Assembly (NCBI GenBank): GCA_021324825.1
Contig: JAJPII010000033.1
Location: 62,001 to 126,000 of the forward strand
Source of the DNA: Spartobacteria bacterium
GTDB taxonomy: Bacteria; Verrucomicrobiota; Verrucomicrobiia; Chthoniobacterales; Chthoniobacteraceae
DNA: 64,000 bases
Direction: 5' to 3'
A model generated the notes under the pieces. The model made no database searches. It was not told the DNA's origin and was given only the letters and a program-made list of their open reading frames with translations. Both the position numbers and the translations under genes were made by a program. Shown piece by piece: positions 1 to 64,000 of this stretch (position 1 is its first letter; every line of letters starts with the position of its first letter).

Positions 1-914
1 CCTAGTGAAACGAGAGCCGCGGCGGCGAACGCCTGGAAGGCGATCAACCGGCCGCCTTTGGCGAGGATGCCGCGCAACGCCTCGGGATCGCCCTGTTCGT
101 TGCTGTAGGAAACGAGAAGAACCTTGTCCAGGAGATTGATGCTAAGCGACCAGGGAATGCGAACGAACTGGAGCGTCCGCTCGTAAATGCCAAGCTGCGA
201 CAGGGAACTGAGGGAACTGAGAAGAAACAGGTCTATCTTGCCGCCCAATGTTTCGAGCCAGGTCTTGGCTATCATCGTGCGGGCGAACCGGCCGAAGTAG
301 TAGGCCCGCAAGTCGGCGCCGCCGGCCCAGCCGACATAGCGCCAGCCGACGGCCGCAAGAAGCGCGACGCAACGGACGGAAACCTCGGCCAGCGGCGCAA
401 GCAGCAGCGCGATGAAGCCGTCCACGCGACCCACCGCGAGCAGGAGGACGAAAGTCCAGGAACCGACCGCGGCCACGTCGACGCAACCGAGCAGCAGGAA
501 GCGATACCCCTTTTGCGCGACGATGAGGGAAGTCAGCGAGATGTTTTCCGCGAGGCAGATCGCCGCGAGGATCGGGAAGGCGCGGTGGATGGGGCGCGGG
601 ATGGCCTGTATCCACACGGGCGCAACAAGGAGGAGGGCCGCCGCCAGGAGGCCGAGAAGGAGATTCAGTTGAAAATTGTAAAGCGCGTAGCGCCGGTCGG
701 ATCCCTGGTAACTTATCAGCGCATTTCCCTGGCCTATTTCCCTGACGAGTCCGGCGAAAACCAGCCCAAGGCAGGCCTGCGCGTACAAGCCGAACTGCTC
801 GGGGGGAATGTGCCGCGTCGAGAAAAGCACCCCGAAAAAGCGCACCCCCTGGCAGATAATCGAGGAACCCGCGTAATACGCGGAGGCCCGCGTCCTGTCA
901 GCTAGCCCCGCCAT
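1..914 (-). CDS. Polysaccharide flippase (Wzx/MATE-like), 3' end beyond window
   Basis: Reading the minus strand from an ATG at 914 gives an uninterrupted frame to the left edge (304 codons visible). It is hydrophobic throughout with the membrane-segment pattern of oligosaccharide flippases: an early pair of helices, then stretches such as LLLGLLAAALLLVAP and FVLLLAVGRVDGFIALLL, and an amphipathic GGKIDLFLLSSL segment typical of the centre of Wzx proteins. The start overlaps the last 13 bases of the upstream glycosyltransferase, so the two are probably cotranslated. Family role: moving undecaprenyl-linked sugar units across the inner membrane for O-antigen or capsule. The substrate cannot be told. 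The C-terminal part is missing because the window ends. Confidence 0.8.
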   Translation of the reverse strand, partial: MAGLADRTRASAYYAGSSIICQGVRFFGVLFSTRHIPPEQFGLYAQACLGLVFAGLVREIGQGNALISYQGSDRRYALYNFQLNLLLGLLAAALLLVAPVWIQAIPRPIHRAFPILAAICLAENISLTSLIVAQKGYRFLLLGCVDVAAVGSWTFVLLLAVGRVDGFIALLLAPLAEVSVRCVALLAAVGWRYVGWAGGADLRAYYFGRFARTMIAKTWLETLGGKIDLFLLSSLSSLSQLGIYERTLQFVRIPWSLSINLLDKVLLVSYSNEQGDPEALRGILAKGGRLIAFQAFAAAALVSL

Positions 915-2059
915 ATGTCTCCGTAAACGGCGAGGAGGCGCTCCGCATACTGGCGGCGGTTCAGGCCGCGACAGGGGCCGGGCGCGAAGGGCGGAAGGCC
1001 GTCGTCCAGGAAGCGCGCTATTTGCTCGCTCATTCGCGCCGGATCGTAGTCGAGGAGGAACCCGTTTATTCCGTCGCGCAAAGTCATCTCCGACCCGTGG
1101 AAAGGCGTCAACAGCAGAGGCAGGCCGACCGCCGCGGCTTCCATCGCCGCCAGGGGATTCGCCTCGAAATGGGAAGGGAGGATGAAAGCGTCCGCCGCGG
1201 CGTAGTATTTCTCGACCTCGCGTTGCATGCCCGCGAGAAGCGCCCACTCCGCCAGCCGCCCGCGCAGGGCTTCGACCGCGCGCGGCGCGCCGCCCACGAT
1301 GAGCAGCCGCAAGCCGCGCCTGCCTTGCTCGCGAAGGCGGGAGAGGGCTTCCACCGCCAGCCAGAGCCCCTTGCGTTCATAGTGCCCCTGGCTGACGAAG
1401 AGGAAGAGAGTCTCCTCAGGACTCAAACCCAAAGCGGCGCGCGTGGCTTCGCGATGCAGCGTGCGGGCTTCGGCGTTGAAACGCGTCTCGTCATAGCTGT
1501 TCGGCAGGACTTCGATCTCCGCGGAGCTTCGCTTCTTTGTCTCGGCGGCGATGGCATCCGACACAGCGAGGATTTTCCGAAGATGCGGACTTCGCAACGC
1601 CAGCCGCTCGAAGAAGAGGCTGGGAACGCCCAAAAGAAATCCGGCGATCTCCCTGGCGGAATGAAAGCCGAGTCTCAACCGCTTCCTGAGCCATACCGCA
1701 TTGAGGAAATGCACGGAGATGAGATTCGCGCCGAAATAGACGCCGCAGGTTGCATGAACGACCTCCGCGTCAAGACCGTCGCCGCGCAGCCGCCGCCACA
1801 ATCCGTAAAAATTCACGGCGAGCGTAAACCAAAGGAGTTCGAGCGGCCCCAGCCATCGCGGTGCGGGCAGGAAGACGTGCTTCGCCTGGTCGCGAGGCGC
1901 GTCGGACCGCAGGCACCAGATTTCCACCTGCCAGCCCGCGGCGCGCAGATGCGGAAGGGCGTGCAGGAGATGGAGGGTGGTGGGGCTGCGATATTCGAGG
2001 TGGGCGTCAATCCAGCAGACCCGCGGCACTGGCGTGAACTCTAAGAGGCCTGGCCGCAT
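902..2059 (-). CDS. Glycosyltransferase, GT4-like (GT-B fold)
   Basis: About 385 residues with a two-domain GT-B layout. The N-terminal strand PRVCWIDAHLEYRSP leads into a Rossmann-like half. The C-terminal half has the nucleotide-sugar binding pattern of family 4 enzymes: LFVSQGHYERKGLWLAVEAL, then YYAAADAFILPSHFEANPLA with the conserved late Glu and the following small-residue helix. An in-frame ATG at 2104 exists, but it would overlap the divergent gene starting at 2103, so 2059 was chosen; no clear ribosome site supports either. It overlaps the flippase at 902-914, so a role in building the lipid-linked sugar moved by that flippase is likely. Donor and acceptor are unknown. Confidence 0.8.
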   Translation of the reverse strand: MRPGLLEFTPVPRVCWIDAHLEYRSPTTLHLLHALPHLRAAGWQVEIWCLRSDAPRDQAKHVFLPAPRWLGPLELLWFTLAVNFYGLWRRLRGDGLDAEVVHATCGVYFGANLISVHFLNAVWLRKRLRLGFHSAREIAGFLLGVPSLFFERLALRSPHLRKILAVSDAIAAETKKRSSAEIEVLPNSYDETRFNAEARTLHREATRAALGLSPEETLFLFVSQGHYERKGLWLAVEALSRLREQGRRGLRLLIVGGAPRAVEALRGRLAEWALLAGMQREVEKYYAAADAFILPSHFEANPLAAMEAAAVGLPLLLTPFHGSEMTLRDGINGFLLDYDPARMSEQIARFLDDGLPPFAPGPCRGLNRRQYAERLLAVYGDIWRG

Positions 2060-2102
2060 TGTCAAGAGAGCGCGCTTGCTTTTGCCCGAAGGGTGCGCAT
2101 TC

Positions 2103-3128
2103 ATGATCGGCGCATTGCGCCCGTGGCCTGATTTGAAAATCCTCGTCTTCAAGGTCAACCAGTTGGGGGACAACGTGGTTTTCCTGCCCGTCGTGCAGGC
2201 GCTTCACTCGCGCCATCCGGGGTGGGAGCTTGTCCTCCTGACCACTCCGGTCGCGGCGCCGCTCTATGAAGGCGTCCGGACAATCCTGACGCCCAAGGAT
2301 GCTTTCAACAACGCCTGGAAGAAGCCGTGGAAGCTGGCGGAGCTTTTCCTGCGACTCCGCAAAGAGAAGGCGGATGCTTCCCTTATCGCCGATGATCAAA
2401 GCAATGTCGCCCATCTTCTCGCGCTGCTGGCGGGCGGGGCTGTTCGCGTTGGGACGAGACGCCCTTTCATCAAGTTGAAGAAGAGCGTCACGCACGCCGT
2501 TCGGATCGAGGCGCCGGAACGCGTCGCGACTTTGAACTGGGAAACAGGCCGGACTCTGGCGCTGGCTTTGGGGGACGCGGATTGGCCCGCCCGGCCGCCC
2601 GCACCCGATCTGGGGCATTTGCTGGGAGACGTTGTTCCGGCAGCCGGGCGGGTCATTATCCATCCCGGGGCGAGCAAGCCGTACCAGCGCTGGTTCCCGG
2701 AGCGGTTCGCGCAACTTGCCGACCGCCTGGCGGAGCGCTCCGAGGTTTTTTGGATCGACGAGGCGGGAGGGGTCGAATTGTCTCCCGCGGTGAAGCGGGT
2801 TTCTCCCGCGTCGTTGAAGGAATTCGTCCGCCTCCTGGGAAGCGCGTCGCTCTTTGTGGGAAATAACTCGGGGCCGATGCACCTGGCATCCGCGCTGGGC
2901 CGCCCTTCCGTGATTCTGAACGGGCCGTCCAATCCGGCGTGGGACCCCTTCTGGCATTCCGAACGTTTCCTGATGTTGCGCGACGGTTCCCTGCCGTGCC
3001 TGCCGTGCGATCCCTTCCCGCAAGGCCGCGGGGGGTGCACGAACTTCGCGCGGCCCATGGCATGCATGAAAAGCTGGAGCGTGGACGCCGTCCATGAACT
3101 GTGCCGCTCCTGGATCGCGAAATTTTGA
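2103..3128 (+). CDS. Glycosyltransferase family 9 (heptosyltransferase-like)
   Basis: About 341 residues. The N-terminus (KILVFKVNQLGDNVVFLPVV, near residues 10-30) is the family 9 signature, where the LGD stretch binds the ADP-heptose or related donor. HPGASKPYQRWFPERF near residue 186 and NNSGPMHLASALG near residue 253 are the matching C-terminal donor-site motifs. The tail is cysteine-rich (LPCLPCDPFPQGRGGC), as in many heptosyltransferases. GAAGGG lies eight bases before the ATG at 2103, which favours it over upstream in-frame codons that would run into the divergent gene. It is divergent from the glycosyltransferase/flippase pair and convergent with glnD. Probable role: LPS core assembly at the inner membrane; exact linkage unknown. 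Confidence 0.85.
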   Translation: MIGALRPWPDLKILVFKVNQLGDNVVFLPVVQALHSRHPGWELVLLTTPVAAPLYEGVRTILTPKDAFNNAWKKPWKLAELFLRLRKEKADASLIADDQSNVAHLLALLAGGAVRVGTRRPFIKLKKSVTHAVRIEAPERVATLNWETGRTLALALGDADWPARPPAPDLGHLLGDVVPAAGRVIIHPGASKPYQRWFPERFAQLADRLAERSEVFWIDEAGGVELSPAVKRVSPASLKEFVRLLGSASLFVGNNSGPMHLASALGRPSVILNGPSNPAWDPFWHSERFLMLRDGSLPCLPCDPFPQGRGGCTNFARPMACMKSWSVDAVHELCRSWIAKF

Positions 3129-3143
3129 ACGGAGGGCGCGGGG

Positions 3144-5918
3144 TCACCCGGAATGCTCGGCGGAATACTGGAGCGCCTTGTGCAGCTTTTCGATCTCCGC
3201 GGGGTCGCGTATTTTTTTGCCCTCGGCGTTGGTGACGTAGAAGCTGTCGATGGCCGCGCCTTTCTCGGTTGTGATGCGCGAAAGGGAGATGTTCACGCCC
3301 GTCGAGGCGAACCCCCTCAGGAGGTGGTAGAGCAACCCGATGCGATCCGGCGTCTGTATCTCGACGAGGCTGTAAACGGGGTGCACGTTGTTGTCGATGA
3401 CGATGCGCGTGGAGACGTCGATCTCCATGTCGAGCGTCCGGCGGCGTTTCGTTTTATTCAGGAGCGGCCCGAAGTCGAACGATTCCTGGCGGAGCGCCTC
3501 GTTTAGAACTCTCTCGACCTGGGCGATCTCTTTTTCGTCCGTCACCGCGCGGAACTCCGGCGTGCAGACGCGGAAGATGTCGAGAACCAGGTTGTCGCCG
3601 CGCGAGTAGATGTCGGCGCTGAGGATGTTCAATTGCGCCACGGAAAAAGAGCCCGCTATCTTGGCGAGGATTTCATTGCGATCCCACGAGCAGATCCAGA
3701 CTTCGCTGTGGCCGCGGCTGGGGTGGGGGATCCATTGGACGGCGGGCGCGAGCGAAAACTCGTCGCTGGAATAGCGCGCTTCGAGGAACGAGCGGAAGAG
3801 CCGGATGTGCGCCGCCACGTCCGCCGGGGAATACGCCTGGAAATAGGCGTCGGGCATGTAGTCGAAGTGCGCCTCGATCTCGTCCGCGAAGCTGGCGGCG
3901 AGTTTCTTGCCGGTCGCCCGCCGGACGTCCTCGCGATGGATCTCCCGTTCGCGCATGTACGATTCGCCGTCCGCCAGATATTTCGTGGTTCCGCGATAGA
4001 GCGCCCAGACGAGCGATTCTTTCCAGTCGGACCAATTTTCGTCGCCCGTGCCCTGGCCGTCGGCGAGGGTCATGAGCATCAGCGCGTGCAGATTCGGCTG
4101 GCTCTTCACGACGCTGGCGAACTCGGCGACGGTCGCTGCGTCCTCGACATTGCGGCGCTGCGCGGTGTTGGAGAGGATGAGGTGGTTGTCCACCAGGAGG
4201 ATGAGGGTCTTTCTCTGCGGCGAGGAAAGCTGGAGCCTGGCGGCCACCTTCTGGGCGAAGAACGCGCTCGCCTCGGCGTGGTACCGCGCGTTGGAGGCTT
4301 TGCCCGTATCGTGCAGGATCAGGGCCAGATAGACGACAAACGGGTCTTCCAGCCGCTGGAACATGGCCCTGTAGTCGGCCATCTTCGGCTCGTCGGTGTC
4401 GATGAGCTGGTCGAGTTTTTCGATGCAGACCAGCGTGTGCTCATCCGCGGTGTAGCGGTGGAAAAACTCGTGCTGCACCAGGCAGGTCAACTGCCCGAAC
4501 TCCGGGATGTAACGCCCCAGGAAATCGACCTCGTGCATCATGCGCAGGATGCGTCCGACCTGCCCTTTCTTGGAGAGGATGACGTGGAACGTCTCGCGAT
4601 TGCCGCGCGCGTATTGGAACGTGCGGTCCACCAGGTACAGCCGCCGCCGGATCAACTGCTGCATCTCCAGGCTCAGGACAAGCTGCCGCTGTTGCGCGTG
4701 GAGGAAGAGGCGCATCATCCGCGCGGGTTCCTGGTTGAAGACATCCCGCGCTTCGGGATGGATCGCCCCCGCCTTGCTGTAGAAGCCGTCGAAGTGCTCC
4801 TCCTTCTCGGGATGGATGAGCGCCCGGAAGAAGCCCGTCCTGGAAGTCGCCGCGGCCGCGCACAGGCGGTTGGAGAGCAGCTCCGTGGCCTGGTACATCG
4901 AACGCGCGTGGTGGTAGTAATCCTTCATGAACGCCTCGGTGCGCCGCAAGGCGTTCTTGTGCTGGTACTGGAACTTCGTCGCGATCTGAAGCTGGAAGTT
5001 CATGCTGATGACGTCGGCGGCCCGCTTGTTCAGGTAATGAAGCTCCGTCCGCACGCGCATCAGGAAATCGTAGGCCCGCTCGAGCCTGCGCCGCTCGGCT
5101 TCCTGCAGGAGCTTCTTCGCCACGAGGCCCTCGGTGGTCGCGACGCCTTCCTTGAAATAGGCGACCCAAAGGAGATTCTGGTAATCGCGCAAACCGCCGC
5201 AGCCGTTCTTGATGTTCGGCTCCTGCATATAAACCGTGCCGCCGTATTTCTCGTGGCGCTCCCGCTGGTTGGCGACGCGCTCCTCCAGGAACCGCGATTC
5301 AAACCCGCGCACGCAACGCCGCTGGAACTCCGTCTTGAACCGGTCGAAGAGCGCCCTGTCTCCCGCGAGGAAACGCGACTCCAGCAGCGCGACCTTGGAA
5401 AACATATCGGAGTTCGCCTGCTTGATGGCGACCGGAATGGTGCGCGTGGAATGGCCGACCTTGAACCCGACATCCCATAGCGTGTAGAGAATCGACTGGA
5501 TGACCTCCGCGCAATCCGGCGGGATGATTTTAACCGAGTCGCCCTGCAGGAACATGATGTCCACGTCGCTGCAAGGATTCAGTTCGCCGCGGCCGTAACC
5601 GCCGATCGCGACGAGGGCCAGGTCGTTCACGGAGGAGTCCTTCGAGCCGGCCGGCTCGAACAAATGCCGCAACGTGATATCGACGACGGTCGCGCGCTGT
5701 TGCGCGGTTTCCCGCCCGCCGCCGCCGGAGTAGTGCTTTAGCTGGAGGCGGTGGTTCTCTATCTTCAGAAACTTCTTGTAGAGCGAAAGGAGTTCGGCCG
5801 GTTTGCGCCTGCCCTGGGCCGTGAGGCGCTTTTCCGCGTGGGCCAGCACCTTTTCCCGATGGAGCATCGAGAGGGGCTTCCGCGCCGCGCGGGAAAACTC
5901 AAGGTCGTTTGTTTCCAC
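3144..5918 (-). CDS. glnD: [Protein-PII] uridylyltransferase / uridylyl-removing enzyme
   Basis: 924 residues, full length for GlnD. The nucleotidyltransferase motif GGYGRGEL is at residues 106-113 with CSDVDI at 116-121 (the metal-binding Asp pair). A PII-uridylyltransferase helical region follows, then an HD phosphohydrolase core (ALILHDTGKAS) for the uridylyl-removing activity, and two C-terminal ACT domains (WICSWDRNEILAKIAGSFS and VEIQTPDRIGLLYHLLRGFA) that sense glutamine. Family role: modifies PII according to nitrogen status. It starts eight bases after the stop of the sigma54 response regulator, so both are probably one nitrogen-control transcription unit. No glnB gene is in this window. 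Confidence 0.95.
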   Translation of the reverse strand: METNDLEFSRAARKPLSMLHREKVLAHAEKRLTAQGRRKPAELLSLYKKFLKIENHRLQLKHYSGGGGRETAQQRATVVDITLRHLFEPAGSKDSSVNDLALVAIGGYGRGELNPCSDVDIMFLQGDSVKIIPPDCAEVIQSILYTLWDVGFKVGHSTRTIPVAIKQANSDMFSKVALLESRFLAGDRALFDRFKTEFQRRCVRGFESRFLEERVANQRERHEKYGGTVYMQEPNIKNGCGGLRDYQNLLWVAYFKEGVATTEGLVAKKLLQEAERRRLERAYDFLMRVRTELHYLNKRAADVISMNFQLQIATKFQYQHKNALRRTEAFMKDYYHHARSMYQATELLSNRLCAAAATSRTGFFRALIHPEKEEHFDGFYSKAGAIHPEARDVFNQEPARMMRLFLHAQQRQLVLSLEMQQLIRRRLYLVDRTFQYARGNRETFHVILSKKGQVGRILRMMHEVDFLGRYIPEFGQLTCLVQHEFFHRYTADEHTLVCIEKLDQLIDTDEPKMADYRAMFQRLEDPFVVYLALILHDTGKASNARYHAEASAFFAQKVAARLQLSSPQRKTLILLVDNHLILSNTAQRRNVEDAATVAEFASVVKSQPNLHALMLMTLADGQGTGDENWSDWKESLVWALYRGTTKYLADGESYMREREIHREDVRRATGKKLAASFADEIEAHFDYMPDAYFQAYSPADVAAHIRLFRSFLEARYSSDEFSLAPAVQWIPHPSRGHSEVWICSWDRNEILAKIAGSFSVAQLNILSADIYSRGDNLVLDIFRVCTPEFRAVTDEKEIAQVERVLNEALRQESFDFGPLLNKTKRRRTLDMEIDVSTRIVIDNNVHPVYSLVEIQTPDRIGLLYHLLRGFASTGVNISLSRITTEKGAAIDSFYVTNAEGKKIRDPAEIEKLHKALQYSAEHSG

Positions 5919-5926
5919 GGGATTTT

Positions 5927-7288
5927 CTAAAGTTCGATGGCGTAACGTTTCATCTTACTATACAGCGTCGGGCGGTGGATTCCGAGCGCCTGCGCGGCCT
6001 TCTTTTTGTTCCCGTGGCACTTGGCCAGCGCGGCCAGGATCGCCACGCGCTCCCTGCTTTCGAGATTCAGCGTTTCTTCGGTGTCCATGGCCGCCGTCTC
6101 CCGCAATATCGCGGGGAGCTGCAACTCCCTCGGGAGTTGCTTCTCGCTTATGACGTTATCCTCCGCAAGCACCATGCCATACTCGACGGCGTTCTGAAGC
6201 TCCCGGACGTTTCCCGGCCAGGAATACGAACGGAGCGTCTCCAGCGCCTCGGAGGTGATGCGCGGCTCGGGCCGGTTCATCCGCGCGGCGAACTGCGCGG
6301 CGAAGAGCGTCACCAGGTATGGGATATCCTCCGCGCGTTCCCGGAGCGGCGGAATCTCGATCTGGAACGTATTCAACCGGTAATAGAGGTCGCGCCGCAG
6401 GAGGCCCTCGCGCAGGGCGGCGTTCACGGGCCGGTTCGTCGCCGCGATGAGGCGGAAATCCGCCTTGATGGACTTCGTGCTGCCAAGCGGGCGGAACTCC
6501 CTCTCCTGCAGGACGCGCAGGAAGCGGGTCTGAAGCTCCGGCGGCATCTCGGCGATTTCATCCAGGAACAGCGTGCCCCGCGCCGCCTCCAAGATCATCC
6601 CCGGGAAATCGTTCACCGCGCCGGTGAACGCGCCCTTGACGTAGCCAAAAAGCTCGGCCTCGATCATGGTTTTCGGGAATGAGGCGCAGTTCAGCTTCAC
6701 CATCGGCCCGCCGGCGCGGAGACTCGCCTGGTGAATCTGGCTCGCGGCCACTTCCTTGCCCACGCCGCTCTCCCCGAGCAGGAGAATGTTCGCCTCCGTC
6801 GGCGCCACGCGCGCGATCAACTCGTCGATCTCCCGCATGCGGCGGCTCTTGAAAACGCGGGTCTCCGCCTGTTCGAGCCGCTTGCGCAAACTTTCCGTCT
6901 CGCGGAGAAGTTCGCTCTGCTCCAGGGCCCGCCGGATGAGCGAGAGCAACTCTTCCACCGCGTGGGGCTTGCTGATGAAATGGAAGGCGCCCAGCTTGAT
7001 GCACTGGATGGCGTTGTTCAACGAATCCTGGCCCGTCAGGATGATAACCGGGAGGCGGGGGAAGCGCTCCTTCATGCCCGCCAGCGTTTCGAGTCCGTCC
7101 TGATCCGGCAGACCCAGGTCGAGCAGGACGAGATCCGGCTTCTCCCGCTCGACGAGCGCCAGGCCCGCGGCCGCCGTATTCGCGACGTGGACGGAATGGC
7201 CATGCCTCTCCAGCAGAGCCTTCAGCGTCATAAGGACGCTCTGTTCGTCGTCGACGACGACGATCTTTCCAAGCGCGTTTGTGCTCAC
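5927..7288 (-). CDS. Sigma54-dependent response regulator, NtrC family
   Basis: 453 residues from a GTG start. Receiver domain with acidic pair VVDDE (11-15) and phospho-acceptor Asp57; AAA+ domain with Walker A GESGVGKE near residue 172 and the sigma54 contact loop GAFTGAV near 222; C-terminal Fis-type helix-turn-helix (CHGNKKKAAQALGIHRPTLY). All catalytic features are intact, so it should be an active RpoN activator. It lies directly upstream of glnD and is presumably cotranscribed, which makes an NtrC role plausible, but no partner kinase or glutamine synthetase gene is adjacent, so the target genes are an inference. Confidence 0.9.
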   Translation of the reverse strand: MSTNALGKIVVVDDEQSVLMTLKALLERHGHSVHVANTAAAGLALVEREKPDLVLLDLGLPDQDGLETLAGMKERFPRLPVIILTGQDSLNNAIQCIKLGAFHFISKPHAVEELLSLIRRALEQSELLRETESLRKRLEQAETRVFKSRRMREIDELIARVAPTEANILLLGESGVGKEVAASQIHQASLRAGGPMVKLNCASFPKTMIEAELFGYVKGAFTGAVNDFPGMILEAARGTLFLDEIAEMPPELQTRFLRVLQEREFRPLGSTKSIKADFRLIAATNRPVNAALREGLLRRDLYYRLNTFQIEIPPLRERAEDIPYLVTLFAAQFAARMNRPEPRITSEALETLRSYSWPGNVRELQNAVEYGMVLAEDNVISEKQLPRELQLPAILRETAAMDTEETLNLESRERVAILAALAKCHGNKKKAAQALGIHRPTLYSKMKRYAIEL

Positions 7289-7339
7289 TAAAACGACTGT
7301 TTTACAACGAACGCGCGGCGCGGAGAAAGCATTTCCTAA

Positions 7340-7415
7340 AACGTGTCATGCACTTTTGTCGGCTCCTGGTTGCCCGCTCCTGTTGTAGAGGCGGCTGTGC
7401 CAGCCGCCTGGGAGC
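7340..7415 (+). repeat. Dispersed palindromic repeat, copy 1 (degenerate)
   Basis: Begins AACGTGTCATGCACTTTTG and contains TTGTAGAGGCGGCTGTGCC followed by AGCCGCCT (7382-7409). The right-hand TCTACAAC arm and the outer GCATGACAC end seen in the copy near 10.2 kb are missing. It occupies part of the 353-base gene-free stretch 7289-7641 between divergent genes; apart from this repeat and a promoter-like pair near 7604-7634 nothing else was recognised in that stretch. Confidence 0.75.
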
Positions 7416-7603
7416 GCGGGAGGCGACGCCAGGCGCAAGACGCTCAATAGGAGCGCTGAATTGTGTGCCCGCGGCCGTTTATTCCTGGCATCGAAAAGCC
7501 TCCGTAATTAATATACCGGAAGAAAAGGCCGCGGACCCCCGATTACCCAGATGACTAAGGGTTTCTGAATAAATTATCCAGCGCCATGCCGACCATCGTA
7601 AAC

Positions 7604-7634
7604 TTGAAGCCAAACGGGAAATTTCAGCTAGAGT
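7604..7634 (+). promoter_or_regulatory. Candidate promoter, -10 abutting the start codon
   Basis: TTGAAG at 7604-7609 and TAGAGT at 7629-7634 with a 19-base spacer. The expected transcription start falls on the GTG at 7642. No Shine-Dalgarno is visible before that GTG. The 13-mer TAGAGTCGATACT (7629-7641) recurs with two changes before the gene at 25569. Confidence 0.4.
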
Positions 7635-7641
7635 CGATACT

Positions 7642-9822
7642 GTGAAATTCGTCTGTTCGCACTGTGAGCAAAATCTGGAAGCCGATGAAGCATGGGCCGG
7701 GCACGCGGTCGATTGCCCGACCTGCGGACAGAACCTGGTTGTTCCGCATCCGGACGAGAGTTTGGAGTTTCAAGCCGGCGGCGAAAAAGTGGACGAGCCA
7801 ACTGCAGAAGAGCCCGCGCCGCATGCAGTTCCTCCCCAACCAGCGGCGCCCGCCCGCCCGCCGCAATCGGCGCAGGCCCGTTCACCGCGTTCACCCGCCG
7901 CGCCGTCCGTGCGACCGCCGCTTCGGCCCCCCTCCTCCTACATTCCTCCTCCGAAAAAAAGCGGCGGTTCGGGATTCGGAAAGCTCCTGCTGGCGCTGCT
8001 TCTGCTCGTCGTCGGCGGCTTTGGCTACGCCATGTATAGATGGAACGAATCGCCGCAGCAGGTCTGGAAACGCCTCGTGGATTACATCGAGCAGTTCACC
8101 AACCCGGCGCCTGCGCCGACGCCCGCGCCGACTCCCGTCCCGACCCCCCCGCCGACTCCCGCGCCAACGCCGAAAGCGACGCCCACTGCGACTCCAACTC
8201 CCACGCCGACACCCCCGCCCGATCCGCTGGCTTGGATTTTGCAGCACAAGGATTATTGGCCGACAGAAGTTATTCTCTTGAAAGTGGTGGAATTTCCGGC
8301 CGTGCTCGAGGGCAAGGTTGTTGGCTCGGTCAAGACGCCGGCTGGAACAGCGGCGAAAGTGGTCACGATCGAACCCGCCGATGTCGCGGTGGCTTACAAC
8401 GGCGGCGAAGCGCGCGTGCCCTATGCGGAAACCGATCTGCGGCAACGCGCCGCCGCGGCGATGAGCAAAGCCGAAGCGGATGCCGCGGCGGTGGCGGCGA
8501 GGGCGCAAGCGGAAGCCAAGGCTGCGGCCCTTGCGACGCCGATGCCAGCGGGCGGCTCTGAAGAAGCGCCGGGCGATCTCACGGCGGACCTGCAAACTTC
8601 CAAAACGGGTTCTTTCGTCCACCCCGGTCTGCTGCACAACGAAGAAGACTTCACGCGGATGAGAACTCATAAAGGCCGGGAGCCTTGGCAGGCCGGTTGG
8701 GAAAGACTGACGAAAAACTGGCACGCCCAGCTCGGTTACAAGCCCCGTCCAGTGGGAAACGTGGTGAGAGGGAGAGACAGGGCGCATACGGCGCCGGAAA
8801 ACTATAGGCTCTTGTTTAACGACATCGCGGCGGCCTATGCCTGCGCGGTGAGGTGGCGCGTCTCCGGAGAACAGGCTTACGCGGAGAAATCGATCCAGAT
8901 TTTAAACGCCTGGTCTTCGACCTTGAAGCAGATCAGCGGTTCGACGGATGTGTACCTCTCCGCCGGCATTTACGGTTATGAATTTGCCAATGCCGCCGAA
9001 ATCATGCGCACCTACAAAGGCTGGCAGCCCGACGATTTTGCGCGTTTTAAGAAAATGATGCTCGAGGTATTTTACCCGCTCAACAAGGATTTCCTGATAC
9101 GCCACAACAACACCAAGTTCAATCACTACTGGGCCAACTGGGATCTGTGCAACATCGCTTCGACCATCGCCATCGGAGTCCTTTGCGATAAACGCAGCAT
9201 CTATGAGGAAGGGATTCAATATGCCAAACACGGGCAGGGCATGGGCTCGATCAAAAACGCGATTTACTACGTCCACCCCGGCGGGCTCGGGCAATGGCAG
9301 GAGTCGGGACGCGACCAGGGACATACCACGATGGGCATCGGCATCCTGGGCGCGATTTGCGAGATGGCCTGGAAGCAGGGAGACGACTTGTATGGCTATG
9401 ACAACAACCGCTTCCTAAAAGGCTGCGAATACGTCGCGAAATATAACCTGGGCGAAGACGTTCCCTTCAAGACTTTTTCCAGCGACAAATGGACCCAAAC
9501 CACGATCAGCACCAATTCGAGAGGCAACCTGCGGCCCGTATGGGAACTGGTTTACAACCATTACGTGAAGCTCAAGGGATTGGCCGCCCCCTACACGACG
9601 AAGATGGCGAAGAAGGTGCGGCCCGAGGGCGGCGGGGGGGATTATGGCCCCAACAGCGGCGGCTTTGACCAGCTCGGCTACGGAACGCTGACGGCCACGC
9701 TGGACAAATCCGGCGCTCAACCGGCGGAGGACGAGTCGTTTTGGAAAGACGCAAAACCCGGCGCCAGTCTCAGTCCCACTCCCGGTCCTGAGGCAACACC
9801 CTCCGGTGAGCCAAATGAATGA
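7642..9822 (+). CDS. Zinc-ribbon, membrane-anchored alginate-lyase-family protein
   Basis: 726 residues, GTG start. Layout: N-terminal zinc ribbon (Cys5, Cys8, Cys25, Cys28); Pro/Ala-rich stretch; one membrane segment near 114-135 (KLLLALLLLVVGGFGYAMYR); a Pro/Thr repeat near 156-194 (PTPAP type); a small beta-rich region; an Ala-rich helix; then an (alpha/alpha)-barrel region from about residue 335 resembling the alginate lyase family (Pfam Alginate_lyase), with NTKFNHYWANWDLCN and QESGRDQGHTTMGIG carrying the Asn/His/Tyr/Arg residues typical of such lyases. Topology suggests the ribbon is cytoplasmic and the lyase outside. Substrate is unproven; an acidic polysaccharide is the family expectation. 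It stands alone, flanked by oppositely oriented genes. Confidence 0.75.
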   Translation: MKFVCSHCEQNLEADEAWAGHAVDCPTCGQNLVVPHPDESLEFQAGGEKVDEPTAEEPAPHAVPPQPAAPARPPQSAQARSPRSPAAPSVRPPLRPPSSYIPPPKKSGGSGFGKLLLALLLLVVGGFGYAMYRWNESPQQVWKRLVDYIEQFTNPAPAPTPAPTPVPTPPPTPAPTPKATPTATPTPTPTPPPDPLAWILQHKDYWPTEVILLKVVEFPAVLEGKVVGSVKTPAGTAAKVVTIEPADVAVAYNGGEARVPYAETDLRQRAAAAMSKAEADAAAVAARAQAEAKAAALATPMPAGGSEEAPGDLTADLQTSKTGSFVHPGLLHNEEDFTRMRTHKGREPWQAGWERLTKNWHAQLGYKPRPVGNVVRGRDRAHTAPENYRLLFNDIAAAYACAVRWRVSGEQAYAEKSIQILNAWSSTLKQISGSTDVYLSAGIYGYEFANAAEIMRTYKGWQPDDFARFKKMMLEVFYPLNKDFLIRHNNTKFNHYWANWDLCNIASTIAIGVLCDKRSIYEEGIQYAKHGQGMGSIKNAIYYVHPGGLGQWQESGRDQGHTTMGIGILGAICEMAWKQGDDLYGYDNNRFLKGCEYVAKYNLGEDVPFKTFSSDKWTQTTISTNSRGNLRPVWELVYNHYVKLKGLAAPYTTKMAKKVRPEGGGGDYGPNSGGFDQLGYGTLTATLDKSGAQPAEDESFWKDAKPGASLSPTPGPEATPSGEPNE

Positions 9823-9875
9823 CCGTCCACCTTTAACGGCGGTCCGGCGCATCAATTTCTTCCCGCGTCAAGACC

Positions 9876-10112
9876 TCACGGTTTCTTAGCCTTGCCGCCC
9901 TTGCGTCCGCCCTTCCTGGCGGGCGCTTTGTTGGCCGCTTTTCCGCGCCCGGAGCCGGATTTCTTGCCGCCGCCGGTTGTTTTGTTGACCGTCGCCCACG
10001 CCCGCCGCTCCGCTTCGCCCTTCGAGATTCCGCGCTTCTCGTAACCTTCCTCGATATGCTCGGCCTGCCGCTTTTGCTTCGACGTGTATTTTGATTTGGC
10101 GCCTTGGGGCAT
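9876..10112 (-). CDS. Small basic protein of the 'plasmid stabilization' type
   Basis: 78 residues, very Lys/Arg/Gly-rich. The N-terminal half (KYTSKQKRQAEHIEEGYEKR, then GISKGEAERRAWATVNK) matches a widespread family of small bacterial proteins often labelled plasmid stabilization protein; the tail is a Gly/Lys/Ala-rich basic extension like a histone H1 tail. Family function is not established; nucleic-acid binding through the tail is an inference from charge. It is a single gene between the convergent lyase-like gene and a dispersed repeat. No plasmid or partition genes are nearby, so the family label should not be read as function. Confidence 0.75.
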   Translation of the reverse strand: MPQGAKSKYTSKQKRQAEHIEEGYEKRGISKGEAERRAWATVNKTTGGGKKSGSGRGKAANKAPARKGGRKGGKAKKP

Positions 10113-10163
10113 ATCCTTATTTCGCCGGGCGTCCCGCCGCCGCGCGTATGGCTAGACTGGATT

Positions 10164-10263
10164 AGAGCGTGTCATGCCCCCTTTTGCCCGCCCTTGGGTT
10201 GTAGAGGCGGCTGTGTCAGCCGCCTCTACAACGACACCGACGCCAAAAATTGCATGACACCTT

Positions 10264-10265
<2 letters not shown>
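10164..10265 (+). repeat. Dispersed palindromic repeat, copy 2 (most complete)
   Basis: Outer inverted ends GTGTCATGC (10169-10177) and GCATGACAC (10252-10260) enclose a perfect 16-base-arm hairpin, GTTGTAGAGGCGGCTG / CAGCCGCCTCTACAAC with a three-base loop (10198-10232). The right end runs into the stop codon of the kinase gene (TAA at 10264-10266). Palindromic ends with no coding capacity fit a REP- or MITE-like element. Confidence 0.85.
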
Positions 10266-12060
<1,795 letters not shown>

Positions 12061-12082
12061 TTTAAGAGACTAGGCAAAAGAA

Positions 12083-12124
12083 GGACGGCCACACCATCCC
12101 GGATGTGGCCGTCCCCTTTTTTTT
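12083..12124. terminator. Bidirectional rho-independent terminator
   Basis: GGACGGCCACA (12083-12093) pairs with TGTGGCCGTCC (12104-12114) around a ten-base loop. A run of eight T follows on the plus strand (12117-12124) and TTCTTTT follows on the minus strand. It should end the permease transcript coming from 12158. It also sits only 23 bases before the kinase start at 12060, so it could attenuate transcription entering the kinase gene. Confidence 0.8.
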
Positions 12125-12157
12125 CCCAAATCCGGCTGGCGTGCCGGAGTTATTGGA

Positions 12158-14161
12158 TCAGGCTTTCATCGGAGTCGGCACGAACATCGGCTTATCCTTC
12201 TTCTTGCTCGCGGTCATGAAGTAGAGCACGCCGTAGACGCCCCAGGCCGCCGCGACGCCGAGCGCCCAGAGGGGCTCCTTCGGGCTCATGCCGCTGACGA
12301 ACCGCGGCCCGACGATGTAGAACAGCATGCAGGCGAAGTTCGCCACCACTCCGAACACCGGGATGCAGATGTGCTTCAGGATGTTGAAGGAGTGGTGCTC
12401 GACAAACGCCACGACGGTCACGACGCAGGTGATCATGTAGAGCATGAATGTTCCGAAGTTGCTGGTCAGCGTCACGATGAGCAGCGTGTTCGGCAGCGTC
12501 GTGTATTTCTCCGGCGAGAAGATGCCGAACGAATACCAGAAGTTGTGATACTTCGGATCGAGCGGCGCCGGGGCGGAGGCCTGTCCGCCCAGATAAACCG
12601 CGACCGTTGCGATGCCGATGACGGCGGACAATACCGCGAGCGTCCAGATGGCGCGGTGCGGCGCGCCCGTCTTGCCGTGGAGCAAGCCGAAGTGCGAGCC
12701 GACTTCCTCGTCGCGGCCCATGGCGTAGGTCACGCGGGCGCCGGTGTTCATGCAGGAGAGGGTCGTGCCGATGAGCGCCAGGAACACCGTGAGCGCCTGG
12801 ATGAGCATGAACCACCTGCCGGCCGCGTAGCTGCCGAACAGCCAGGAGCCCGTCAGGACCATCATGTCGCCGAGCGGAGCGCCGGAAGCGCCCGCGTTGG
12901 AGAGCGTGTAACCGTTATGCAGCAGGTAGTTCGCGGCGAAGTATTCGAACATGTAGCAAATCGCCCCCTGGATGATGAGGGAGAGAAGCACCGCGCGCCC
13001 GATGTCCTTCTGCGGGTTCTTCGCTTCCTCGCCCATGGCGGTGACCGACTCGAATCCGACGAGGATCAGAATCGCCACGCAGGCCTGGATGAAGATGTAG
13101 CTGAAGCTGTGCGGCGCAATGACCGACCCCGCCGTGCTGTGGAAGTTAAACGTCGTGGGATCCTGCGGCGTGCCGGCGCCGGTTACGGCTTCCTCCGGCT
13201 TGTAGCTGACCGTGAAGGGCACGGGGATGGCCTTGCCGTCCTTGTCCAGCACGAGCTTGCCCTTCGCGTCCGTTTGAAGGACCGGGTAGGGATCGCCCTC
13301 GGAAAAGCTGGCGGGCAGCGGGGTGTCCTTGCTGGCAAGGTCATCCTTCGTCACCGCCCTGTCCTGCTGCTTGATGGCGGGCTTGTCGGTCTTGTCAACC
13401 GTGGGATTGCCCTTCGCATCCAGCCACTTGGGCGAATTGTCAGCCCATACGTCCTGAACCTTCGCGCCCTTGTCATCCACCACGTCGGTCGAAGCGACCT
13501 GGTAGGTGATGGCCGTGCCGTTGGAGAGATGCCAGCCGACCGAATCCTGCTTGTGCGCGACGCGGTAGCTGATCGCGATGACGCCGAAGACGACGAGCGC
13601 GCTGATCTGGATGACGTTGACGGCGATGTTGACGCCCGTGGAACCGCTGACGCCGCGGGAGGCGATGTACGCCACGCCGAAGGAGAAGGCCACGCAGAAG
13701 AGGATCATGAAGAGCGGGCTGTTGTACGAACCGGAAAAGGTGTCCGGCCAGAACTGATTCAACAAGTAGCCGCTGAGAATGGCGGTGACGCCGACCATGC
13801 ACCCGGGGTACACCCAGTAATACAGGTGGCTGGCCCACCCGGTGAAGAATTTCACGATGCGGGCAAACTTGTAAGCCTTGGTTTTCGAAAGGAACGCCTG
13901 CTCGGCATAGAGGTAGGAGGAGCCTGCTCCGGGATAAATCTTGGACAACTGCGCATAGCTGTACGCGGTTGCAAGACAGAGCAGGAGCGCTCCCAAAATG
14001 CCGAACCACATGGCCATTCCGGCCATTGGCGCGCCATAGAGAGATTGTTCCTGGTAGGTTAGCCACAAAAAGGCGCCGGGGGCGATCAATGCCATGGCAT
14101 TCATCGTGAGGCCCGTGAGGCCCAATGTGCCCTTTGTAGGGGCGGGTTCGTTACTCGACAT
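12158..14161 (-). CDS. APC-superfamily permease with a large polar insert
   Basis: 667 residues, about 150 longer than usual. Membrane helices fit the APC fold: early GAFLWL segment, YPGAGSSYLYAEQAF, and the conserved GFESVTAMGEEAKNPQKDI that marks TM6. Between TM5 (ends near residue 205) and TM6 (starts near 350) lies a hydrophilic stretch of about 140 residues full of Asp/Lys/Gly turns (DDKGAKV, DAKGNPTV, DAKGKLVLDKDGKAIP), predicted on the periplasmic side. Likely substrate is an amino acid or amine, but nothing fixes it. Monocistronic: a strong terminator follows, and 242 bases without a recognised gene lie upstream. Confidence 0.85.
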   Translation of the reverse strand: MSSNEPAPTKGTLGLTGLTMNAMALIAPGAFLWLTYQEQSLYGAPMAGMAMWFGILGALLLCLATAYSYAQLSKIYPGAGSSYLYAEQAFLSKTKAYKFARIVKFFTGWASHLYYWVYPGCMVGVTAILSGYLLNQFWPDTFSGSYNSPLFMILFCVAFSFGVAYIASRGVSGSTGVNIAVNVIQISALVVFGVIAISYRVAHKQDSVGWHLSNGTAITYQVASTDVVDDKGAKVQDVWADNSPKWLDAKGNPTVDKTDKPAIKQQDRAVTKDDLASKDTPLPASFSEGDPYPVLQTDAKGKLVLDKDGKAIPVPFTVSYKPEEAVTGAGTPQDPTTFNFHSTAGSVIAPHSFSYIFIQACVAILILVGFESVTAMGEEAKNPQKDIGRAVLLSLIIQGAICYMFEYFAANYLLHNGYTLSNAGASGAPLGDMMVLTGSWLFGSYAAGRWFMLIQALTVFLALIGTTLSCMNTGARVTYAMGRDEEVGSHFGLLHGKTGAPHRAIWTLAVLSAVIGIATVAVYLGGQASAPAPLDPKYHNFWYSFGIFSPEKYTTLPNTLLIVTLTSNFGTFMLYMITCVVTVVAFVEHHSFNILKHICIPVFGVVANFACMLFYIVGPRFVSGMSPKEPLWALGVAAAWGVYGVLYFMTASKKKDKPMFVPTPMKA

Positions 14162-14366
14162 GGGTTATTTCCTGGTTTTACTGACGGTTGTTTTTTATTG
14201 GCCGGCGACACTTCCTGTGCGCAAGCGAACTGCGAGCCACGCCTTAGCAATTTCGGCGCCAAACCATTTTTTAAGAGAGTCGCCCTAGGAAGATACGTCT
14301 TCGGAGTAGGGAACCCTTGGACAAAAATGGGCATTTGTAAGGAGAGTGGCTTTTTTTAGCCGTTCA

Positions 14367-14398
14367 TTGACACCGGGCACGCCAAACGCTTTTATTCT
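14367..14398 (+). promoter_or_regulatory. Candidate promoter, -10 abutting the start codon
   Basis: A consensus -35 TTGACA at 14367-14372 is followed by weak AT-rich -10 candidates (TTATTC at 14392-14397, spacer 19, or TATTCT at 14393-14398). Either places the transcription start at about 14403-14406, on the ATG at 14404. No Shine-Dalgarno is visible. Confidence 0.4.
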
Positions 14399-14403
14399 GC
14401 CAG

Positions 14404-14925
14404 ATGAGACGTGTCTCAGTTTTCGTGGCGGCGGTGGCAGCGGGGGTAATGGCGACCGTTTCCGCCCTGGCAACGCCCCCCGTCCGGCGTCTCGAAAAGG
14501 CGGACGTCCTTCCGCTGGCGCTCGACGACCATTTTCAGTTCCGCAAGACGAAGCTCTTCCTGAACGATCCCACGACCTGGACGCCAACGCTCGACCAGAC
14601 GATCAACTTCGAGCGTCAGCGCGCCAGCTACGGCGCCATCACCTACATGGACAGGGCGCAGCGCTTCGGCAACTACTTTACCTTCTTCTGGAGGGCCACG
14701 AAGCGGGCGGACTTAACCTTGCGTCTGGAGTACCAACAGGCCAAGCTGGGGCCTTACGTCATGGCGAAGGAAATCGATTATCCACGGTTCAAAGGGTCGC
14801 GGCAGAGCGATTTCGCCGTCATTGGCGACGATTATCGACAGGAAGGCCCCGTGACGGCGTGGCGCGTGCTTCTCATAGAAAACGGAAAGGTCGTCGCTCT
14901 CTCGCAATCGTATCTCTGGGATTGA
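14404..14925 (+). CDS. Exported protein of unknown function
   Basis: 173 residues. A clear signal peptide (RRVSVFVAAVAAGVMATVSALA, cleavage probably after ALA near residue 23) precedes a 150-residue mature part rich in aromatic and charged residues and predicted mostly beta (GNYFTFFWRATKRADLTLRL, AWRVLLIENGKVVALSQSYL). It has no cysteine pair, lipobox or catalytic signature that I recognise. It precedes the STAS/SpoIIE/grpE run by 39 bases and could be its first gene or a separate unit. Function is not assigned; a small periplasmic or outer-membrane-associated protein is the most that can be said. Confidence 0.7.
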   Translation: MRRVSVFVAAVAAGVMATVSALATPPVRRLEKADVLPLALDDHFQFRKTKLFLNDPTTWTPTLDQTINFERQRASYGAITYMDRAQRFGNYFTFFWRATKRADLTLRLEYQQAKLGPYVMAKEIDYPRFKGSRQSDFAVIGDDYRQEGPVTAWRVLLIENGKVVALSQSYLWD

Positions 14926-14964
14926 ACTTTGTCCGGCGGCTGGTATCCTTAGTGTCCTGAGCAG

Positions 14965-15471
14965 GTGAATACACAATCCTCCATCCTGGTTGGCTGCGCC
15001 AACCGGTTCGTCTGGATTCGGGTCGAAGGGAAGGGCTCCTTCCTGAACAGCGCGGGCGTCAAGGAGTTCGCCAAGGAGATGGTCAATCGCGGCCATCGAG
15101 AATTCGTCGTCGATCTGCGGAACTGTCCGGCCATGGATTCCACCTTCATGGGCACCATGGCAGGCATCGCCCTGCGGCTGCGGGAACTGGGCCAGGGGCA
15201 TCTGCATGTCGTAAACCTGAACGAACGCAACAGCGACCTGCTGTGTAACCTGGGCCTCGACCAGCTCTTCTCCCTGGATGCCGCGCCGGTCGCGAACAAC
15301 TCCATCCCCCTCGAACAAAACACTCTCGGCCCCGCGCCGGCCGACCGCCAGGCCCAAACCAGGACCATGCTCGAAGCCCACGAGGCCCTCGTGGACGCCG
15401 ACTCGGCCAACCTCACCAAATTCAAGGATGTGCTCGATTACCTCAAACAGGACCTGCACCATTCGGAGTAG
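14965..15471 (+). CDS. STAS-domain protein (anti-sigma-factor antagonist type)
   Basis: 168 residues, GTG start. Residues 1-105 follow the STAS fold: strand VWIRVEGKGSF, helix SAGVKEFAKEMV, strand EFVVDLRNC, then AMDSTFMG, where Ser59/Thr60 sit at the position phosphorylated in SpoIIAA/RsbV proteins. The C-terminal 60 residues are a polar helical extension not typical of RsbV. It is six bases upstream of a GAF/SpoIIE phosphatase gene, the usual enzyme that reactivates such antagonists. No RsbW-type kinase is in the window, so the controlled target (sigma factor or other partner) is unknown. Confidence 0.8.
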   Translation: MNTQSSILVGCANRFVWIRVEGKGSFLNSAGVKEFAKEMVNRGHREFVVDLRNCPAMDSTFMGTMAGIALRLRELGQGHLHVVNLNERNSDLLCNLGLDQLFSLDAAPVANNSIPLEQNTLGPAPADRQAQTRTMLEAHEALVDADSANLTKFKDVLDYLKQDLHHSE

Positions 15472-15477
15472 GGGCCG

Positions 15478-16902
15478 ATGGCGGCTGACATTCTCTTTGG
15501 AGTCGTAATCCTTCTCTCGATTTGCCTTTGGCTCGTCCACCGGTCGCAGCGGCGGCAGATCGCGCACCTGAAGCGCGCGGCGGAAAAGATACAACTCGAG
15601 GAGAGCCGCGTATTCGACTTCCTGCACGGCCTGGGAGAAGCGCTCTCCGGCGACGCCAGCCCCGGCGAGCTCCATCGCATCATCGTCGAGAACTCCATCC
15701 GCATTCTCGACGCCCACGGCGGAGCGCTCTACCTGGCGCAACGCGATTCCCCGGCCCTGTACCCCGCCTTCGTTTCGAAAGGCTGCCCGCCGCTGCTGGA
15801 AGCGCCTTCGAACCTCCTCCAGCCGAAGGAGGCCGCCGCCCTCCAGAGCTATCTGCGCCTGCACGCCATCGCGCCGGGCGAAGGAGTGCTCGGAAGCGTC
15901 TGGCACGACAAGGAGGCGCTGCTCCTCTGCGGCCAGGACGCCCGCCTCGCCGCCTTGCGGGACGGTTCCGTCAAAACCTTGTCGGCCATGTTCAGCCCCT
16001 TGCTCTATGGCAGCGAGAATCTGGGCGTCCTCGCCGTCGCGAACGGCCCGATGAGTTCCAGCTTCTCCAAGAGCGACTTCGCCGTCTTCAAAGCCATCAC
16101 CGAGCAATCGTCCTTCGCCCTCTACAACGCTTTCGTCTACTCCGAGGCGAGCGAGAAGAAGCGCATGGACGCCGATCTCCAGGTCGCGCAGGAAATCCAG
16201 CGCATCCTCCTCCCGAGTTCCGCCCCGGAATCGCGCAGCTTCCAGATCAGCGGCGTCAACATTCCCGCCCGGCAGGTCAGCGGCGATTACTTCGATTACA
16301 TCCGCGTCGATCCGGGCCGTGTCGGAGTGGCGATAGCCGACGTGTCGGGCAAAGGCGTCCCCGCCTCGCTCATCATGGCCATGTGCCGCAGCGTCCTGCG
16401 CAGCGAAGCGGCCGGCAACCACTCCGCGGGCGACGTCCTCCACCGGGTCAACCGCCAGATTTATCCGGATATAAAGGAGGACATGTTCATCAGCATGGCC
16501 TACGTCATCCTCGATGACAACGAGAGCGAGGTGATCCTCTGCCGCGCCGGGCACGACGCGCCGTTCCTTTATTCGGCGAAGGAGCACACCGTTTCGCGGC
16601 TCAACCCGCCGGGCATGGCGCTGGGAATTGACAGCGGGGATGTTTTCGATAGGGTGACACGCGATTTTTCCGTAAAGCTGGAGCCCAATGATTGCCTGAT
16701 CCTTTATACCGACGGCGTCACCGAAGCCCTGGATCGAAAAGGACATGAATTCGGGACCAAAAACATGATCGATTCGATCCTGGCCAGCACCGGGGAAGGC
16801 GCGCCGGGGATCGTGAAGCGCGTGACGGACGACCTGAGAAACTTCGTCGGCGCCTATCCCCAAAACGACGACGTGACCTTGATAGCAATCCGCAAAAAAT
16901 GA
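15478..16902 (+). CDS. GAF-domain SpoIIE-type PP2C phosphatase (RsbU-like), membrane-anchored
   Basis: 474 residues. One N-terminal membrane helix (DILFGVVILLSICLWLV), a short coiled stretch, a GAF sensor domain (about 60-210) and a SpoIIE/PPM phosphatase domain (about 225-474) with the metal-site motifs SGDYFDYI, IADVSGKGVPASL, LYTDGVTEA and NDDVTLI all present. Expected activity is dephosphorylation of a STAS-domain antagonist, and the STAS gene directly upstream is the obvious substrate. The GAF domain suggests a small-molecule or redox input. The stop overlaps the grpE start by four bases (ATGA), which ties this signalling enzyme to chaperone expression. Confidence 0.88.
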   Translation: MAADILFGVVILLSICLWLVHRSQRRQIAHLKRAAEKIQLEESRVFDFLHGLGEALSGDASPGELHRIIVENSIRILDAHGGALYLAQRDSPALYPAFVSKGCPPLLEAPSNLLQPKEAAALQSYLRLHAIAPGEGVLGSVWHDKEALLLCGQDARLAALRDGSVKTLSAMFSPLLYGSENLGVLAVANGPMSSSFSKSDFAVFKAITEQSSFALYNAFVYSEASEKKRMDADLQVAQEIQRILLPSSAPESRSFQISGVNIPARQVSGDYFDYIRVDPGRVGVAIADVSGKGVPASLIMAMCRSVLRSEAAGNHSAGDVLHRVNRQIYPDIKEDMFISMAYVILDDNESEVILCRAGHDAPFLYSAKEHTVSRLNPPGMALGIDSGDVFDRVTRDFSVKLEPNDCLILYTDGVTEALDRKGHEFGTKNMIDSILASTGEGAPGIVKRVTDDLRNFVGAYPQNDDVTLIAIRKK

Positions 16903-17405
16903 GCACAGAACCCGAAGACGACGCCAAACCCGACGAAGACGGCGATTCCGCCCTTACCCGCCTGCAAGGCGACCTGGATCGCTTCCGCGACCTCGCGTTG
17001 CGCAGCCAGGCCGATTTTGAAAACTTCCGCAAACGCGCCGCGCGGGAAAAGGAGGAAGCCGTCAAATATTCCAACGCCTCCTTTCTCGAACGCCTCATCC
17101 CGATCCTCGACAGCTTCGACCTGGGGCTGAGCACCGCGCGCGCGGACGAGAAATCCCCCCTCTTCGCCGGCCTGCAGATGGTCTCCCGCCAGCTCAACGA
17201 CTTTCTCGGGGAACTGGGCGTCGAAACCATCGACGCCACGGGCAAGCCGTTCGACCCGAATCTGCACGAAGCCATCGCGCAGGAGGAAAGCCCGGACAAG
17301 CCGGAGGGAACGGTGCTGCGCCAGCTGCGCAAGGGGTACAAGCTGAAGGACCGGCTGCTCCGGGCCGCGAACGTCGTCGTCTCCAAGGGCGGCCCGGCGG
17401 ACTGA
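16899..17405 (+). CDS. grpE: Nucleotide exchange factor GrpE
   Basis: 168 residues, usual size. An acidic disordered N-terminus ([13 protein letters not shown]) leads to the long dimerisation helix ([20 protein letters not shown]) and [14 protein letters not shown], the GrpE core signature, then the C-terminal beta wing ([35 protein letters not shown]). It releases ADP from DnaK during client refolding. Start codon overlaps the phosphatase stop; dnaJ follows after four bases. dnaK itself is not in this window. Confidence 0.95.
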
Positions 17406-17409
17406 GCCC

Positions 17410-18555
17410 ATGGCCGCGAAACGCGACTACTACGAAGTGCTCGAAGTCACCCGGTCAACCACCACCGAGGAGATAAAACGCTCGTACCGCAAGCTCGCGG
17501 TGAAATATCACCCCGACAAAAATCCCAACGATCCCGGCGCCGAGGAGCGCTTCAAGGAACTGGGCGAGGCGTACGACGTCCTCATGGAACCCGACAAGCG
17601 CGCCGCGTACGACCGCTACGGGCACGCGGCCTTCGCGCAAGGCGGCTCCGCGGGCGCGGGAGGCGGCTTCCACGACCCCTTCGACATCTTTCGCGAAGTC
17701 TTCAGCGGGCAGGGCGGGGGGGGGATATTCGAGCAATTCTTCGGCGGCGGCGCCGGCGCGCGCGCGGACCGCGACGGACGGCAGCGCGGCTCCGACCTGC
17801 GCTACGACATGCAGATCCGCCTCGAGGAAGCCGCGTTCGGCTGCGAGAAGGAGATCGAGGTCTCCAAGCTCGATTCCTGCGGCAAATGCCAGGGTTCCGG
17901 CGCGGAAAGCGGCTCCCGGGCCGCCACCTGCCCCGCGTGCGGCGGGCGCGGCCAGGTCATCAGTTCGCGCGGATTCTTCCAGGTCTCGCAAACCTGCCCG
18001 CGCTGCCGCGGCACCGGCCAGATAATAGAGAAGCCGTGCAAGCAATGCGGCGGCGAAGGCCGCGTGGAAAGCGCCTCGCGCATCAAGCTGAAGATACCCG
18101 CGGGCATACAGGACGGCTCCCGCCTCCGCTCCGAGAGGAACGGGGAGGCGGGCATCCGCGGCGGCCCGCCCGGCGATCTCTACGTCGTCATCCACGTCAA
18201 GGAACACGAAGTCTTCGAGCGCGAGGAAGACACCCTCTTCTGCGAAGTCCCGATCTCCTTCGTAACCGCCGCGCTCGGCGGCGAAGTGCGCGTTCCGACG
18301 CTCGAGGGCAAGGCGACCTTGAAAGTCCCCGCTGGCACGCAGGGCGCCACCGTCTTCAAGCTGAAGGGAAAGGGCGTCCCCGCGCTGAAATCCGGCGCCC
18401 GCGGCGACCTGATGGTGCGCGTCCTCGTCGAAGTCCCCACCAGGCTCAACGGCGACCAGCGCCGCAAGCTGGAGGAATTCGCCGACCTTTGCGGGGAGGA
18501 GAACGCCCCCCTCCACAAAAGCTTCTTCGAAAAGGCCAAGGAATTTTTCCAATAG
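17410..18555 (+). CDS. dnaJ: Chaperone protein DnaJ
   Basis: 381 residues, complete type I DnaJ. J domain with His34-Pro35-Asp36, Gly/Phe-rich linker with runs of Gly, four CxxCxGxG zinc-finger repeats ([32 protein letters not shown]), and two C-terminal beta domains ([33 protein letters not shown]). It delivers unfolded clients to DnaK and stimulates its ATPase. Four bases after grpE; its TAG is immediately followed by the rsmE ATG, so these genes are cotranscribed. Confidence 0.96.
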
Positions 18556-19320
18556 ATGCACCGCTTCTACATCCCGCCGGAAGCGTGGCGTCTGGACCAT
18601 CTTTCCCTTGATCCCGGCCAGGCGCACCATTGTCTGGATGTGGTGCGCTTGAAGCCCGGCGAACGCGTCGTCGTCTTCAACGGGCGCGGCGCCGAGGCGA
18701 CCGCCGAGATAACCGCCGCCGGCAAACAGGAAGTCGGCCTCAAACACCTGCACCATTCGGCTTCCGCGCGTCTGCCGTGCGAGATCACGCTCGGCCAGGC
18801 CGTCCCGAAGGGCAGGCAGATGGACCTCATCGTCCAGAAAGCCACCGAGCTTGGCGCGGCGGCGATCGCCCCCCTCCTTTCGGAAAGAACCGTCGTCCAA
18901 TTCGACGCGGGAGAAGCCCGCGCCAAACGCGAGAAATGGACGGCCATCGCCATCGAAGCCGCCAAGCAATGCGGCCAGAACTGGCTTCCAGAGATTCACG
19001 CCCCCTGCCGTTTGAAGCAATTCTTCGACGCCGGGCATGCCTTCGACCTCCTCCTCATCGCCTCGCTCCAATCCGACGCGACGCACCTCCGCGGCGTCCT
19101 GGAGGACTGCGAAGCCGTCGGTAAAAAGAGGCCCGCGAAAGTGTTGATCCTCATCGGCCCGGAGGGAGACTTCACGCCCGCCGAATCCGCGCTGGCCAAG
19201 AGCAACGGATGCCGCCCGATCACGCTCGGCCCGATCATCCTCCGCACCGAGACCGCGGCGATTTATTGTCTCAGCGTCCTCTCCTACGAATTGCTGTTGG
19301 AGAAGCGCGGCGTGAATTAG
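18556..19320 (+). CDS. rsmE: 16S rRNA (uracil-1498-N3)-methyltransferase
   Basis: 254 residues. N-terminal PUA-like part (HRFYIPPEAWRLDHLSLDPG, HHCLDVVRLKPGERVVVFNG) followed by a SPOUT methyltransferase domain with AVPKGRQMDLIVQKATELGA, the SAM-site loop LIGPEGDFTPAESALA and the knot-forming ITLGPIILRTETAAIYCLSV. It methylates U1498 in the decoding region of 16S rRNA. It abuts dnaJ without spacing; dnaJ-rsmE adjacency is common in bacteria. Confidence 0.93.
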   Translation: MHRFYIPPEAWRLDHLSLDPGQAHHCLDVVRLKPGERVVVFNGRGAEATAEITAAGKQEVGLKHLHHSASARLPCEITLGQAVPKGRQMDLIVQKATELGAAAIAPLLSERTVVQFDAGEARAKREKWTAIAIEAAKQCGQNWLPEIHAPCRLKQFFDAGHAFDLLLIASLQSDATHLRGVLEDCEAVGKKRPAKVLILIGPEGDFTPAESALAKSNGCRPITLGPIILRTETAAIYCLSVLSYELLLEKRGVN

Positions 19321-19323
19321 CGA

Positions 19324-19365
19324 TTGGAACGAGCGGCATGTGATGCGATATATATGCATCACATG
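19324..19365 (+). promoter_or_regulatory. Candidate promoter and palindromic operator of the toxin-antitoxin pair
   Basis: TTGGAA (19324-19329) and TATATA (19349-19354) with a 19-base spacer. The -10 lies in the centre of a perfect inverted repeat, CATGTGATGC (19337-19346) and GCATCACATG (19356-19365), with a nine-base spacer. The right arm covers the antitoxin ATG at 19363. Antitoxins of this kind usually bind such palindromes to repress their own operon. Confidence 0.6.
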
Positions 19366-19602
19366 AAGACGGCGACGATACGCGATTTGCGCTACAATTT
19401 TCCCCAGGTCGAAGCGTGGTTGTCCGGTGGGGAGGAAATCGAGTTGACCAAGCGCGGGCGCGTCGTCGGACGAATCGTTCCTGGCGCGAGAAAGGTTTCG
19501 AAACGAAGAGTCCCCGATTTCGCGTCGCGCGCCAGGAAGATTTGCGGCGACCGTGAAATCGATACGGCGGCCCTTCTTGACCACGGCAAGGGGCCGTATT
19601 GA
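19363..19602 (+). CDS. Antitoxin, Phd/YefM-like
   Basis: 79 residues from the ATG at 19363; an in-frame ATG at 19354 is an alternative. The N-terminus MKTATIRDLRYNFPQVEAWL is the DNA-binding part of Phd/YefM-type antitoxins, followed by GEEIELTKRGRVVGRIVPG (a beta hairpin), then a basic, probably disordered C-terminal part that would wrap the toxin. Its stop overlaps the TTG start of the PIN toxin by three bases, the usual coupled arrangement. A perfect palindrome over the start codon is a likely autoregulatory operator. Confidence 0.8.
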   Translation: MKTATIRDLRYNFPQVEAWLSGGEEIELTKRGRVVGRIVPGARKVSKRRVPDFASRARKICGDREIDTAALLDHGKGPY

Positions 19603-20033
19603 ATATTTACGGCGACACCAGTTTTCTGGTTTCGCTTTACGTCTCGGACGCCCACACCGGCAGGGCGAATGCGTGGATGAAGCGCCGGAATGCGCCGCTC
19701 CCCTTCACCCCGCTTCACCGGCACGAAATGCGCAATGCGATCCGCCTGGCGGTCCGGCGCAAGCAACTGGGCGGAGCGCAAAAACGCGAAATCTTCCGGC
19801 TTATCGATTCGGATTTGAAAGACGGATTTTTGGTGCGGCAACCCGTGGCGTGGATTGACGCATTTCGCGAGGCGGATCGAATCGGAGAGGCGCGGGGGGA
19901 AGTTACCGGCGTGCGCGCGGCAGACTTGCTCCACCTCGGAATCGCCTTGACCATTGGCGCCGCGGAACTGCTCACGTTTGACGCGACTCAGCGCAAAACG
20001 GCGATCGCGGTCGGGTTCAAATGCGAACCGTAG
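19599..20033 (+). CDS. PIN-domain ribonuclease toxin (VapC-like)
   Basis: 144 residues, TTG start overlapping the antitoxin stop. PIN fold with Asp6 in YGDTSFLVSLY, Glu in HRHEMRNAIRL, and the C-terminal acidic residues in VRAADLLHLGIAL and LLTFDATQRKT, which together form the metal site. Family members cut tRNA or rRNA to slow growth. The last 17 bases overlap the convergent acyltransferase gene. Coupling to the upstream Phd-like gene makes this a type II toxin-antitoxin pair; a Phd-like partner for a PIN toxin is a known mixed combination. Target RNA unknown. Confidence 0.82.
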   Translation: MNIYGDTSFLVSLYVSDAHTGRANAWMKRRNAPLPFTPLHRHEMRNAIRLAVRRKQLGGAQKREIFRLIDSDLKDGFLVRQPVAWIDAFREADRIGEARGEVTGVRAADLLHLGIALTIGAAELLTFDATQRKTAIAVGFKCEP

Positions 20034-21204
20034 GCTCGCCAACTCGCTTTCGCCTGCCGTTGAGGATCGTCCCAATCCAGGTGAAGCGGACGCCGAAATG
20101 GTAAGTGACGGCGCAAATAAAAAGCGTGGCGGTCAACACGGCAAAGAATTGAATGAACACGTCAATATGCGTGCGATTCAGCAAATCCTGCAGGAACAGG
20201 ACAATCGGCAAGTGCGCCAGGTAGAACCAATAGGAAGCGTCGGCAACGTAACGCACAAGCCGGCTGTGATGATCCAGATGCTGAAGAAATAGGATCGTGA
20301 CGGCAAAGACAGCGCTCCAGGTAAAGCCGCCGTAAGCCGCCGCCGTTGCAATCTTGAGCGGCGAAAATCTGAAATACCCCCCGCCCGCATGGTACGGGGT
20401 GAGGATAATGCAGATCATTAACAATGCGAATGAAACAGCCGCGTAGCCGGCCCACCCCCGCCTCAAGTCCTGCAAGAGATGCATGTTGCGATGCAGCAGC
20501 CAGCCGAAGCCGTAGAAGAGGGCGTAGTAAGCCGTTATTCGCGACGACGGAATCCAGGCGCTTGAGGAACCGATGTCAAGCCCGCTGGGCGAGACTAGTA
20601 AAGGCGCCATCGTCAGCAGAATCGGCCCCGACAGAAAAATCGGCGACCGAATAATCCGGACAAAGCGCCGGTCGGTTCCCGCATAGAAAGTCGGCGGCAG
20701 AATACGGCGGGCCGCCGGCAAACATAGCAAACCGGCCGCGTAGTAGAATATAAGGAGATAGAGGAACCAAAGGTGGCCGGTCGTCTTGAAGAGGAGGGGC
20801 AGTGTCGATTGAAGAGCCGCGCGCAAGGAATGGGACGCCGAATAGTTCCAGGCGACGGTGCTGAGCGGAACGACGGTTAACATGCCCAGGACGAACGGCA
20901 GGGCGATGCGTTGCGCGCGGTGACGGATGAATCCCTTCGGCCCCAGGCGGTTCAGCAGGAGGCGTCCGAAGAAACCGGCGATCAAAAAGAAAATCTGCAT
21001 GCGGAAACCGTGGATCGCCAGGTTGCAGATGTCGAAAACCGGACTGCCGCCCTTCGCTTTCGGCCAGCTTACTTCGGGAGTGATCATATACGCCATCCCC
21101 GCGTGGAGGATCACCCCCAGCAGCATGGCGGACGCCCGGAGCGCATCCAATGCGTGCAGGCGTTCGTGGCCGGCCCGCGCCGCTGTTTCAGTTTCCAACG
21201 CCAT
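20017..21204 (-). CDS. Acyltransferase family 3 membrane protein (OpgC/MdoC-like)
   Basis: 395 residues with about ten membrane helices. The start region HALDALRASAMLLGVILHAG carries the family 3 acyltransferase motif with the essential His, and HGFRMQIFFLIAGFFGRLLL continues the signature. Start at 21204 is supported by GGAAAAGG six bases upstream; a longer in-frame version from 21315 lacks such support. Family role: O-acetylation or succinylation of periplasmic glucans, LPS or exopolysaccharide. Neighbours do not settle the acceptor, though envelope polysaccharide genes (rfbB, Wza/Wzc-like) lie within 10 kb. Its 3' end overlaps the PIN toxin gene. Confidence 0.85.
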   Translation of the reverse strand: MALETETAARAGHERLHALDALRASAMLLGVILHAGMAYMITPEVSWPKAKGGSPVFDICNLAIHGFRMQIFFLIAGFFGRLLLNRLGPKGFIRHRAQRIALPFVLGMLTVVPLSTVAWNYSASHSLRAALQSTLPLLFKTTGHLWFLYLLIFYYAAGLLCLPAARRILPPTFYAGTDRRFVRIIRSPIFLSGPILLTMAPLLVSPSGLDIGSSSAWIPSSRITAYYALFYGFGWLLHRNMHLLQDLRRGWAGYAAVSFALLMICIILTPYHAGGGYFRFSPLKIATAAAYGGFTWSAVFAVTILFLQHLDHHSRLVRYVADASYWFYLAHLPIVLFLQDLLNRTHIDVFIQFFAVLTATLFICAVTYHFGVRFTWIGTILNGRRKRVGEPTVRI

Positions 21205-21320
21205 TGCCTTTTCCGGGATCGTCCTTGATGAGCAACCGCATGGTAAAGAACGCCCGCGCCCAACCAGAGTTGAATTTCCAAGGTCGTTTTTCAACTTCGA
21301 TTTGTCAATCCGCACCGGCT

Positions 21321-21435
21321 AAAGCGTGTCCATGCACTTTTGCCCGCTTTGGTTGCCGCCTACGACCTGGAAACGGCTTGGCCCCGGGGCGTTGCTCCCG
21401 TTCCAGGCGGCTGGCACAGCCGCCTCTACAACCAA
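21321..21435 (+). repeat. Dispersed palindromic repeat, copy 3 (rearranged)
   Basis: Starts AAGCGTGTCCATGCACTTTTG, as in copy 1, and ends with GGCGGCTGGCACAGCCGCC followed by TCTACAAC (up to 21432). The left TTGTAGA arm is replaced by about 45 bases of unrelated sequence. It lies in the intergenic space beside a small hypothetical gene. Confidence 0.75.
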
Positions 21436-21452
21436 GAATCGCTCGCCAAGTC

Positions 21453-21686
21453 CTAGGAGGGGCGTTTCGGCCTGAATTCGACGATGCTTCCAACGGGGAG
21501 CCGGCCTTCCCAGCCGTATTCGGCGGCGAATGTCTGGACGCGTTTCAGCCATTCGCTGCGGCTCATTTCGTTGAGCGGCCCGCAGATGTTTTCCAGTTTA
21601 TCGGCGGTGACGGTGTAAGCTCCCCGCCGCTTTACGCCCGCGCGGATGAACTCCACCAAAAGCATGGACTCGATGACCTGGGTCAC
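21453..21686 (-). CDS. Small hypothetical protein
   Basis: 77 residues, ATG start. Composition is that of a folded soluble protein (LENICGPLNEMSRSEWLKRV, then VQTFAAEYGWEGRLPVGSIV), with a predicted helix-rich centre and a final beta strand. No family recognised. It lies between a dispersed repeat and rfbB on the same strand as rfbB, 135 bases downstream of it. Codon use resembles its neighbours, which favours a real gene, but the short length leaves doubt. Confidence 0.5.
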   Translation of the reverse strand: MTQVIESMLLVEFIRAGVKRRGAYTVTADKLENICGPLNEMSRSEWLKRVQTFAAEYGWEGRLPVGSIVEFRPKRPS

Positions 21687-21821
21687 AGAAGTTAACTCTA
21701 AAACGATTGGGGCTGCATTTATCGTTCTAAACTATATTCTCCGTATGTTCTATAATAATGCGGAGGCCGTCAACAGATTTTTTGACGGCGAATCGCTGTG
21801 CCCGGAGGACGCCCGAAAAAA

Positions 21822-22952
21822 TCAGGACGCCACGCGGTTGCGCTGGAGGCGCCGCGGGGCGATGACGCCGAGCCTCTCGCGGCCATATTTCCGCGAGGTG
21901 ATCTCCGAGCACCAGGCGCGGTGTTCGAGATACCAGAGGACGGTGCGCTTCAGGCCGCTCTCGAATGATTCCACGGGTTTCCACCCGAGTTCGCGCGTGA
22001 TCTTGGAGCAATCGATGGCATAGCGGCGGTCGTGGCCGGGACGGTCGCGGACGAAGGTGGCCTGCAAGCGGTAGGAGACGCCGTCGGGCCGGGGAGCGAA
22101 GTCGTCCAGCAGGTCGCAGATGGCGTTGACGACGTCGACGTTCGCGCGTTCGCACAAGCCGCCGACGTTGTAGGTGTCCCCGGGGCGGCCTTTATCCAGG
22201 ACGAGCCGGATGGCCGTGCAATGGTCGCGGACGAAGAGCCAGTCGCGCACGTTGCGGCCGTTGCCGTAGATGGGGAGTTGCTCGCCGTCCAGCGCGTTGA
22301 GGATCATGAGCGGGATCAGCTTCTCCGGGAACTGCAAGGGGCCGTAGTTGTTGGAGCAATTCGTCGTGAGGACGGGGAACCCGTAGGTGTGGAAAAAGGC
22401 GCGCACCAGGTGGTCGCTCGAAGCCTTGGAAGCGGCGTAAGGGCTGTTGGGCGCCACGGGCGTCGTCTCGGAGAAGGGAGGATCGTTCGGTTCGAGGGAG
22501 CCGAAGACCTCGTCGGTCGAGATGTGGAGGAAGCGGAAGGCGGCGCGTTTGCGCGGAGGGAGCGCGGCCCAGTAGGCCTTGGTCGCTTCGAGGAGGCGCA
22601 GGGTGCCCAGGACGTTGGTCTGGACGAAGACTTCCGGGCCGTCGATGGAGCGATCCACGTGCGACTCCGCCGCGAAATTGACGACCGCGGATATCTCGTT
22701 CTCCTCCAGGATGCGGGTGACGAGAGCCTTGTCGCCTATGTCGCCTTTTGCGAACCGGTAGCGCGGGTCGCGCTCGGCCTCGCGGAGGTTGGCGGGGTTG
22801 CCCGCGTAGGTCAGCAAGTCGAGGTTCACGAGCCGCTCGACGGCGAAGCTGGAGCCGAGTTGCTCCAGGACGAAGTTGGAGCCGATGAACCCGGCGCCTC
22901 CCGTCACGAGTATCCGCAACGGAGACGCCTGGGCGCCGTCGCCCGATTCCAT
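21822..22952 (-). CDS. rfbB: dTDP-glucose 4,6-dehydratase
   Basis: 376 residues from the ATG at 22952, which has AAGGG about seven bases upstream; ATG 22979 is an alternative. Extended short-chain dehydrogenase with NAD-binding TGGAGFIGSNF, FLHISTDEVFG (the Thr-Asp-Glu active-site triplet), and catalytic YAASKASSDH. C-terminal substrate residues include TNCSNNYGPLQFPEKLIPL. It converts dTDP-glucose to the 4-keto-6-deoxy sugar used for rhamnose and other deoxysugars. No rfbA, rfbC or rfbD lies next to it. Confidence 0.93.
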   Translation of the reverse strand: MESGDGAQASPLRILVTGGAGFIGSNFVLEQLGSSFAVERLVNLDLLTYAGNPANLREAERDPRYRFAKGDIGDKALVTRILEENEISAVVNFAAESHVDRSIDGPEVFVQTNVLGTLRLLEATKAYWAALPPRKRAAFRFLHISTDEVFGSLEPNDPPFSETTPVAPNSPYAASKASSDHLVRAFFHTYGFPVLTTNCSNNYGPLQFPEKLIPLMILNALDGEQLPIYGNGRNVRDWLFVRDHCTAIRLVLDKGRPGDTYNVGGLCERANVDVVNAICDLLDDFAPRPDGVSYRLQATFVRDRPGHDRRYAIDCSKITRELGWKPVESFESGLKRTVLWYLEHRAWCSEITSRKYGRERLGVIAPRRLQRNRVAS

Positions 22953-23086
22953 TGATGCACCCTTGAATCCTGTTTTCATACTGCACCTATAAGAAACAAC
23001 CGGACAGGCCGCTGGCAACCCCACAGGGTCCGCTTATTTCGTAGGCAAAAGCGGCGGTCCCGCGTCCCTCTCCGTCCTACAGATGT

Positions 23087-23821
23087 TCATTCCTCGACTC
23101 TTTTGCGCTGGGGAAAATCGACCAGCTCGTGTTCGACGGCGTAGCGCATTATCTCCGAGTTGTTCTTCATGCCCGTTTTTTCAAGGATGCGCGTCCGGTA
23201 CGTGCTGATCGTTTTTATGCTCAAAGAAAGTTCGTTGGAAATCTCCTTCACGGTCTTGCCGAATGCAAGCATGCACATGACCTGGTATTCGCGATCCGAC
23301 AGCGTTTCGTGCAGTTGGCGGTCGGAGGAGCCGCGGTGCAGGTGGCCGGCGAGCTTCTCGGCCAGCGAGGCGCGGATGTATTTGCCGCCCGAAAGAATCC
23401 GTTTGACGGCGTCGACCAGTTCGGAGCCGGCGGTTTCCTTCGTCAAATACCCGGAGGCGCCGCGTTGCAGGACGCGGATGGCGAATTGTTCCTCCGAATG
23501 GACGCTGACGATGAGGACGGGAAGCTTCGGCTTGATCTGCTTGAGTTCCTTCAGGCCGTCCAGGCCGCTGCGCCCGGGCATGGTGATGTCCAGCAGCACG
23601 ATGTCCCAATCCTCGGCCCAGACCTGTTCGAGCGCCTGCTGGGTGTCGCTCGCCTCGCGCAGGATGGCGTCGGTGAATTCCTTCGCCAATGTCTGGCGCA
23701 TTCCGACGCGCATCATGGGATGGTCATCCACGATCAGGATCTTCAACGGCCGCGGCGCGGGCGGCGGGGCGGGCGCGGCCTGCGGCGCGGGGACAGGGAT
23801 TTTGACGGTTTTATTGGCCAT
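23087..23821 (-). CDS. NarL/LuxR-family response regulator
   Basis: 244 residues. A Pro/Ala-rich N-terminal lead of about 26 residues precedes the receiver domain (LIVDDHPMM, phospho-acceptor Asp78 in VLLDITMPG, KETAG near the conserved Lys). The C-terminal LuxR helix-turn-helix reads LSDREYQVMCMLAFGKTVKE then LSLSIKTISTYRTRILEKTG. It overlaps the kinase gene upstream by 11 bases, so the two are a cognate pair. Targets are unknown; the divergently placed exopolysaccharide operon at 25.6 kb is the nearest candidate. Confidence 0.92.
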   Translation of the reverse strand: MANKTVKIPVPAPQAAPAPPPAPRPLKILIVDDHPMMRVGMRQTLAKEFTDAILREASDTQQALEQVWAEDWDIVLLDITMPGRSGLDGLKELKQIKPKLPVLIVSVHSEEQFAIRVLQRGASGYLTKETAGSELVDAVKRILSGGKYIRASLAEKLAGHLHRGSSDRQLHETLSDREYQVMCMLAFGKTVKEISNELSLSIKTISTYRTRILEKTGMKNNSEIMRYAVEHELVDFPQRKRVEE

Positions 23822-25352
23822 CAGGGGCGGAGTTCACGATCGGCCACAGGGATTCTTTTTTCGGGAAAGTCTTCAAGGCGTTCAAAGTCTGGCTGCCGTC
23901 CTGGGCGGTGACTTTCGCCACGGGCATCCTTAATGTCACGGTGGTGCCGCCCGCCGGGACGCCTTCGATTTCGATTTCGCCGCCGAACAGGTGCGCCCTT
24001 TCCCGCATTCCGAGCAAACCGAGGGAGGCGGACTGCTCGCCTTCGGTTATGCCCCGTCCGTTGTCCTTTACGACGAGCACGAGCAGGTCCTCCGTCTGGC
24101 GCGTCTGGATGAGGACTTTGCTCGCCTTCGCATGGCGGGCGACGTTGGTCAAAGTCTCCTGGATGATGCGGATAATGGTGTTCGAGAGCATCGGTTCCAC
24201 ATTGCAGGCGCCCTTGAAGCGGACCTCGCAGCGAAGGCCGTAGCGCTTCTGGAATTCGCGCGCCTGCCATTGGATGGCCGCCTCAAGGCCGAATTCATCC
24301 AGGAGCGGCGGCCTCAATTGCGCGCTGATGCGGCGCACGGTCTGGAGCATGGCGTCGATGACGTTCTCCATGGAGGCGAGCCGTTCGGCCACTTCCCGCT
24401 CCGGTTCCCCCTGGGAACGGGTGAAGTGGTTGCGCATGCGGGAGACCTCCATGTTCAGGGCGGTCGTCATCTGGCCAAGTTCGTCGTGGACTTCCCGGGC
24501 GATCGCCGCGCGCTCCTCCTCGCGCACCTGTTGCAGGCGCATGGAGAGCGCCCGCAATTGTTCGCGCGACTGCTCCAGCGCTTCCTGCGATTGCTTGCTG
24601 GCCGACACATCCTGCGCCATGCCGATGATCTGCTCCGGCCTGCCGTCCACCGTCCTGGTGAAGACGGTGTCGCGGCTTTGGATCCAGAGCCATCGCCCGT
24701 TGGCGCCTTTCAGCCGCACGCACGTCTCGAAGATTTCCCCGTCCTCCGCGGTCGCGAGTTTTACCGCCCGCTCCTGGACGATGAATTTGTCATCCGGGTG
24801 CGCCAGGTCGGTTATAAAGACGGGCGCCATGCCGACAAAGTCCTCGACGCTGTACCCGAGCACCTTGTCCACCTGGTGGTTGACGTAGAGGTAACGGCCT
24901 TCGAGCAGATCATAGACGTAGAGAATGGCGGGGGAGGTGTCCGCCACGCGCTGGATGAAGCGCTGGCTCTCCCGCAAGGCGTCTTCGGCCCGTTTGCGCC
25001 GGGTGATGTCGTGCACCGTCCCTTCATAATAAAGGGGCGCGCCTTCCGAATCGCACACGGCGCGGGCCGTCTCCAGGATCCAGATGGTGCTTCCGTCGGG
25101 CCGCCGGACTTAGGATTCGAAGCCGGCGATCTGTTTTTTCTCTTTCATGAGGCGTACAAACTCCTCGCGCCGACCCGGTTCCACGTAAAGCTGATGGCCG
25201 ATGTCCGTAAGCGCCTGCATCAAGTCCTTGGGCGAGGCGTAGCCGTACATCTGGGCCAGCGTATGGTTTGCCAGGAGGTATTGGCCCTCTGGCGTGGTCT
25301 GATAGACGCCCTCCAGGCCATGGTCGAAAAGGCTGCGATAAACGTCATTCAT
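23811..25352 (-). pseudogene. PAS-domain NarL-type sensor histidine kinase interrupted by an in-frame TAA
   Basis: The frame from ATG 25352 runs 80 codons, meets TAA at 25112-25110, and continues in the same frame to 23811. The first part is the first half of a PAS domain (GLEGVYQTTPEGQYLLANHT); immediately after the stop comes VRRPDGSTIWILETARAV and YYEGTVHDITRRKRAED, the second half of the same PAS/PAC unit. A second PAS/PAC, a HisKA_3 dimer domain (REVHDELGQM, His near codon 288) and an HATPase (DNGRGI, LGLLGMRERAHLFGG) follow intact. PAC domains often have Gln at the interrupted site, so one CAA-to-TAA change would explain it. A shorter kinase from an internal start such as 25058 remains possible. 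Confidence 0.85.
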
Positions 25353-25529
25353 CTGGACGTTCGCGGAGGACGCAAAAAAACCCGCTCGACAATCCCTGGG
25401 TGCGTGGAGTATACCGGGTGCACTTACATGGACTTTAGGGAAGAAACATCTTTCAATGCAAGCGTCTTATCAAGGGAGAGTCGTTCATTTGTAGGACAAA
25501 GGCCTACGCTAAATGCGGTCATTTCGTAC

Positions 25530-25560
25530 TTGGCAATCGCGCGATAAAAAGCTTTAGATT
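25530..25560 (+). promoter_or_regulatory. Candidate promoter of the exopolysaccharide operon
   Basis: TTGGCA at 25530-25535 and TAGATT at 25555-25560 with a 19-base spacer, placing the transcription start on the ATG at 25569. The 13-mer TAGATTCAATACT (25555-25567) is nearly the same as that before the gene at 7642. No Shine-Dalgarno seen. Confidence 0.4.
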
Positions 25561-25568
25561 CAATACTT

Positions 25569-26102
25569 ATGAGAACCGTGGCGATCCTTCTTTTAGCTGC
25601 CGTGAACATGGCGCTGCTGGCGACCGTCTCTCTGGAACTTTTGCTTCCGCAGACTTCCGCGCCCGCGATTGCCGCGATGGGGGCGGAGTCGGGCAAGCCC
25701 GATTCTGAAAAAGCCGCTGCTTTGGTCAAGGCCGAGCCCGCCGCCAAGGCGGATGCGCCCATCCTCTACGTAAAGCGCGCCGTGCCAGTCGCTGAGATGG
25801 TTGACCCGCAAACCGGAATGGGCGGAACCGCCGCCGACATATCGGACGCCGCGGACGGCAAAACCGTCGCGGACGGCAAGGATATCGTGGATGCAAAGGA
25901 TGCGAAGGACCTGGCGCCCGTGGCTGAGTTGCTGCCGGGCGAATCGCGCGTTCTCTCGGGCACGCCAGATCCGAATTCCGAATTTGACCCCAACGCCTTG
26001 CAGGGATCCAGCGGTTCCTCATCCGGGCAGTCATCCGGCATTTTGACCCCCGCGCGTGTGATTAACATCGTGCCTCCCACGGTTTCCCAGGAGACACCCT
26101 GA
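25569..26102 (+). CDS. Membrane-anchored or exported protein, first gene of exopolysaccharide operon
   Basis: 177 residues. N-terminal hydrophobic segment (VAILLLAAVNMALLATVSLELLL) acts as a signal anchor or signal peptide. The rest is low-complexity and Ala/Asp/Lys/Pro-rich (DAADGKTVADGKDIVDAKDA; later a Ser/Gly run) and is probably disordered in the periplasm. It ends with VINIVPPTVSQETP. No known domain. Only three bases separate it from the beta-barrel gene, and Wza- and Wzc-like genes follow, so an accessory part in polysaccharide export is likely from position alone. Confidence 0.7.
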   Translation: MRTVAILLLAAVNMALLATVSLELLLPQTSAPAIAAMGAESGKPDSEKAAALVKAEPAAKADAPILYVKRAVPVAEMVDPQTGMGGTAADISDAADGKTVADGKDIVDAKDAKDLAPVAELLPGESRVLSGTPDPNSEFDPNALQGSSGSSSGQSSGILTPARVINIVPPTVSQETP

Positions 26103-26105
26103 TTC

Positions 26106-27608
26106 ATGGCGGGCAGGTTGAGGAAGAAATCAGGTCTAAAAAGTTTCTGCCGCGCCGGGTTTGGCGCGCTGGGGCTTACGTGTTGCGCGGCTCTCTTCGC
26201 CGCGGACGTTGATCCGCGGACGTTGCTGGCGCAAGTGGCCGCCTCCCCTCTGGACTCCACGGCCGCCACTGCCGCCACGGACGCCAACGCAGCCGATGCG
26301 ACCCCCACGGATACGACGGCGCCCCTTCCCGCGGATATGCCCGTGCAGCCGGAGACGCCCGTCGTGCCCGGCGCTCCGGGCGAGACCCTTCCCGCGGAGA
26401 CCAACACGTCCCCGCAATCGCAGTTCGTCGCGCCTATCCAGGATTCGCTTCATTACCCGGTTTCGGCGTGGCCGGTTGTGACCGGGCAGTCGCCCCTTTT
26501 CGGCACGGAACAGATTGCGGCGTTCAGTCAGGAAGAATTGCTGCAGGGCAAGTGGGACCTGCGTCCGCACGGAAGCATTTCGACCGTCTACGACGGGAAC
26601 GTCTTCGTCAACAACCACGACCAGCAGTCGGACTTCATCACCAATATATCGGCGGGCGTCACCCTCCGCGTCGGTCATCCCGAGGCCCCTCTTTATCTGC
26701 TCGCGGACTACACCCTCGGCGCCCAGATATTCGCTTCCCACAGCCACGAGGACTCGCTCGAACAGGCCGCCTCCATTGGCCTGCTCATGGATTTCAAAAA
26801 ACTCACCCTGGGCTTCCAGGCTTCCGTCCAGTCCGGTTCCGTGGCGAGCATCGACATCGGCAACCGTGTCCAGGAGACCCTGGTCGCCGGCGGCGTCAAC
26901 GCCAGCTACACACTCGGCGAGAAAGTCTCCATCACCGGCAACGTCACCGAGACGGCCGGCATTTATGGCGGAGGCTTCATCGATTCCGAGGACACGGAGT
27001 TCGAGGCGTACATCAACTACCAGTTCCTGCCCAAGCTGAATGTGGGCATCGGCGGCGGATTCGGGGAATTAACCGTGCAGAACGCCCCGACGCAGACCAC
27101 GGAGAACGTTTCAATGCGCCTGCTTTACACCCTCACCGAAAAGGTGAGCCTCACGGCGAATGCCGGGTGCGAGTTGCGGCAATTTGGCGGCGGCGGGGTG
27201 GGAGATAACTTCCAGCCGGTATTCGGCGTCGGTTTCATCTGGGAGCCCCGCTACGGCACCCGGTTCGAACTCAGCGCGCAGCGGAGCATCTACGCTTCGG
27301 CCATTTTGGTGGGGCAGGATTACATCGCCACCGGGGTTTCCTTCAGCTTCTCCCAGCGCATTAACGACCACCTCAACGCGTCGTTCGCGGCCGGTTACCA
27401 GAACCAGAGCTACGAGGCCGCGCAGTCCGGCCTCACCGCGAACCGGGATGACAATTACTACTACCTCCGGCCCGGCGTGCAAATTCAACTTGCGAAGCGG
27501 GTAAGCCTGAACTTGTATTATGAATTCAGCCAAAACGTATCAAGCGGCATCGGCGCGGACGGGTTTACCCGGGATCGCATCGGAACGCAGCTTGGCTTTA
27601 TTTTCTAG
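26106..27608 (+). CDS. Outer-membrane beta-barrel protein of an exopolysaccharide operon
   Basis: 500 residues. A basic N-terminus and hydrophobic stretch ending ALFAA form a signal peptide; an Ala/Thr/Pro-rich linker reaches about residue 100; then alternating strands run to a terminal aromatic residue (GTQLGFIF), the pattern recognised by the BAM machinery. Strands such as TLRVGHPEAPLYLLADYTLG and YYYLRPGVQIQLAKRVSLNL alternate polar and hydrophobic residues. It resembles BBP2/EpsL-type outer membrane proteins in exopolysaccharide loci. It is 23 bases upstream of the Wza-like gene, so it may be the outer-membrane exit or an anchoring component. Confidence 0.78.
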   Translation: MAGRLRKKSGLKSFCRAGFGALGLTCCAALFAADVDPRTLLAQVAASPLDSTAATAATDANAADATPTDTTAPLPADMPVQPETPVVPGAPGETLPAETNTSPQSQFVAPIQDSLHYPVSAWPVVTGQSPLFGTEQIAAFSQEELLQGKWDLRPHGSISTVYDGNVFVNNHDQQSDFITNISAGVTLRVGHPEAPLYLLADYTLGAQIFASHSHEDSLEQAASIGLLMDFKKLTLGFQASVQSGSVASIDIGNRVQETLVAGGVNASYTLGEKVSITGNVTETAGIYGGGFIDSEDTEFEAYINYQFLPKLNVGIGGGFGELTVQNAPTQTTENVSMRLLYTLTEKVSLTANAGCELRQFGGGGVGDNFQPVFGVGFIWEPRYGTRFELSAQRSIYASAILVGQDYIATGVSFSFSQRINDHLNASFAAGYQNQSYEAAQSGLTANRDDNYYYLRPGVQIQLAKRVSLNLYYEFSQNVSSGIGADGFTRDRIGTQLGFIF

Positions 27609-27631
27609 TTCAGGGAGGGTCATTTTAGATC

Positions 27632-28249
27632 ATGCGGGGCATACTGCTCGTTCTTCTCATTTGCTTCGGCGTCTCCGGGTTTTGCGCGCCGCAGGATAAC
27701 GCACAGCCCCCCGCCGTCGCCGTCGCCAATGACGCCTCCGCCTGGCGCGGCGAAAGCTACCGGCTCACCTCCAAGGACATCGTCAAGATCACCGTCTTCC
27801 AGGAGGAAGACCTCGCCACTTCCGGACGCATCGCCTCGGACGGCACCATCAGCTGCCCGCTCATCGGCCCCGCCAGGATCGGCGGCAAGACCGCGCAGGA
27901 GGCGGCACAATTCCTGCAGGGACTTTACCTCAAGTATCTCAAAAAGCCGCAGGTCACCGTCTCCATCCTCGAGTATGCCAAGCGCCGCTTCACCATCCTG
28001 GGCCAGGTCATGAAGCCCGGCACCCTCGATATGCCGGATGACTCCACCCTCAACCTGACCGAAGCCGTCGGCCTCGCCGGCGGTTACACCCGCATCGCCG
28101 CCCCGGACAAAATCACCTTGAAGCGCATCATCAACGGCCAGGAAACCGTCATCCGCCTGAACGGCCAGAAGATGCTCACGGACGGCTCCGCAAAACGCTT
28201 TGAAGTTTTGCCGGGCGATACGATCTTTGTTGGCGAAGGCTGGTTCTGA
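27632..28249 (+). CDS. Polysaccharide export protein (Wza-like, short)
   Basis: 205 residues. Signal peptide (ILLVLLICFGVSGFCA) that ends in Cys but lacks a perfect lipobox. The Poly_export domain follows (LTSKDIVKITVFQEEDLATS, DGTISCPLIGPARIGGKTAQ) and one SLBB domain (FTILGQVMKPGTLDMPDDS, AVGLAGGYTRIAAPDKITLK). It is much shorter than E. coli Wza (about 380) and lacks the C-terminal outer-membrane helix, so the beta-barrel encoded just upstream may supply the outer-membrane pore. It is three bases upstream of the Wzc-like gene. Confidence 0.88.
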   Translation: MRGILLVLLICFGVSGFCAPQDNAQPPAVAVANDASAWRGESYRLTSKDIVKITVFQEEDLATSGRIASDGTISCPLIGPARIGGKTAQEAAQFLQGLYLKYLKKPQVTVSILEYAKRRFTILGQVMKPGTLDMPDDSTLNLTEAVGLAGGYTRIAAPDKITLKRIINGQETVIRLNGQKMLTDGSAKRFEVLPGDTIFVGEGWF

Positions 28250-28252
28250 TCC

Positions 28253-30430
28253 ATGACCATCGAACCGATCCAAAACCCGTTCGCAGCCTCCGGCCTGGGC
28301 GAAAGCTCGATGGATTTCCGCCAGATCGGCGGCGTTCTCGTCAAGAAGGCGTGGCTCATCGTCCTGCTGGGCCTCGTCGGCGCGTTTGGCGGCTTCTATT
28401 ATCTCAAGACACGTCCGCATATCTATTTCGCGCAAGCCGTCCTCCAGGTCGCTCCGCAGGAAAACAAGATCGTCCCGTTCCCGGAAAACAACCAGGCCGA
28501 CATCGGCGAGCAGGATATGATCGAGAACTACGTGGCGACCTTGAAGAGCAGGCCCTTCCTGACCCAGGTCGTCCAGGCCAACGGGTTGAATTCCAACACG
28601 GATTTCTACCCGATGGCGCCCGGAACCGTCATCCCGGAAGACGTGGCCGTCAACATCCTCGCAGGCTGCGAGGAAGTCCTGCCCCGCATCAACACCCGTT
28701 TCATCGAAGTCGGAGTGAAGTTCAGGGATCCGAAGATGGCGCAATTCCTCGCCAACGCCCTCTGCACGGAACTCATCAAGCAGGGGATGCAGCAACGCGC
28801 GGCGAACGCGAAGCTGGCCGTCGATTTCCTGGAAGGCGAAGCCATGCGCCTGAAGGACGACACCACCAAGGCGGAAAGCGCGCAGGAGGATTACGTGGAG
28901 AAGCACAACTCCATCTCCCTCCAGCAGAGCCAGGACACCGTCGTCAGCGACATGCGGCACGAGGCCACCGAGCTTCAGGCCGCCCGCAGCGCCACCATAC
29001 GCCTCCAGGCCGATGACGAAGCGGTCAAGAAGGCGGAGGGGAATCCCGACGCCCTCCTGAGCATCCCGAGCGTGGCCGAGAACCCCCTCGTCGTGGCAAG
29101 CAAACAGCAGATATCCGAACTCGAGGCGAATATCGCCGTCCTGAACCTCCGCTACACGGACATGCATCCGAAGATGATCCAGGCGAAGTCGCAACTCCAG
29201 GAGGCCAAGGCCCATCTCGGCGCGATATTGGCGCATATCCCCGACCTCGTTCACAACTCGTACGAATCGGCGCTGGCCAAGCAGCAGAAATTCGAGTTCG
29301 CCGAGAAGGCGCGCGAGAAGGAGATAACCGACCTGAACCGGCAATCCATCGACTTCAACGTCCTGCGCGGCAACGTGGAGATAAAGCGCGCTTTGTACGC
29401 GGCCATCCTGAAGCAGCTTGGCGAGACCCGCGTGGCCAGCGGCGTCGATTCCTCCCCGGTGCAGATATTTGAAAAAGCGCTGCTGCCGGGCGCTCCCATG
29501 GCTCCGGGAAAGATAAAGGTCCTCGCCCTCGCGATTGTCGCGGGCCTCGCGGTCGGGGTCGGCATCGCCCTGGGCTTGAACGCCCTGGACAGTTCTTTGA
29601 AAAGCGTCGAGCAGGCCGAGCGCGTCACCGGTCTGCCGGTCGCGGGCGCCATCCCCACCGCCAGCCGGCGGCTCGCCCGGTCGGGATTGATCCTCCAGCG
29701 CGAACCCGGTTCCGCGGTGGCCGAGGCGTTCCGTTCCCTGCGGACATTCCTTTTCTTCAAGGGCAAACAGAAACGGCCGAAGACAGTTCTCTTTACGAGC
29801 GCCGTCCCCGGCGAGGGCAAGACCTTCTGCTCCATCAACTGCGCCATTTCGCTCGCGCAGCAGGGATTGCGCACGGTTCTCGTGGATGCCGACCTGCGCG
29901 CGCCCGCGGTCGCCCGCGTTCTCATCCCGAACGATGAGTCCGAGGGGCTGACCTCCGTTCTCCAAGGCGGGATCGACCTGAAGAAGGCGATCAAGCCCCT
30001 GGAGATCGACAGCCTTTTCCTCCTTGCGGGCGGGCGCATCGCGGGCAACCCGGCGGAGTTGCTGGCCAGCCCCGAGTTTGCGAATCTCGTCATGGAACTC
30101 GAAGAGCAGTTCGACTGCGTCATCATCGACTCCGCGCCCGTCCTGCCGGTTTGCGACACGCTTCTGCTTGTCCCGCACGCTCAATCGGTCTGCCTCGTCA
30201 CCCAGGCGAACAAGACGCCGCGCAAAGCCGTCATGCGCACCATCAAGTTGTTGAACGAGGCAGGCGGGTCGCTGGCCGGGCTTCTTCTGAACATGCTTTC
30301 CCCGACGGCCGATCCCGACCACTACGTCTATCGCCAGAAGTACGGCTCCCGCGGAACGTACGGCGCACCGGTCACCGGACGCGCGTTGCCGCTCCCGAGT
30401 CCGAAGCAGGAAGCGCCCGCCGAAAGTTAG
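28253..30430 (+). CDS. Polysaccharide co-polymerase / BY-kinase (Wzc-like)
   Basis: 725 residues. N-terminal Wzz domain with a first membrane helix (AWLIVLLGLVGAFGGFYYL), long coiled periplasmic region, second helix (VLALAIVAGLAVGVGIALGL), then a cytoplasmic BY-kinase domain: Walker A TSAVPGEGKTF near 517, Walker A' VLVDADLRAP, Walker B FDCVIIDSAPVL. A tyrosine cluster is present near the C-terminus (HYVYRQKYGSRGTY), the expected autophosphorylation tail. It would control chain length and export with the Wza-like protein. The last 59 bases overlap the end of the convergent methyltransferase gene. Confidence 0.92.
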   Translation: MTIEPIQNPFAASGLGESSMDFRQIGGVLVKKAWLIVLLGLVGAFGGFYYLKTRPHIYFAQAVLQVAPQENKIVPFPENNQADIGEQDMIENYVATLKSRPFLTQVVQANGLNSNTDFYPMAPGTVIPEDVAVNILAGCEEVLPRINTRFIEVGVKFRDPKMAQFLANALCTELIKQGMQQRAANAKLAVDFLEGEAMRLKDDTTKAESAQEDYVEKHNSISLQQSQDTVVSDMRHEATELQAARSATIRLQADDEAVKKAEGNPDALLSIPSVAENPLVVASKQQISELEANIAVLNLRYTDMHPKMIQAKSQLQEAKAHLGAILAHIPDLVHNSYESALAKQQKFEFAEKAREKEITDLNRQSIDFNVLRGNVEIKRALYAAILKQLGETRVASGVDSSPVQIFEKALLPGAPMAPGKIKVLALAIVAGLAVGVGIALGLNALDSSLKSVEQAERVTGLPVAGAIPTASRRLARSGLILQREPGSAVAEAFRSLRTFLFFKGKQKRPKTVLFTSAVPGEGKTFCSINCAISLAQQGLRTVLVDADLRAPAVARVLIPNDESEGLTSVLQGGIDLKKAIKPLEIDSLFLLAGGRIAGNPAELLASPEFANLVMELEEQFDCVIIDSAPVLPVCDTLLLVPHAQSVCLVTQANKTPRKAVMRTIKLLNEAGGSLAGLLLNMLSPTADPDHYVYRQKYGSRGTYGAPVTGRALPLPSPKQEAPAES

Positions 30431-31205
30431 CCACGTATTCCGGCACGATCTCGATGCCGATGAACCGGCGGCCGAGCTTCGCCGCCGCGATGGCGGCCGT
30501 CCCCGATCCCGCGAAAGGATCGAGCACCACGTCCCCCGGTTGCGTGAAAAGCCGGATGAACCACGCCGGCAGCGCCTCGGGGAACGCGGCGGAGTGCTTC
30601 TTGTTCCCGCATTCGGTCGCGAGCCGCAGGACATTCGTCGGGTAGGCCAGGTCGCGCCCCACCCAGTTCTCTATCTTCTTGCCGAAACCGCTCCGGACGC
30701 GCGATTCGTCCCTGCGCCGGTCCGTCTCGCTCAGGTTTCGGAGGCGCGGCGTTTTCCAGTCGCCCATCGGCACGCGCACGGCGTCCTGGTACATCGCGAA
30801 CTCCTTGGACTTGGTGAAGTGCAGGCACCGCTCCCAGGCGTCGCGGAAACGGTTCGGCCATTTCCCCGGATAACAGTTTTTCTTGTGCCAGATGTATTCC
30901 TCCGTCCAGCGCCAGCCCTGTTTGCGCAAGGCGTGGATGAGGTCGATGACGTACGTGTGGCGTTCGCCGCCGACGACCTTCTCTTTTATGTTGAGGATGA
31001 ACGACCCCGCCGGTTTGAGCACGTCGAACAGCCCGGCGCCGAACGGCAGGAACCACTCCACGTAATCGTCGGGATGAACGCCGCCGTACGTGCGCTTGCG
31101 GCTGTCGGCGTACGGCGGCGAGGTGACGATGAGATCGGCGGAACCCGCCGGCAGCTTCTTCAACGCCTCCCGCGCGTCGCCTTCGATGAAGAGATCCGAA
31201 GTCAC
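30372..31205 (-). CDS. Orphan DNA methyltransferase (beta-class, N4-cytosine or N6-adenine)
   Basis: 277 residues from a GTG (31205-31203) that overlaps the TGA of the gene upstream (GTGA). The order of motifs is catalytic TSPPY at residues 28-32 first, SAM-binding DPFAGSGT at 229-236 last, which is the beta class. LKPAGSFILNIKEKV and WPNRFRDAWERCLHFTKSKE lie between. TSPPY is more typical of N4-cytosine enzymes, but the target base and site cannot be read. No restriction nuclease gene is adjacent, so it is an orphan. It is the last gene of the minus-strand run that begins at TetR, and it overlaps the Wzc-like gene tail to tail. Confidence 0.88.
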   Translation of the reverse strand: MTSDLFIEGDAREALKKLPAGSADLIVTSPPYADSRKRTYGGVHPDDYVEWFLPFGAGLFDVLKPAGSFILNIKEKVVGGERHTYVIDLIHALRKQGWRWTEEYIWHKKNCYPGKWPNRFRDAWERCLHFTKSKEFAMYQDAVRVPMGDWKTPRLRNLSETDRRRDESRVRSGFGKKIENWVGRDLAYPTNVLRLATECGNKKHSAAFPEALPAWFIRLFTQPGDVVLDPFAGSGTAAIAAAKLGRRFIGIEIVPEYVANFRRALPASDSGAATRVR

Positions 31206-31813
31206 TTTATACGGGAGAGCTGGAAATTCGTGAAGTAGGACTTGCCGCCGTTTGGCGTGGCTGCGTAAACCACGGCCTTCAAGGAGAGATATTCGGGCTG
31301 CTGCTCCCGGCCCGCGACGCGGACGGTTTCCGGCAGGGTGAATTCGCGCGAGACCGTGGACCACTGTTTCGATTTCCCCGGTGGATCGGGCAGTTGCGCC
31401 CGGTAACACATGACGAGCGGCGGCATCCCGCCCTGCGCCGGGACGCGGAGTTTGTCCGGCGCCGCGACCGGCTTCGGATCGGTCGTCCAGGCCTCCGCGA
31501 AGAGCTTCGCATTGAAGTCGTTCGTCATGCAATCGATCCGCGCCCGGTATGTCGCTCCCGGCTCGGCCTTCACAAATGCGCTCTCGATCTTCCCGCCCTG
31601 GTTGCCCGCGACGCCCGGAGGCAGGTCGAGCAGCGCGCAGGCGCGGCCTTCCATTTGCGCCGCTTTTACATAGCCGCCGTTCTCCGCGTACCACGGCTCA
31701 TAGGGGAAGGCGATGCGCCATCCTTGCAACGGGTCTTTCCCGGTGAAACCGCCGTTCGGGAGGAGATTGACCAGCAACGCCGCCAGAAGCGCAAGGCTCA
31801 AGGGAGGTTCCAC
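31202..31813 (-). CDS. Secreted protein of unknown function, carbohydrate-binding-like fold
   Basis: 203 residues from GTG 31813; TTG 31801 is a second option overlapping the upstream stop. The N-terminus (PLSLALLAALLVNLLPNG) resembles a signal peptide. The mature part begins NGGFTGKDPLQGWRI and contains GGKIESAFVKAEPGATYRAR, a pattern of CBM4/9-like beta-sandwich domains where the first strands read N-G-F ... GW. No catalytic residues recognised. It lies between a VWA membrane protein (overlap) and the DNA methyltransferase (overlap), so it is translated as part of that operon. Its substrate and any role with the VWA proteins are unknown. Confidence 0.65.
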   Translation of the reverse strand: MEPPLSLALLAALLVNLLPNGGFTGKDPLQGWRIAFPYEPWYAENGGYVKAAQMEGRACALLDLPPGVAGNQGGKIESAFVKAEPGATYRARIDCMTNDFNAKLFAEAWTTDPKPVAAPDKLRVPAQGGMPPLVMCYRAQLPDPPGKSKQWSTVSREFTLPETVRVAGREQQPEYLSLKAVVYAATPNGGKSYFTNFQLSRIK

Positions 31814-33849
31814 GCTTTTCGAAGGATCCAGTCGCACGCGAGGGCCGCCATCAGGAAAGCGAGCAGATACGGGGTGTTCCATAGATCGGACATCTCGACG
31901 CGCGAGAAATGCTGCTCGGGGAAATGTAGATCGGCGCGCCATTTATTCCAATCCTCCATTTTGTAGAAATGGCCCCGGTTCATTTCGGCGATCTTTTCCA
32001 GCAGCGCGCGGTCCGTCGGCCTGCCCGTCAACTCCGTCGGCGGCCTCGCCACGACAAAGCGCGTCTCCGCCGTTTTCCCGTCGATGGTCGAGACGACCTT
32101 GTAAAGACCCGGCACATTCGGCTCGACTTCGCAACGGTAACCGCCCTTCGCCGGATGCATGAGGTATTCGAAGACGCGCCCGTCCGGCGTCCGCACTTGC
32201 AGGGGGAGCGTGGCGGGCTGCGCCGTCCGGTGGAGGATCGCCCGCACTTCCGGCTTCTCGCCCGGCGCGTAGTTCGACCGCTCGGTGAAAAGCTCCAGTG
32301 CGTCGCCATTTCCCCCCCCGAGTTTTTTTGGGATGAGCCAGTCCATCAATTGCGTCCAGAACGTCTCGTAGGGGGGCCAGCCCACGGCAGCCAGGCGCCA
32401 GCGCCACAAGGTGTCGGTAAGAATGGCGACGACCCGGCCTTTCCCAAAACGTTGCGAGACGACAAGCGGGCGGGGGACGCCGTCCACCAGCGCTTGCAAC
32501 AGGACTTCCGCGTCCGGCGCGGCCCCGGCGACGACGTCGCACGTCAGCAGCGGCGGAAAATCCTTCACTCGCGCGAAGAGGGGGCCGAAGACCGGATGAT
32601 GCAACCCCGTGGCGGTGATCTCGACCGGAAAATTTCCCTCGCGATATTCGGCGGGCAGTTTCGCGGGGAGCAGCGGCGAGGAAACATTCGGCCCGCCCAG
32701 CAAAACCAGGCCGCCGCCGCGATCCACGAAATCGCGGATCGCCCGGGTGTGTTCGGCGGAAAGAGCGTCCGGGGGCAGATCGCCGAGCAGGATGACCGCG
32801 TCTTCGGCCAGCGCTTTTGCAGAGAGATCGAGCGCCGTCCGCGCGCCGTTGTCGGAGACGTTGACGAGACTTCCGTCCGCCCACCGGACATAGGCGCTCA
32901 GTTGCAGATTGCGATCCGTCACGATCGCCTTGCGCAGGAACTTGAAGTCGAATCCCAGCGCGTTCTGGATGTACAGGATCCGGTTTCCGGGCTCCAATAC
33001 CTGGACCACGAACGGATACTTCTCCGCCCCGGCGCGCACTTCGTAGTTGACGCTGCCCGGTCTGTCTTCCGAAAGGGGGAAAGCCAGTTGGCGGGTTTGT
33101 TCGTCTTCGTTAAAGGCGGCGGCGGACTCGCTCTTCCTGACGCCGTCCCGCCAAAGCTCGACGGCGACGGTCCGGCCGTTCATGCCCGTGGCGGTGATGT
33201 TCGCCCTGATCTCGGTGTCCCAGCCAACGACCACGCGCGGCGGGTAATCGACGCCGAGCGTGACATGCTTTGGAGCCGCCCTGGGCTTGAACGGTTTTTC
33301 CAACTCGAACGTATCCACGGCCACGCCTGTGTCCGCGGGCTTCTCGGCGGTCGTATCAAGCCCGTCGCTCAAAAGCAGGACGCCCGCGAGCGGCTGGCCC
33401 CGGAACCGTTCCGCCGCCTTGCCCAGCGAGCCGAGAATATTCGATGCGCCGCCGTCGAATTTCAGCGAGCCGGGGTCGCGCTCATTCAACCCGGAGTCGA
33501 CGCTGAAGAAGCGGACATCGAAATCCTTCCCGGCCTGTTCCAGCGCGGGGGATTTCAGCCATTCGCGCACCCGGTCGGCGCGGCGGGGCTGGCCCGCGTC
33601 CGCGGGGTCGGTCATGCTCTCGGAGTTGTCGACGAGGACGGCGAGTTGCGGGCGGAGGATGGTCACGACATCCCGCCGCCGCTGCGGCTGCGCCAGCATG
33701 ATGAAAAGCGCGGCGAGCGCCAGCAACCGCGGAATCGCGAGCCAAACGGCGCGGCTCCGCGGCTTCACTCCGGTAAGGAAAAGGCCTCCCGCGAAAAGCG
33801 GCAGGATGATCGCGAGCCACGGCCAGGCCACGACGGGATGAAAGATCAT
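31798..33849 (-). CDS. VWA-domain membrane protein with a glutamine-amidotransferase-like domain
   Basis: 683 residues, ATG overlapping the upstream stop (ATGA). Two N-terminal membrane helices (AWPWLAIILPLFAGGLFL, IPRLLALAALFIML), a VWA domain with MIDAS start VDNSES, beta-sandwich segments, then a ThuA/GATase1-like region (LLGDLPPDALSAEHTRAIRD, FVDRGGGLVLLGGPN), Ig-like domains and a C-terminal membrane helix (TPYLLAFLMAALACDWIL). Proteins of this layout occur with BatA/DUF58 genes in Planctomycetes and Verrucomicrobia. Function is unproven; extracytoplasmic metal-dependent protein contacts through the MIDAS are expected. Confidence 0.82.
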   Translation of the reverse strand: MIFHPVVAWPWLAIILPLFAGGLFLTGVKPRSRAVWLAIPRLLALAALFIMLAQPQRRRDVVTILRPQLAVLVDNSESMTDPADAGQPRRADRVREWLKSPALEQAGKDFDVRFFSVDSGLNERDPGSLKFDGGASNILGSLGKAAERFRGQPLAGVLLLSDGLDTTAEKPADTGVAVDTFELEKPFKPRAAPKHVTLGVDYPPRVVVGWDTEIRANITATGMNGRTVAVELWRDGVRKSESAAAFNEDEQTRQLAFPLSEDRPGSVNYEVRAGAEKYPFVVQVLEPGNRILYIQNALGFDFKFLRKAIVTDRNLQLSAYVRWADGSLVNVSDNGARTALDLSAKALAEDAVILLGDLPPDALSAEHTRAIRDFVDRGGGLVLLGGPNVSSPLLPAKLPAEYREGNFPVEITATGLHHPVFGPLFARVKDFPPLLTCDVVAGAAPDAEVLLQALVDGVPRPLVVSQRFGKGRVVAILTDTLWRWRLAAVGWPPYETFWTQLMDWLIPKKLGGGNGDALELFTERSNYAPGEKPEVRAILHRTAQPATLPLQVRTPDGRVFEYLMHPAKGGYRCEVEPNVPGLYKVVSTIDGKTAETRFVVARPPTELTGRPTDRALLEKIAEMNRGHFYKMEDWNKWRADLHFPEQHFSRVEMSDLWNTPYLLAFLMAALACDWILRKAWNLP

Positions 33850-35654
33850 CGCATGCTCCGCTTGTTCAGGCGGCCCGTTTGGATGCGACCCGTTTCCGCC
33901 CGGTTGCGCGCCAGCCGGTTCGCGAGAAATGTCTCCGCCAGGAAAACGACGAGCGCGAGGAGCAGCAGCAGCGGCCAGAGCGGCGACAAGCCGCGCACCG
34001 ACGCCAGCCACGTCTTGAGGCCGTCCATCCCCGTGATGATATCGACTCCCGGCAACGCCGCCGGGTCCATCGTGCGCAAGTCCGACTCCCCGCGGTCACT
34101 GTTCGCCGGCGCGGGAGGGGGCGGGGCCTGCGTGCGAAGCATCTGCTGCACGAGAGGCAGGAAGGCCGGCGAAAGCGGGAAATCCCCCCATGTCCGGTCC
34201 GCCGACGCATTGACGACAAACACCCGACCGGCGCCGCGCGAAGTCGAAATGAGAAAAGGAACGCCTCCCGCCGTGAGGAGCGTCTTGCCGCCGTTCCAAT
34301 CCGCCATCCGTGTTTGCGGCAAAGCAGGGAACGGCGTTGCGTCGTCCCAGACGTTTGCAAAAAGGGGATTGGCCGGGTCCTCGACGCGGCTCGACAGGCG
34401 CCCGGCGGGCGGGTCGCGGACCGCGCCGGCCTTGGGCAGAAAATCGACCCGCGAAAGCCCGCCGATATTTGTCGCGTCGCCCGGGAAGAATACGACGGTT
34501 CCTCCGGCGTCCAGGAAGCGATCCATCTTCACGACGGCGCGGTCGCTCAAGCCCGTGAGTCCGGCGAGGAAGATGGCGGAGTATCCTTCGACGGGAACGT
34601 CGTCGAGATCGGTTTCAGGAATCGTCCTGGGCGCGCCTTCCATCGCTTTTCGCAGGTAGAAGCCCGCGTTTCCGTTTTCGACGATCAAGACGTTCGGGGG
34701 CTGATACAGCGGAACGATGAAGTTGAAGAGATCGTCCGCGGGCAGATTGTCGGCCTCGATCTTCGCCGCGCCCGCCACGGATTTGCCGGTCGCGGCGGGC
34801 ATCTCAAATTCAAACGGCACATCGGCGGAGGCGTTGGGCCCGAGATCGACCGGCTTCCGCGTCACGCTGACGCCCGCGAGGTCGATTTCCAGCACGGTGT
34901 GCAACGGATCGCTGGAGAAGTTCTCAACCGTCGCCACGCCTTGCACCGGCGAACCCGCGTTCGCGAAGGGAGTCAGAAGCGCGGCCTTCATCACCGCCGC
35001 GTTCGGCGAGGGGAGGTCGTCCGGTTTCACGATGACCAGGTTGGCGCCGGGAGCCAAAGGCGTACGCCAGCCGTTCGCCTGGTTGTCCGTGAAGAGATAA
35101 ATCTCGCGGGCGTTCGTTTTGCGCGCGGCGGTGAGCGCCTGCGAAAAATCCGCGCGGCCGTCCGTCTGGCGGATGCCGCCGATCGCCTTGCGCGCCGCGG
35201 CGTGGTCGACCGTCAGTTCGGGGATGAGCGGCTCGGCGCGGTCATTCGCGGCGAGCACCGCGACCTGGTCCGCCGCCTTCAGGTTGTCGAGAACGGCGAG
35301 CGCCTCCTTGCGGGCCGCGTCGAGCCGGGTTTGTTCCCCGGTGCGGTATCCCATGCTCATCGAGTCGTCGAGCACCAATGCTACGGAGCGCGGCGCGCTG
35401 CCGAGCGAACTCTTCCTGGCGAGGACGGGCCGCGCCGCCGCGAGCGCGAGCAGCGCGAAGAGCGCGCAGCGCAAAAGGAGAAGCAGGACGTTCTCGATGC
35501 GCGAACTGCGCCGGGTTCTCGCCTGCGCGATCTTGAGGAAGCGGAGCGTGCCGAAGGGAACCTGGATGACGCGCCGCCTTTTCCAGAGATGGATGAAAAT
35601 GGGCGCGGCGAGCCCGCCAAGGCCGTAGAGCATCCAGGGCGAGAGGAACCACAT
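33846..35654 (-). CDS. BatA-type membrane protein with VWA domain
   Basis: 602 residues. It opens with the BatA N-terminal pair (MWFLSPWMLYGLGGLAAPIF, HLWKRRR then VPFGTLRFLK), a second helix (VLLLLLRCALFALLALAAAR), a VWA domain with a DxSxS MIDAS (DDSMS), beta-rich and GATase-like segments (AIFLAGLTGLSDRAVVKMDR, VVFFPGD) and a C-terminal helix (LWPLLLLLALVVFLAETFLA). It is a paralogue-like partner of the next gene with the same domain order. Three bases separate it from DUF58 and it overlaps the following VWA gene, so stoichiometric production is likely. Confidence 0.85.
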   Translation of the reverse strand: MWFLSPWMLYGLGGLAAPIFIHLWKRRRVIQVPFGTLRFLKIAQARTRRSSRIENVLLLLLRCALFALLALAAARPVLARKSSLGSAPRSVALVLDDSMSMGYRTGEQTRLDAARKEALAVLDNLKAADQVAVLAANDRAEPLIPELTVDHAAARKAIGGIRQTDGRADFSQALTAARKTNAREIYLFTDNQANGWRTPLAPGANLVIVKPDDLPSPNAAVMKAALLTPFANAGSPVQGVATVENFSSDPLHTVLEIDLAGVSVTRKPVDLGPNASADVPFEFEMPAATGKSVAGAAKIEADNLPADDLFNFIVPLYQPPNVLIVENGNAGFYLRKAMEGAPRTIPETDLDDVPVEGYSAIFLAGLTGLSDRAVVKMDRFLDAGGTVVFFPGDATNIGGLSRVDFLPKAGAVRDPPAGRLSSRVEDPANPLFANVWDDATPFPALPQTRMADWNGGKTLLTAGGVPFLISTSRGAGRVFVVNASADRTWGDFPLSPAFLPLVQQMLRTQAPPPPAPANSDRGESDLRTMDPAALPGVDIITGMDGLKTWLASVRGLSPLWPLLLLLALVVFLAETFLANRLARNRAETGRIQTGRLNKRSMR

Positions 35655-35657
35655 CGT

Positions 35658-36554
35658 TCAAAGCGACATCCGGCGGCGCTCGTCGAGGTATTGGCGGACG
35701 AAATCCTCGAAGCTCCCGCCCGTCGAGACGAGCCGGTAATCGACGTTCAGCTTCGCGCACCGCTCCCGGCATTGGTCGATGGCGCGTTGCAATTCCTGCT
35801 TGTAGGCGGAACGGGCCAGGGCGGGGTCGATCTCCAGTTTCTCGCCGGTCTCCTTGTCGATGAACTCCGCCACCCGGTCGAAGGAAAGCTCGAGCTCCGC
35901 CGGGTCGAGTATCTGGAGGAGGATGACGTCGTGCATCTTCTTGCGGAAATGGGCCACGGCGCGGAAGACGGCTTCCGGGTCGTCGAAAAGATCGGAGAGG
36001 AGAAGGATGAGCCCGCGGCGCGAGATCATGCCCGCCAGCGCGTCGAGCGCGCGGCCCGTGTCCGTGCCGGCCTTCGGTTCGTGCGCCGCCATCCGCTCGA
36101 TGAAGAGCCGCAGATGCCGCGAACCGGCCCGCGCGGGAACCTGCTGGCGGATTTCGTTGTCGAAGATGGTGAGGCCGAGCGAATCCTGCTGCCTCGTCAC
36201 GATGTAGCCGAATGCGGCGGCGACGCGGCATGCGTATTCGTATTTCGTCGGATGGCCGGGCGAGCCGTAGCCCATCGAGCCGGAGCCGTCTATAACGACG
36301 TGGGCCCGCAGGCTCGTCTCTTCCTCGAAGCGCTTGACGTAGTAGCGCTCCGTGCGGCCGAAGACCTTCCAGTCCAGGTTGCGGAGATTGTCGCCCTTCA
36401 CGTACTGGCGATGGTCGGCGAACTCGACGCTCGCTCCTTTCAAGGGGCTGGCGTGCATGCCCGCGCGGAATCCCTCGACGACGTAGCGCGAGCGAACCAC
36501 GAGGCTCTCGAGCTTTCGCATCGCCTCCCGGCTGATGAGGTCGGTAATACTCAA
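35658..36554 (-). CDS. DUF58-domain protein (VWA-like)
   Basis: 298 residues, soluble. It carries the DUF58 signature GDNLRNLDWKVFGRTERYYV and FEEETSLRAHVVIDGSGSMG, where DGSGS is a MIDAS. An upstream segment, GMHASPLKGASVEFADHRQY, is also typical. DUF58 proteins usually sit beside a MoxR AAA+ ATPase that acts on the VWA partners; no MoxR gene is present in this run or elsewhere in the window. Start overlaps the DUF4159 stop (ATGA). Molecular function of the family is not established; a cytosolic adaptor in envelope or stress assembly is inferred. Confidence 0.9.
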   Translation of the reverse strand: MSITDLISREAMRKLESLVVRSRYVVEGFRAGMHASPLKGASVEFADHRQYVKGDNLRNLDWKVFGRTERYYVKRFEEETSLRAHVVIDGSGSMGYGSPGHPTKYEYACRVAAAFGYIVTRQQDSLGLTIFDNEIRQQVPARAGSRHLRLFIERMAAHEPKAGTDTGRALDALAGMISRRGLILLLSDLFDDPEAVFRAVAHFRKKMHDVILLQILDPAELELSFDRVAEFIDKETGEKLEIDPALARSAYKQELQRAIDQCRERCAKLNVDYRLVSTGGSFEDFVRQYLDERRRMSL

Positions 36555-38023
36555 TGCGTCGCGGCGTAATACAATATGTTCACGCCAAGGGCGGTCGCGT
36601 CGGCGGGTTCGTAGCCCGCCGCGTAGGGCGCGATGGCGCGCTCCCAGCCCGCGCTCAAATCGTAAGGGCTGTAGATGACCGCGAGCGATCCGTTCAACTG
36701 GACGCCCAGAAGGTCGGGCGGCATTTCAAGCCGGTTGTTGTTCCTCGCGGCCAGCGCGGGGCGCACCTTCATCATCGCGACGCCGCGCGGCTCCTTGTAA
36801 AGCGCGTGATCCGCGGGCAGCGGCTGGAGGGGCTGATCCGGCAGCAGCGCGGCCATCTCCCGCCGGAACGCCGCGTCGAAGGAGGGCCGCCCGTCGCTCG
36901 CCTCCGCGAAGAGCATCCCGCCTTTCATGAGAAATTGCCGCAGGTTGCTTCTCTCTTTTTCCGACAGGGTGAAATCCGTCGTGCCGGTAAAGTAGAGGAA
37001 CGGCATTTCAAAGATCGCTCCGTCCGCGAGGCTCACGTCGCGCACCGCGAAGGAGACCGGCGTCCCGGTCATTGCGTGGAATTGGTTCAGCAGCATCGGG
37101 AACGCCGCGGTCCGCGTTTTCCACGGGCCGGTGTGGATGACCTGGCCCACGCGGAACTTCCCCGCCGTTTGCTTGCCGGCGTTCACGAGTTCCACGCTCT
37201 TGCCGACGCTGCGCCCCGCCTCGCGCATCGCGGTCACGTAGCTCACGATGTTCGCGCCGATCCTGCGCGCATCCTCGTCCGCATAACCCCAGCTTTCATG
37301 CGCGTTTGACTCCCAGCCAAGGGAGAAATCCCAGCGCGAGACGAAGAGCGCGGTGCGGTTGTCGATGTCCACCCCTTCCAAATATGGATATGCGTCCGTC
37401 GCCACGCCGTCCTTCACCATGCGCTCGCGGTATTTCACCGTGTCGATCTCGTAGAAGGAATGGAACGCGGGATGATCCATCCGAAGCCGGTACAGCGGCC
37501 TTTCCGGGAGAATGTCCGCGGCCGCTTTTTTCGCCGATTCATAGAAGGCCGGATTGCCCGCCAGCGAATTGAAAATAACCGTGCCGCCGTTGAGGAGATA
37601 TTCCCGCAGCACGCTGACCTCTTGCGGCGTCAGTTGAAAAGGTTTGTAGCCCGAACGGTAGAGAATCGGATTCTTCGCCGGGTCGGTCGAGATCTGCGTA
37701 AAGGCGCGGATGTTCGAAGTAAAGTGGACGTTCATCTCGCGGCTCATCCATTCGAGGAGTCCCTTCGTGTCGTTCGGCGTCCGCGTCCAATCCTCGGGAT
37801 CGTTCGTGCGGATTTTCGTCAACAGCACCGGCGGCTGGGGCGGATTCTTTTTCTCCTGGCGCTTGAGGGGCACGACGGGGTAGGGGAGCGGCGGCATCCC
37901 TTCCGACGAGGAAATGTGAGCCGGCGGCGGCTTCGGCAATTCAAGCGGCGGCGGTTCGGGGGGGACGGGCGCGGCCCGCAGGACGGATGCGGCCGCCAGC
38001 AGGGGAAGAAGCGGGAAGCGCAC
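36551..38023 (-). CDS. Exported DUF4159-domain protein, two copies of the domain
   Basis: 490 residues from a GTG. Signal peptide (RFPLLPLLAAASVLRAAP), a Pro-rich linker, then two GATase-fold DUF4159 units: the first with LREYLLNGGTVIFNSLAGNP and HPAFHSFYEID, the second with LRQFLMKGGMLFAEASDGRP and LPADHALYKEPRG. Both keep the R/K-xFL-xxGG-xxx-D/N pattern of the family. It begins four bases after the TetR stop without a ribosome site, which points to translational coupling with TetR. The family is found with BatA/DUF58 genes; activity is unknown. Confidence 0.82.
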   Translation of the reverse strand: MRFPLLPLLAAASVLRAAPVPPEPPPLELPKPPPAHISSSEGMPPLPYPVVPLKRQEKKNPPQPPVLLTKIRTNDPEDWTRTPNDTKGLLEWMSREMNVHFTSNIRAFTQISTDPAKNPILYRSGYKPFQLTPQEVSVLREYLLNGGTVIFNSLAGNPAFYESAKKAAADILPERPLYRLRMDHPAFHSFYEIDTVKYRERMVKDGVATDAYPYLEGVDIDNRTALFVSRWDFSLGWESNAHESWGYADEDARRIGANIVSYVTAMREAGRSVGKSVELVNAGKQTAGKFRVGQVIHTGPWKTRTAAFPMLLNQFHAMTGTPVSFAVRDVSLADGAIFEMPFLYFTGTTDFTLSEKERSNLRQFLMKGGMLFAEASDGRPSFDAAFRREMAALLPDQPLQPLPADHALYKEPRGVAMMKVRPALAARNNNRLEMPPDLLGVQLNGSLAVIYSPYDLSAGWERAIAPYAAGYEPADATALGVNILYYAATH

Positions 38024-38027
38024 GCTT

Positions 38028-38660
38028 TTAGTTTAGTTGCGCGCGGGCGGTTCGCAACCGGGGCCTGGCTTGCTTCGAGGCGAAGCCGGCGAGGATGTGA
38101 CGGACGACGTTGCGGGCGCGTTCCTCGGTCCGCTCGGTGAGGGCGGCGGGCATCACGAGCGGATGCAGGAAGATCGCGGTCGCGTCCTCGAGCGCGACGG
38201 CGGCTTCGTCGCAATCCACGGGAACGAACTCGCGGGCGGCGATTCCGGCGGCGATGAGTTTCTTGAAGACCTTGACGACCTGGCGCTGCCGTTTCGCGGC
38301 GGCTTCGGGGCGCGAGACGATGAGCCTCCGGAACGTGAGATAGACCTCGGCGTCGCGCTCCAGCATTTTCCGCCGCTTGCGATGCAGCTCCAGCACGATG
38401 GCCTCCAGCCGTTCGGAAGCTGGGAGGGGCCGTTCCGCGATGCCCTCCATGAGGGCTTCCGTCTTGGCGAGCCATTCGTCCATCACGGCGTCGAGAATGT
38501 GCGACTTCGAGGGAAAAAAGCGGTAGATATTGGCGTGCGACATGCCGAGCGAGCGCGCGATGTCCACGACGGTGACCTTGTTTTCGCCGAAACGCCGGAG
38601 ATGCGCCCGCGCCGTGTCGATGATGAGTTGACGCGTTTGGGATTGTCGCCGAGTTTCCAT
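38028..38660 (-). CDS. TetR-family transcriptional regulator
   Basis: 210 residues. The N-terminal helix-turn-helix is standard (LRRFGENKVTVVDIARSLGM, SHANIYRFFPSKSHILD), with a helical ligand domain after it. It is divergent from the RND efflux operon with 73 bases between start codons, the classic layout of a local efflux repressor, and a TGACAA-N10-TTGTCA palindrome in that gap covers both promoter candidates. It is also the first gene of the minus-strand VWA operon (four bases to the next gene), so it would control its own operon as well as the pump. Confidence 0.9.
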   Translation of the reverse strand: METRRQSQTRQLIIDTARAHLRRFGENKVTVVDIARSLGMSHANIYRFFPSKSHILDAVMDEWLAKTEALMEGIAERPLPASERLEAIVLELHRKRRKMLERDAEVYLTFRRLIVSRPEAAAKRQRQVVKVFKKLIAAGIAAREFVPVDCDEAAVALEDATAIFLHPLVMPAALTERTEERARNVVRHILAGFASKQARPRLRTARAQLN

Positions 38661-38672
38661 TTTCGGGGATTG

Positions 38673-38730
38673 AATATAATGACGACTGACAAAATTTGCA
38701 ACTTGTCATTCGCGCGGAGGTTATTATAAT
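38673..38730. promoter_or_regulatory. Divergent promoters and TetR operator
   Basis: Plus strand: -35 TTGTCA (38703-38708), spacer 16, -10 TATAAT (38725-38730). Minus strand: -35 TTGCAA (38696-38701), spacer 17, -10 TATATT (38673-38678). The palindrome TGACAA (38687-38692) N10 TTGTCA (38703-38708) covers the plus -35 and the space around the minus -35. A second TATAAT lies at 38675-38680 without a good -35. A bound repressor would close both promoters. Confidence 0.65.
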
Positions 38731-38733
38731 GTA

Positions 38734-40005
38734 ATGAAGTCACCGATGCTCAAGAACGACGATCTCCGGACCAGCCAGCCAGGCGCCGATCTGAAATCCG
38801 GCGGGCGCGCTTCGGCGCACGCCCGCCGCCCCGCAAAAGCCGCGCCGAACCGGAAACGGTGGGCGCTCGGCATTCTCTGCCTGCTGCTCTTGCTGGGGAT
38901 TTACCGCATCCACCAAACGCAGCAGGCGGCGGCGGCGAAAAGAAAAGCCGATGCGGCGCAGCCGCCCGTGCCCGTGGTTGCGGGAACCGTGGCGATGAAG
39001 GACGTGCCGATCTATCTGGACGGCCTCGGCACCGTGCAGGCGTTGAATACGGTGACCGTCCATACGCGGGTGGACGGGCAGTTGGTGAAGGTTGCGTTCA
39101 ACGAGGGGCAGGATGTAAAGGCGGGGGACCTTCTCGCGCAAATCGATCCCGCGCCTTTCCGGGCCGCGCTGGAACAGGCGATCGCGAAGAAGGGGCAGGA
39201 CGCGGCGCAGCTTGCGAACGCGCGCCTGGACCTCGTCCGTTACCAGGACATGTTCGTCAAGAAGGTCATCTCTTCGCAGCAATACGACACGCAGAAGGCG
39301 CTGGTGGATCAGCTCGACGCCACCGTGAAGGCCGACCAGGCGGGCATCGACAGCGCGCAGGTGCAGCTTGATTACACGAACATCGCTTCGCCGCTGGACG
39401 GGCGGACGGGCATACGGCTCGTGGACCAGGGCAACATCGTCCACGCCGCCGACACGGGCGGGCTGGTGGTCGTCGCGCAGCTTCGGCCCATCTCCGTGCT
39501 CTTCACGCTGCCGGAGCAGAATCTCGGGGACATCCACAAACAGGTGAAGCCGGGGGAGGACTTCACCGTCGTGGCGGTTGATCGCGACAACCAGACGGTG
39601 ATCGACGAGGGAAAGCTTTCCGTCATCAACAACGAGATCGACACCACCACGGGAACCATCCAGCTCAAGGCGACTTTTCCGAATGAGAAATTCCAGCTCT
39701 GGCCGGGGGAATTCGTGAACGCGCGCCTCCACCTCACGACGCAAAAGGGGGGGCTGGTCGTGCCGACTTCCGTCATCCAGCGCGGGCCGAACGGGCCGTA
39801 CGCGTTCGTGATCCGGCCGGATGACACGGTTGAAATCCGCCCGGTGAAAGTTTCCACCAGCGACAAGGATGAGACCCTTGTTGTAAGCGGCCTGCAGGTG
39901 GGCGAGCGCGTGGTGGTGGACGGCCAGTATAAATTGCAGGCGGGCTCGCACATAAAGTTAGGCGAGTCCTCCGGGATAAAGCACGGCGGAACCGAACTGA
40001 AGTGA
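38734..40005 (+). CDS. RND efflux membrane fusion protein (MdtA/AcrA-like)
   Basis: 423 residues. Basic N-terminus, membrane anchor ([17 protein letters not shown]), then a barrel-sandwich lipoyl half ([40 protein letters not shown]), alpha-hairpin, second lipoyl half ([20 protein letters not shown]), beta-barrel and membrane-proximal domains ([15 protein letters not shown]). It bridges the inner-membrane pump and an outer-membrane channel. Start could be ATG 38734 or ATG 38746; GGAGG lies 13 bases before the first, and a TATAAT box ends four bases before it. It overlaps the first pump gene by four bases. Confidence 0.92.
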
Positions 40006-43000
40006 GCGCGAACGGCGTATCGGAGATCAACATCTCCGAGCTATTCATCCGGCGGCCGATCGCGACGTCGCTCCTGATGGCGGGCGTCGTTCTCATGGGG
40101 CTTCTCGGCTACGTCCTGCTGCCGATCTCCGCGCTGCCGCCGGTCGATTTCCCGACCATTGAAGTCACGGCGCAATATCCCGGGGCCAGCCCCGAAGTCA
40201 TGGCCTCTTCCGTGACGACGCCGCTCGAACGCCAGTTCGGGCAGATCAGCGGGCTGTCGAGCATGACATCGGTCAGTTCTTTCGGGAACACGGTCATCAC
40301 GCTCCAGTTCATTCTCGAACGCGACATCGACGCCGCGGCGCAGGACGTGCAGGCGGCGATCAACGCGGCGGGCGGCGTGCTGCCGCAGATGCCGAATCCG
40401 CCCGTGTACAACAAGGTCAACCCGGCGGACACGCCCATCCTGACGCTGACGCTCAGTTCCGACACGCTGCCGCTGGAGAAGGTGGACGACCTCGCCGACA
40501 CGGTGCTGGCGCAGAAGCTCAGCGAAGTCACAGGCGTAGGCCTGGTGAGCATCGAAGGCAACCAGAAGCCCGCGGTGCGCGTGCGGATAAACCCCGTGGC
40601 GATCGCATCGCTCGGCCTCGGCCTGGAGGACATCCGGACCGCGCTGGCGCAGAACAACGTCAACGCGCCGAAGGGTAGCTTCAACGGCAAGCGCCAGTCG
40701 TACGCCATCGGCGCGAACGACCAGCTTTTCAGCGCGGCGGATTTTGGCGGCATGGTCGTCGCCTACAGGAACGGCGCGCCGGTGCGGCTCGACAGCCTGG
40801 GCGAAGTGGTCGACGACGTGGAGAACGTCCGGCTGGCCGGCTGGGTCAACAAGACGCCCTCGGTCATCGTCGACATCCAGCGGCAGCCGGGGGCGAACAT
40901 CATCCAGACGGCGGATCGCGTGAAGGCGCTGCTGCCAAAGCTCCGCCTCTCGCTGCCGCCGTCCGTGCAGGTTTCCATCCTTACGGACCGCACGGCGACC
41001 ATCCGCGCGTCGGTGGCCGACGTGCAGTTCACGCTCGTCCTGACCGTGGTTCTCGTCATCATGGTCATCTTCGTTTTTCTCCGGAAATTCTGGGCGACCG
41101 TCATTCCCAGCGTCGCGCTGCCGCTGGCGGTTATCGGCACGTTCGGCATCATGAAACTCGTCGGCTTCAGCCTCGACAATCTCTCGCTCATGGCGCTGAC
41201 CATCTCCACCGGGTTCGTCGTCGATGACGCCATCGTCATGATCGAGAACATCGTCCGCTTCATCGAGATGGGCGACCCGCCGATGGAAGCGGCCCTCAAG
41301 GGCGCGCGCCAGATCGGCTTCACCATCATCTCGCTCACGGTCTCGCTCATCGCCGTCTTCATCCCCCTGCTTTTCATGACGGGCATCGTCGGCAGGCTCT
41401 TCCGCGAGTTCGCCGTCACGCTCAGCGTGGCGGTCGCGGTCTCCGCCGTCGTCTCCCTCACGCTCACGCCGATGATGTGCGCGCGCCTGTTGAAGCCGGA
41501 ACGGGAGGAGGACCACGGCCGCTTCTACCACGCCACGGAGAAGATGTTCGCCGCCATGCTCAACGCCTACGAACGCGGTTTGCAGTGGGTGCTGCGGCAT
41601 CAGTTTTTCACCCTGATGATCGCGGTCGCGACGCTGATCGGAACCATCATCCTGTATGTCATCATCCCCAAAGGCTTGCTGCCGCAGCAGGACACCGGGC
41701 TCATCACCGGCGTCACCGATTCGGCGCAATCCATTTCCTTCAAGGCGATGGTCGAGCGGCAGCACGAGATAGTGGACATCGTCGCGAAGGATCCGGATGT
41801 CGTCAGCGTCGCGTCCTTCGTCGGCGGCGGCACGGTCAATGCGACGGTCAACACCGGGCGGCTGAACATCGCGCTGAAGCCGCTCGACAAACGGACGGCG
41901 TCGGCCGGCGAGGTCATCGACCGGTTGCGCGGGGCGACGAAGAACGTGCAGGGCATCTCGCTTTTCATGCAGGCCGTGCAGGACGTGCAGATCGACAGCC
42001 GCATCAGCCGCACCCAGTACCAGTACACCTTGCAGGACGCGGACGAGACGGAACTGACGGAGTGGGCGCCGAAGCTCCTCAAAAAACTGGCCGCGCTCCC
42101 AAGCCTCACGGACGTGGCGAGCGACCAGCAAACGGCGGGTTTGCAGGTGAGCGTCAATGTGGATCGCGAAAAGGCCCAGCGTTACAATGTGCTGACGCAG
42201 GCGATCGACGACACGCTCTACGACGCTTTCGGGCAGCGCCAGGTCTCGATCATCTTCACGCAGTTGAACCAGTACCGGGTCGTGCTGGAGGCCGAGCCGC
42301 ATTTTCAACTGACCCCCGCCTCTCTCAAGAAAATCTACGTCAAATCGACCACCGGGCAGATGGTTCCGCTGAGCGCGTTCTCCACGCTGAAAACGACGAC
42401 CGCGCCGCTTTCGATTCTTCACCAGGGCCAGTTTCCGGCGATCACCCTGTCGTTCAATTTGAAACCGGGCGGTTCGCTCGGCGACGCCGTCAAGGAAATC
42501 CAGCAGGGGCAAAAGGAGATCAATCTTCCCGAGACGATTGTCACCACCTTCTCGGGAAGCGCCGCGGAGTTCCGCACCTCCCTGCAAAGCGAGCCGTGGC
42601 TGGTGCTCGCGGCGGTGGTGGTCATCTACATCGTGCTCGGCGTGCTTTATGAAAGCTACATCCATCCGATCACGATTCTCTCCAGCCTTCCCTCCGCGGG
42701 CGTCGGCGCCTTGCTGGCGCTGATAATCTGCCGCACGGATATGTCGCTCATCGCCCTGGTCGGCATCATCCTGCTCATCGGCATCGTCAAGAAGAACGCG
42801 ATCATGATGATCGACTTCGCCCTCGACGCGGAGCGCAACGAAGGGCTGCCGCCGGAGAAATCCATCTACCAGGCGTGCCTGCTGCGTTTCCGCCCGATCA
42901 TGATGACCACCTTCGCCGCGCTCCTTGGGGCGATACCGCTCGCGCTGCAGAACGGCAACGGCGCCGAACTGCGCAAGCCGATGGGCATCGCCATCGTCGG

Positions 43001-43157
43001 CGGGCTGCTCGTCTCGCAATTCATCACGCTCTACACCACGCCCGTCATCTACCTGTACCTCGACCGCATGGGCGCCTGGCTGCGAAAATGGCGCGCCCGC
43101 CACGGCCTTCCCGGCCTCCATGAGGAGGGCGAGGCCGGCCTCGCGGAACCGACGTGA
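40002..43157 (+). CDS. RND multidrug efflux pump subunit (MdtB-like)
   Basis: 1051 residues, full-length AcrB-type pump with twelve membrane helices and two periplasmic loops. N-terminus [20 protein letters not shown] and the TM4 proton-relay segment [19 protein letters not shown] (Asp-Asp pair) are present; the TM10-TM11 segment ends with [20 protein letters not shown]. Overlaps its neighbours by four bases on both sides. Two different RND genes following one fusion protein match the MdtABC/heterotrimer pattern. No outer-membrane channel gene lies in the operon, so a TolC from elsewhere is needed. Substrates unknown. Confidence 0.93.
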
Positions 43158-46100
43158 GCATCTCCGAACCTTTCATACGGCGGCCTGCCGGGACGTTTCT
43201 CCTCGCGGCGGGCCTCTTTTTGCTGGGAATCGTCGCGTACCATCTCCTGCCGGTGGCGCCTTTGCCGCGCGTCGATTTTCCCATGATCTCCGTCCAGGCC
43301 TCGCTGCCGGGCGCCGACCCGGCGACGGTCGCCACTTCGCTCGCCGCGCCGCTGGAACGGCGGTTGAGCGAGATTTCCGGCGTCTCGGAGATAACGTCGG
43401 CGAGCACGCTGGGCGGCTGTTCCATCAACATCCAGTTCGACCTCAACCGCAAGGTGGACGGCGCGGCGCGCGACGTGCAGGCGGCCATCGCCGCGGCGGC
43501 CAGCGAACTGCCCATCAACCTCCCGGGGCCTCCGACCTACCGGAAGGTCAACCCAGCCGATTCGCCCATCATGGTCATCGCGATGACATCCGACACGCGC
43601 GAGCCGACCCAGGTTTTTCAATACGCGGACGAGATCATCGGGCAGCGGCTGAGCCAGATCGAGGGCGTCAGCCAGGTCACCATCAACGGCGCGGAGAAGT
43701 CCGCCGTCCGGGTGCGGATAAACCCGCCGGCGCTTGCTTCAAGCGGCCTCAGCCTTGAGGACGTCCGCGCCTTCCTGGGCCAGGTGAACGTCGACAGGCC
43801 GAAGGGAAGCGTGGACAACGACAACACGTCTTTCACCATCGAAAGCAACGACCAGCTCTTTGACGCGAAGGACTACAGGAACCTGATCCTGACGCAGAAG
43901 AACGGCACGCCGGTGCTTTTGAGATCGCTCGGTTCCATCACCAACGGCGTCGAGAACAATCTGCTCGCGGGCTGGTCGGCGCTGAAGCCGGCGGTGCTCC
44001 TCATCATCTTCAAACAACCGGATGCGAACATCATCGAGACCGTGGACCGCATCAAGGCCGCGCTGCCGCAGACGGAGAAATGGATACCGCCCAGCGTGAA
44101 TATCTCGATCCTGAGCGACCGCACGATCACCATCCGCGCCTCCGTCCAGGACGTTCAGTTTTCGCTCATGCTCAGCATCGCGCTGGTCATCCTGGTCATC
44201 TTCCTTTTCCTGAAGCGGTTCTGGCCGACGTTCATCGCTTCGGTCACCGTGCCGCTCGCGCTCGCGGGCACGTTCGGCGTCATGTATCTGCTGCACTACA
44301 GCCTCGACAATCTTTCGCTCATGGCGGTGACGATCTCCGTCGGCTTCGTCGTGGACGACGCCATCGTCGTCATCGAGAATGTCTTCCGCTTCATCGAGCT
44401 CGGCCATCCGCCGCTCGAGGCCGGGCTGAAAGGCGCGCGGCAGATCGGCTTCACCATCGTCTCCATCAGCCTGTCGCTCGTGGCGGTGTTCATCCCGGTC
44501 TTGTTCATGGGAGGGTTGATCGGGCGCTTGTTTCACGAGTTCGCCGTCACGCTCAGCGCGGCCATCCTTGTTTCCGGCGTCATCTCGCTCACCCTGACGC
44601 CGATGCTCTGTTCGCGCTTCCTGAAGTCCGAAGCCTCCCAACCGCCGCCCGGGCGCTTCTACCATCTGTGCGAAGGGGCTTACAACTGGATGCTCGGCCA
44701 TTACGAGGCGGGATTGAAATGGGTGCTGCGCCACCAGACCTTCATGCTGGTCGTCACGTTCCTGACGTTCTGCGCGACGCTGGGGCTCTACGCCGTCGTG
44801 CCGAAGGGCTTCTTCCCGCAGCAGGACACGGGGTTGCTCGTAGGGATAACGGAAGCCTCGCAGGACATCTCCTTCACGGCGATGTCGGCGCTGCAAAACA
44901 AGGTCGCCAGGATCGTCCTTGCCGATCCCGGCGTCGATACGCTCGGCTCCTTCGTCGGAACGCCGGTGAACAATGGCCGCATGTTCATCGCGCTAAAGCC
45001 CGTCTCCGAGCGCAAGGGGGCGACCGCGGAGCAGATCATCGGCCGGCTGCGGCGCAAGCTCTCCCACGTCGAAGGGATAAACCTCTTCCTGCAGGCGATC
45101 CAGGATATCCGTGTGGGGGGACGTTCCAGCAAGGCGCAATATCTCTACGCGCTGCAAAGCGGGAACCTCGACGAGCTGAACCAGTGGGCGCCCCGCCTTT
45201 TGAAAAAGCTGCAAGGCATCCCGCAGTTGAAGGATGTCACGAGCGACCAGCAAACGGGCGGCTTGCAGACCAATGTGGTCGTGGATCGCGACGCCGCCTC
45301 GCGCCTGGGCCTCACGGTGCAGGCGGTGGACGACACCTTGTATGACGCATTCGGCCAGCGGCAGGTCTCCATCCTTTACGAGCGCTACAACCAGCACCAC
45401 GTCATCCTGGAAGCGGACCCCGCTTACCAACTCGAGCCCTCGTCTCTCGGCAAGATTTTCGTCCGTTCCTCCGCGGGCGGGCAAGTCCCCCTCTCGGCGG
45501 TCGCGAAGTTCGAGACTGGCAACGCCTTCCTGTCGGTGAATCACCAGGGACAGTTTCCCGCCGTCACGCTTTCGTTCAATCTCGCGCCGGGCGTCTCCCT
45601 CGGCCAGGCGTCGGAACTCGTCACCAACGCCGCGCGCGAGTTGCGGATGCCGAGCGACATCCTCCGCAGCTTCCAGGGCACCGCCCAGGTCTTCCAGTCC
45701 TCGCTTTCCACCATGCCCCTGCTGCTCGTCGCCGCGCTCCTTTCCGTCTACATCGTGCTCGGGATTCTCTACGAGAGCCTCATCCACCCGATCACCATTC
45801 TTCTGACGCTTCCCTCCGCGGGCGTCGGCGCGTTGCTGGCCCTCATGCTGGCGGGGAGCGAGCTTTCGCTGGTCTCCTTCATCGGCATCATTCTCCTCAT
45901 GGGCATCGTGAAGAAGAACGCCATCATGATGATCGACTTCGCCCTCGAAGCCGAGCGCGAGGAAAACCTGACCCCCGAGGAAGCCATCTACAAGGCGTGC
46001 GTCATCCGGTTCCGCCCCATCATGATGACGACGGCGGCGGCTCTCTTCGGCGCCGTCCCGCTGGCGATTGGAATGGGCACGGGTTCGGAGTTGCGGCAGC

Positions 46101-46258
46101 CCCTGGGGATCGCGGTGGTCGGCGGCCTTATCCTTTCCCAGCCGCTGACGCTTTACGCCACGCCCGTCATTTACCTCGCCTTCGAGCACTTGAGCCGGAG
46201 GTACAAGGCCTGGCGGCGCCGGAGCGCGCCCGCGCTCGTCCCGATTCCCGCGGCTTGA
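43154..46258 (+). CDS. RND multidrug efflux pump subunit (MdtC-like)
   Basis: 1034 residues, homologous to the pump subunit just upstream and full length. N-terminus FIRRPAGTFLLAAGLFLLGI; TM4 [19 protein letters not shown] keeps both Asp residues; the conserved Lys-Lys-Asn segment [20 protein letters not shown] is present. Starts inside the stop of the previous gene. The likely functional unit is a mixed trimer of the two pump proteins with the membrane fusion protein. The sigma54 regulator at 46296 follows after 37 bases and may be read through from this operon. Confidence 0.93.
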   Translation: MSISEPFIRRPAGTFLLAAGLFLLGIVAYHLLPVAPLPRVDFPMISVQASLPGADPATVATSLAAPLERRLSEISGVSEITSASTLGGCSINIQFDLNRKVDGAARDVQAAIAAAASELPINLPGPPTYRKVNPADSPIMVIAMTSDTREPTQVFQYADEIIGQRLSQIEGVSQVTINGAEKSAVRVRINPPALASSGLSLEDVRAFLGQVNVDRPKGSVDNDNTSFTIESNDQLFDAKDYRNLILTQKNGTPVLLRSLGSITNGVENNLLAGWSALKPAVLLIIFKQPDANIIETVDRIKAALPQTEKWIPPSVNISILSDRTITIRASVQDVQFSLMLSIALVILVIFLFLKRFWPTFIASVTVPLALAGTFGVMYLLHYSLDNLSLMAVTISVGFVVDDAIVVIENVFRFIELGHPPLEAGLKGARQIGFTIVSISLSLVAVFIPVLFMGGLIGRLFHEFAVTLSAAILVSGVISLTLTPMLCSRFLKSEASQPPPGRFYHLCEGAYNWMLGHYEAGLKWVLRHQTFMLVVTFLTFCATLGLYAVVPKGFFPQQDTGLLVGITEASQDISFTAMSALQNKVARIVLADPGVDTLGSFVGTPVNNGRMFIALKPVSERKGATAEQIIGRLRRKLSHVEGINLFLQAIQDIRVGGRSSKAQYLYALQSGNLDELNQWAPRLLKKLQGIPQLKDVTSDQQTGGLQTNVVVDRDAASRLGLTVQAVDDTLYDAFGQRQVSILYERYNQHHVILEADPAYQLEPSSLGKIFVRSSAGGQVPLSAVAKFETGNAFLSVNHQGQFPAVTLSFNLAPGVSLGQASELVTNAARELRMPSDILRSFQGTAQVFQSSLSTMPLLLVAALLSVYIVLGILYESLIHPITILLTLPSAGVGALLALMLAGSELSLVSFIGIILLMGIVKKNAIMMIDFALEAEREENLTPEEAIYKACVIRFRPIMMTTAAALFGAVPLAIGMGTGSELRQPLGIAVVGGLILSQPLTLYATPVIYLAFEHLSRRYKAWRRRSAPALVPIPAA

Positions 46259-46295
46259 CGCGGCATCCGAAATTCGGAAGCCTCGCATTGCCACG

Positions 46296-47609
46296 ATGCG
46301 TGTCCTCATTGTCGATGACGAAAAGAACATCCGGCGGGCGTTTTCGCTGGCCTTGGAGGCGATGGGGCATGACTCTTCCTCCGCCTCGACCGGGGAGATC
46401 GCGCTGCAGGAACTTCGGCGCGACTCGTTCGACGTCATTCTTCTCGACTTGAAGCTGAGCGAAGAGAGCGGGCTGGATGTCCTGACCGAGGCCCTCAAGG
46501 TTTCTCCGCGCGCCGCCGTTGTCGTGGTGACGGCGTTCGCCTCCATCGAGACCGCCGTCGATGCGATGCGCCGGGGCGCGTTCGATTACCTGCCGAAGCC
46601 TTGCACCCCGGAGCAGCTCCGCCAGGTGCTGGCGCGCATCGAGAAGACGCGCCGCCTCGAGAACAAGGTCGCCGAACTGGAGTCCCGGGAAAATCTCGAC
46701 CCCGATCTGGCGACGTCTTCGCCCCTCATGGCCAAGGTGCTGGATGTCGCCTACAAGGCCGCGGAGGCGGATGCGACCATCCTCATCCTGGGCGAGAGCG
46801 GCACGGGGAAGGGCGTGCTGGCCCGCGCGATCCACCGGCGCAGCCCGCGCAAGGAACAGGCGTTCATCACCGTCAGTTGCCCGAGTCTTTCCAAGGAATT
46901 GCTGGAGGGCGAACTCTTCGGCCACGTGAAGGGGGCGTTTACCGGCGCCGTCTCCGACAGATGGGGGAAGGTGGCCGCGGCGGATCGCGGCACGCTTTTC
47001 CTGGATGAGATAGGCGATCTTCCCCTCGATATACAGGCCAAGCTGTTGCGCCTGTTGCAGGAGCGCGAATACGAGCGGGTGGGGGAGGCGAACGTCCGCC
47101 GCGCCAATGTCCGCGTCATCGCCGCGACGAACCGCAACCTGGCCGAAGCGGTCGCGGCAGGCGCGTTCCGCGAAGACCTCTTCTACCGCCTCAACGTCAT
47201 CTCCTTCCGCGTGCCGCCGTTGCGCGAGCGCATGGCGGACCTGGAGAATACGGTCCGCCTGCTGGTTCAAACCCTGTCGGCCCGCGCGGGGAAAAAGGTG
47301 GAGGGCGTTACGCCCGAAGCCCTGGCGGCATTGCGCGCCTACCATTGGCCGGGCAACCTGCGGGAATTGCGGAATGTTCTCGAACGCGCCGTCACGTTGA
47401 CCCGGAACACGGTTCTGGAGGTTTCCGATCTCGCGGAGACGATCCAGCCCGCGGCGGACATCCGCGTCGGGAGCCGCGTCGCGCTGGAGAAGATCGAGAA
47501 CGAGCATATACGGCTGGTTGTCGCCAATACGAAAAATCTCGAGGAAGCCGCCGAGGTGTTGGGCATCGACCCGGCCACGCTCTACAGGCGGAGAAAGAAA
47601 ATCGGCTAG
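46296..47609 (+). CDS. Sigma54-dependent response regulator, NtrC family
   Basis: 437 residues. Receiver with VDDEK and phospho-acceptor Asp51, AAA+ domain with Walker A GESGTGKG, intact GAFTGAV loop, and a Fis-type helix-turn-helix (NLEEAAEVLGIDPATLYRRR). It resembles AlgB/KinB-type regulators in order of domains. It lies between the RND pump and the APC-Usp permease; the nearest kinase gene on the same strand is at 49665, but that kinase overlaps another response regulator, so the partner is uncertain. Confidence 0.9.
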   Translation: MRVLIVDDEKNIRRAFSLALEAMGHDSSSASTGEIALQELRRDSFDVILLDLKLSEESGLDVLTEALKVSPRAAVVVVTAFASIETAVDAMRRGAFDYLPKPCTPEQLRQVLARIEKTRRLENKVAELESRENLDPDLATSSPLMAKVLDVAYKAAEADATILILGESGTGKGVLARAIHRRSPRKEQAFITVSCPSLSKELLEGELFGHVKGAFTGAVSDRWGKVAAADRGTLFLDEIGDLPLDIQAKLLRLLQEREYERVGEANVRRANVRVIAATNRNLAEAVAAGAFREDLFYRLNVISFRVPPLRERMADLENTVRLLVQTLSARAGKKVEGVTPEALAALRAYHWPGNLRELRNVLERAVTLTRNTVLEVSDLAETIQPAADIRVGSRVALEKIENEHIRLVVANTKNLEEAAEVLGIDPATLYRRRKKIG

Positions 47610-47630
47610 CCAAGCCCGGCGCGAGGTGTT

Positions 47631-49502
47631 ATGCCCTCGCCCAAAGCCAGGATGATAATAGGGACAACCAAACGGCCCCGCGACGTGGATACGCCCCGCG
47701 CGGCGGCCATTCTTTATGGCGATTGGGGCACCAGCAAGGCGTACGTGGTCGGCCTGGCTTTCGCCGTCGCCGGTTATGCGTCCTTCTGGCTCATCGGGGC
47801 CATGTGCCTGCTGACCGCGCTGGTCGGCATCAACTACATGGCCATCTGCCGCCATTATCCGGACGGCGGCGGCGTCTATGCCAGCGTCCGGCATCGCTCG
47901 GAGATCATCTCCATAGTGGGAGCCTTCCTCCTCATCGCCGACTACATCGTCACCGCCGCCATCAGCGCTCTCTCCGCCTTTCAGTATTTGCAGGTGAATC
48001 ATCCCGAATATTGGGCCGCCGCCGCCATCGGGGGAATCGGTTTGCTCAATTTCCTCGGCCCGAAGCATTCGGCGGGGATCGCAGCCATCGTCTCGATCCC
48101 GACGGCGCTGGTCGTCGTGTTGCTGGGGATGTTCGCGCTGCCTCATCTCGGCCAGGCCGTCCACAACTTGCAGCCGCTGCACGGAAGCGCCTGGCAGAAC
48201 TGGAGCGGCTTTGTCGGCATCGTCCTCGCGCTTTCCGGCGTCGAGGCCATCGCCAACTCCACGGGCGTCATGAAGCTCAACCCGGGTTCCACGGACGAGC
48301 ATCCGAACGTCTCGAAGACCTCCACGCCCGCGATCCTCTGGGTCATGTTCGAGGTGTGCGTGTTCACCGCGCTCCTGGGGCTGGCGATGCACGCGCTGCC
48401 CGGCCTCCACATCAACAACACCGATCCTTCCAACCCCGATGTCGACGCGCCGGGCCAGAACGGCGTGCGCGACTATATGCTGCGCTATATGGCCGAGATA
48501 TTCGTCGGCCACAGCTTTGGCGCGGTCGCGGCGCATATAGCGGGGTGGACCGTCAGCATCGTCTTTGGTTTTCTTCTTCTCTCGGCCGTCAACACCGCCA
48601 TCGTGGACCTCATCGCCATCTCCTTCCTGATGTCGCGCGACGGCGAACTGCCCGGCGCGTTCCAGAAATTGAACGGCTTCGGCGTTCCAAACTCGGGGCT
48701 TTTCGTCGCAACGGCGGTGCCCGCCGCGCTCGTCCTGCTCGTCAGCGACGTTTCGGGCCTGGCCGACCTCTATGCGGTGGGCGTGGTCGGCGCCATCGCG
48801 ACAAATCTCGGCGCCAGCTCCACCGACCGCAAGCTCGGCCTGCTCCGCTGGGAGCGCATCCTCATGTTTTTCACGTTTATCGTGATGCTCTTCATCGAGA
48901 TATCCGAATTCGCGGTGAAGCCGAAGGCGCGCATCTTCGCGATGGCCGTGCTCGTTGTAGGCCTGATCCTGCGCGGGCTGGCCAGCGAACACGCGCAGAG
49001 GAAAAAACTCGCGCTGGAAATCACGGCCAAACCCGCCATTCCCGCCATACCCGCCATATCGCCCGCCTCCTTCAAGTTCAATCCGCCCGGCGCCGCATCG
49101 GGCGAGCCGATGCTGGCCGCCATCCGCGGCGTGGGGCGCACGCTGGATTTCGCCATCGAGGAAGCGCGCAAGACGAATCGGCCGCTCTATCTTCTGTATG
49201 TGCGGGAGCAGCCCGTCATCCATCCCGAAGACAGGAAGCGCAAATGGATGGACGACGACGACGCGCGGGAAATCTTCGCCTACGCTTCCGACAAGGCGGA
49301 CGGGCACACCATCCTTCCCGCCTACGCCATCAGCGATTCGCCGGCGAACACCATCGTGGACATCGCGGCCACCGTCGGCGCATCCTATCTCATCGTCGGC
49401 GCGCCGCAGAGGAACATGATAGTCAATCTCCTGCGCGGGAACATCATCCGAAACATCTCGGACATTCTTCCCGAGGAGATTCACCTCCTCGTCTATGCAT
49501 AG
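47631..49502 (+). CDS. APC-superfamily permease with C-terminal Usp domain (possibly KimA-like K+ importer)
   Basis: 623 residues, with GAGGTG just before the ATG. About twelve membrane helices: HYPDGGGVYASV, LLIADYIVTAAISALSA, ALSGVEAIANSTGVMKLNPG and ISFLMSRDGELPGAFQKLNG followed by LADLYAVGVVGAI, all shared in pattern with Bacillus KimA and related permeases usually labelled amino acid permeases. After the last helix, a Usp-type cytoplasmic domain (about 490-623) carries ANTIVDIAATVGASYLIVGA. KimA is a high-affinity K+ symporter about the same length. The position a few kilobases before kdpFABC supports potassium as substrate, but an amino-acid substrate is not excluded. Confidence 0.75.
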   Translation: MPSPKARMIIGTTKRPRDVDTPRAAAILYGDWGTSKAYVVGLAFAVAGYASFWLIGAMCLLTALVGINYMAICRHYPDGGGVYASVRHRSEIISIVGAFLLIADYIVTAAISALSAFQYLQVNHPEYWAAAAIGGIGLLNFLGPKHSAGIAAIVSIPTALVVVLLGMFALPHLGQAVHNLQPLHGSAWQNWSGFVGIVLALSGVEAIANSTGVMKLNPGSTDEHPNVSKTSTPAILWVMFEVCVFTALLGLAMHALPGLHINNTDPSNPDVDAPGQNGVRDYMLRYMAEIFVGHSFGAVAAHIAGWTVSIVFGFLLLSAVNTAIVDLIAISFLMSRDGELPGAFQKLNGFGVPNSGLFVATAVPAALVLLVSDVSGLADLYAVGVVGAIATNLGASSTDRKLGLLRWERILMFFTFIVMLFIEISEFAVKPKARIFAMAVLVVGLILRGLASEHAQRKKLALEITAKPAIPAIPAISPASFKFNPPGAASGEPMLAAIRGVGRTLDFAIEEARKTNRPLYLLYVREQPVIHPEDRKRKWMDDDDAREIFAYASDKADGHTILPAYAISDSPANTIVDIAATVGASYLIVGAPQRNMIVNLLRGNIIRNISDILPEEIHLLVYA

Positions 49503-49664
49503 CGCCTCCTTGCATCTTGCAACTCCCGCCGGGCGCGGATCGTGCATTTTGCGGCGCGGCCCATGACTTCCCTTCCTGATAACTAGCTTGCCGGCAGCAA
49601 GTTAAATAGTTGCCAATCCGGCGGCACATCCTAAGCTAAGAGACAAGGCGCGGCGCTTGCACTT

Positions 49665-51473
49665 ATGTTACGCACCAGGATCCTTTTGGGAGTTGCCCCG
49701 CTTTTCGTGCTTCTGCTGCTGACGGGGATATACGCCGTCGCGCTCTTTTCCAAGCTCGGGGGCGCCATCGACGTCATCCTTCGCGAAAACTACCGCAGCG
49801 TCGTCGCCGCGCAGAATATGAAGGAGACCGCCGAGCGCATGGACTCGGGGCTCATGTTCACCCTGGGCGGCGAGGAACAGCGCGGCGAGGCGATGTACAA
49901 ACAGAACCTGCCGCTCTTCGAGGAGAACCTCCGGAGCGAGATCAACAACATCACGTTACCGGGCGAAAGCGAGCTTGCGGACAAGGTCCAGCGGCTTCAC
50001 AGGGAATATGTCGACCGCGCGCGCGTCTTTCTCGCCGCGAACGCCGGGGAGCGGAAGCGCATGTATTTCGGCGAGATGCTGCCGCTTTTTTCGGAGATAA
50101 AAGACACGGCGGGGGAGATCCTTCGCATCAACCAGGAAAGCATGGTTCACGCCGATCGCGAGGCCCGCATGCGAAGCGCCCGCTCGATAAACTACATGGC
50201 CGTGACGGTTGCTGCCGGCTTTCTCCTGGCGCTTTACGTCACATGGCATTTGCAGAGTTCCATCCTTAGCCCGATCAAGGACCTGACGGTCTTCTCGAAA
50301 GAGCTTGGCGAAGGCCGGCTCGACCAGGTGGCGCCAATCCGTTCGCGGGACGAGCTCGGCCAGCTTGCGGACGCCTTCAACAAGATGGCTTCTAAGCTGC
50401 GCGCCTACAGGCAGGTCACGACCGACGAGATAATGAAGGCGCGCCAGGTCACGGAAATGACGTTCTCCGCGCTGCCGGACGCCATCGTCGCGCTTTCGCC
50501 GGAGGGGACCCAAGAGTTCAAGAATCCCGCGGCGGAAAACCTCTTCCGCAAGGTCGCCGCGGGCGAGGAACTGGCCGAGCGCATCCATCGCCTGGCGGAA
50601 TCGGTTCTTCAAGGCGGCGAGGATTATCTCCCCACGAGTTTTTCGAGGGCGTTCTGCGTCCGCGTCGAGGACAAGGAAACCTTCCTCCTGCCGCGCGTCG
50701 TCGGCATGCGGACGGACACCGGGAGAATCTTCGGCGCGGTCGTGGTGCTGGAGGACGTCACCCGCTTCCGCCTCCTGGACGACGTGAAGACAAACCTCGT
50801 CTCCACGGTGAGCCATGAGTTGAAGACGCCGCTTACCAGCGTCCGCATGGGGCTTCACCTCCTCCTGGAGGAAAGGATCGGCGCGCTCAATTCCAAGCAG
50901 ATCGAGCTTCTCATCGCCGCGCGCGACGATTCCGAAAGGCTGCTGCGCATGATAAACGACCTGCTCGACCTCGCGCGGCTGGAGTCCGGCGCATCGCCGA
51001 TGGCGCTCGCGAACATCCCGCCCGGAGAGCTTGTGCGCGGCGCGATAGCCGACTTGCAGGACGCGATCGAGCCGTATCGCGTCCGGCTGGTTCAGAACGT
51101 CGAGGCCGGCCTGCCCGACGTGCGCGTCGAGAAGCGGCAGATACTTCACGTCTTCTCGAACTTCATCTCCAACGCCGCGAAGAATTCGCCCGCCGGCGAG
51201 GAGATCGCCGTCCGCGCGGCTCCGGGCGAAGAGGGCGGGGTGCGATTCTCCGTCGTCGACAAGGGGATCGGCATTCCCGAGCAGTACCAGGCGCGCATCT
51301 TCGAGAAATTCTTTCGCGTGCCCGGCGTGGACAAAGGCGGCGCCGGCCTTGGTCTCGCGATAGCGCGCGAGATCGTCGTGGCGCACGGCGGCAGCATCGG
51401 CCTCAAAAGCAAGCCCCGGGAAGGTTCCGAGTTCTACTTCGTCCTTCCCGCCGCGGCGGAAAACATGTCATGA
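49665..51473 (+). CDS. Membrane sensor histidine kinase (4-helix sensor, HAMP, PAS)
   Basis: 602 residues. First membrane helix (ILLGVAPLFVLLLLTGIYAV), periplasmic helical sensor to about 175, second helix (YMAVTVAAGFLLALYVTWHL), HAMP (SPIKDLTVFSKELGEGRLDQ), a PAS-like segment, HisKA with phospho-His near 383 (SHELKTPLTSVRMGLHLL), and HATPase with NAAKNSP, DKGIGI and GGAGLGLAIA. Resembles KinB-type kinases. Its stop overlaps the TPR response regulator gene (ATGA), making them a cognate pair. It lies directly before the kdp operon, whose own KdpD lacks a kinase domain, so this pair may take over that control. Confidence 0.9.
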   Translation: MLRTRILLGVAPLFVLLLLTGIYAVALFSKLGGAIDVILRENYRSVVAAQNMKETAERMDSGLMFTLGGEEQRGEAMYKQNLPLFEENLRSEINNITLPGESELADKVQRLHREYVDRARVFLAANAGERKRMYFGEMLPLFSEIKDTAGEILRINQESMVHADREARMRSARSINYMAVTVAAGFLLALYVTWHLQSSILSPIKDLTVFSKELGEGRLDQVAPIRSRDELGQLADAFNKMASKLRAYRQVTTDEIMKARQVTEMTFSALPDAIVALSPEGTQEFKNPAAENLFRKVAAGEELAERIHRLAESVLQGGEDYLPTSFSRAFCVRVEDKETFLLPRVVGMRTDTGRIFGAVVVLEDVTRFRLLDDVKTNLVSTVSHELKTPLTSVRMGLHLLLEERIGALNSKQIELLIAARDDSERLLRMINDLLDLARLESGASPMALANIPPGELVRGAIADLQDAIEPYRVRLVQNVEAGLPDVRVEKRQILHVFSNFISNAAKNSPAGEEIAVRAAPGEEGGVRFSVVDKGIGIPEQYQARIFEKFFRVPGVDKGGAGLGLAIAREIVVAHGGSIGLKSKPREGSEFYFVLPAAAENMS

Positions 51474-52156
51474 AAAACATTCTCATCGTCGACGACGAAC
51501 GCAACGTGCGCCTGACCTACCGGGTCAGCCTGGAATCCGAGGGCTTCGCCATCCACGAGGCGGAGTCGAGCCTCAAGGCGCTCGAACAACTCGCGGCGCG
51601 CCGGTTCGACCTCGCCATTCTCGACATGCGGATGCCGGAAATGGACGGACTCCAGCTTTTGGAAGCGATCCGGGACAGGGACGTGGACACGCCCGTCGTC
51701 ATCATCACCGCGTACGCCGACGTCCCCCACGCGGTCAAGGCGATGAAGCTCGGCGCCATCGACTTCCTGCAAAAGCCCGTGACGCCGGCCCAGCTCCGCG
51801 CGCTCGTCCACGATGTCATCGAGCGCCACGAGCCCGGCGCGCGGCCTCCGGTCAAGAAGGACTTCGCTTACTTCATACGCGCCGCGAAGCGCTCCATCAA
51901 TCTGCGCGACTTCAATTCCGCCAGGAAGGAACTCATCCGCGCCCTCGAGTTGAATGAAAATTCCCCGGAGGCGCTCAATCTCGCGGGCGTCATGATCGAA
52001 ATGCGCGACGACCACGAGCGCGCAAAGAAGTATTACGGCGCGGCGATAAAGCTCGATAGCAACTACGAGCCGGCGCAACAAAACATGCGCCGCCTCTTTG
52101 AGTTGTTCAACTTCGGTTCAAGCAATGAACCGTACAATCTCGGCGACAAGGAATAG
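51470..52156 (+). CDS. Response regulator with C-terminal TPR domain, no DNA-binding domain
   Basis: 228 residues. Receiver domain with LIVDDE, phospho-acceptor Asp52, TAYAD and the conserved Lys in FLQKPVTP. After a basic linker come about two TPR units (RAAKRSINLRDFNSARKELI, RALELNENSPEALNLAGVMI, AKKYYGAAIKLDSNYEPAQQ). There is no helix-turn-helix, so output is likely through protein binding. Coupled to the kinase upstream and 157 bases before the kdp genes. What the TPR part binds is unknown; the short KdpD or the Usp domain of the permease are local candidates only by position. Confidence 0.85.
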   Translation: MKNILIVDDERNVRLTYRVSLESEGFAIHEAESSLKALEQLAARRFDLAILDMRMPEMDGLQLLEAIRDRDVDTPVVIITAYADVPHAVKAMKLGAIDFLQKPVTPAQLRALVHDVIERHEPGARPPVKKDFAYFIRAAKRSINLRDFNSARKELIRALELNENSPEALNLAGVMIEMRDDHERAKKYYGAAIKLDSNYEPAQQNMRRLFELFNFGSSNEPYNLGDKE

Positions 52157-52313
52157 CAGTGCAGATTGCACGGCCTGAACCGCGCGGTATCAGGCAGAAT
52201 GCACGACCGGAAGCTGGAAAGCGCCGCGCTCGAATCGCGTAACTAACTCATCGCAAGCGGAATGCGGATGAGGCGAGGGAAGTGGCATGCGATAGGCTAA
52301 GGGATATGGCCGT

Positions 52314-52397
52314 ATGACAGACATCCTTTACCTCCTGACATCCGCGGGCTTCTTCGTCCTGATGTTCCTCTTCATCTGGGCCTGCGAAAACATCTGA
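52314..52397 (+). CDS. 27-residue membrane peptide upstream of kdpF
   Basis: ATG 52314 to TGA 52397 encodes 27 residues: an Asp near the N-terminus, one hydrophobic span (ILYLLTSAGFFVLMFLFIW) and a short end ACENI. Three bases separate it from kdpF. Similar tiny single-helix proteins ending in a Cys-Glu motif are commonly encoded just upstream of kdpF in other genomes. A role in the Kdp complex is inferred from place and size only. Confidence 0.6.
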   Translation: MTDILYLLTSAGFFVLMFLFIWACENI

Positions 52398-52400
52398 TTT

Positions 52401-52484
52401 ATGGAAAATCTCATCATCGGCGTCATCTCTCTCGGTCTGATCATCTACTTGTTGTTTTCGATCATCCGTCCCGAAAAATTTTAA
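52401..52484 (+). CDS. kdpF: Potassium-transporting ATPase small subunit KdpF
   Basis: 27 residues with a single helix (LIIGVISLGLIIYLLFSII) and end RPEKF, the hallmark P-E-(K/R)-F tail of KdpF. It stabilises the KdpABC complex in the inner membrane. It lies eight bases before kdpA. Confidence 0.9.
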   Translation: MENLIIGVISLGLIIYLLFSIIRPEKF

Positions 52485-52492
52485 TTCCTGGT

Positions 52493-54322
52493 ATGAACAA
52501 CTTAAACTCCTGGATGCAACTGGCTCTGTTCGTCGGAGTATTGTTGCTGATCACCAAGCCGCTTGGCCTCTTTTTGATGCGTGTGCTGGACGCCAGGGGC
52601 CGCACCTTCCTTGACCCGGTTCTCCGGCCCCTGGAGCGGCTGACGTACAAAATCTGCGGCATCGATCCCGCGCGCGAGCACAACTGGAAGCAGTACACCG
52701 CGGCGATGCTCATCTTCAGCCTTGTCGCGATGGTCACGACGTATGCGCTGCTGCGGTTGCAGGCCGCGCTGCCGCTGAATCCCCAGAAGCTTCCGGCGTG
52801 GCCCGAGCATCTCGCCTTCAACACGGCGGCAAGCTTCATGACGAATACGAACTGGCAAAGTTACTCGCCCGAAGCGACCGCCTCCTACTTCACGAACATG
52901 GTCGCGCTGGCCGCCCATAATTTCTTCTCGGCGGCCATCGGCATAGCGATAGCGGCCGCGGTGGTGCGGGGCGTCGCGCGGCAGACGATGAGCACCATCG
53001 GCAATTTCTGGGTGGACCTCGTCCGCCTTACTTACTATCTGCTCCTGCCGGTCTGCGTGGTGTTCGCGCTGTTCCTTATCTCGCAGGGAATGATCCAGAA
53101 CTTCAAGCCGTACGACACGGCGAGCCTCACCGAACCGTACACCACGCAAGTCCAGAAGACCGACGACAAGGGCAATCCCGTGAACGACGCCGCCGGCAAG
53201 CCGGTCATGATCGACCAGAAGGTGGACACCCAAACCATCGCGGAGGGGCCGATGGCTTCGCAGGTCGCCATCAAGATGCTTGGCACGAACGGCGGCGGCT
53301 TCACCAACGCGAACGCCGCGCACCCCTTCGAGAACCCGACTCCGCTTTCGAACTTCATCCAGATGCTCTCGATCTTCGCGATCGGCAGCGCGCTGACCTA
53401 TTACCTGGGCCGCATGGTGAAGCACCAACGCCACGGCTGGGCCGTGTGGGCCGCGATGACGTTCCTTTTCCTGGCGGGAGTATTCGTGCTCTGGAGGGCC
53501 GAAGCCGCCGGAAACCCGATCATGACCCAGCTCGGGGTCGATCCGGCGGACGGAAACATGGAAGGCAAGGAAGTTCGCTTCGGCATCTTCAACTCCGCTC
53601 TTTTTACGACCATCACCACCGATGCTTCCTGCGGTGCGGTGAACTGCATGCACGACTCGCTCACGCCCCTGGGCGGGCTCGTGCCGCTTTTTAACATCCA
53701 TTTGGGCGAGATCGTCTTCGGCGGCGTCGGCTCCGGGCTTTACGGCATGTTCGTTTTCATCGTCCTCACCGTGTTCATATGCGGTCTGATGGTGGGGCGC
53801 ACCCCGGAATACCTCGGCAAGAAAATCGAGCCCTATGATGTCAAGATGGCGTCGCTCGTCATCCTTATCCTGGCGTGGGATATTCTTGGATTCAGCGCGT
53901 GGGCGTCGGTCAGCAACTGGGGGCCGCCGGACCCTGTCACGCACGCCGTCACCAACGGAACCAACAACAACGGCCCGCACGGATTTTCGGAAATCCTCTA
54001 CGCCTTCAGTTCGACCACGGGAAATAACGGCAGCGCCTTCGCCGGCCTCTCCGCGAACACGCCGTGGTACAACACCACGCTCGCCGTCTCGATGCTGATC
54101 GGACGCATCGCGATGATCATCCCGATAATGGCCATGGCGGGCGCGTTCGCCCGCAAAAAGATCGTCGCGGAGAGCGTGGGCACGTTCCCCGTCACCGGGC
54201 CGCTCTTCGCGACGCTTCTTGTCGGCGTCATCCTGCTCGTGGGCGCGCTGAACTTTTTCCCGGCGCTCGCGCTCGGCCCCATCCTTGAGCACTTCCTCAT
54301 GCTGACGGGCAAACTGTTCTAA
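52493..54322 (+). CDS. kdpA: Potassium-transporting ATPase, K+-binding subunit KdpA
   Basis: 609 residues, about 50 more than E. coli KdpA. The selectivity-filter motifs include TNTNWQSY, GTNGGGF and the HPFENPTPLSNF stretch. An extra polar segment (TDDKGNPVNDAAGKPVMIDQ) precedes the GTNGGGF loop on the periplasmic side, and an Asn/Gly-rich stretch (NGTNNNGPHGFSEI) lies later. It forms the K+ channel of the Kdp pump. It is followed by kdpB after 18 bases. Nothing suggests inactivation. Confidence 0.96.
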   Translation: MNNLNSWMQLALFVGVLLLITKPLGLFLMRVLDARGRTFLDPVLRPLERLTYKICGIDPAREHNWKQYTAAMLIFSLVAMVTTYALLRLQAALPLNPQKLPAWPEHLAFNTAASFMTNTNWQSYSPEATASYFTNMVALAAHNFFSAAIGIAIAAAVVRGVARQTMSTIGNFWVDLVRLTYYLLLPVCVVFALFLISQGMIQNFKPYDTASLTEPYTTQVQKTDDKGNPVNDAAGKPVMIDQKVDTQTIAEGPMASQVAIKMLGTNGGGFTNANAAHPFENPTPLSNFIQMLSIFAIGSALTYYLGRMVKHQRHGWAVWAAMTFLFLAGVFVLWRAEAAGNPIMTQLGVDPADGNMEGKEVRFGIFNSALFTTITTDASCGAVNCMHDSLTPLGGLVPLFNIHLGEIVFGGVGSGLYGMFVFIVLTVFICGLMVGRTPEYLGKKIEPYDVKMASLVILILAWDILGFSAWASVSNWGPPDPVTHAVTNGTNNNGPHGFSEILYAFSSTTGNNGSAFAGLSANTPWYNTTLAVSMLIGRIAMIIPIMAMAGAFARKKIVAESVGTFPVTGPLFATLLVGVILLVGALNFFPALALGPILEHFLMLTGKLF

Positions 54323-54340
54323 ACCCAACAACCCGCTGCC

Positions 54341-56359
54341 ATGGCCGCAAAAACACATTCCATATTCGATCCGGCGATCATAACCCCCGCGATCGGGCAA
54401 TCCTTCGTCAAACTCAACCCGGTGACGCTCGCCAAAAATCCCGTCATGTTCGTGACGGAAGTCGGCGCGGCGATCACGACGGCCATGCTTCTCGTGAAAG
54501 GGCAGGGGCATTTCGGGTTCCTCATCCAGATCGCGCTCTGGCTCTGGTTCACCGTTCTCTTCGCGAACTTCGCGGAGGCAATGGCGGAGGGCCGCGGCAA
54601 GGCCCAGGCGGATTCGCTTCGCAAGGCCAGGACGCAGACCTTCGCGAACCGCATCAAGGGAACCGGCACGGAGAGTGTCGCCGCGGAACAGCTGCGCAAG
54701 GGGGATGTCGTCATTGTCAAGGCGGGCGAGTTCATTCCCGGCGACGGCGAGATCGTCGAGGGCGCCGCGACCGTCGATGAATCCGCCATAACGGGCGAGT
54801 CCGCTCCCGTGGTGCGGGAATCGGGAGGCGACCGGAGCGCGGTGACTGGCGGCACGCGGGTCTTGTCGGACATCATCAAGATCAAGATCACGTCCAACCC
54901 CGGCGAGACGTTTCTCGACCGGATGATCGGCCTGGTCGAGGGCGCGAAACGCCAGAAGACGCCGAACGAGATCGCGCTGACGATCCTGCTTTCCGCGCTC
55001 ACCGTCATCTTCCTCGTCGTCCTCATGGCGCTCAAGGCCTACGGGTATTACTCCACCGTCGACTTCACCGTTCCCGTCCTGGTCGCGCTGCTCGTCTGCC
55101 TTATACCGACCACCATCGGCGGATTGCTGAGCGCCATCGGCATCGCGGGCATAGACCGCCTCGTGCAAAAGAACGTGCTCGCCATGAGCGGGCGCGCCGT
55201 GGAAGCCGCGGGCGACGTGGACGTGCTGCTGCTGGACAAAACCGGCACCATCACCCTCGGCAACCGCCAGGCGACGGAATTCATGCCCGCGCCGGGAGTG
55301 ACGGAGGGCGAACTGGCGGAAGCCGCGCAACTCTCCTCGCTGGCCGACGAGACGCCGGAAGGCCGCAGCATCGTCGTCCTCGCAAAGGAGAAATACGGCC
55401 TTCGCGGCCGCGAGATTCACGAAATGCCGGACGCCGCTTTCGTCCCGTTCACGGCGCAGACGCGCATGAGCGGGCTGGACGTCGGCGGCGCCAGCTACCG
55501 CAAAGGCGCGGCGGGCGCGGTGCGGGACTGGGTCGGGGGCCGGCTTCCGAAGGAGGTCGAGAAACACGTCGAGGCGATCGCCGGCAACGGCGGCACGCCG
55601 CTCGTGGTCGCGACAAAGGAGAAGGCGCTCGGCACGATCTACCTGAAGGACATCGTGAAGGGCGGCCTCTCGGAGCGGTTCGAGCGATTCCGCGCGATGG
55701 GCATCCGGACGGTGATGATAACCGGCGACAACGCCCTGACCGCCGCGGCCATCGCGAAGGAAGCGGGCGTGGACAGCTTCCTCGCGCAGGCCAAGCCGGA
55801 GGAGAAGCTGGCCCTCATCCGCAAGGAACAGGAAGGCGGACACCTCGTCGCGATGACCGGCGACGGCACGAACGACGCGCCCGCGCTTGCGCAAGCGGAC
55901 GTGGGCGTTGCAATGAACACCGGCACGCAGGCGGCCAAGGAAGCCGGCAATATGGTCGATCTCGATTCCAACCCGACGAAGCTGCTGGAGATCGTCGAGA
56001 TCGGCAAACAACTCCTCATCACCCGCGGCGCGCTCACCACCTTCAGCATAGCGAACGACGTGGCGAAGTACTTCGCAATCATCCCGGCGATGCTTCTCGG
56101 CACGTTCCCCGCCATCGCGCCGCTGAACGTCATGCACTTGAAATCGCCGGACAGCGCGATCCTCAGCGCGGTCATATTCAACGCGCTGATCATCATCGCG
56201 CTCATACCGCTCGCATTGCGCGGGGTGCGCTTCAGGCCGCTGGGCGCCGCGAGGATTCTCCAGCGCAACGTCCTTATCTACGGCGTCGGAGGGGTTATCG
56301 TCCCCTTCATAGGGATCAAACTAATCGACATGCTAATTACGATGATCGGTCTCATATGA
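54341..56359 (+). CDS. kdpB: Potassium-transporting P-type ATPase subunit KdpB
   Basis: 672 residues. P-type ATPase with phosphorylation motif [12 protein letters not shown], actuator TGES (ITGESAP), nucleotide-binding KGAAGAV and hinge [20 protein letters not shown]. It hydrolyses ATP to drive K+ uptake through KdpA. Stop overlaps the kdpC start by four bases. Confidence 0.97.
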
Positions 56360-56946
56360 AAAACATACTGTTGGAAATCAAAACATCCGTCCTGGCGCTC
56401 ATCCTCCTCACGCTGGTCGTGAGCGGAGCCTATCCGCTGGTGGTCTGGGCCTTGGGCGAGGCCATGTTCCCGCACAAGGCGAACGGCAGCTTGATCGTGG
56501 CGAAAGACGGCAAGGCGCTCGGTTCCGAGTTGCTCGCGCAGAGCTTCACCTCGCCGAAGTACTTTCATCCGCGGCCCTCGGCGGCGGGAACCGGCTACGA
56601 CGCGACCAGTTCGGGAGGCACAAACCTCGGGCCCACTTCGCAAAAGCTCATGGATTCCGTAAAGGCCGCCGTCGCGCAGTATCGCGCGGAAAACGGCCTC
56701 CAGGCCGGCACGCTCGTTCCCGCCGACGCGGTGACCTCGTCGGCCAGCGGATTGGATCCCCACATCAGCGTCAAGAACGCCCTCTTGCAAACGGCCCGCG
56801 TCGCCAAGGCGCGCAACCTGTCCGCGGAGAAAGTCGCCGCGTTAGTCGAAAAATACACCGACCGCCGCCAGCTTGGCATTTTCGGCGAGGACGGAGTAAA
56901 TGTGTTGAAGCTGAACCTAGCGATGGATGGAATCATCGACCAATAG
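56356..56946 (+). CDS. kdpC: Potassium-transporting ATPase subunit KdpC
   Basis: 196 residues with one N-terminal helix ([20 protein letters not shown]) and KdpC landmarks [17 protein letters not shown] and ASGLDPHIS, ending [10 protein letters not shown]. It is the periplasmic chaperone-like subunit of the pump. Overlaps kdpB by four bases and the kdpD start by 20 bases. Confidence 0.96.
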
Positions 56947-58057
56947 CACGCGATTGAGCGCGGATGAGTTTCTTTCCATCATCCGCAAGCAGCAGCTCGG
57001 GAAGCTGAAAATCTACATTGGCGCGTGCGCCGGCGTCGGCAAGACCTACCAGATGCTGCTGGAGGGCAACCGCTTGAAAAGCCGCGGCCTGGACGTGGTC
57101 ATCGGCTACGTCGAACCCCACGAGCGGCCCGAGACGACCGCGCAGATTCGCGATCTGGAGATCGTCCCTCCGCGCGTCATCCAGTATCACGGCATCTCGC
57201 TCAAGGAGATGGACGTGGAGGCCGTCATCGCCAGGAAGCCGACAGTGGCCCTCGTCGACGAACTCGCGCACACCAACTCGCCCGGCAGCCGCAACACGAA
57301 GCGCTACGAGGACGTGGACGACCTGCTGCGCGCCGGCGTCAACGTCATAAGCACCGTCAACATCCAGCACATCGAGTCGCTCTACAATATCGTCGAGGAG
57401 GCGACCTCCGTCCGCGTGAAGGAACGCGTGCCAGACGAAGTCCTCGCGAAAGCCGACCACGTCGTCAACGTCGATCTCCCGGCGGAAGACCTTCTCGAAA
57501 GACTCGAGGCGGGGAAGATCTATCCGAAGGACCGCATCGAACGCGCGCTCGGGAATTTCTTCACCGAGAAAAACCTCACGCGCCTGCGCGAAATGGCCTT
57601 GAGCGAAACCGCGAACTTCCTCGACCGGCAGCAACGCAAGACCGCCCCGAACGAGGCGCATCCCGGCGGGGTGGGGCAGGTGATGGTGGCGATCAGCAGC
57701 CGCGGCCCGGACCCCGGCGCCCTGCTAAGAAAAACCGCGCGGCTCGCCAGCCAGCTTAACGCGCAATGGTACGCAGTCTACGTGCGAACCCCGGCGGAAT
57801 CCGCCACGCAGATCGCCGCCGACGCGCAACGCCGCGTCACCGACACCCTGGAAACCGCGCAAAAGATGGGCGGCCTCGTCATCGTCCTGAAAAACGAGAG
57901 CGTGGAAGGCGCGCTGGTTTCCTTCGCGCGCGAGTACGGCATCACGCACCTCATCGTCGGGCGGCCTGGCGCGAGGAGGTTCAGGAACCCGTTCAGGAAA
58001 CTCCTTCACGACGCGCTCATCGGAAAGCTCACGGGGGTGGACATTCTCGTGGTATAG
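56927..58057 (+). CDS. kdpD: Short KdpD: N-terminal sensor plus Usp domain, no kinase
   Basis: 376 residues, versus about 890 for E. coli KdpD. The N-terminal KdpD domain is intact: Walker A GACAGVGKTYQ (32-42), GYVEPHERPET, Walker B ALVDELAHTNSPGSRNTKRY and VISTVNIQHIESLYN. A Usp domain follows (about 250-376) with HLIVGRPGARRFRNPFRKLL. The four membrane helices and the histidine kinase are absent; the gene ends cleanly and no kinase fragment follows. Short KdpD forms are known from cyanobacteria. It overlaps kdpC. ATG 56927 was chosen; TTG 56947 is an alternative. No KdpE gene is adjacent, so signalling must pass to another kinase pair. Confidence 0.9.
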   Translation: MESSTNSTRLSADEFLSIIRKQQLGKLKIYIGACAGVGKTYQMLLEGNRLKSRGLDVVIGYVEPHERPETTAQIRDLEIVPPRVIQYHGISLKEMDVEAVIARKPTVALVDELAHTNSPGSRNTKRYEDVDDLLRAGVNVISTVNIQHIESLYNIVEEATSVRVKERVPDEVLAKADHVVNVDLPAEDLLERLEAGKIYPKDRIERALGNFFTEKNLTRLREMALSETANFLDRQQRKTAPNEAHPGGVGQVMVAISSRGPDPGALLRKTARLASQLNAQWYAVYVRTPAESATQIAADAQRRVTDTLETAQKMGGLVIVLKNESVEGALVSFAREYGITHLIVGRPGARRFRNPFRKLLHDALIGKLTGVDILVV

Positions 58058-58073
58058 GCTATAAGCTGCCGGT

Positions 58074-58238
58074 GTGGGCGCACAAGAAGCACTGGTCAGA
58101 CTCTCCGAACTCAAAGTCATCCTGGATCGCATAGCCGAGACGGATACGACGCTGTACGAAGCGCTCGCGCACGATGTCGATGAAGCGCTCGCCAAGGTGG
58201 ACGAGTGCATCGAGGAACTCTCCCCGGACGATGAGTAG
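58074..58238 (+). CDS. 54-residue acidic ORF downstream of short kdpD
   Basis: GTG 58074 to TAG 58238 encodes 54 residues, strongly acidic and helical with heptad-like Leu/Ile spacing (LVRLSELKVILDRIAE, DEALAKVDECIEELSPDDE). It begins 16 bases after the kdpD stop. No Shine-Dalgarno is obvious and no family is recognised. Helical amphipathic character and position suggest a small partner protein, but a chance ORF in GC-rich DNA is possible. Confidence 0.4.
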   Translation: MGAQEALVRLSELKVILDRIAETDTTLYEALAHDVDEALAKVDECIEELSPDDE

Positions 58239-58296
58239 CGCGCCGTTTGCGGGATGACGGCCGGGAGCTTGAAGATCGTCTTCTCGGAGCAAGACG

Positions 58297-59850
58297 CTAG
58301 TCCCGCATCAGCTTGTATTCCAGGCTGTCCACCAGCGCCAGCCAGCTCGCTTCGATGATGTTGTTCGACACGCCCACCGTGCCCCAGCTTTCCTTGCCGT
58401 CCGTCGATTCGATGAGGACGCGCGTGCCCGCCGCGGTGCCTTTCTGGCTCGCGATGATGCGCACCTTGTAATCCTGCAGCTCGATCTCGTCGATGCGCGG
58501 ATAGAACGGCCGCAACGCCTTTCGCAAGGCCCTGTCCAGCGCGTTCACCGGGCCGTCGCCCTCCGCGACGGTGTATTCGTTGACGCCGCCGACGCCCAGT
58601 TTCACGGTCGCCTCGCAAGTCTGGAACGAGCCGGAGCCGGAGCGCCGGTACGTGCAGTGGTATTCGATGAGGTCGAAGGACGGCTTGTGCCGGCCGAGGA
58701 TTTTCTGGATGAGGAGATGGAAGGACGCTTCCGCCGCTTCGAATTCGTAGCCTTCGCTTTCCATCCGCTTCACCGTTTGCAGGATTTCGGCGATCGCGGG
58801 CGATCCCTTTTCAAGGGCGAAGCCCAATTCGCGCGCCTTCAATAGGACGTTGCTCTGCCCCGAGAGTTCCGAGACGAGGATGTGCTGGTCGTTCCCGACC
58901 GCGCCCGGTTCCATGTGCTCGTAGGAGCGGGCGAGCTTTTGCACGGCGTTGACGTGGATGCCGCCCTTGTGCGCGAAGGCGGACGCGCCGACAAAGGGGG
59001 CGCGCGTTTCGTGCGCGACGTTCGCGAGTTCATCGACGAAGAGCGAGAGTTCCCGCAGCTTGGAAAGGTCCGGCACGACCTGGACGCCCATCTTCGCCTG
59101 GAGATTCGGGATGAGGGTCGTCAGGTTGCAATTCCCGACCCGCTCGCCGTAGCCGTTGACGGTCCCCTGGACCTGGACCGCCCCTTCCTTGACGGCGGCA
59201 AGCGCGTTGGCGACTCCCACCCCGCAGTCGTTGTGCGTATGGATGCCGACGGCGCCGCCCACGCGCGCGATCGCATCCCGCGTGATGCGGGCCACTTCAT
59301 CGGGCATCGAGCCGCCGTTGGTGTCGCACAGCACCACGACGTCCGCGCCGCCGTCCCTGGCCGCCGCTATCGTCCGCAGCGCGTATTCGGGGTCGTCCTT
59401 GTAACCGTCGAAGAAATGTTCCGCGTCGTAGAAGACTTCGCGCCCGTTCTCCTTGAAGTAGCGGACGGTGTCGCCGATCATCGCCAGGTTTTCCTCCGCC
59501 GTGACGTTGAGGACTTCGGTTACGTGGAGCAGCCAGCTCTTTCCCACCAACGTCACGACCGGCGTCCCCGCTTCGAGCAGGATGCGGACTTGCGGGTCGT
59601 CCTCGACGCGCAGGTATCCGCGGCGGGTGCTGCCAAAAGCGGCGATCTTCGCATGCGACCAGGAGCGGCGCCGGGCCTCCTGGAAGAACGCGACGTCCTT
59701 GGGATTCGACCCCGGCCAGCCCCCTTCGATGTAGTGCATGCCAAAAGCGTCCAACCTCTCGGCGACGCGGATTTTATCCAGGACGCTGAACGAGATGCCT
59801 TCGCCCTGCGTGCCATCGCGGAGGGTCGTGTCGTAAAGAGCCAGGGTCAT
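58297..59850 (-). CDS. cimA: (R)-Citramalate synthase
   Basis: 517 residues. HMGL-like TIM barrel beginning YDTTLRDGTQGEGISFSVLD, with GGWPGSNPKD, CDTNGG, and metal ligands in GIHTHNDCGVGVANALAAVK. The C-terminal LeuA-type regulatory domain (VGGVNEYTVAEGDGPVNALD; LESTDGKESWGTVGVS region) is present. Barrel details (EGGWPGSNPKD rather than the LeuA form) favour citramalate synthase over isopropylmalate synthase. It condenses pyruvate with acetyl-CoA, opening a threonine-independent route to isoleucine. Single gene, 70 bases from the oxidoreductase on the same strand. Confidence 0.93.
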   Translation of the reverse strand: MTLALYDTTLRDGTQGEGISFSVLDKIRVAERLDAFGMHYIEGGWPGSNPKDVAFFQEARRRSWSHAKIAAFGSTRRGYLRVEDDPQVRILLEAGTPVVTLVGKSWLLHVTEVLNVTAEENLAMIGDTVRYFKENGREVFYDAEHFFDGYKDDPEYALRTIAAARDGGADVVVLCDTNGGSMPDEVARITRDAIARVGGAVGIHTHNDCGVGVANALAAVKEGAVQVQGTVNGYGERVGNCNLTTLIPNLQAKMGVQVVPDLSKLRELSLFVDELANVAHETRAPFVGASAFAHKGGIHVNAVQKLARSYEHMEPGAVGNDQHILVSELSGQSNVLLKARELGFALEKGSPAIAEILQTVKRMESEGYEFEAAEASFHLLIQKILGRHKPSFDLIEYHCTYRRSGSGSFQTCEATVKLGVGGVNEYTVAEGDGPVNALDRALRKALRPFYPRIDEIELQDYKVRIIASQKGTAAGTRVLIESTDGKESWGTVGVSNNIIEASWLALVDSLEYKLMRD

Positions 59851-59888
59851 AAAGCGGGAGAGATTCAGTAAATCAATCCCGCCCCCCG

Positions 59889-59925
59889 CGCAAGCGGGCT
59901 TATTTTAACGCAAGCGGGGCTTATT
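59889..59925 (+). repeat. Short tandem repeat, 2 units
   Basis: CGCAAGCGGGCTTATT (59889-59904) and CGCAAGCGGGGCTTATT (59909-59925), four bases apart, the second with one extra G. The second unit covers the stop codon of the oxidoreductase gene. Probably a local duplication. Confidence 0.7.
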
Positions 59926-61090
59926 CCCGAAACAGCTTCCGCGCGCTGGCGGCGGCGGAGGCTTCCTGGTTGCAAAGCAGCACGCCGCGCAGTTCGTCCC
60001 CGCGGAAATAACGGGCCGAGAATTTCTTCTTCGCGCGCTCCCCGTGCAGTTCCACGCGGGAGGGAGGCGCGCTGAAATCGCCGATGAACTCGAATTTCAG
60101 GTCGAAGAGTTCGCTTGCGTTGTAAGGGATGTTCTCGAATTTCTGGCGCTTCCTGCCCGTGATGTTCCCGCCCACCAGCCGCCCTTGCACCAGGGCGTTC
60201 TCCCAATGCTCCGTCCGGCGCACCCCGCCGAATATGCGGTCGGGATAAAGCGCGATGTCCCCGGCGGCATAGACGCCCTTCTCATCGGTCTCCAGGTATT
60301 CGTTGACGGGCGTGCCGTTCGGGCCGCTGAGAGGAGTATTTGCCACGAGATCGAGATTCGGCTCGGCGCCCACCGCCACCAGCGCCATGCCGGCGGAAAA
60401 GCGGTTTCCGCTCTTCGTCTGGATGTTTTTCAAGACGGTCTTGCCTTCGAAGCCGTTGAGGGTTTCCTGCATCATCATATCGACGCCGCGTTTCGTGAAA
60501 TAGTCCGTGAGCCAGGTCGCGGTTTCTTCATCGAGGGTCTTCTGCCAAAGGCGGGCGTATCTGCTCATCAGCCGCACGTTCAGCCTTAGCTGGCGCAGCA
60601 GGGAAGCCGTTTCCGCCGCGATGAACCCGCCCCCGATGACGACGACATTCTTTTCCCCGCCGCTTATTTCCCGCAAGGCCGTCACGTCGCGGAGCGTCCG
60701 CACGCAGACGACATTCCCCAGCGAGGCGCCCGCCACGCCGGGTCGCTTCGCGCGGCTGCCCATCGCCAGGCAAGCCTTCCGAAACTCGACGGCCTGCCCC
60801 GTGGCCAGCACCGCCACGCGCTTTTCGAGATTCAGTTCGATGACCGCGGTTTCCAGCCGCAGATCGATCTTGTGCGCCGCGTACCACTCCGGCTTTACGT
60901 GGAGGAGATTTTCCGGCGGCGTGACCGCTTTCGTCAGGAAAGAACGGAACAGATGGGGCCGGTTGTAGGGAGCGAATGATTCGCTGCCGACTAGCATGAT
61001 CGACCCGCGCCGGTCGCGCTTCCGGATGGCTTCACAAACGCTGGCTCCGGCTATGCCCGCTCCGACGATGAGATAGTCTCTATGGATCAT
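59921..61090 (-). CDS. FAD-dependent pyridine nucleotide-disulphide-type oxidoreductase
   Basis: 389 residues. FAD-binding motif DYLIVGAGIAGASVCEAI at the N-terminus, NAD(P)H site VVVIGGGFIAAETASLL near 150, and the second FAD contact GVYAAGDIALYPD. It has the two-dinucleotide-fold layout of ferredoxin/rubredoxin reductases, NirB N-terminal parts and AIF. No CxxxxC redox disulphide is seen, so it is not a thioredoxin-reductase type. An electron-transfer role to a small iron-sulphur protein or nitrite reductase is plausible; no such partner gene is next to it. Upstream it is divergent from the ABC ATPase gene. Confidence 0.82.
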   Translation of the reverse strand: MIHRDYLIVGAGIAGASVCEAIRKRDRRGSIMLVGSESFAPYNRPHLFRSFLTKAVTPPENLLHVKPEWYAAHKIDLRLETAVIELNLEKRVAVLATGQAVEFRKACLAMGSRAKRPGVAGASLGNVVCVRTLRDVTALREISGGEKNVVVIGGGFIAAETASLLRQLRLNVRLMSRYARLWQKTLDEETATWLTDYFTKRGVDMMMQETLNGFEGKTVLKNIQTKSGNRFSAGMALVAVGAEPNLDLVANTPLSGPNGTPVNEYLETDEKGVYAAGDIALYPDRIFGGVRRTEHWENALVQGRLVGGNITGRKRQKFENIPYNASELFDLKFEFIGDFSAPPSRVELHGERAKKKFSARYFRGDELRGVLLCNQEASAAASARKLFRE

Positions 61091-61179
61091 TACAACACGA
61101 ACCCCAAATACTGCAAATCCACTCGGCTTCTGCGAGGAAAATATCGACTTTGCCGCGCGGAGTGCGAAGAAAAGACGCG

Positions 61180-62220
61180 ATGAGCATCCCCGTCCGGCTC
61201 CAGGGCGTCGCCAAGCGCTTCGAGAGCGCCGTCGCTCTCGACCATGTCGATCTGCGGATCGAGCCCGGGGAGATGTTCTTTCTCCTCGGCCCGAGCGGCT
61301 GCGGCAAGACGACGCTCCTCCGCTGCATAGCGGGCTTTGTGACGCCTGACGAAGGGCGGATATTCCTTGGGGACGCGGACGTAACGCGCCAGCCGGCGCA
61401 TCTTCGCAACACCGCGATGGTTTTTCAAAGCTACGCCCTCTGGCCGCACCGGACGGTGGCCGGCAACGTGGCGTTCGGCCTGGAAGAACGGAAAACGCCC
61501 CGCGCGGAAATAAAGCGCCGCGTGGAGGAAGCGCTGGCGGCGGTCAGGATGAGCGACCTCGCCGAAAGAAGAATAACGCAACTTTCCGGAGGCCAGCAGC
61601 AACGCGTCGCCCTGGCGCGGGCTTTGGTTGTCCGCCCGCGCTGCCTGCTGCTTGATGAGCCGCTCTCGAACCTGGACGCAAAGCTCCGGGTCGAATTGCG
61701 CTCGGAAATCCGGCGCGTATGCCGCGAATCCCAGCTTACCTCCATCTACGTCACTCATGATCAGAAAGAGGCGCTCTCCATCGCGGACCGGATCGCCGTC
61801 CTCGACAAAGGCCGCATCCGCCAGGTCGGGACGCCGGAGGAAATCCACCGCCGGTCCGCGACCAAATTCGTCGCCGGCTTCATGGGGGAGACGAACTTCA
61901 TCCCCGGCGTCATAACGGCGAATGCAACCGTCGCGACATCCCTGGGCGAAATCGAGGCCGCAAACCCCGGCCCGTCCGGCGACCGCGTCACCCTTTCCAT
62001 CCGGCCTGAAAGCTGGAGACTTCGGGCCGAACCCGAGAGCCGCAACTGCATAAAAGGCAGGATCGACCAATCCGTCTACCTGGGCGAGATGGCTGAACAT
62101 ACGTTCCTGGTTGAAGGGCGGGAACTGAAAATCTACGAAATGAATCCCCGGTTCCTTTCAACTGGCCGCGAGGCGTACGCCTGTGTATCGCCGGAAGACG
62201 TGATGATCTTACGCGAATGA
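61180..62220 (+). CDS. ABC transporter ATP-binding protein (Fe3+/spermidine-type)
   Basis: 346 residues from ATG 61180. Walker A GPSGCGKTT (about 37-45), Q-loop FQSYALWPH, signature LSGGQQQRVALARAL, Walker B CLLLDEPLSNLDAKLR, H-loop YVTHDQKEA. The C-terminal TOBE domain (SIRPESWRLRAEPE, YLGEMAEHTFLVEG) marks the CUT1/MOI class as in PotA and FbpC. Overlaps the binding-protein gene by four bases. No permease gene is in the pair, so the full transporter is not encoded here. Confidence 0.9.
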   Translation: MSIPVRLQGVAKRFESAVALDHVDLRIEPGEMFFLLGPSGCGKTTLLRCIAGFVTPDEGRIFLGDADVTRQPAHLRNTAMVFQSYALWPHRTVAGNVAFGLEERKTPRAEIKRRVEEALAAVRMSDLAERRITQLSGGQQQRVALARALVVRPRCLLLDEPLSNLDAKLRVELRSEIRRVCRESQLTSIYVTHDQKEALSIADRIAVLDKGRIRQVGTPEEIHRRSATKFVAGFMGETNFIPGVITANATVATSLGEIEAANPGPSGDRVTLSIRPESWRLRAEPESRNCIKGRIDQSVYLGEMAEHTFLVEGRELKIYEMNPRFLSTGREAYACVSPEDVMILRE

Positions 62221-63689
62221 AGCATAATCTCGCGCTAGTCATTGCTTTCCTGATTGTTCTGTCGGCTCCAATCCTGCTCAGACCAAAGCGCGATTTCCTC
62301 GCCAAGGCGGACGAGACCCTCGTCATCCTGACCCCGAATAACGAAGCCATTCGTTACGAATTCACCCGGGCTTTCCGCGGGCATTATCTTAAGAAAACCG
62401 GGCGCACCGTTAAGATCGACTGGCGCACCCCGGGCGGCACGAGCGAGATATCCCGTTACATCGCCTCCGAATACTTCGCCGCGCTCCAATACTATTGGAC
62501 GAAGAAGCTTGGCCGTCCCTGGAACGAAGAAGCGGCCCGGCGCGCCTTCCCGGAGTCCAACGTCGGCTGCGGCGTCGATCTTCTTTTCGGCGGGGGGAGT
62601 TACGACTTCGCGCTCCAGGCCGCCGCCGGGCGTCTCGTGGATTGCGGCATCGCCCGGACGCATCCCGAGATCCCGCAAAACGTGGGCGGCGAGCCTTACC
62701 GGGATCCGCAAGGGAGATGGATCGGCGCGTGCCTCGGCGCCTTTGGCATCTGTTACAATACGGACTCGCTCGCGCGCCTCGGCGTCCGCCCGCCCGCGCA
62801 GTGGAGCGACCTCGCCGCTCCCCTCTACTTTGACGCCATAGCCCTGAGCGACCCGACGCAGAGCGGTTCCGCCGCGAAGGCGTTCGAGATGTTGATCCAG
62901 CAGCAAATGCTCCGCCGCTCCGCCGTTCGCGAAGGCTGGGCGGACGCCATGCGCCTCCTTCAGGAAATCGCCGGCAACGCCCGCTATTTCACCGATTCCG
63001 CCACGCGGACGCCGTGGGATGTCGAGTCGGGTGACGCCGCCGCGGGCATGTGCATCGACTTTTACGGGCGCTTCCAGAGCGAGGCTGTCCGCGGGCCCGA
63101 CGGCTCGTCCCGCATGCGATACATCACGCCCGCCGGCGGTTCGTCCGTGGGCGTCGACCCCATCGGCATGTTCCGGGGCGCGCCCAATCCCAACCTGGCG
63201 CGCGAATTCATCGAGTTCGTTCTTTCCGAGGAGGGCCAGAAACTCTGGGATTGGAAAGTCGGCGCGCCCGGCGGCCCGGTGCGGTACGCCTTGCGCCGCC
63301 TGCCGATCCGGCCGGAGTTATACGACGCCCCGGCGTCCTTCCGATCCGACCCGGAAGTGAATCCCTACAAATTGGCCGGCGCGTTCGTCTACCACCCGAA
63401 GTGGACGGACACGCGCTGCGTCAGCTTCGTCATCCGTTGCATGTGCATCGAGCCGCACGAGGAGTTGAGCCGCGCGTGGCGCGCGCTGGTCGGCGCCGGA
63501 TTTCCGCCCGAGGCAAGCGCCGCATTTTACGAAGTCTCGAAGGTCGATTACGAAAAAACCGCCGGCCAGATTCGCGACGCGCTTCGTGCTCCGGATAAAA
63601 TCGTCCAGGTGCGGCTCGCCGCTTCGTTGGGCGGCGCCTTTCGCGCGCAGTATCTCCGCGCCATTGCACTGGCGCGGCTTGGCAGATGA
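62217..63689 (+). CDS. Extracellular solute-binding protein, Fe3+/spermidine-type
   Basis: 490 residues, large for the family. N-terminal signal ([18 protein letters not shown]) without a lipobox Cys. Binding-protein landmarks are [40 protein letters not shown] and [20 protein letters not shown], as in bacterial extracellular solute-binding proteins near FbpA. The segment [20 protein letters not shown] looks like an insertion. Ligand not identified. It overlaps the ATPase gene by four bases and mutY by four bases. Confidence 0.82.
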
Positions 63690-64000
63690 ATCCCGCGCCC
63701 TTCCGCGAACGTCTCGCCGCGTGGTTCGACGCGAATGCGCGCGACCTCCCGTGGCGGCGGACGCGCGACCCCTACGCCATCCTGGTTTCGGAGATGATGC
63801 TCCAGCAAACCCAGGTCGCGACCGTCATCGACTATTACTTGCGATGGATGGAGCGTTTCCCAACCGCCGCCGCCCTCGCGAACGCGGATGTCTCCGAAGT
63901 TCTCCACGCCTGGCAAGGGCTGGGTTATTATTCCCGCGCGCGCAATTTGCACGCGGCGGCGAAACTCGGCCTCGCCGGCAATGCCGAGGCCCTGGAGCGA
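63686..64000 (+). CDS. mutY: A/G-specific adenine glycosylase, 5' part only
   Basis: 105 codons are visible before the window ends. [20 protein letters not shown] and [20 protein letters not shown] are the MutY N-terminal signature with the catalytic Glu in VSEMMLQQT, and [17 protein letters not shown] continues the HhH family core. It removes A paired with 8-oxoG. The ATG overlaps the stop of the binding-protein gene. Confidence 0.95.

Follow-up and report, generated by a model that had tools for sequence, protein, structure and literature searches.

A sensor histidine kinase gene on the minus strand of the analysed DNA (a stretch of 64,000 nucleotides, hereafter the window) is interrupted by an in-frame TAA codon within its first PAS domain. 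This is best explained, with a probability of about 0.7, by a recent nonsense mutation that changed a single base of a normal two-component sensor-kinase gene. The codon was originally probably CAA (Gln) or GAA (Glu) and would have become TAA by one substitution; translation would then end once 80 residues are made, so that the PAS domain would be incomplete and no full-length kinase would form. In sequence, both the catalytic half and its partner regulator are intact, so the gene would be freshly inactivated or, at most, some shortened kinase would arise through weak internal initiation. The features concerned are the following.

23811..25352 (-): interrupted sensor histidine kinase gene, PAS1-PAS2-HisKA_3-HATPase_c, 513 codons with one internal TAA (reading frame and Pfam)
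25110..25352 (-): upstream piece of 80 aa, N-terminal part of PAS1 (PF13188), with the final strands of the PAS fold missing (Pfam and a low-confidence model)
25110..25112 (-): in-frame TAA (codon 81), Gln or Glu in relatives, within a predicted strand at residues 76-83 (low-confidence model)
23811..25058 (-): longest possible restarted product, from GTG 25058, 415 aa, with the end of PAS1, PAS2, HisKA_3 and HATPase_c
23087..23821 (-): partner response regulator, receiver (PF00072) and LuxR-type GerE (PF00196) domains (Pfam)

The minus-strand frame 25352-23811 comprises 514 codons including the end stop, and the TAA at 25112-25110 is its codon 81. No other stop precedes the terminal one across 513 codons, where about 15 are expected at random at this base composition (probability of at most one stop, about 5e-6); the alternative frames over the kinase stretch contain up to 17 stops. 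The frame displays neither a second internal stop nor a frameshift, and its G+C at third positions is 0.74 before the TAA and 0.83 after it. Since an antisense frame is nearly open as well, the domain matches are stronger evidence for the kinase frame than its openness.

Pfam detects a PAS domain (PF13188) in the 80-aa piece upstream of the TAA, and PAS_3, HisKA_3 and HATPase_c in the piece downstream. When the translation is read through the TAA, PAS_3 matches a second stretch and PAS_9 matches residues 15-117, across the stop. The earlier note had placed a nonsense codon at 25112-25110 inside the first PAS domain of a sensor kinase, with the frame conserved on both sides; all of this is borne out by the single internal stop, by the PAS_9 match and by a PAS1 recognisable on either side of the TAA. 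The structure of the read-through PAS1, predicted without an alignment, is poor (mean pLDDT 52.7) and is used solely to locate the stop within a predicted strand. In the catalytic half, HisKA_3 (PF07730) scores 49.9 bits (cut-off 24), with the conserved His present in the motif EVHDELGQ, and HATPase_c (PF02518) scores 52.4 bits (cut-off 26.4). With these two domains and an adjacent LuxR-type response regulator, the protein is a HisKA_3 sensor histidine kinase. The system resembles the NarL/UhpB-type two-component systems by its HisKA_3 and HATPase_c kinase and its adjacent, overlapping receiver and GerE regulator, but differs from them by the PAS sensor part and the internal stop; its scores against the named families MctS, UhpB and NarX are far under their cut-offs.

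The kinase frame ends at 23811, past the regulator's ATG at 23821, so that the two genes overlap. An overlap is also found in three orthologous pairs, where the regulator starts 3 bases (L158, L161) or 13 bases (L163) before the end of the kinase stop. This recurrent gene overlap suggests a coupled translation of kinase and regulator, in which case the early kinase stop could also lower the regulator. The best kinase match and the best regulator match lie side by side in seven genomes (G075, G017, G022, G031, G019, G142 and G135), and the kinases of the orthologous pairs in other genera are uninterrupted. G022 (L135) and G031 (L160) retain PAS1 without interruption, and their codon at the stop position is GAG or GAA. 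The N-terminal parts vary among the orthologous pairs and PAS1 is undetectable in some of them. Across the loci L158-L163 and L135, the kinase core and the regulator are kept as a pair between genera of the order, and the N-terminal sensor parts differ. Internal stops were also considered as a widespread trait of the kinase family and rejected, the seven stop-flagged matches in other genomes being natural gene ends.

The residue aligned to the stop was compared across 24 related PAS domains, all distinct (25 rows, with L120 duplicating L009; roughly 43-59% identity), which are paralogues within this genome and proteins from other genera. Gln is found in 12 of them, Glu in 11 and Pro in one, and none has a stop; the premature stop thus occupies a position with a sense codon in the homologues. 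The earlier claim that Gln is common here holds, and Glu is about as common. The corresponding codons are CAG, CAA, GAG, GAA and, once, CCG, of which CAA and GAA are each a single substitution away from TAA. A scan of genome contigs revealed no relative above about 50% identity, and records very near this genome may be missing from that set. Among the residues conserved in at least 80% of the relatives, the kinase keeps 28 of 36 upstream of the stop (several of the differences being conservative) and 18 of 19 downstream. The resulting upstream/downstream ratio, 0.87 against 0.96 +/- 0.07 in the relatives, is on the low side without being an outlier. Residues 82-125, directly past the stop, are conserved to the same extent as in the relatives.

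A single lesion, conservation on both sides and the lack of a second stop or frameshift agree with a recent event as well as with an error, and they give no date. The second of these, a sequencing or consensus error hiding a sense codon and an intact kinase, is the strongest of the rival explanations, though we consider it unlikely. It would account for residues 82-125 being as well conserved past the stop as in the relatives and for a gene free of any other lesion, and the assembly is in 47 contigs and 94.55% complete. On the other hand, the difference is a substitution and not an indel, and the rest of the assembly is not generally error-prone: out of 32 PAS_9 matches in the same genome, that of the interrupted kinase alone has an internal stop, and the 43 HATPase_c matches have none. 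No stop-reading anticodon was found among the 40 tRNA genes of this incomplete assembly, and an alternative code or a suppressor tRNA was rejected on this ground. Within the families tested and the assembled part of the genome, the stop counts and the tRNA genes therefore point neither to a changed code nor to an assembly that is poor overall. The nonsense mutation is presumably present in the living population and presumably recent. Of the origins proposed in the earlier note, a recent knock-out by point mutation agrees best with these data, given the single lesion, the conservation on both sides, the absence of clear decay and the uniqueness of the stop among the PAS domains of the genome and the orthologues. 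Phase variation finds no support, since the change is a substitution that leaves the frame undisturbed on either side, and inspection by eye shows no repeat at the codon.

A functional shortened kinase is somewhat less probable than an error. According to this explanation, a downstream restart, for example at GTG 25058, would yield a PAS2-HisKA_3-HATPase_c protein active without PAS1. The kinase core and the regulator are intact, and the varied N-terminal parts of the orthologous pairs, some without detectable PAS1, indicate that the core pairs with different inputs. Restart is also common in bacteria, where messages are polycistronic (PMC5972666), and this counts in its favour. The proposed restart was however given as an ATG at 25058, where the codon is in fact GTG. 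The in-frame starts past the stop include GTG 25058, GTG 25016, TTG 24977 and GTG 24947, but no ATG occurs between the stop and PAS2, the first one (24830) being located inside PAS2. GTG 25058 is preceded by a mere GGAG 12 bases upstream, a weak argument against it, and residues 82-98, which come before this codon, are still conserved. No restart candidate was distinguished by a ribosome-binding sequence, and such sequences are not enriched before the first starts in the window; the scores are uninformative here, as first starts resemble internal control positions and the ORF set includes shadow ORFs. A natural two-protein arrangement, also put forward earlier, is left without support, being absent in the relatives examined and having no restart that stands out; as a family trait it was rejected because the orthologous pairs have uninterrupted kinases.

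It is improbable that the stop was selected, with the PAS1 input severed and a restarted PAS2 kinase still signalling, so that a point mutation would rewire a system beside an exopolysaccharide cluster. Readthrough or suppression giving a full-length kinase is the least credible explanation: the frame and the domain residues are intact on either side of the stop and the conserved residues directly after it would fit readthrough as well as an error, but no stop anticodon occurs among the tRNAs found in this incomplete assembly, no further PAS_9 or HATPase_c domain of the genome is interrupted, and TAA is generally held to be the least leaky stop codon.

The nonsense mutation is most likely an ordinary one that causes loss of function, and the findings give no hint of a special mechanism. 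The gene resembles recently formed bacterial pseudogenes in that its frame, conserved elsewhere, carries just one lesion. In a study on endosymbionts, pseudogene transcripts stayed detectable and few gave detectable protein (PMC13345370); the endosymbionts described there have very many pseudogenes, whereas the present one stands alone among the domains examined. A literature search on kinases with nonsense mutations returned no matching papers. If the stop is real, one two-component system is disabled or lacks one sensing domain, which matters for the annotation of the genome; the interrupted kinase adds no new mechanism.

Concerning the neighbourhood, the divergent side of the kinase carries the gene of a 177-aa protein (25569-26102, +; no Pfam match), the first of an exopolysaccharide cluster, followed by genes of a beta-barrel protein, a Poly_export protein and a Wzz/GNVR/AAA_31 protein (Pfam). 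The Poly_export and Wzz/GNVR/AAA_31 genes confirm that the kinase is divergent from exopolysaccharide genes, as had been noted. A gene of the sugar-nucleotide 4,6-dehydratase type is situated beyond the regulator. None of the stretches read around the orthologous kinase-regulator pairs, some being short, was found to contain the window's exopolysaccharide genes, so a regulatory link between the kinase and the cluster is a guess based on position. A promoter scan found no promoter.

On the opposite strand, the open frame 23991-25547 (+), of 518 aa, exceeds either kinase piece in length. It was rejected as a real gene for want of a Pfam match and is probably a shadow of the high-G+C codon use, which might nevertheless be picked by an automatic gene caller.
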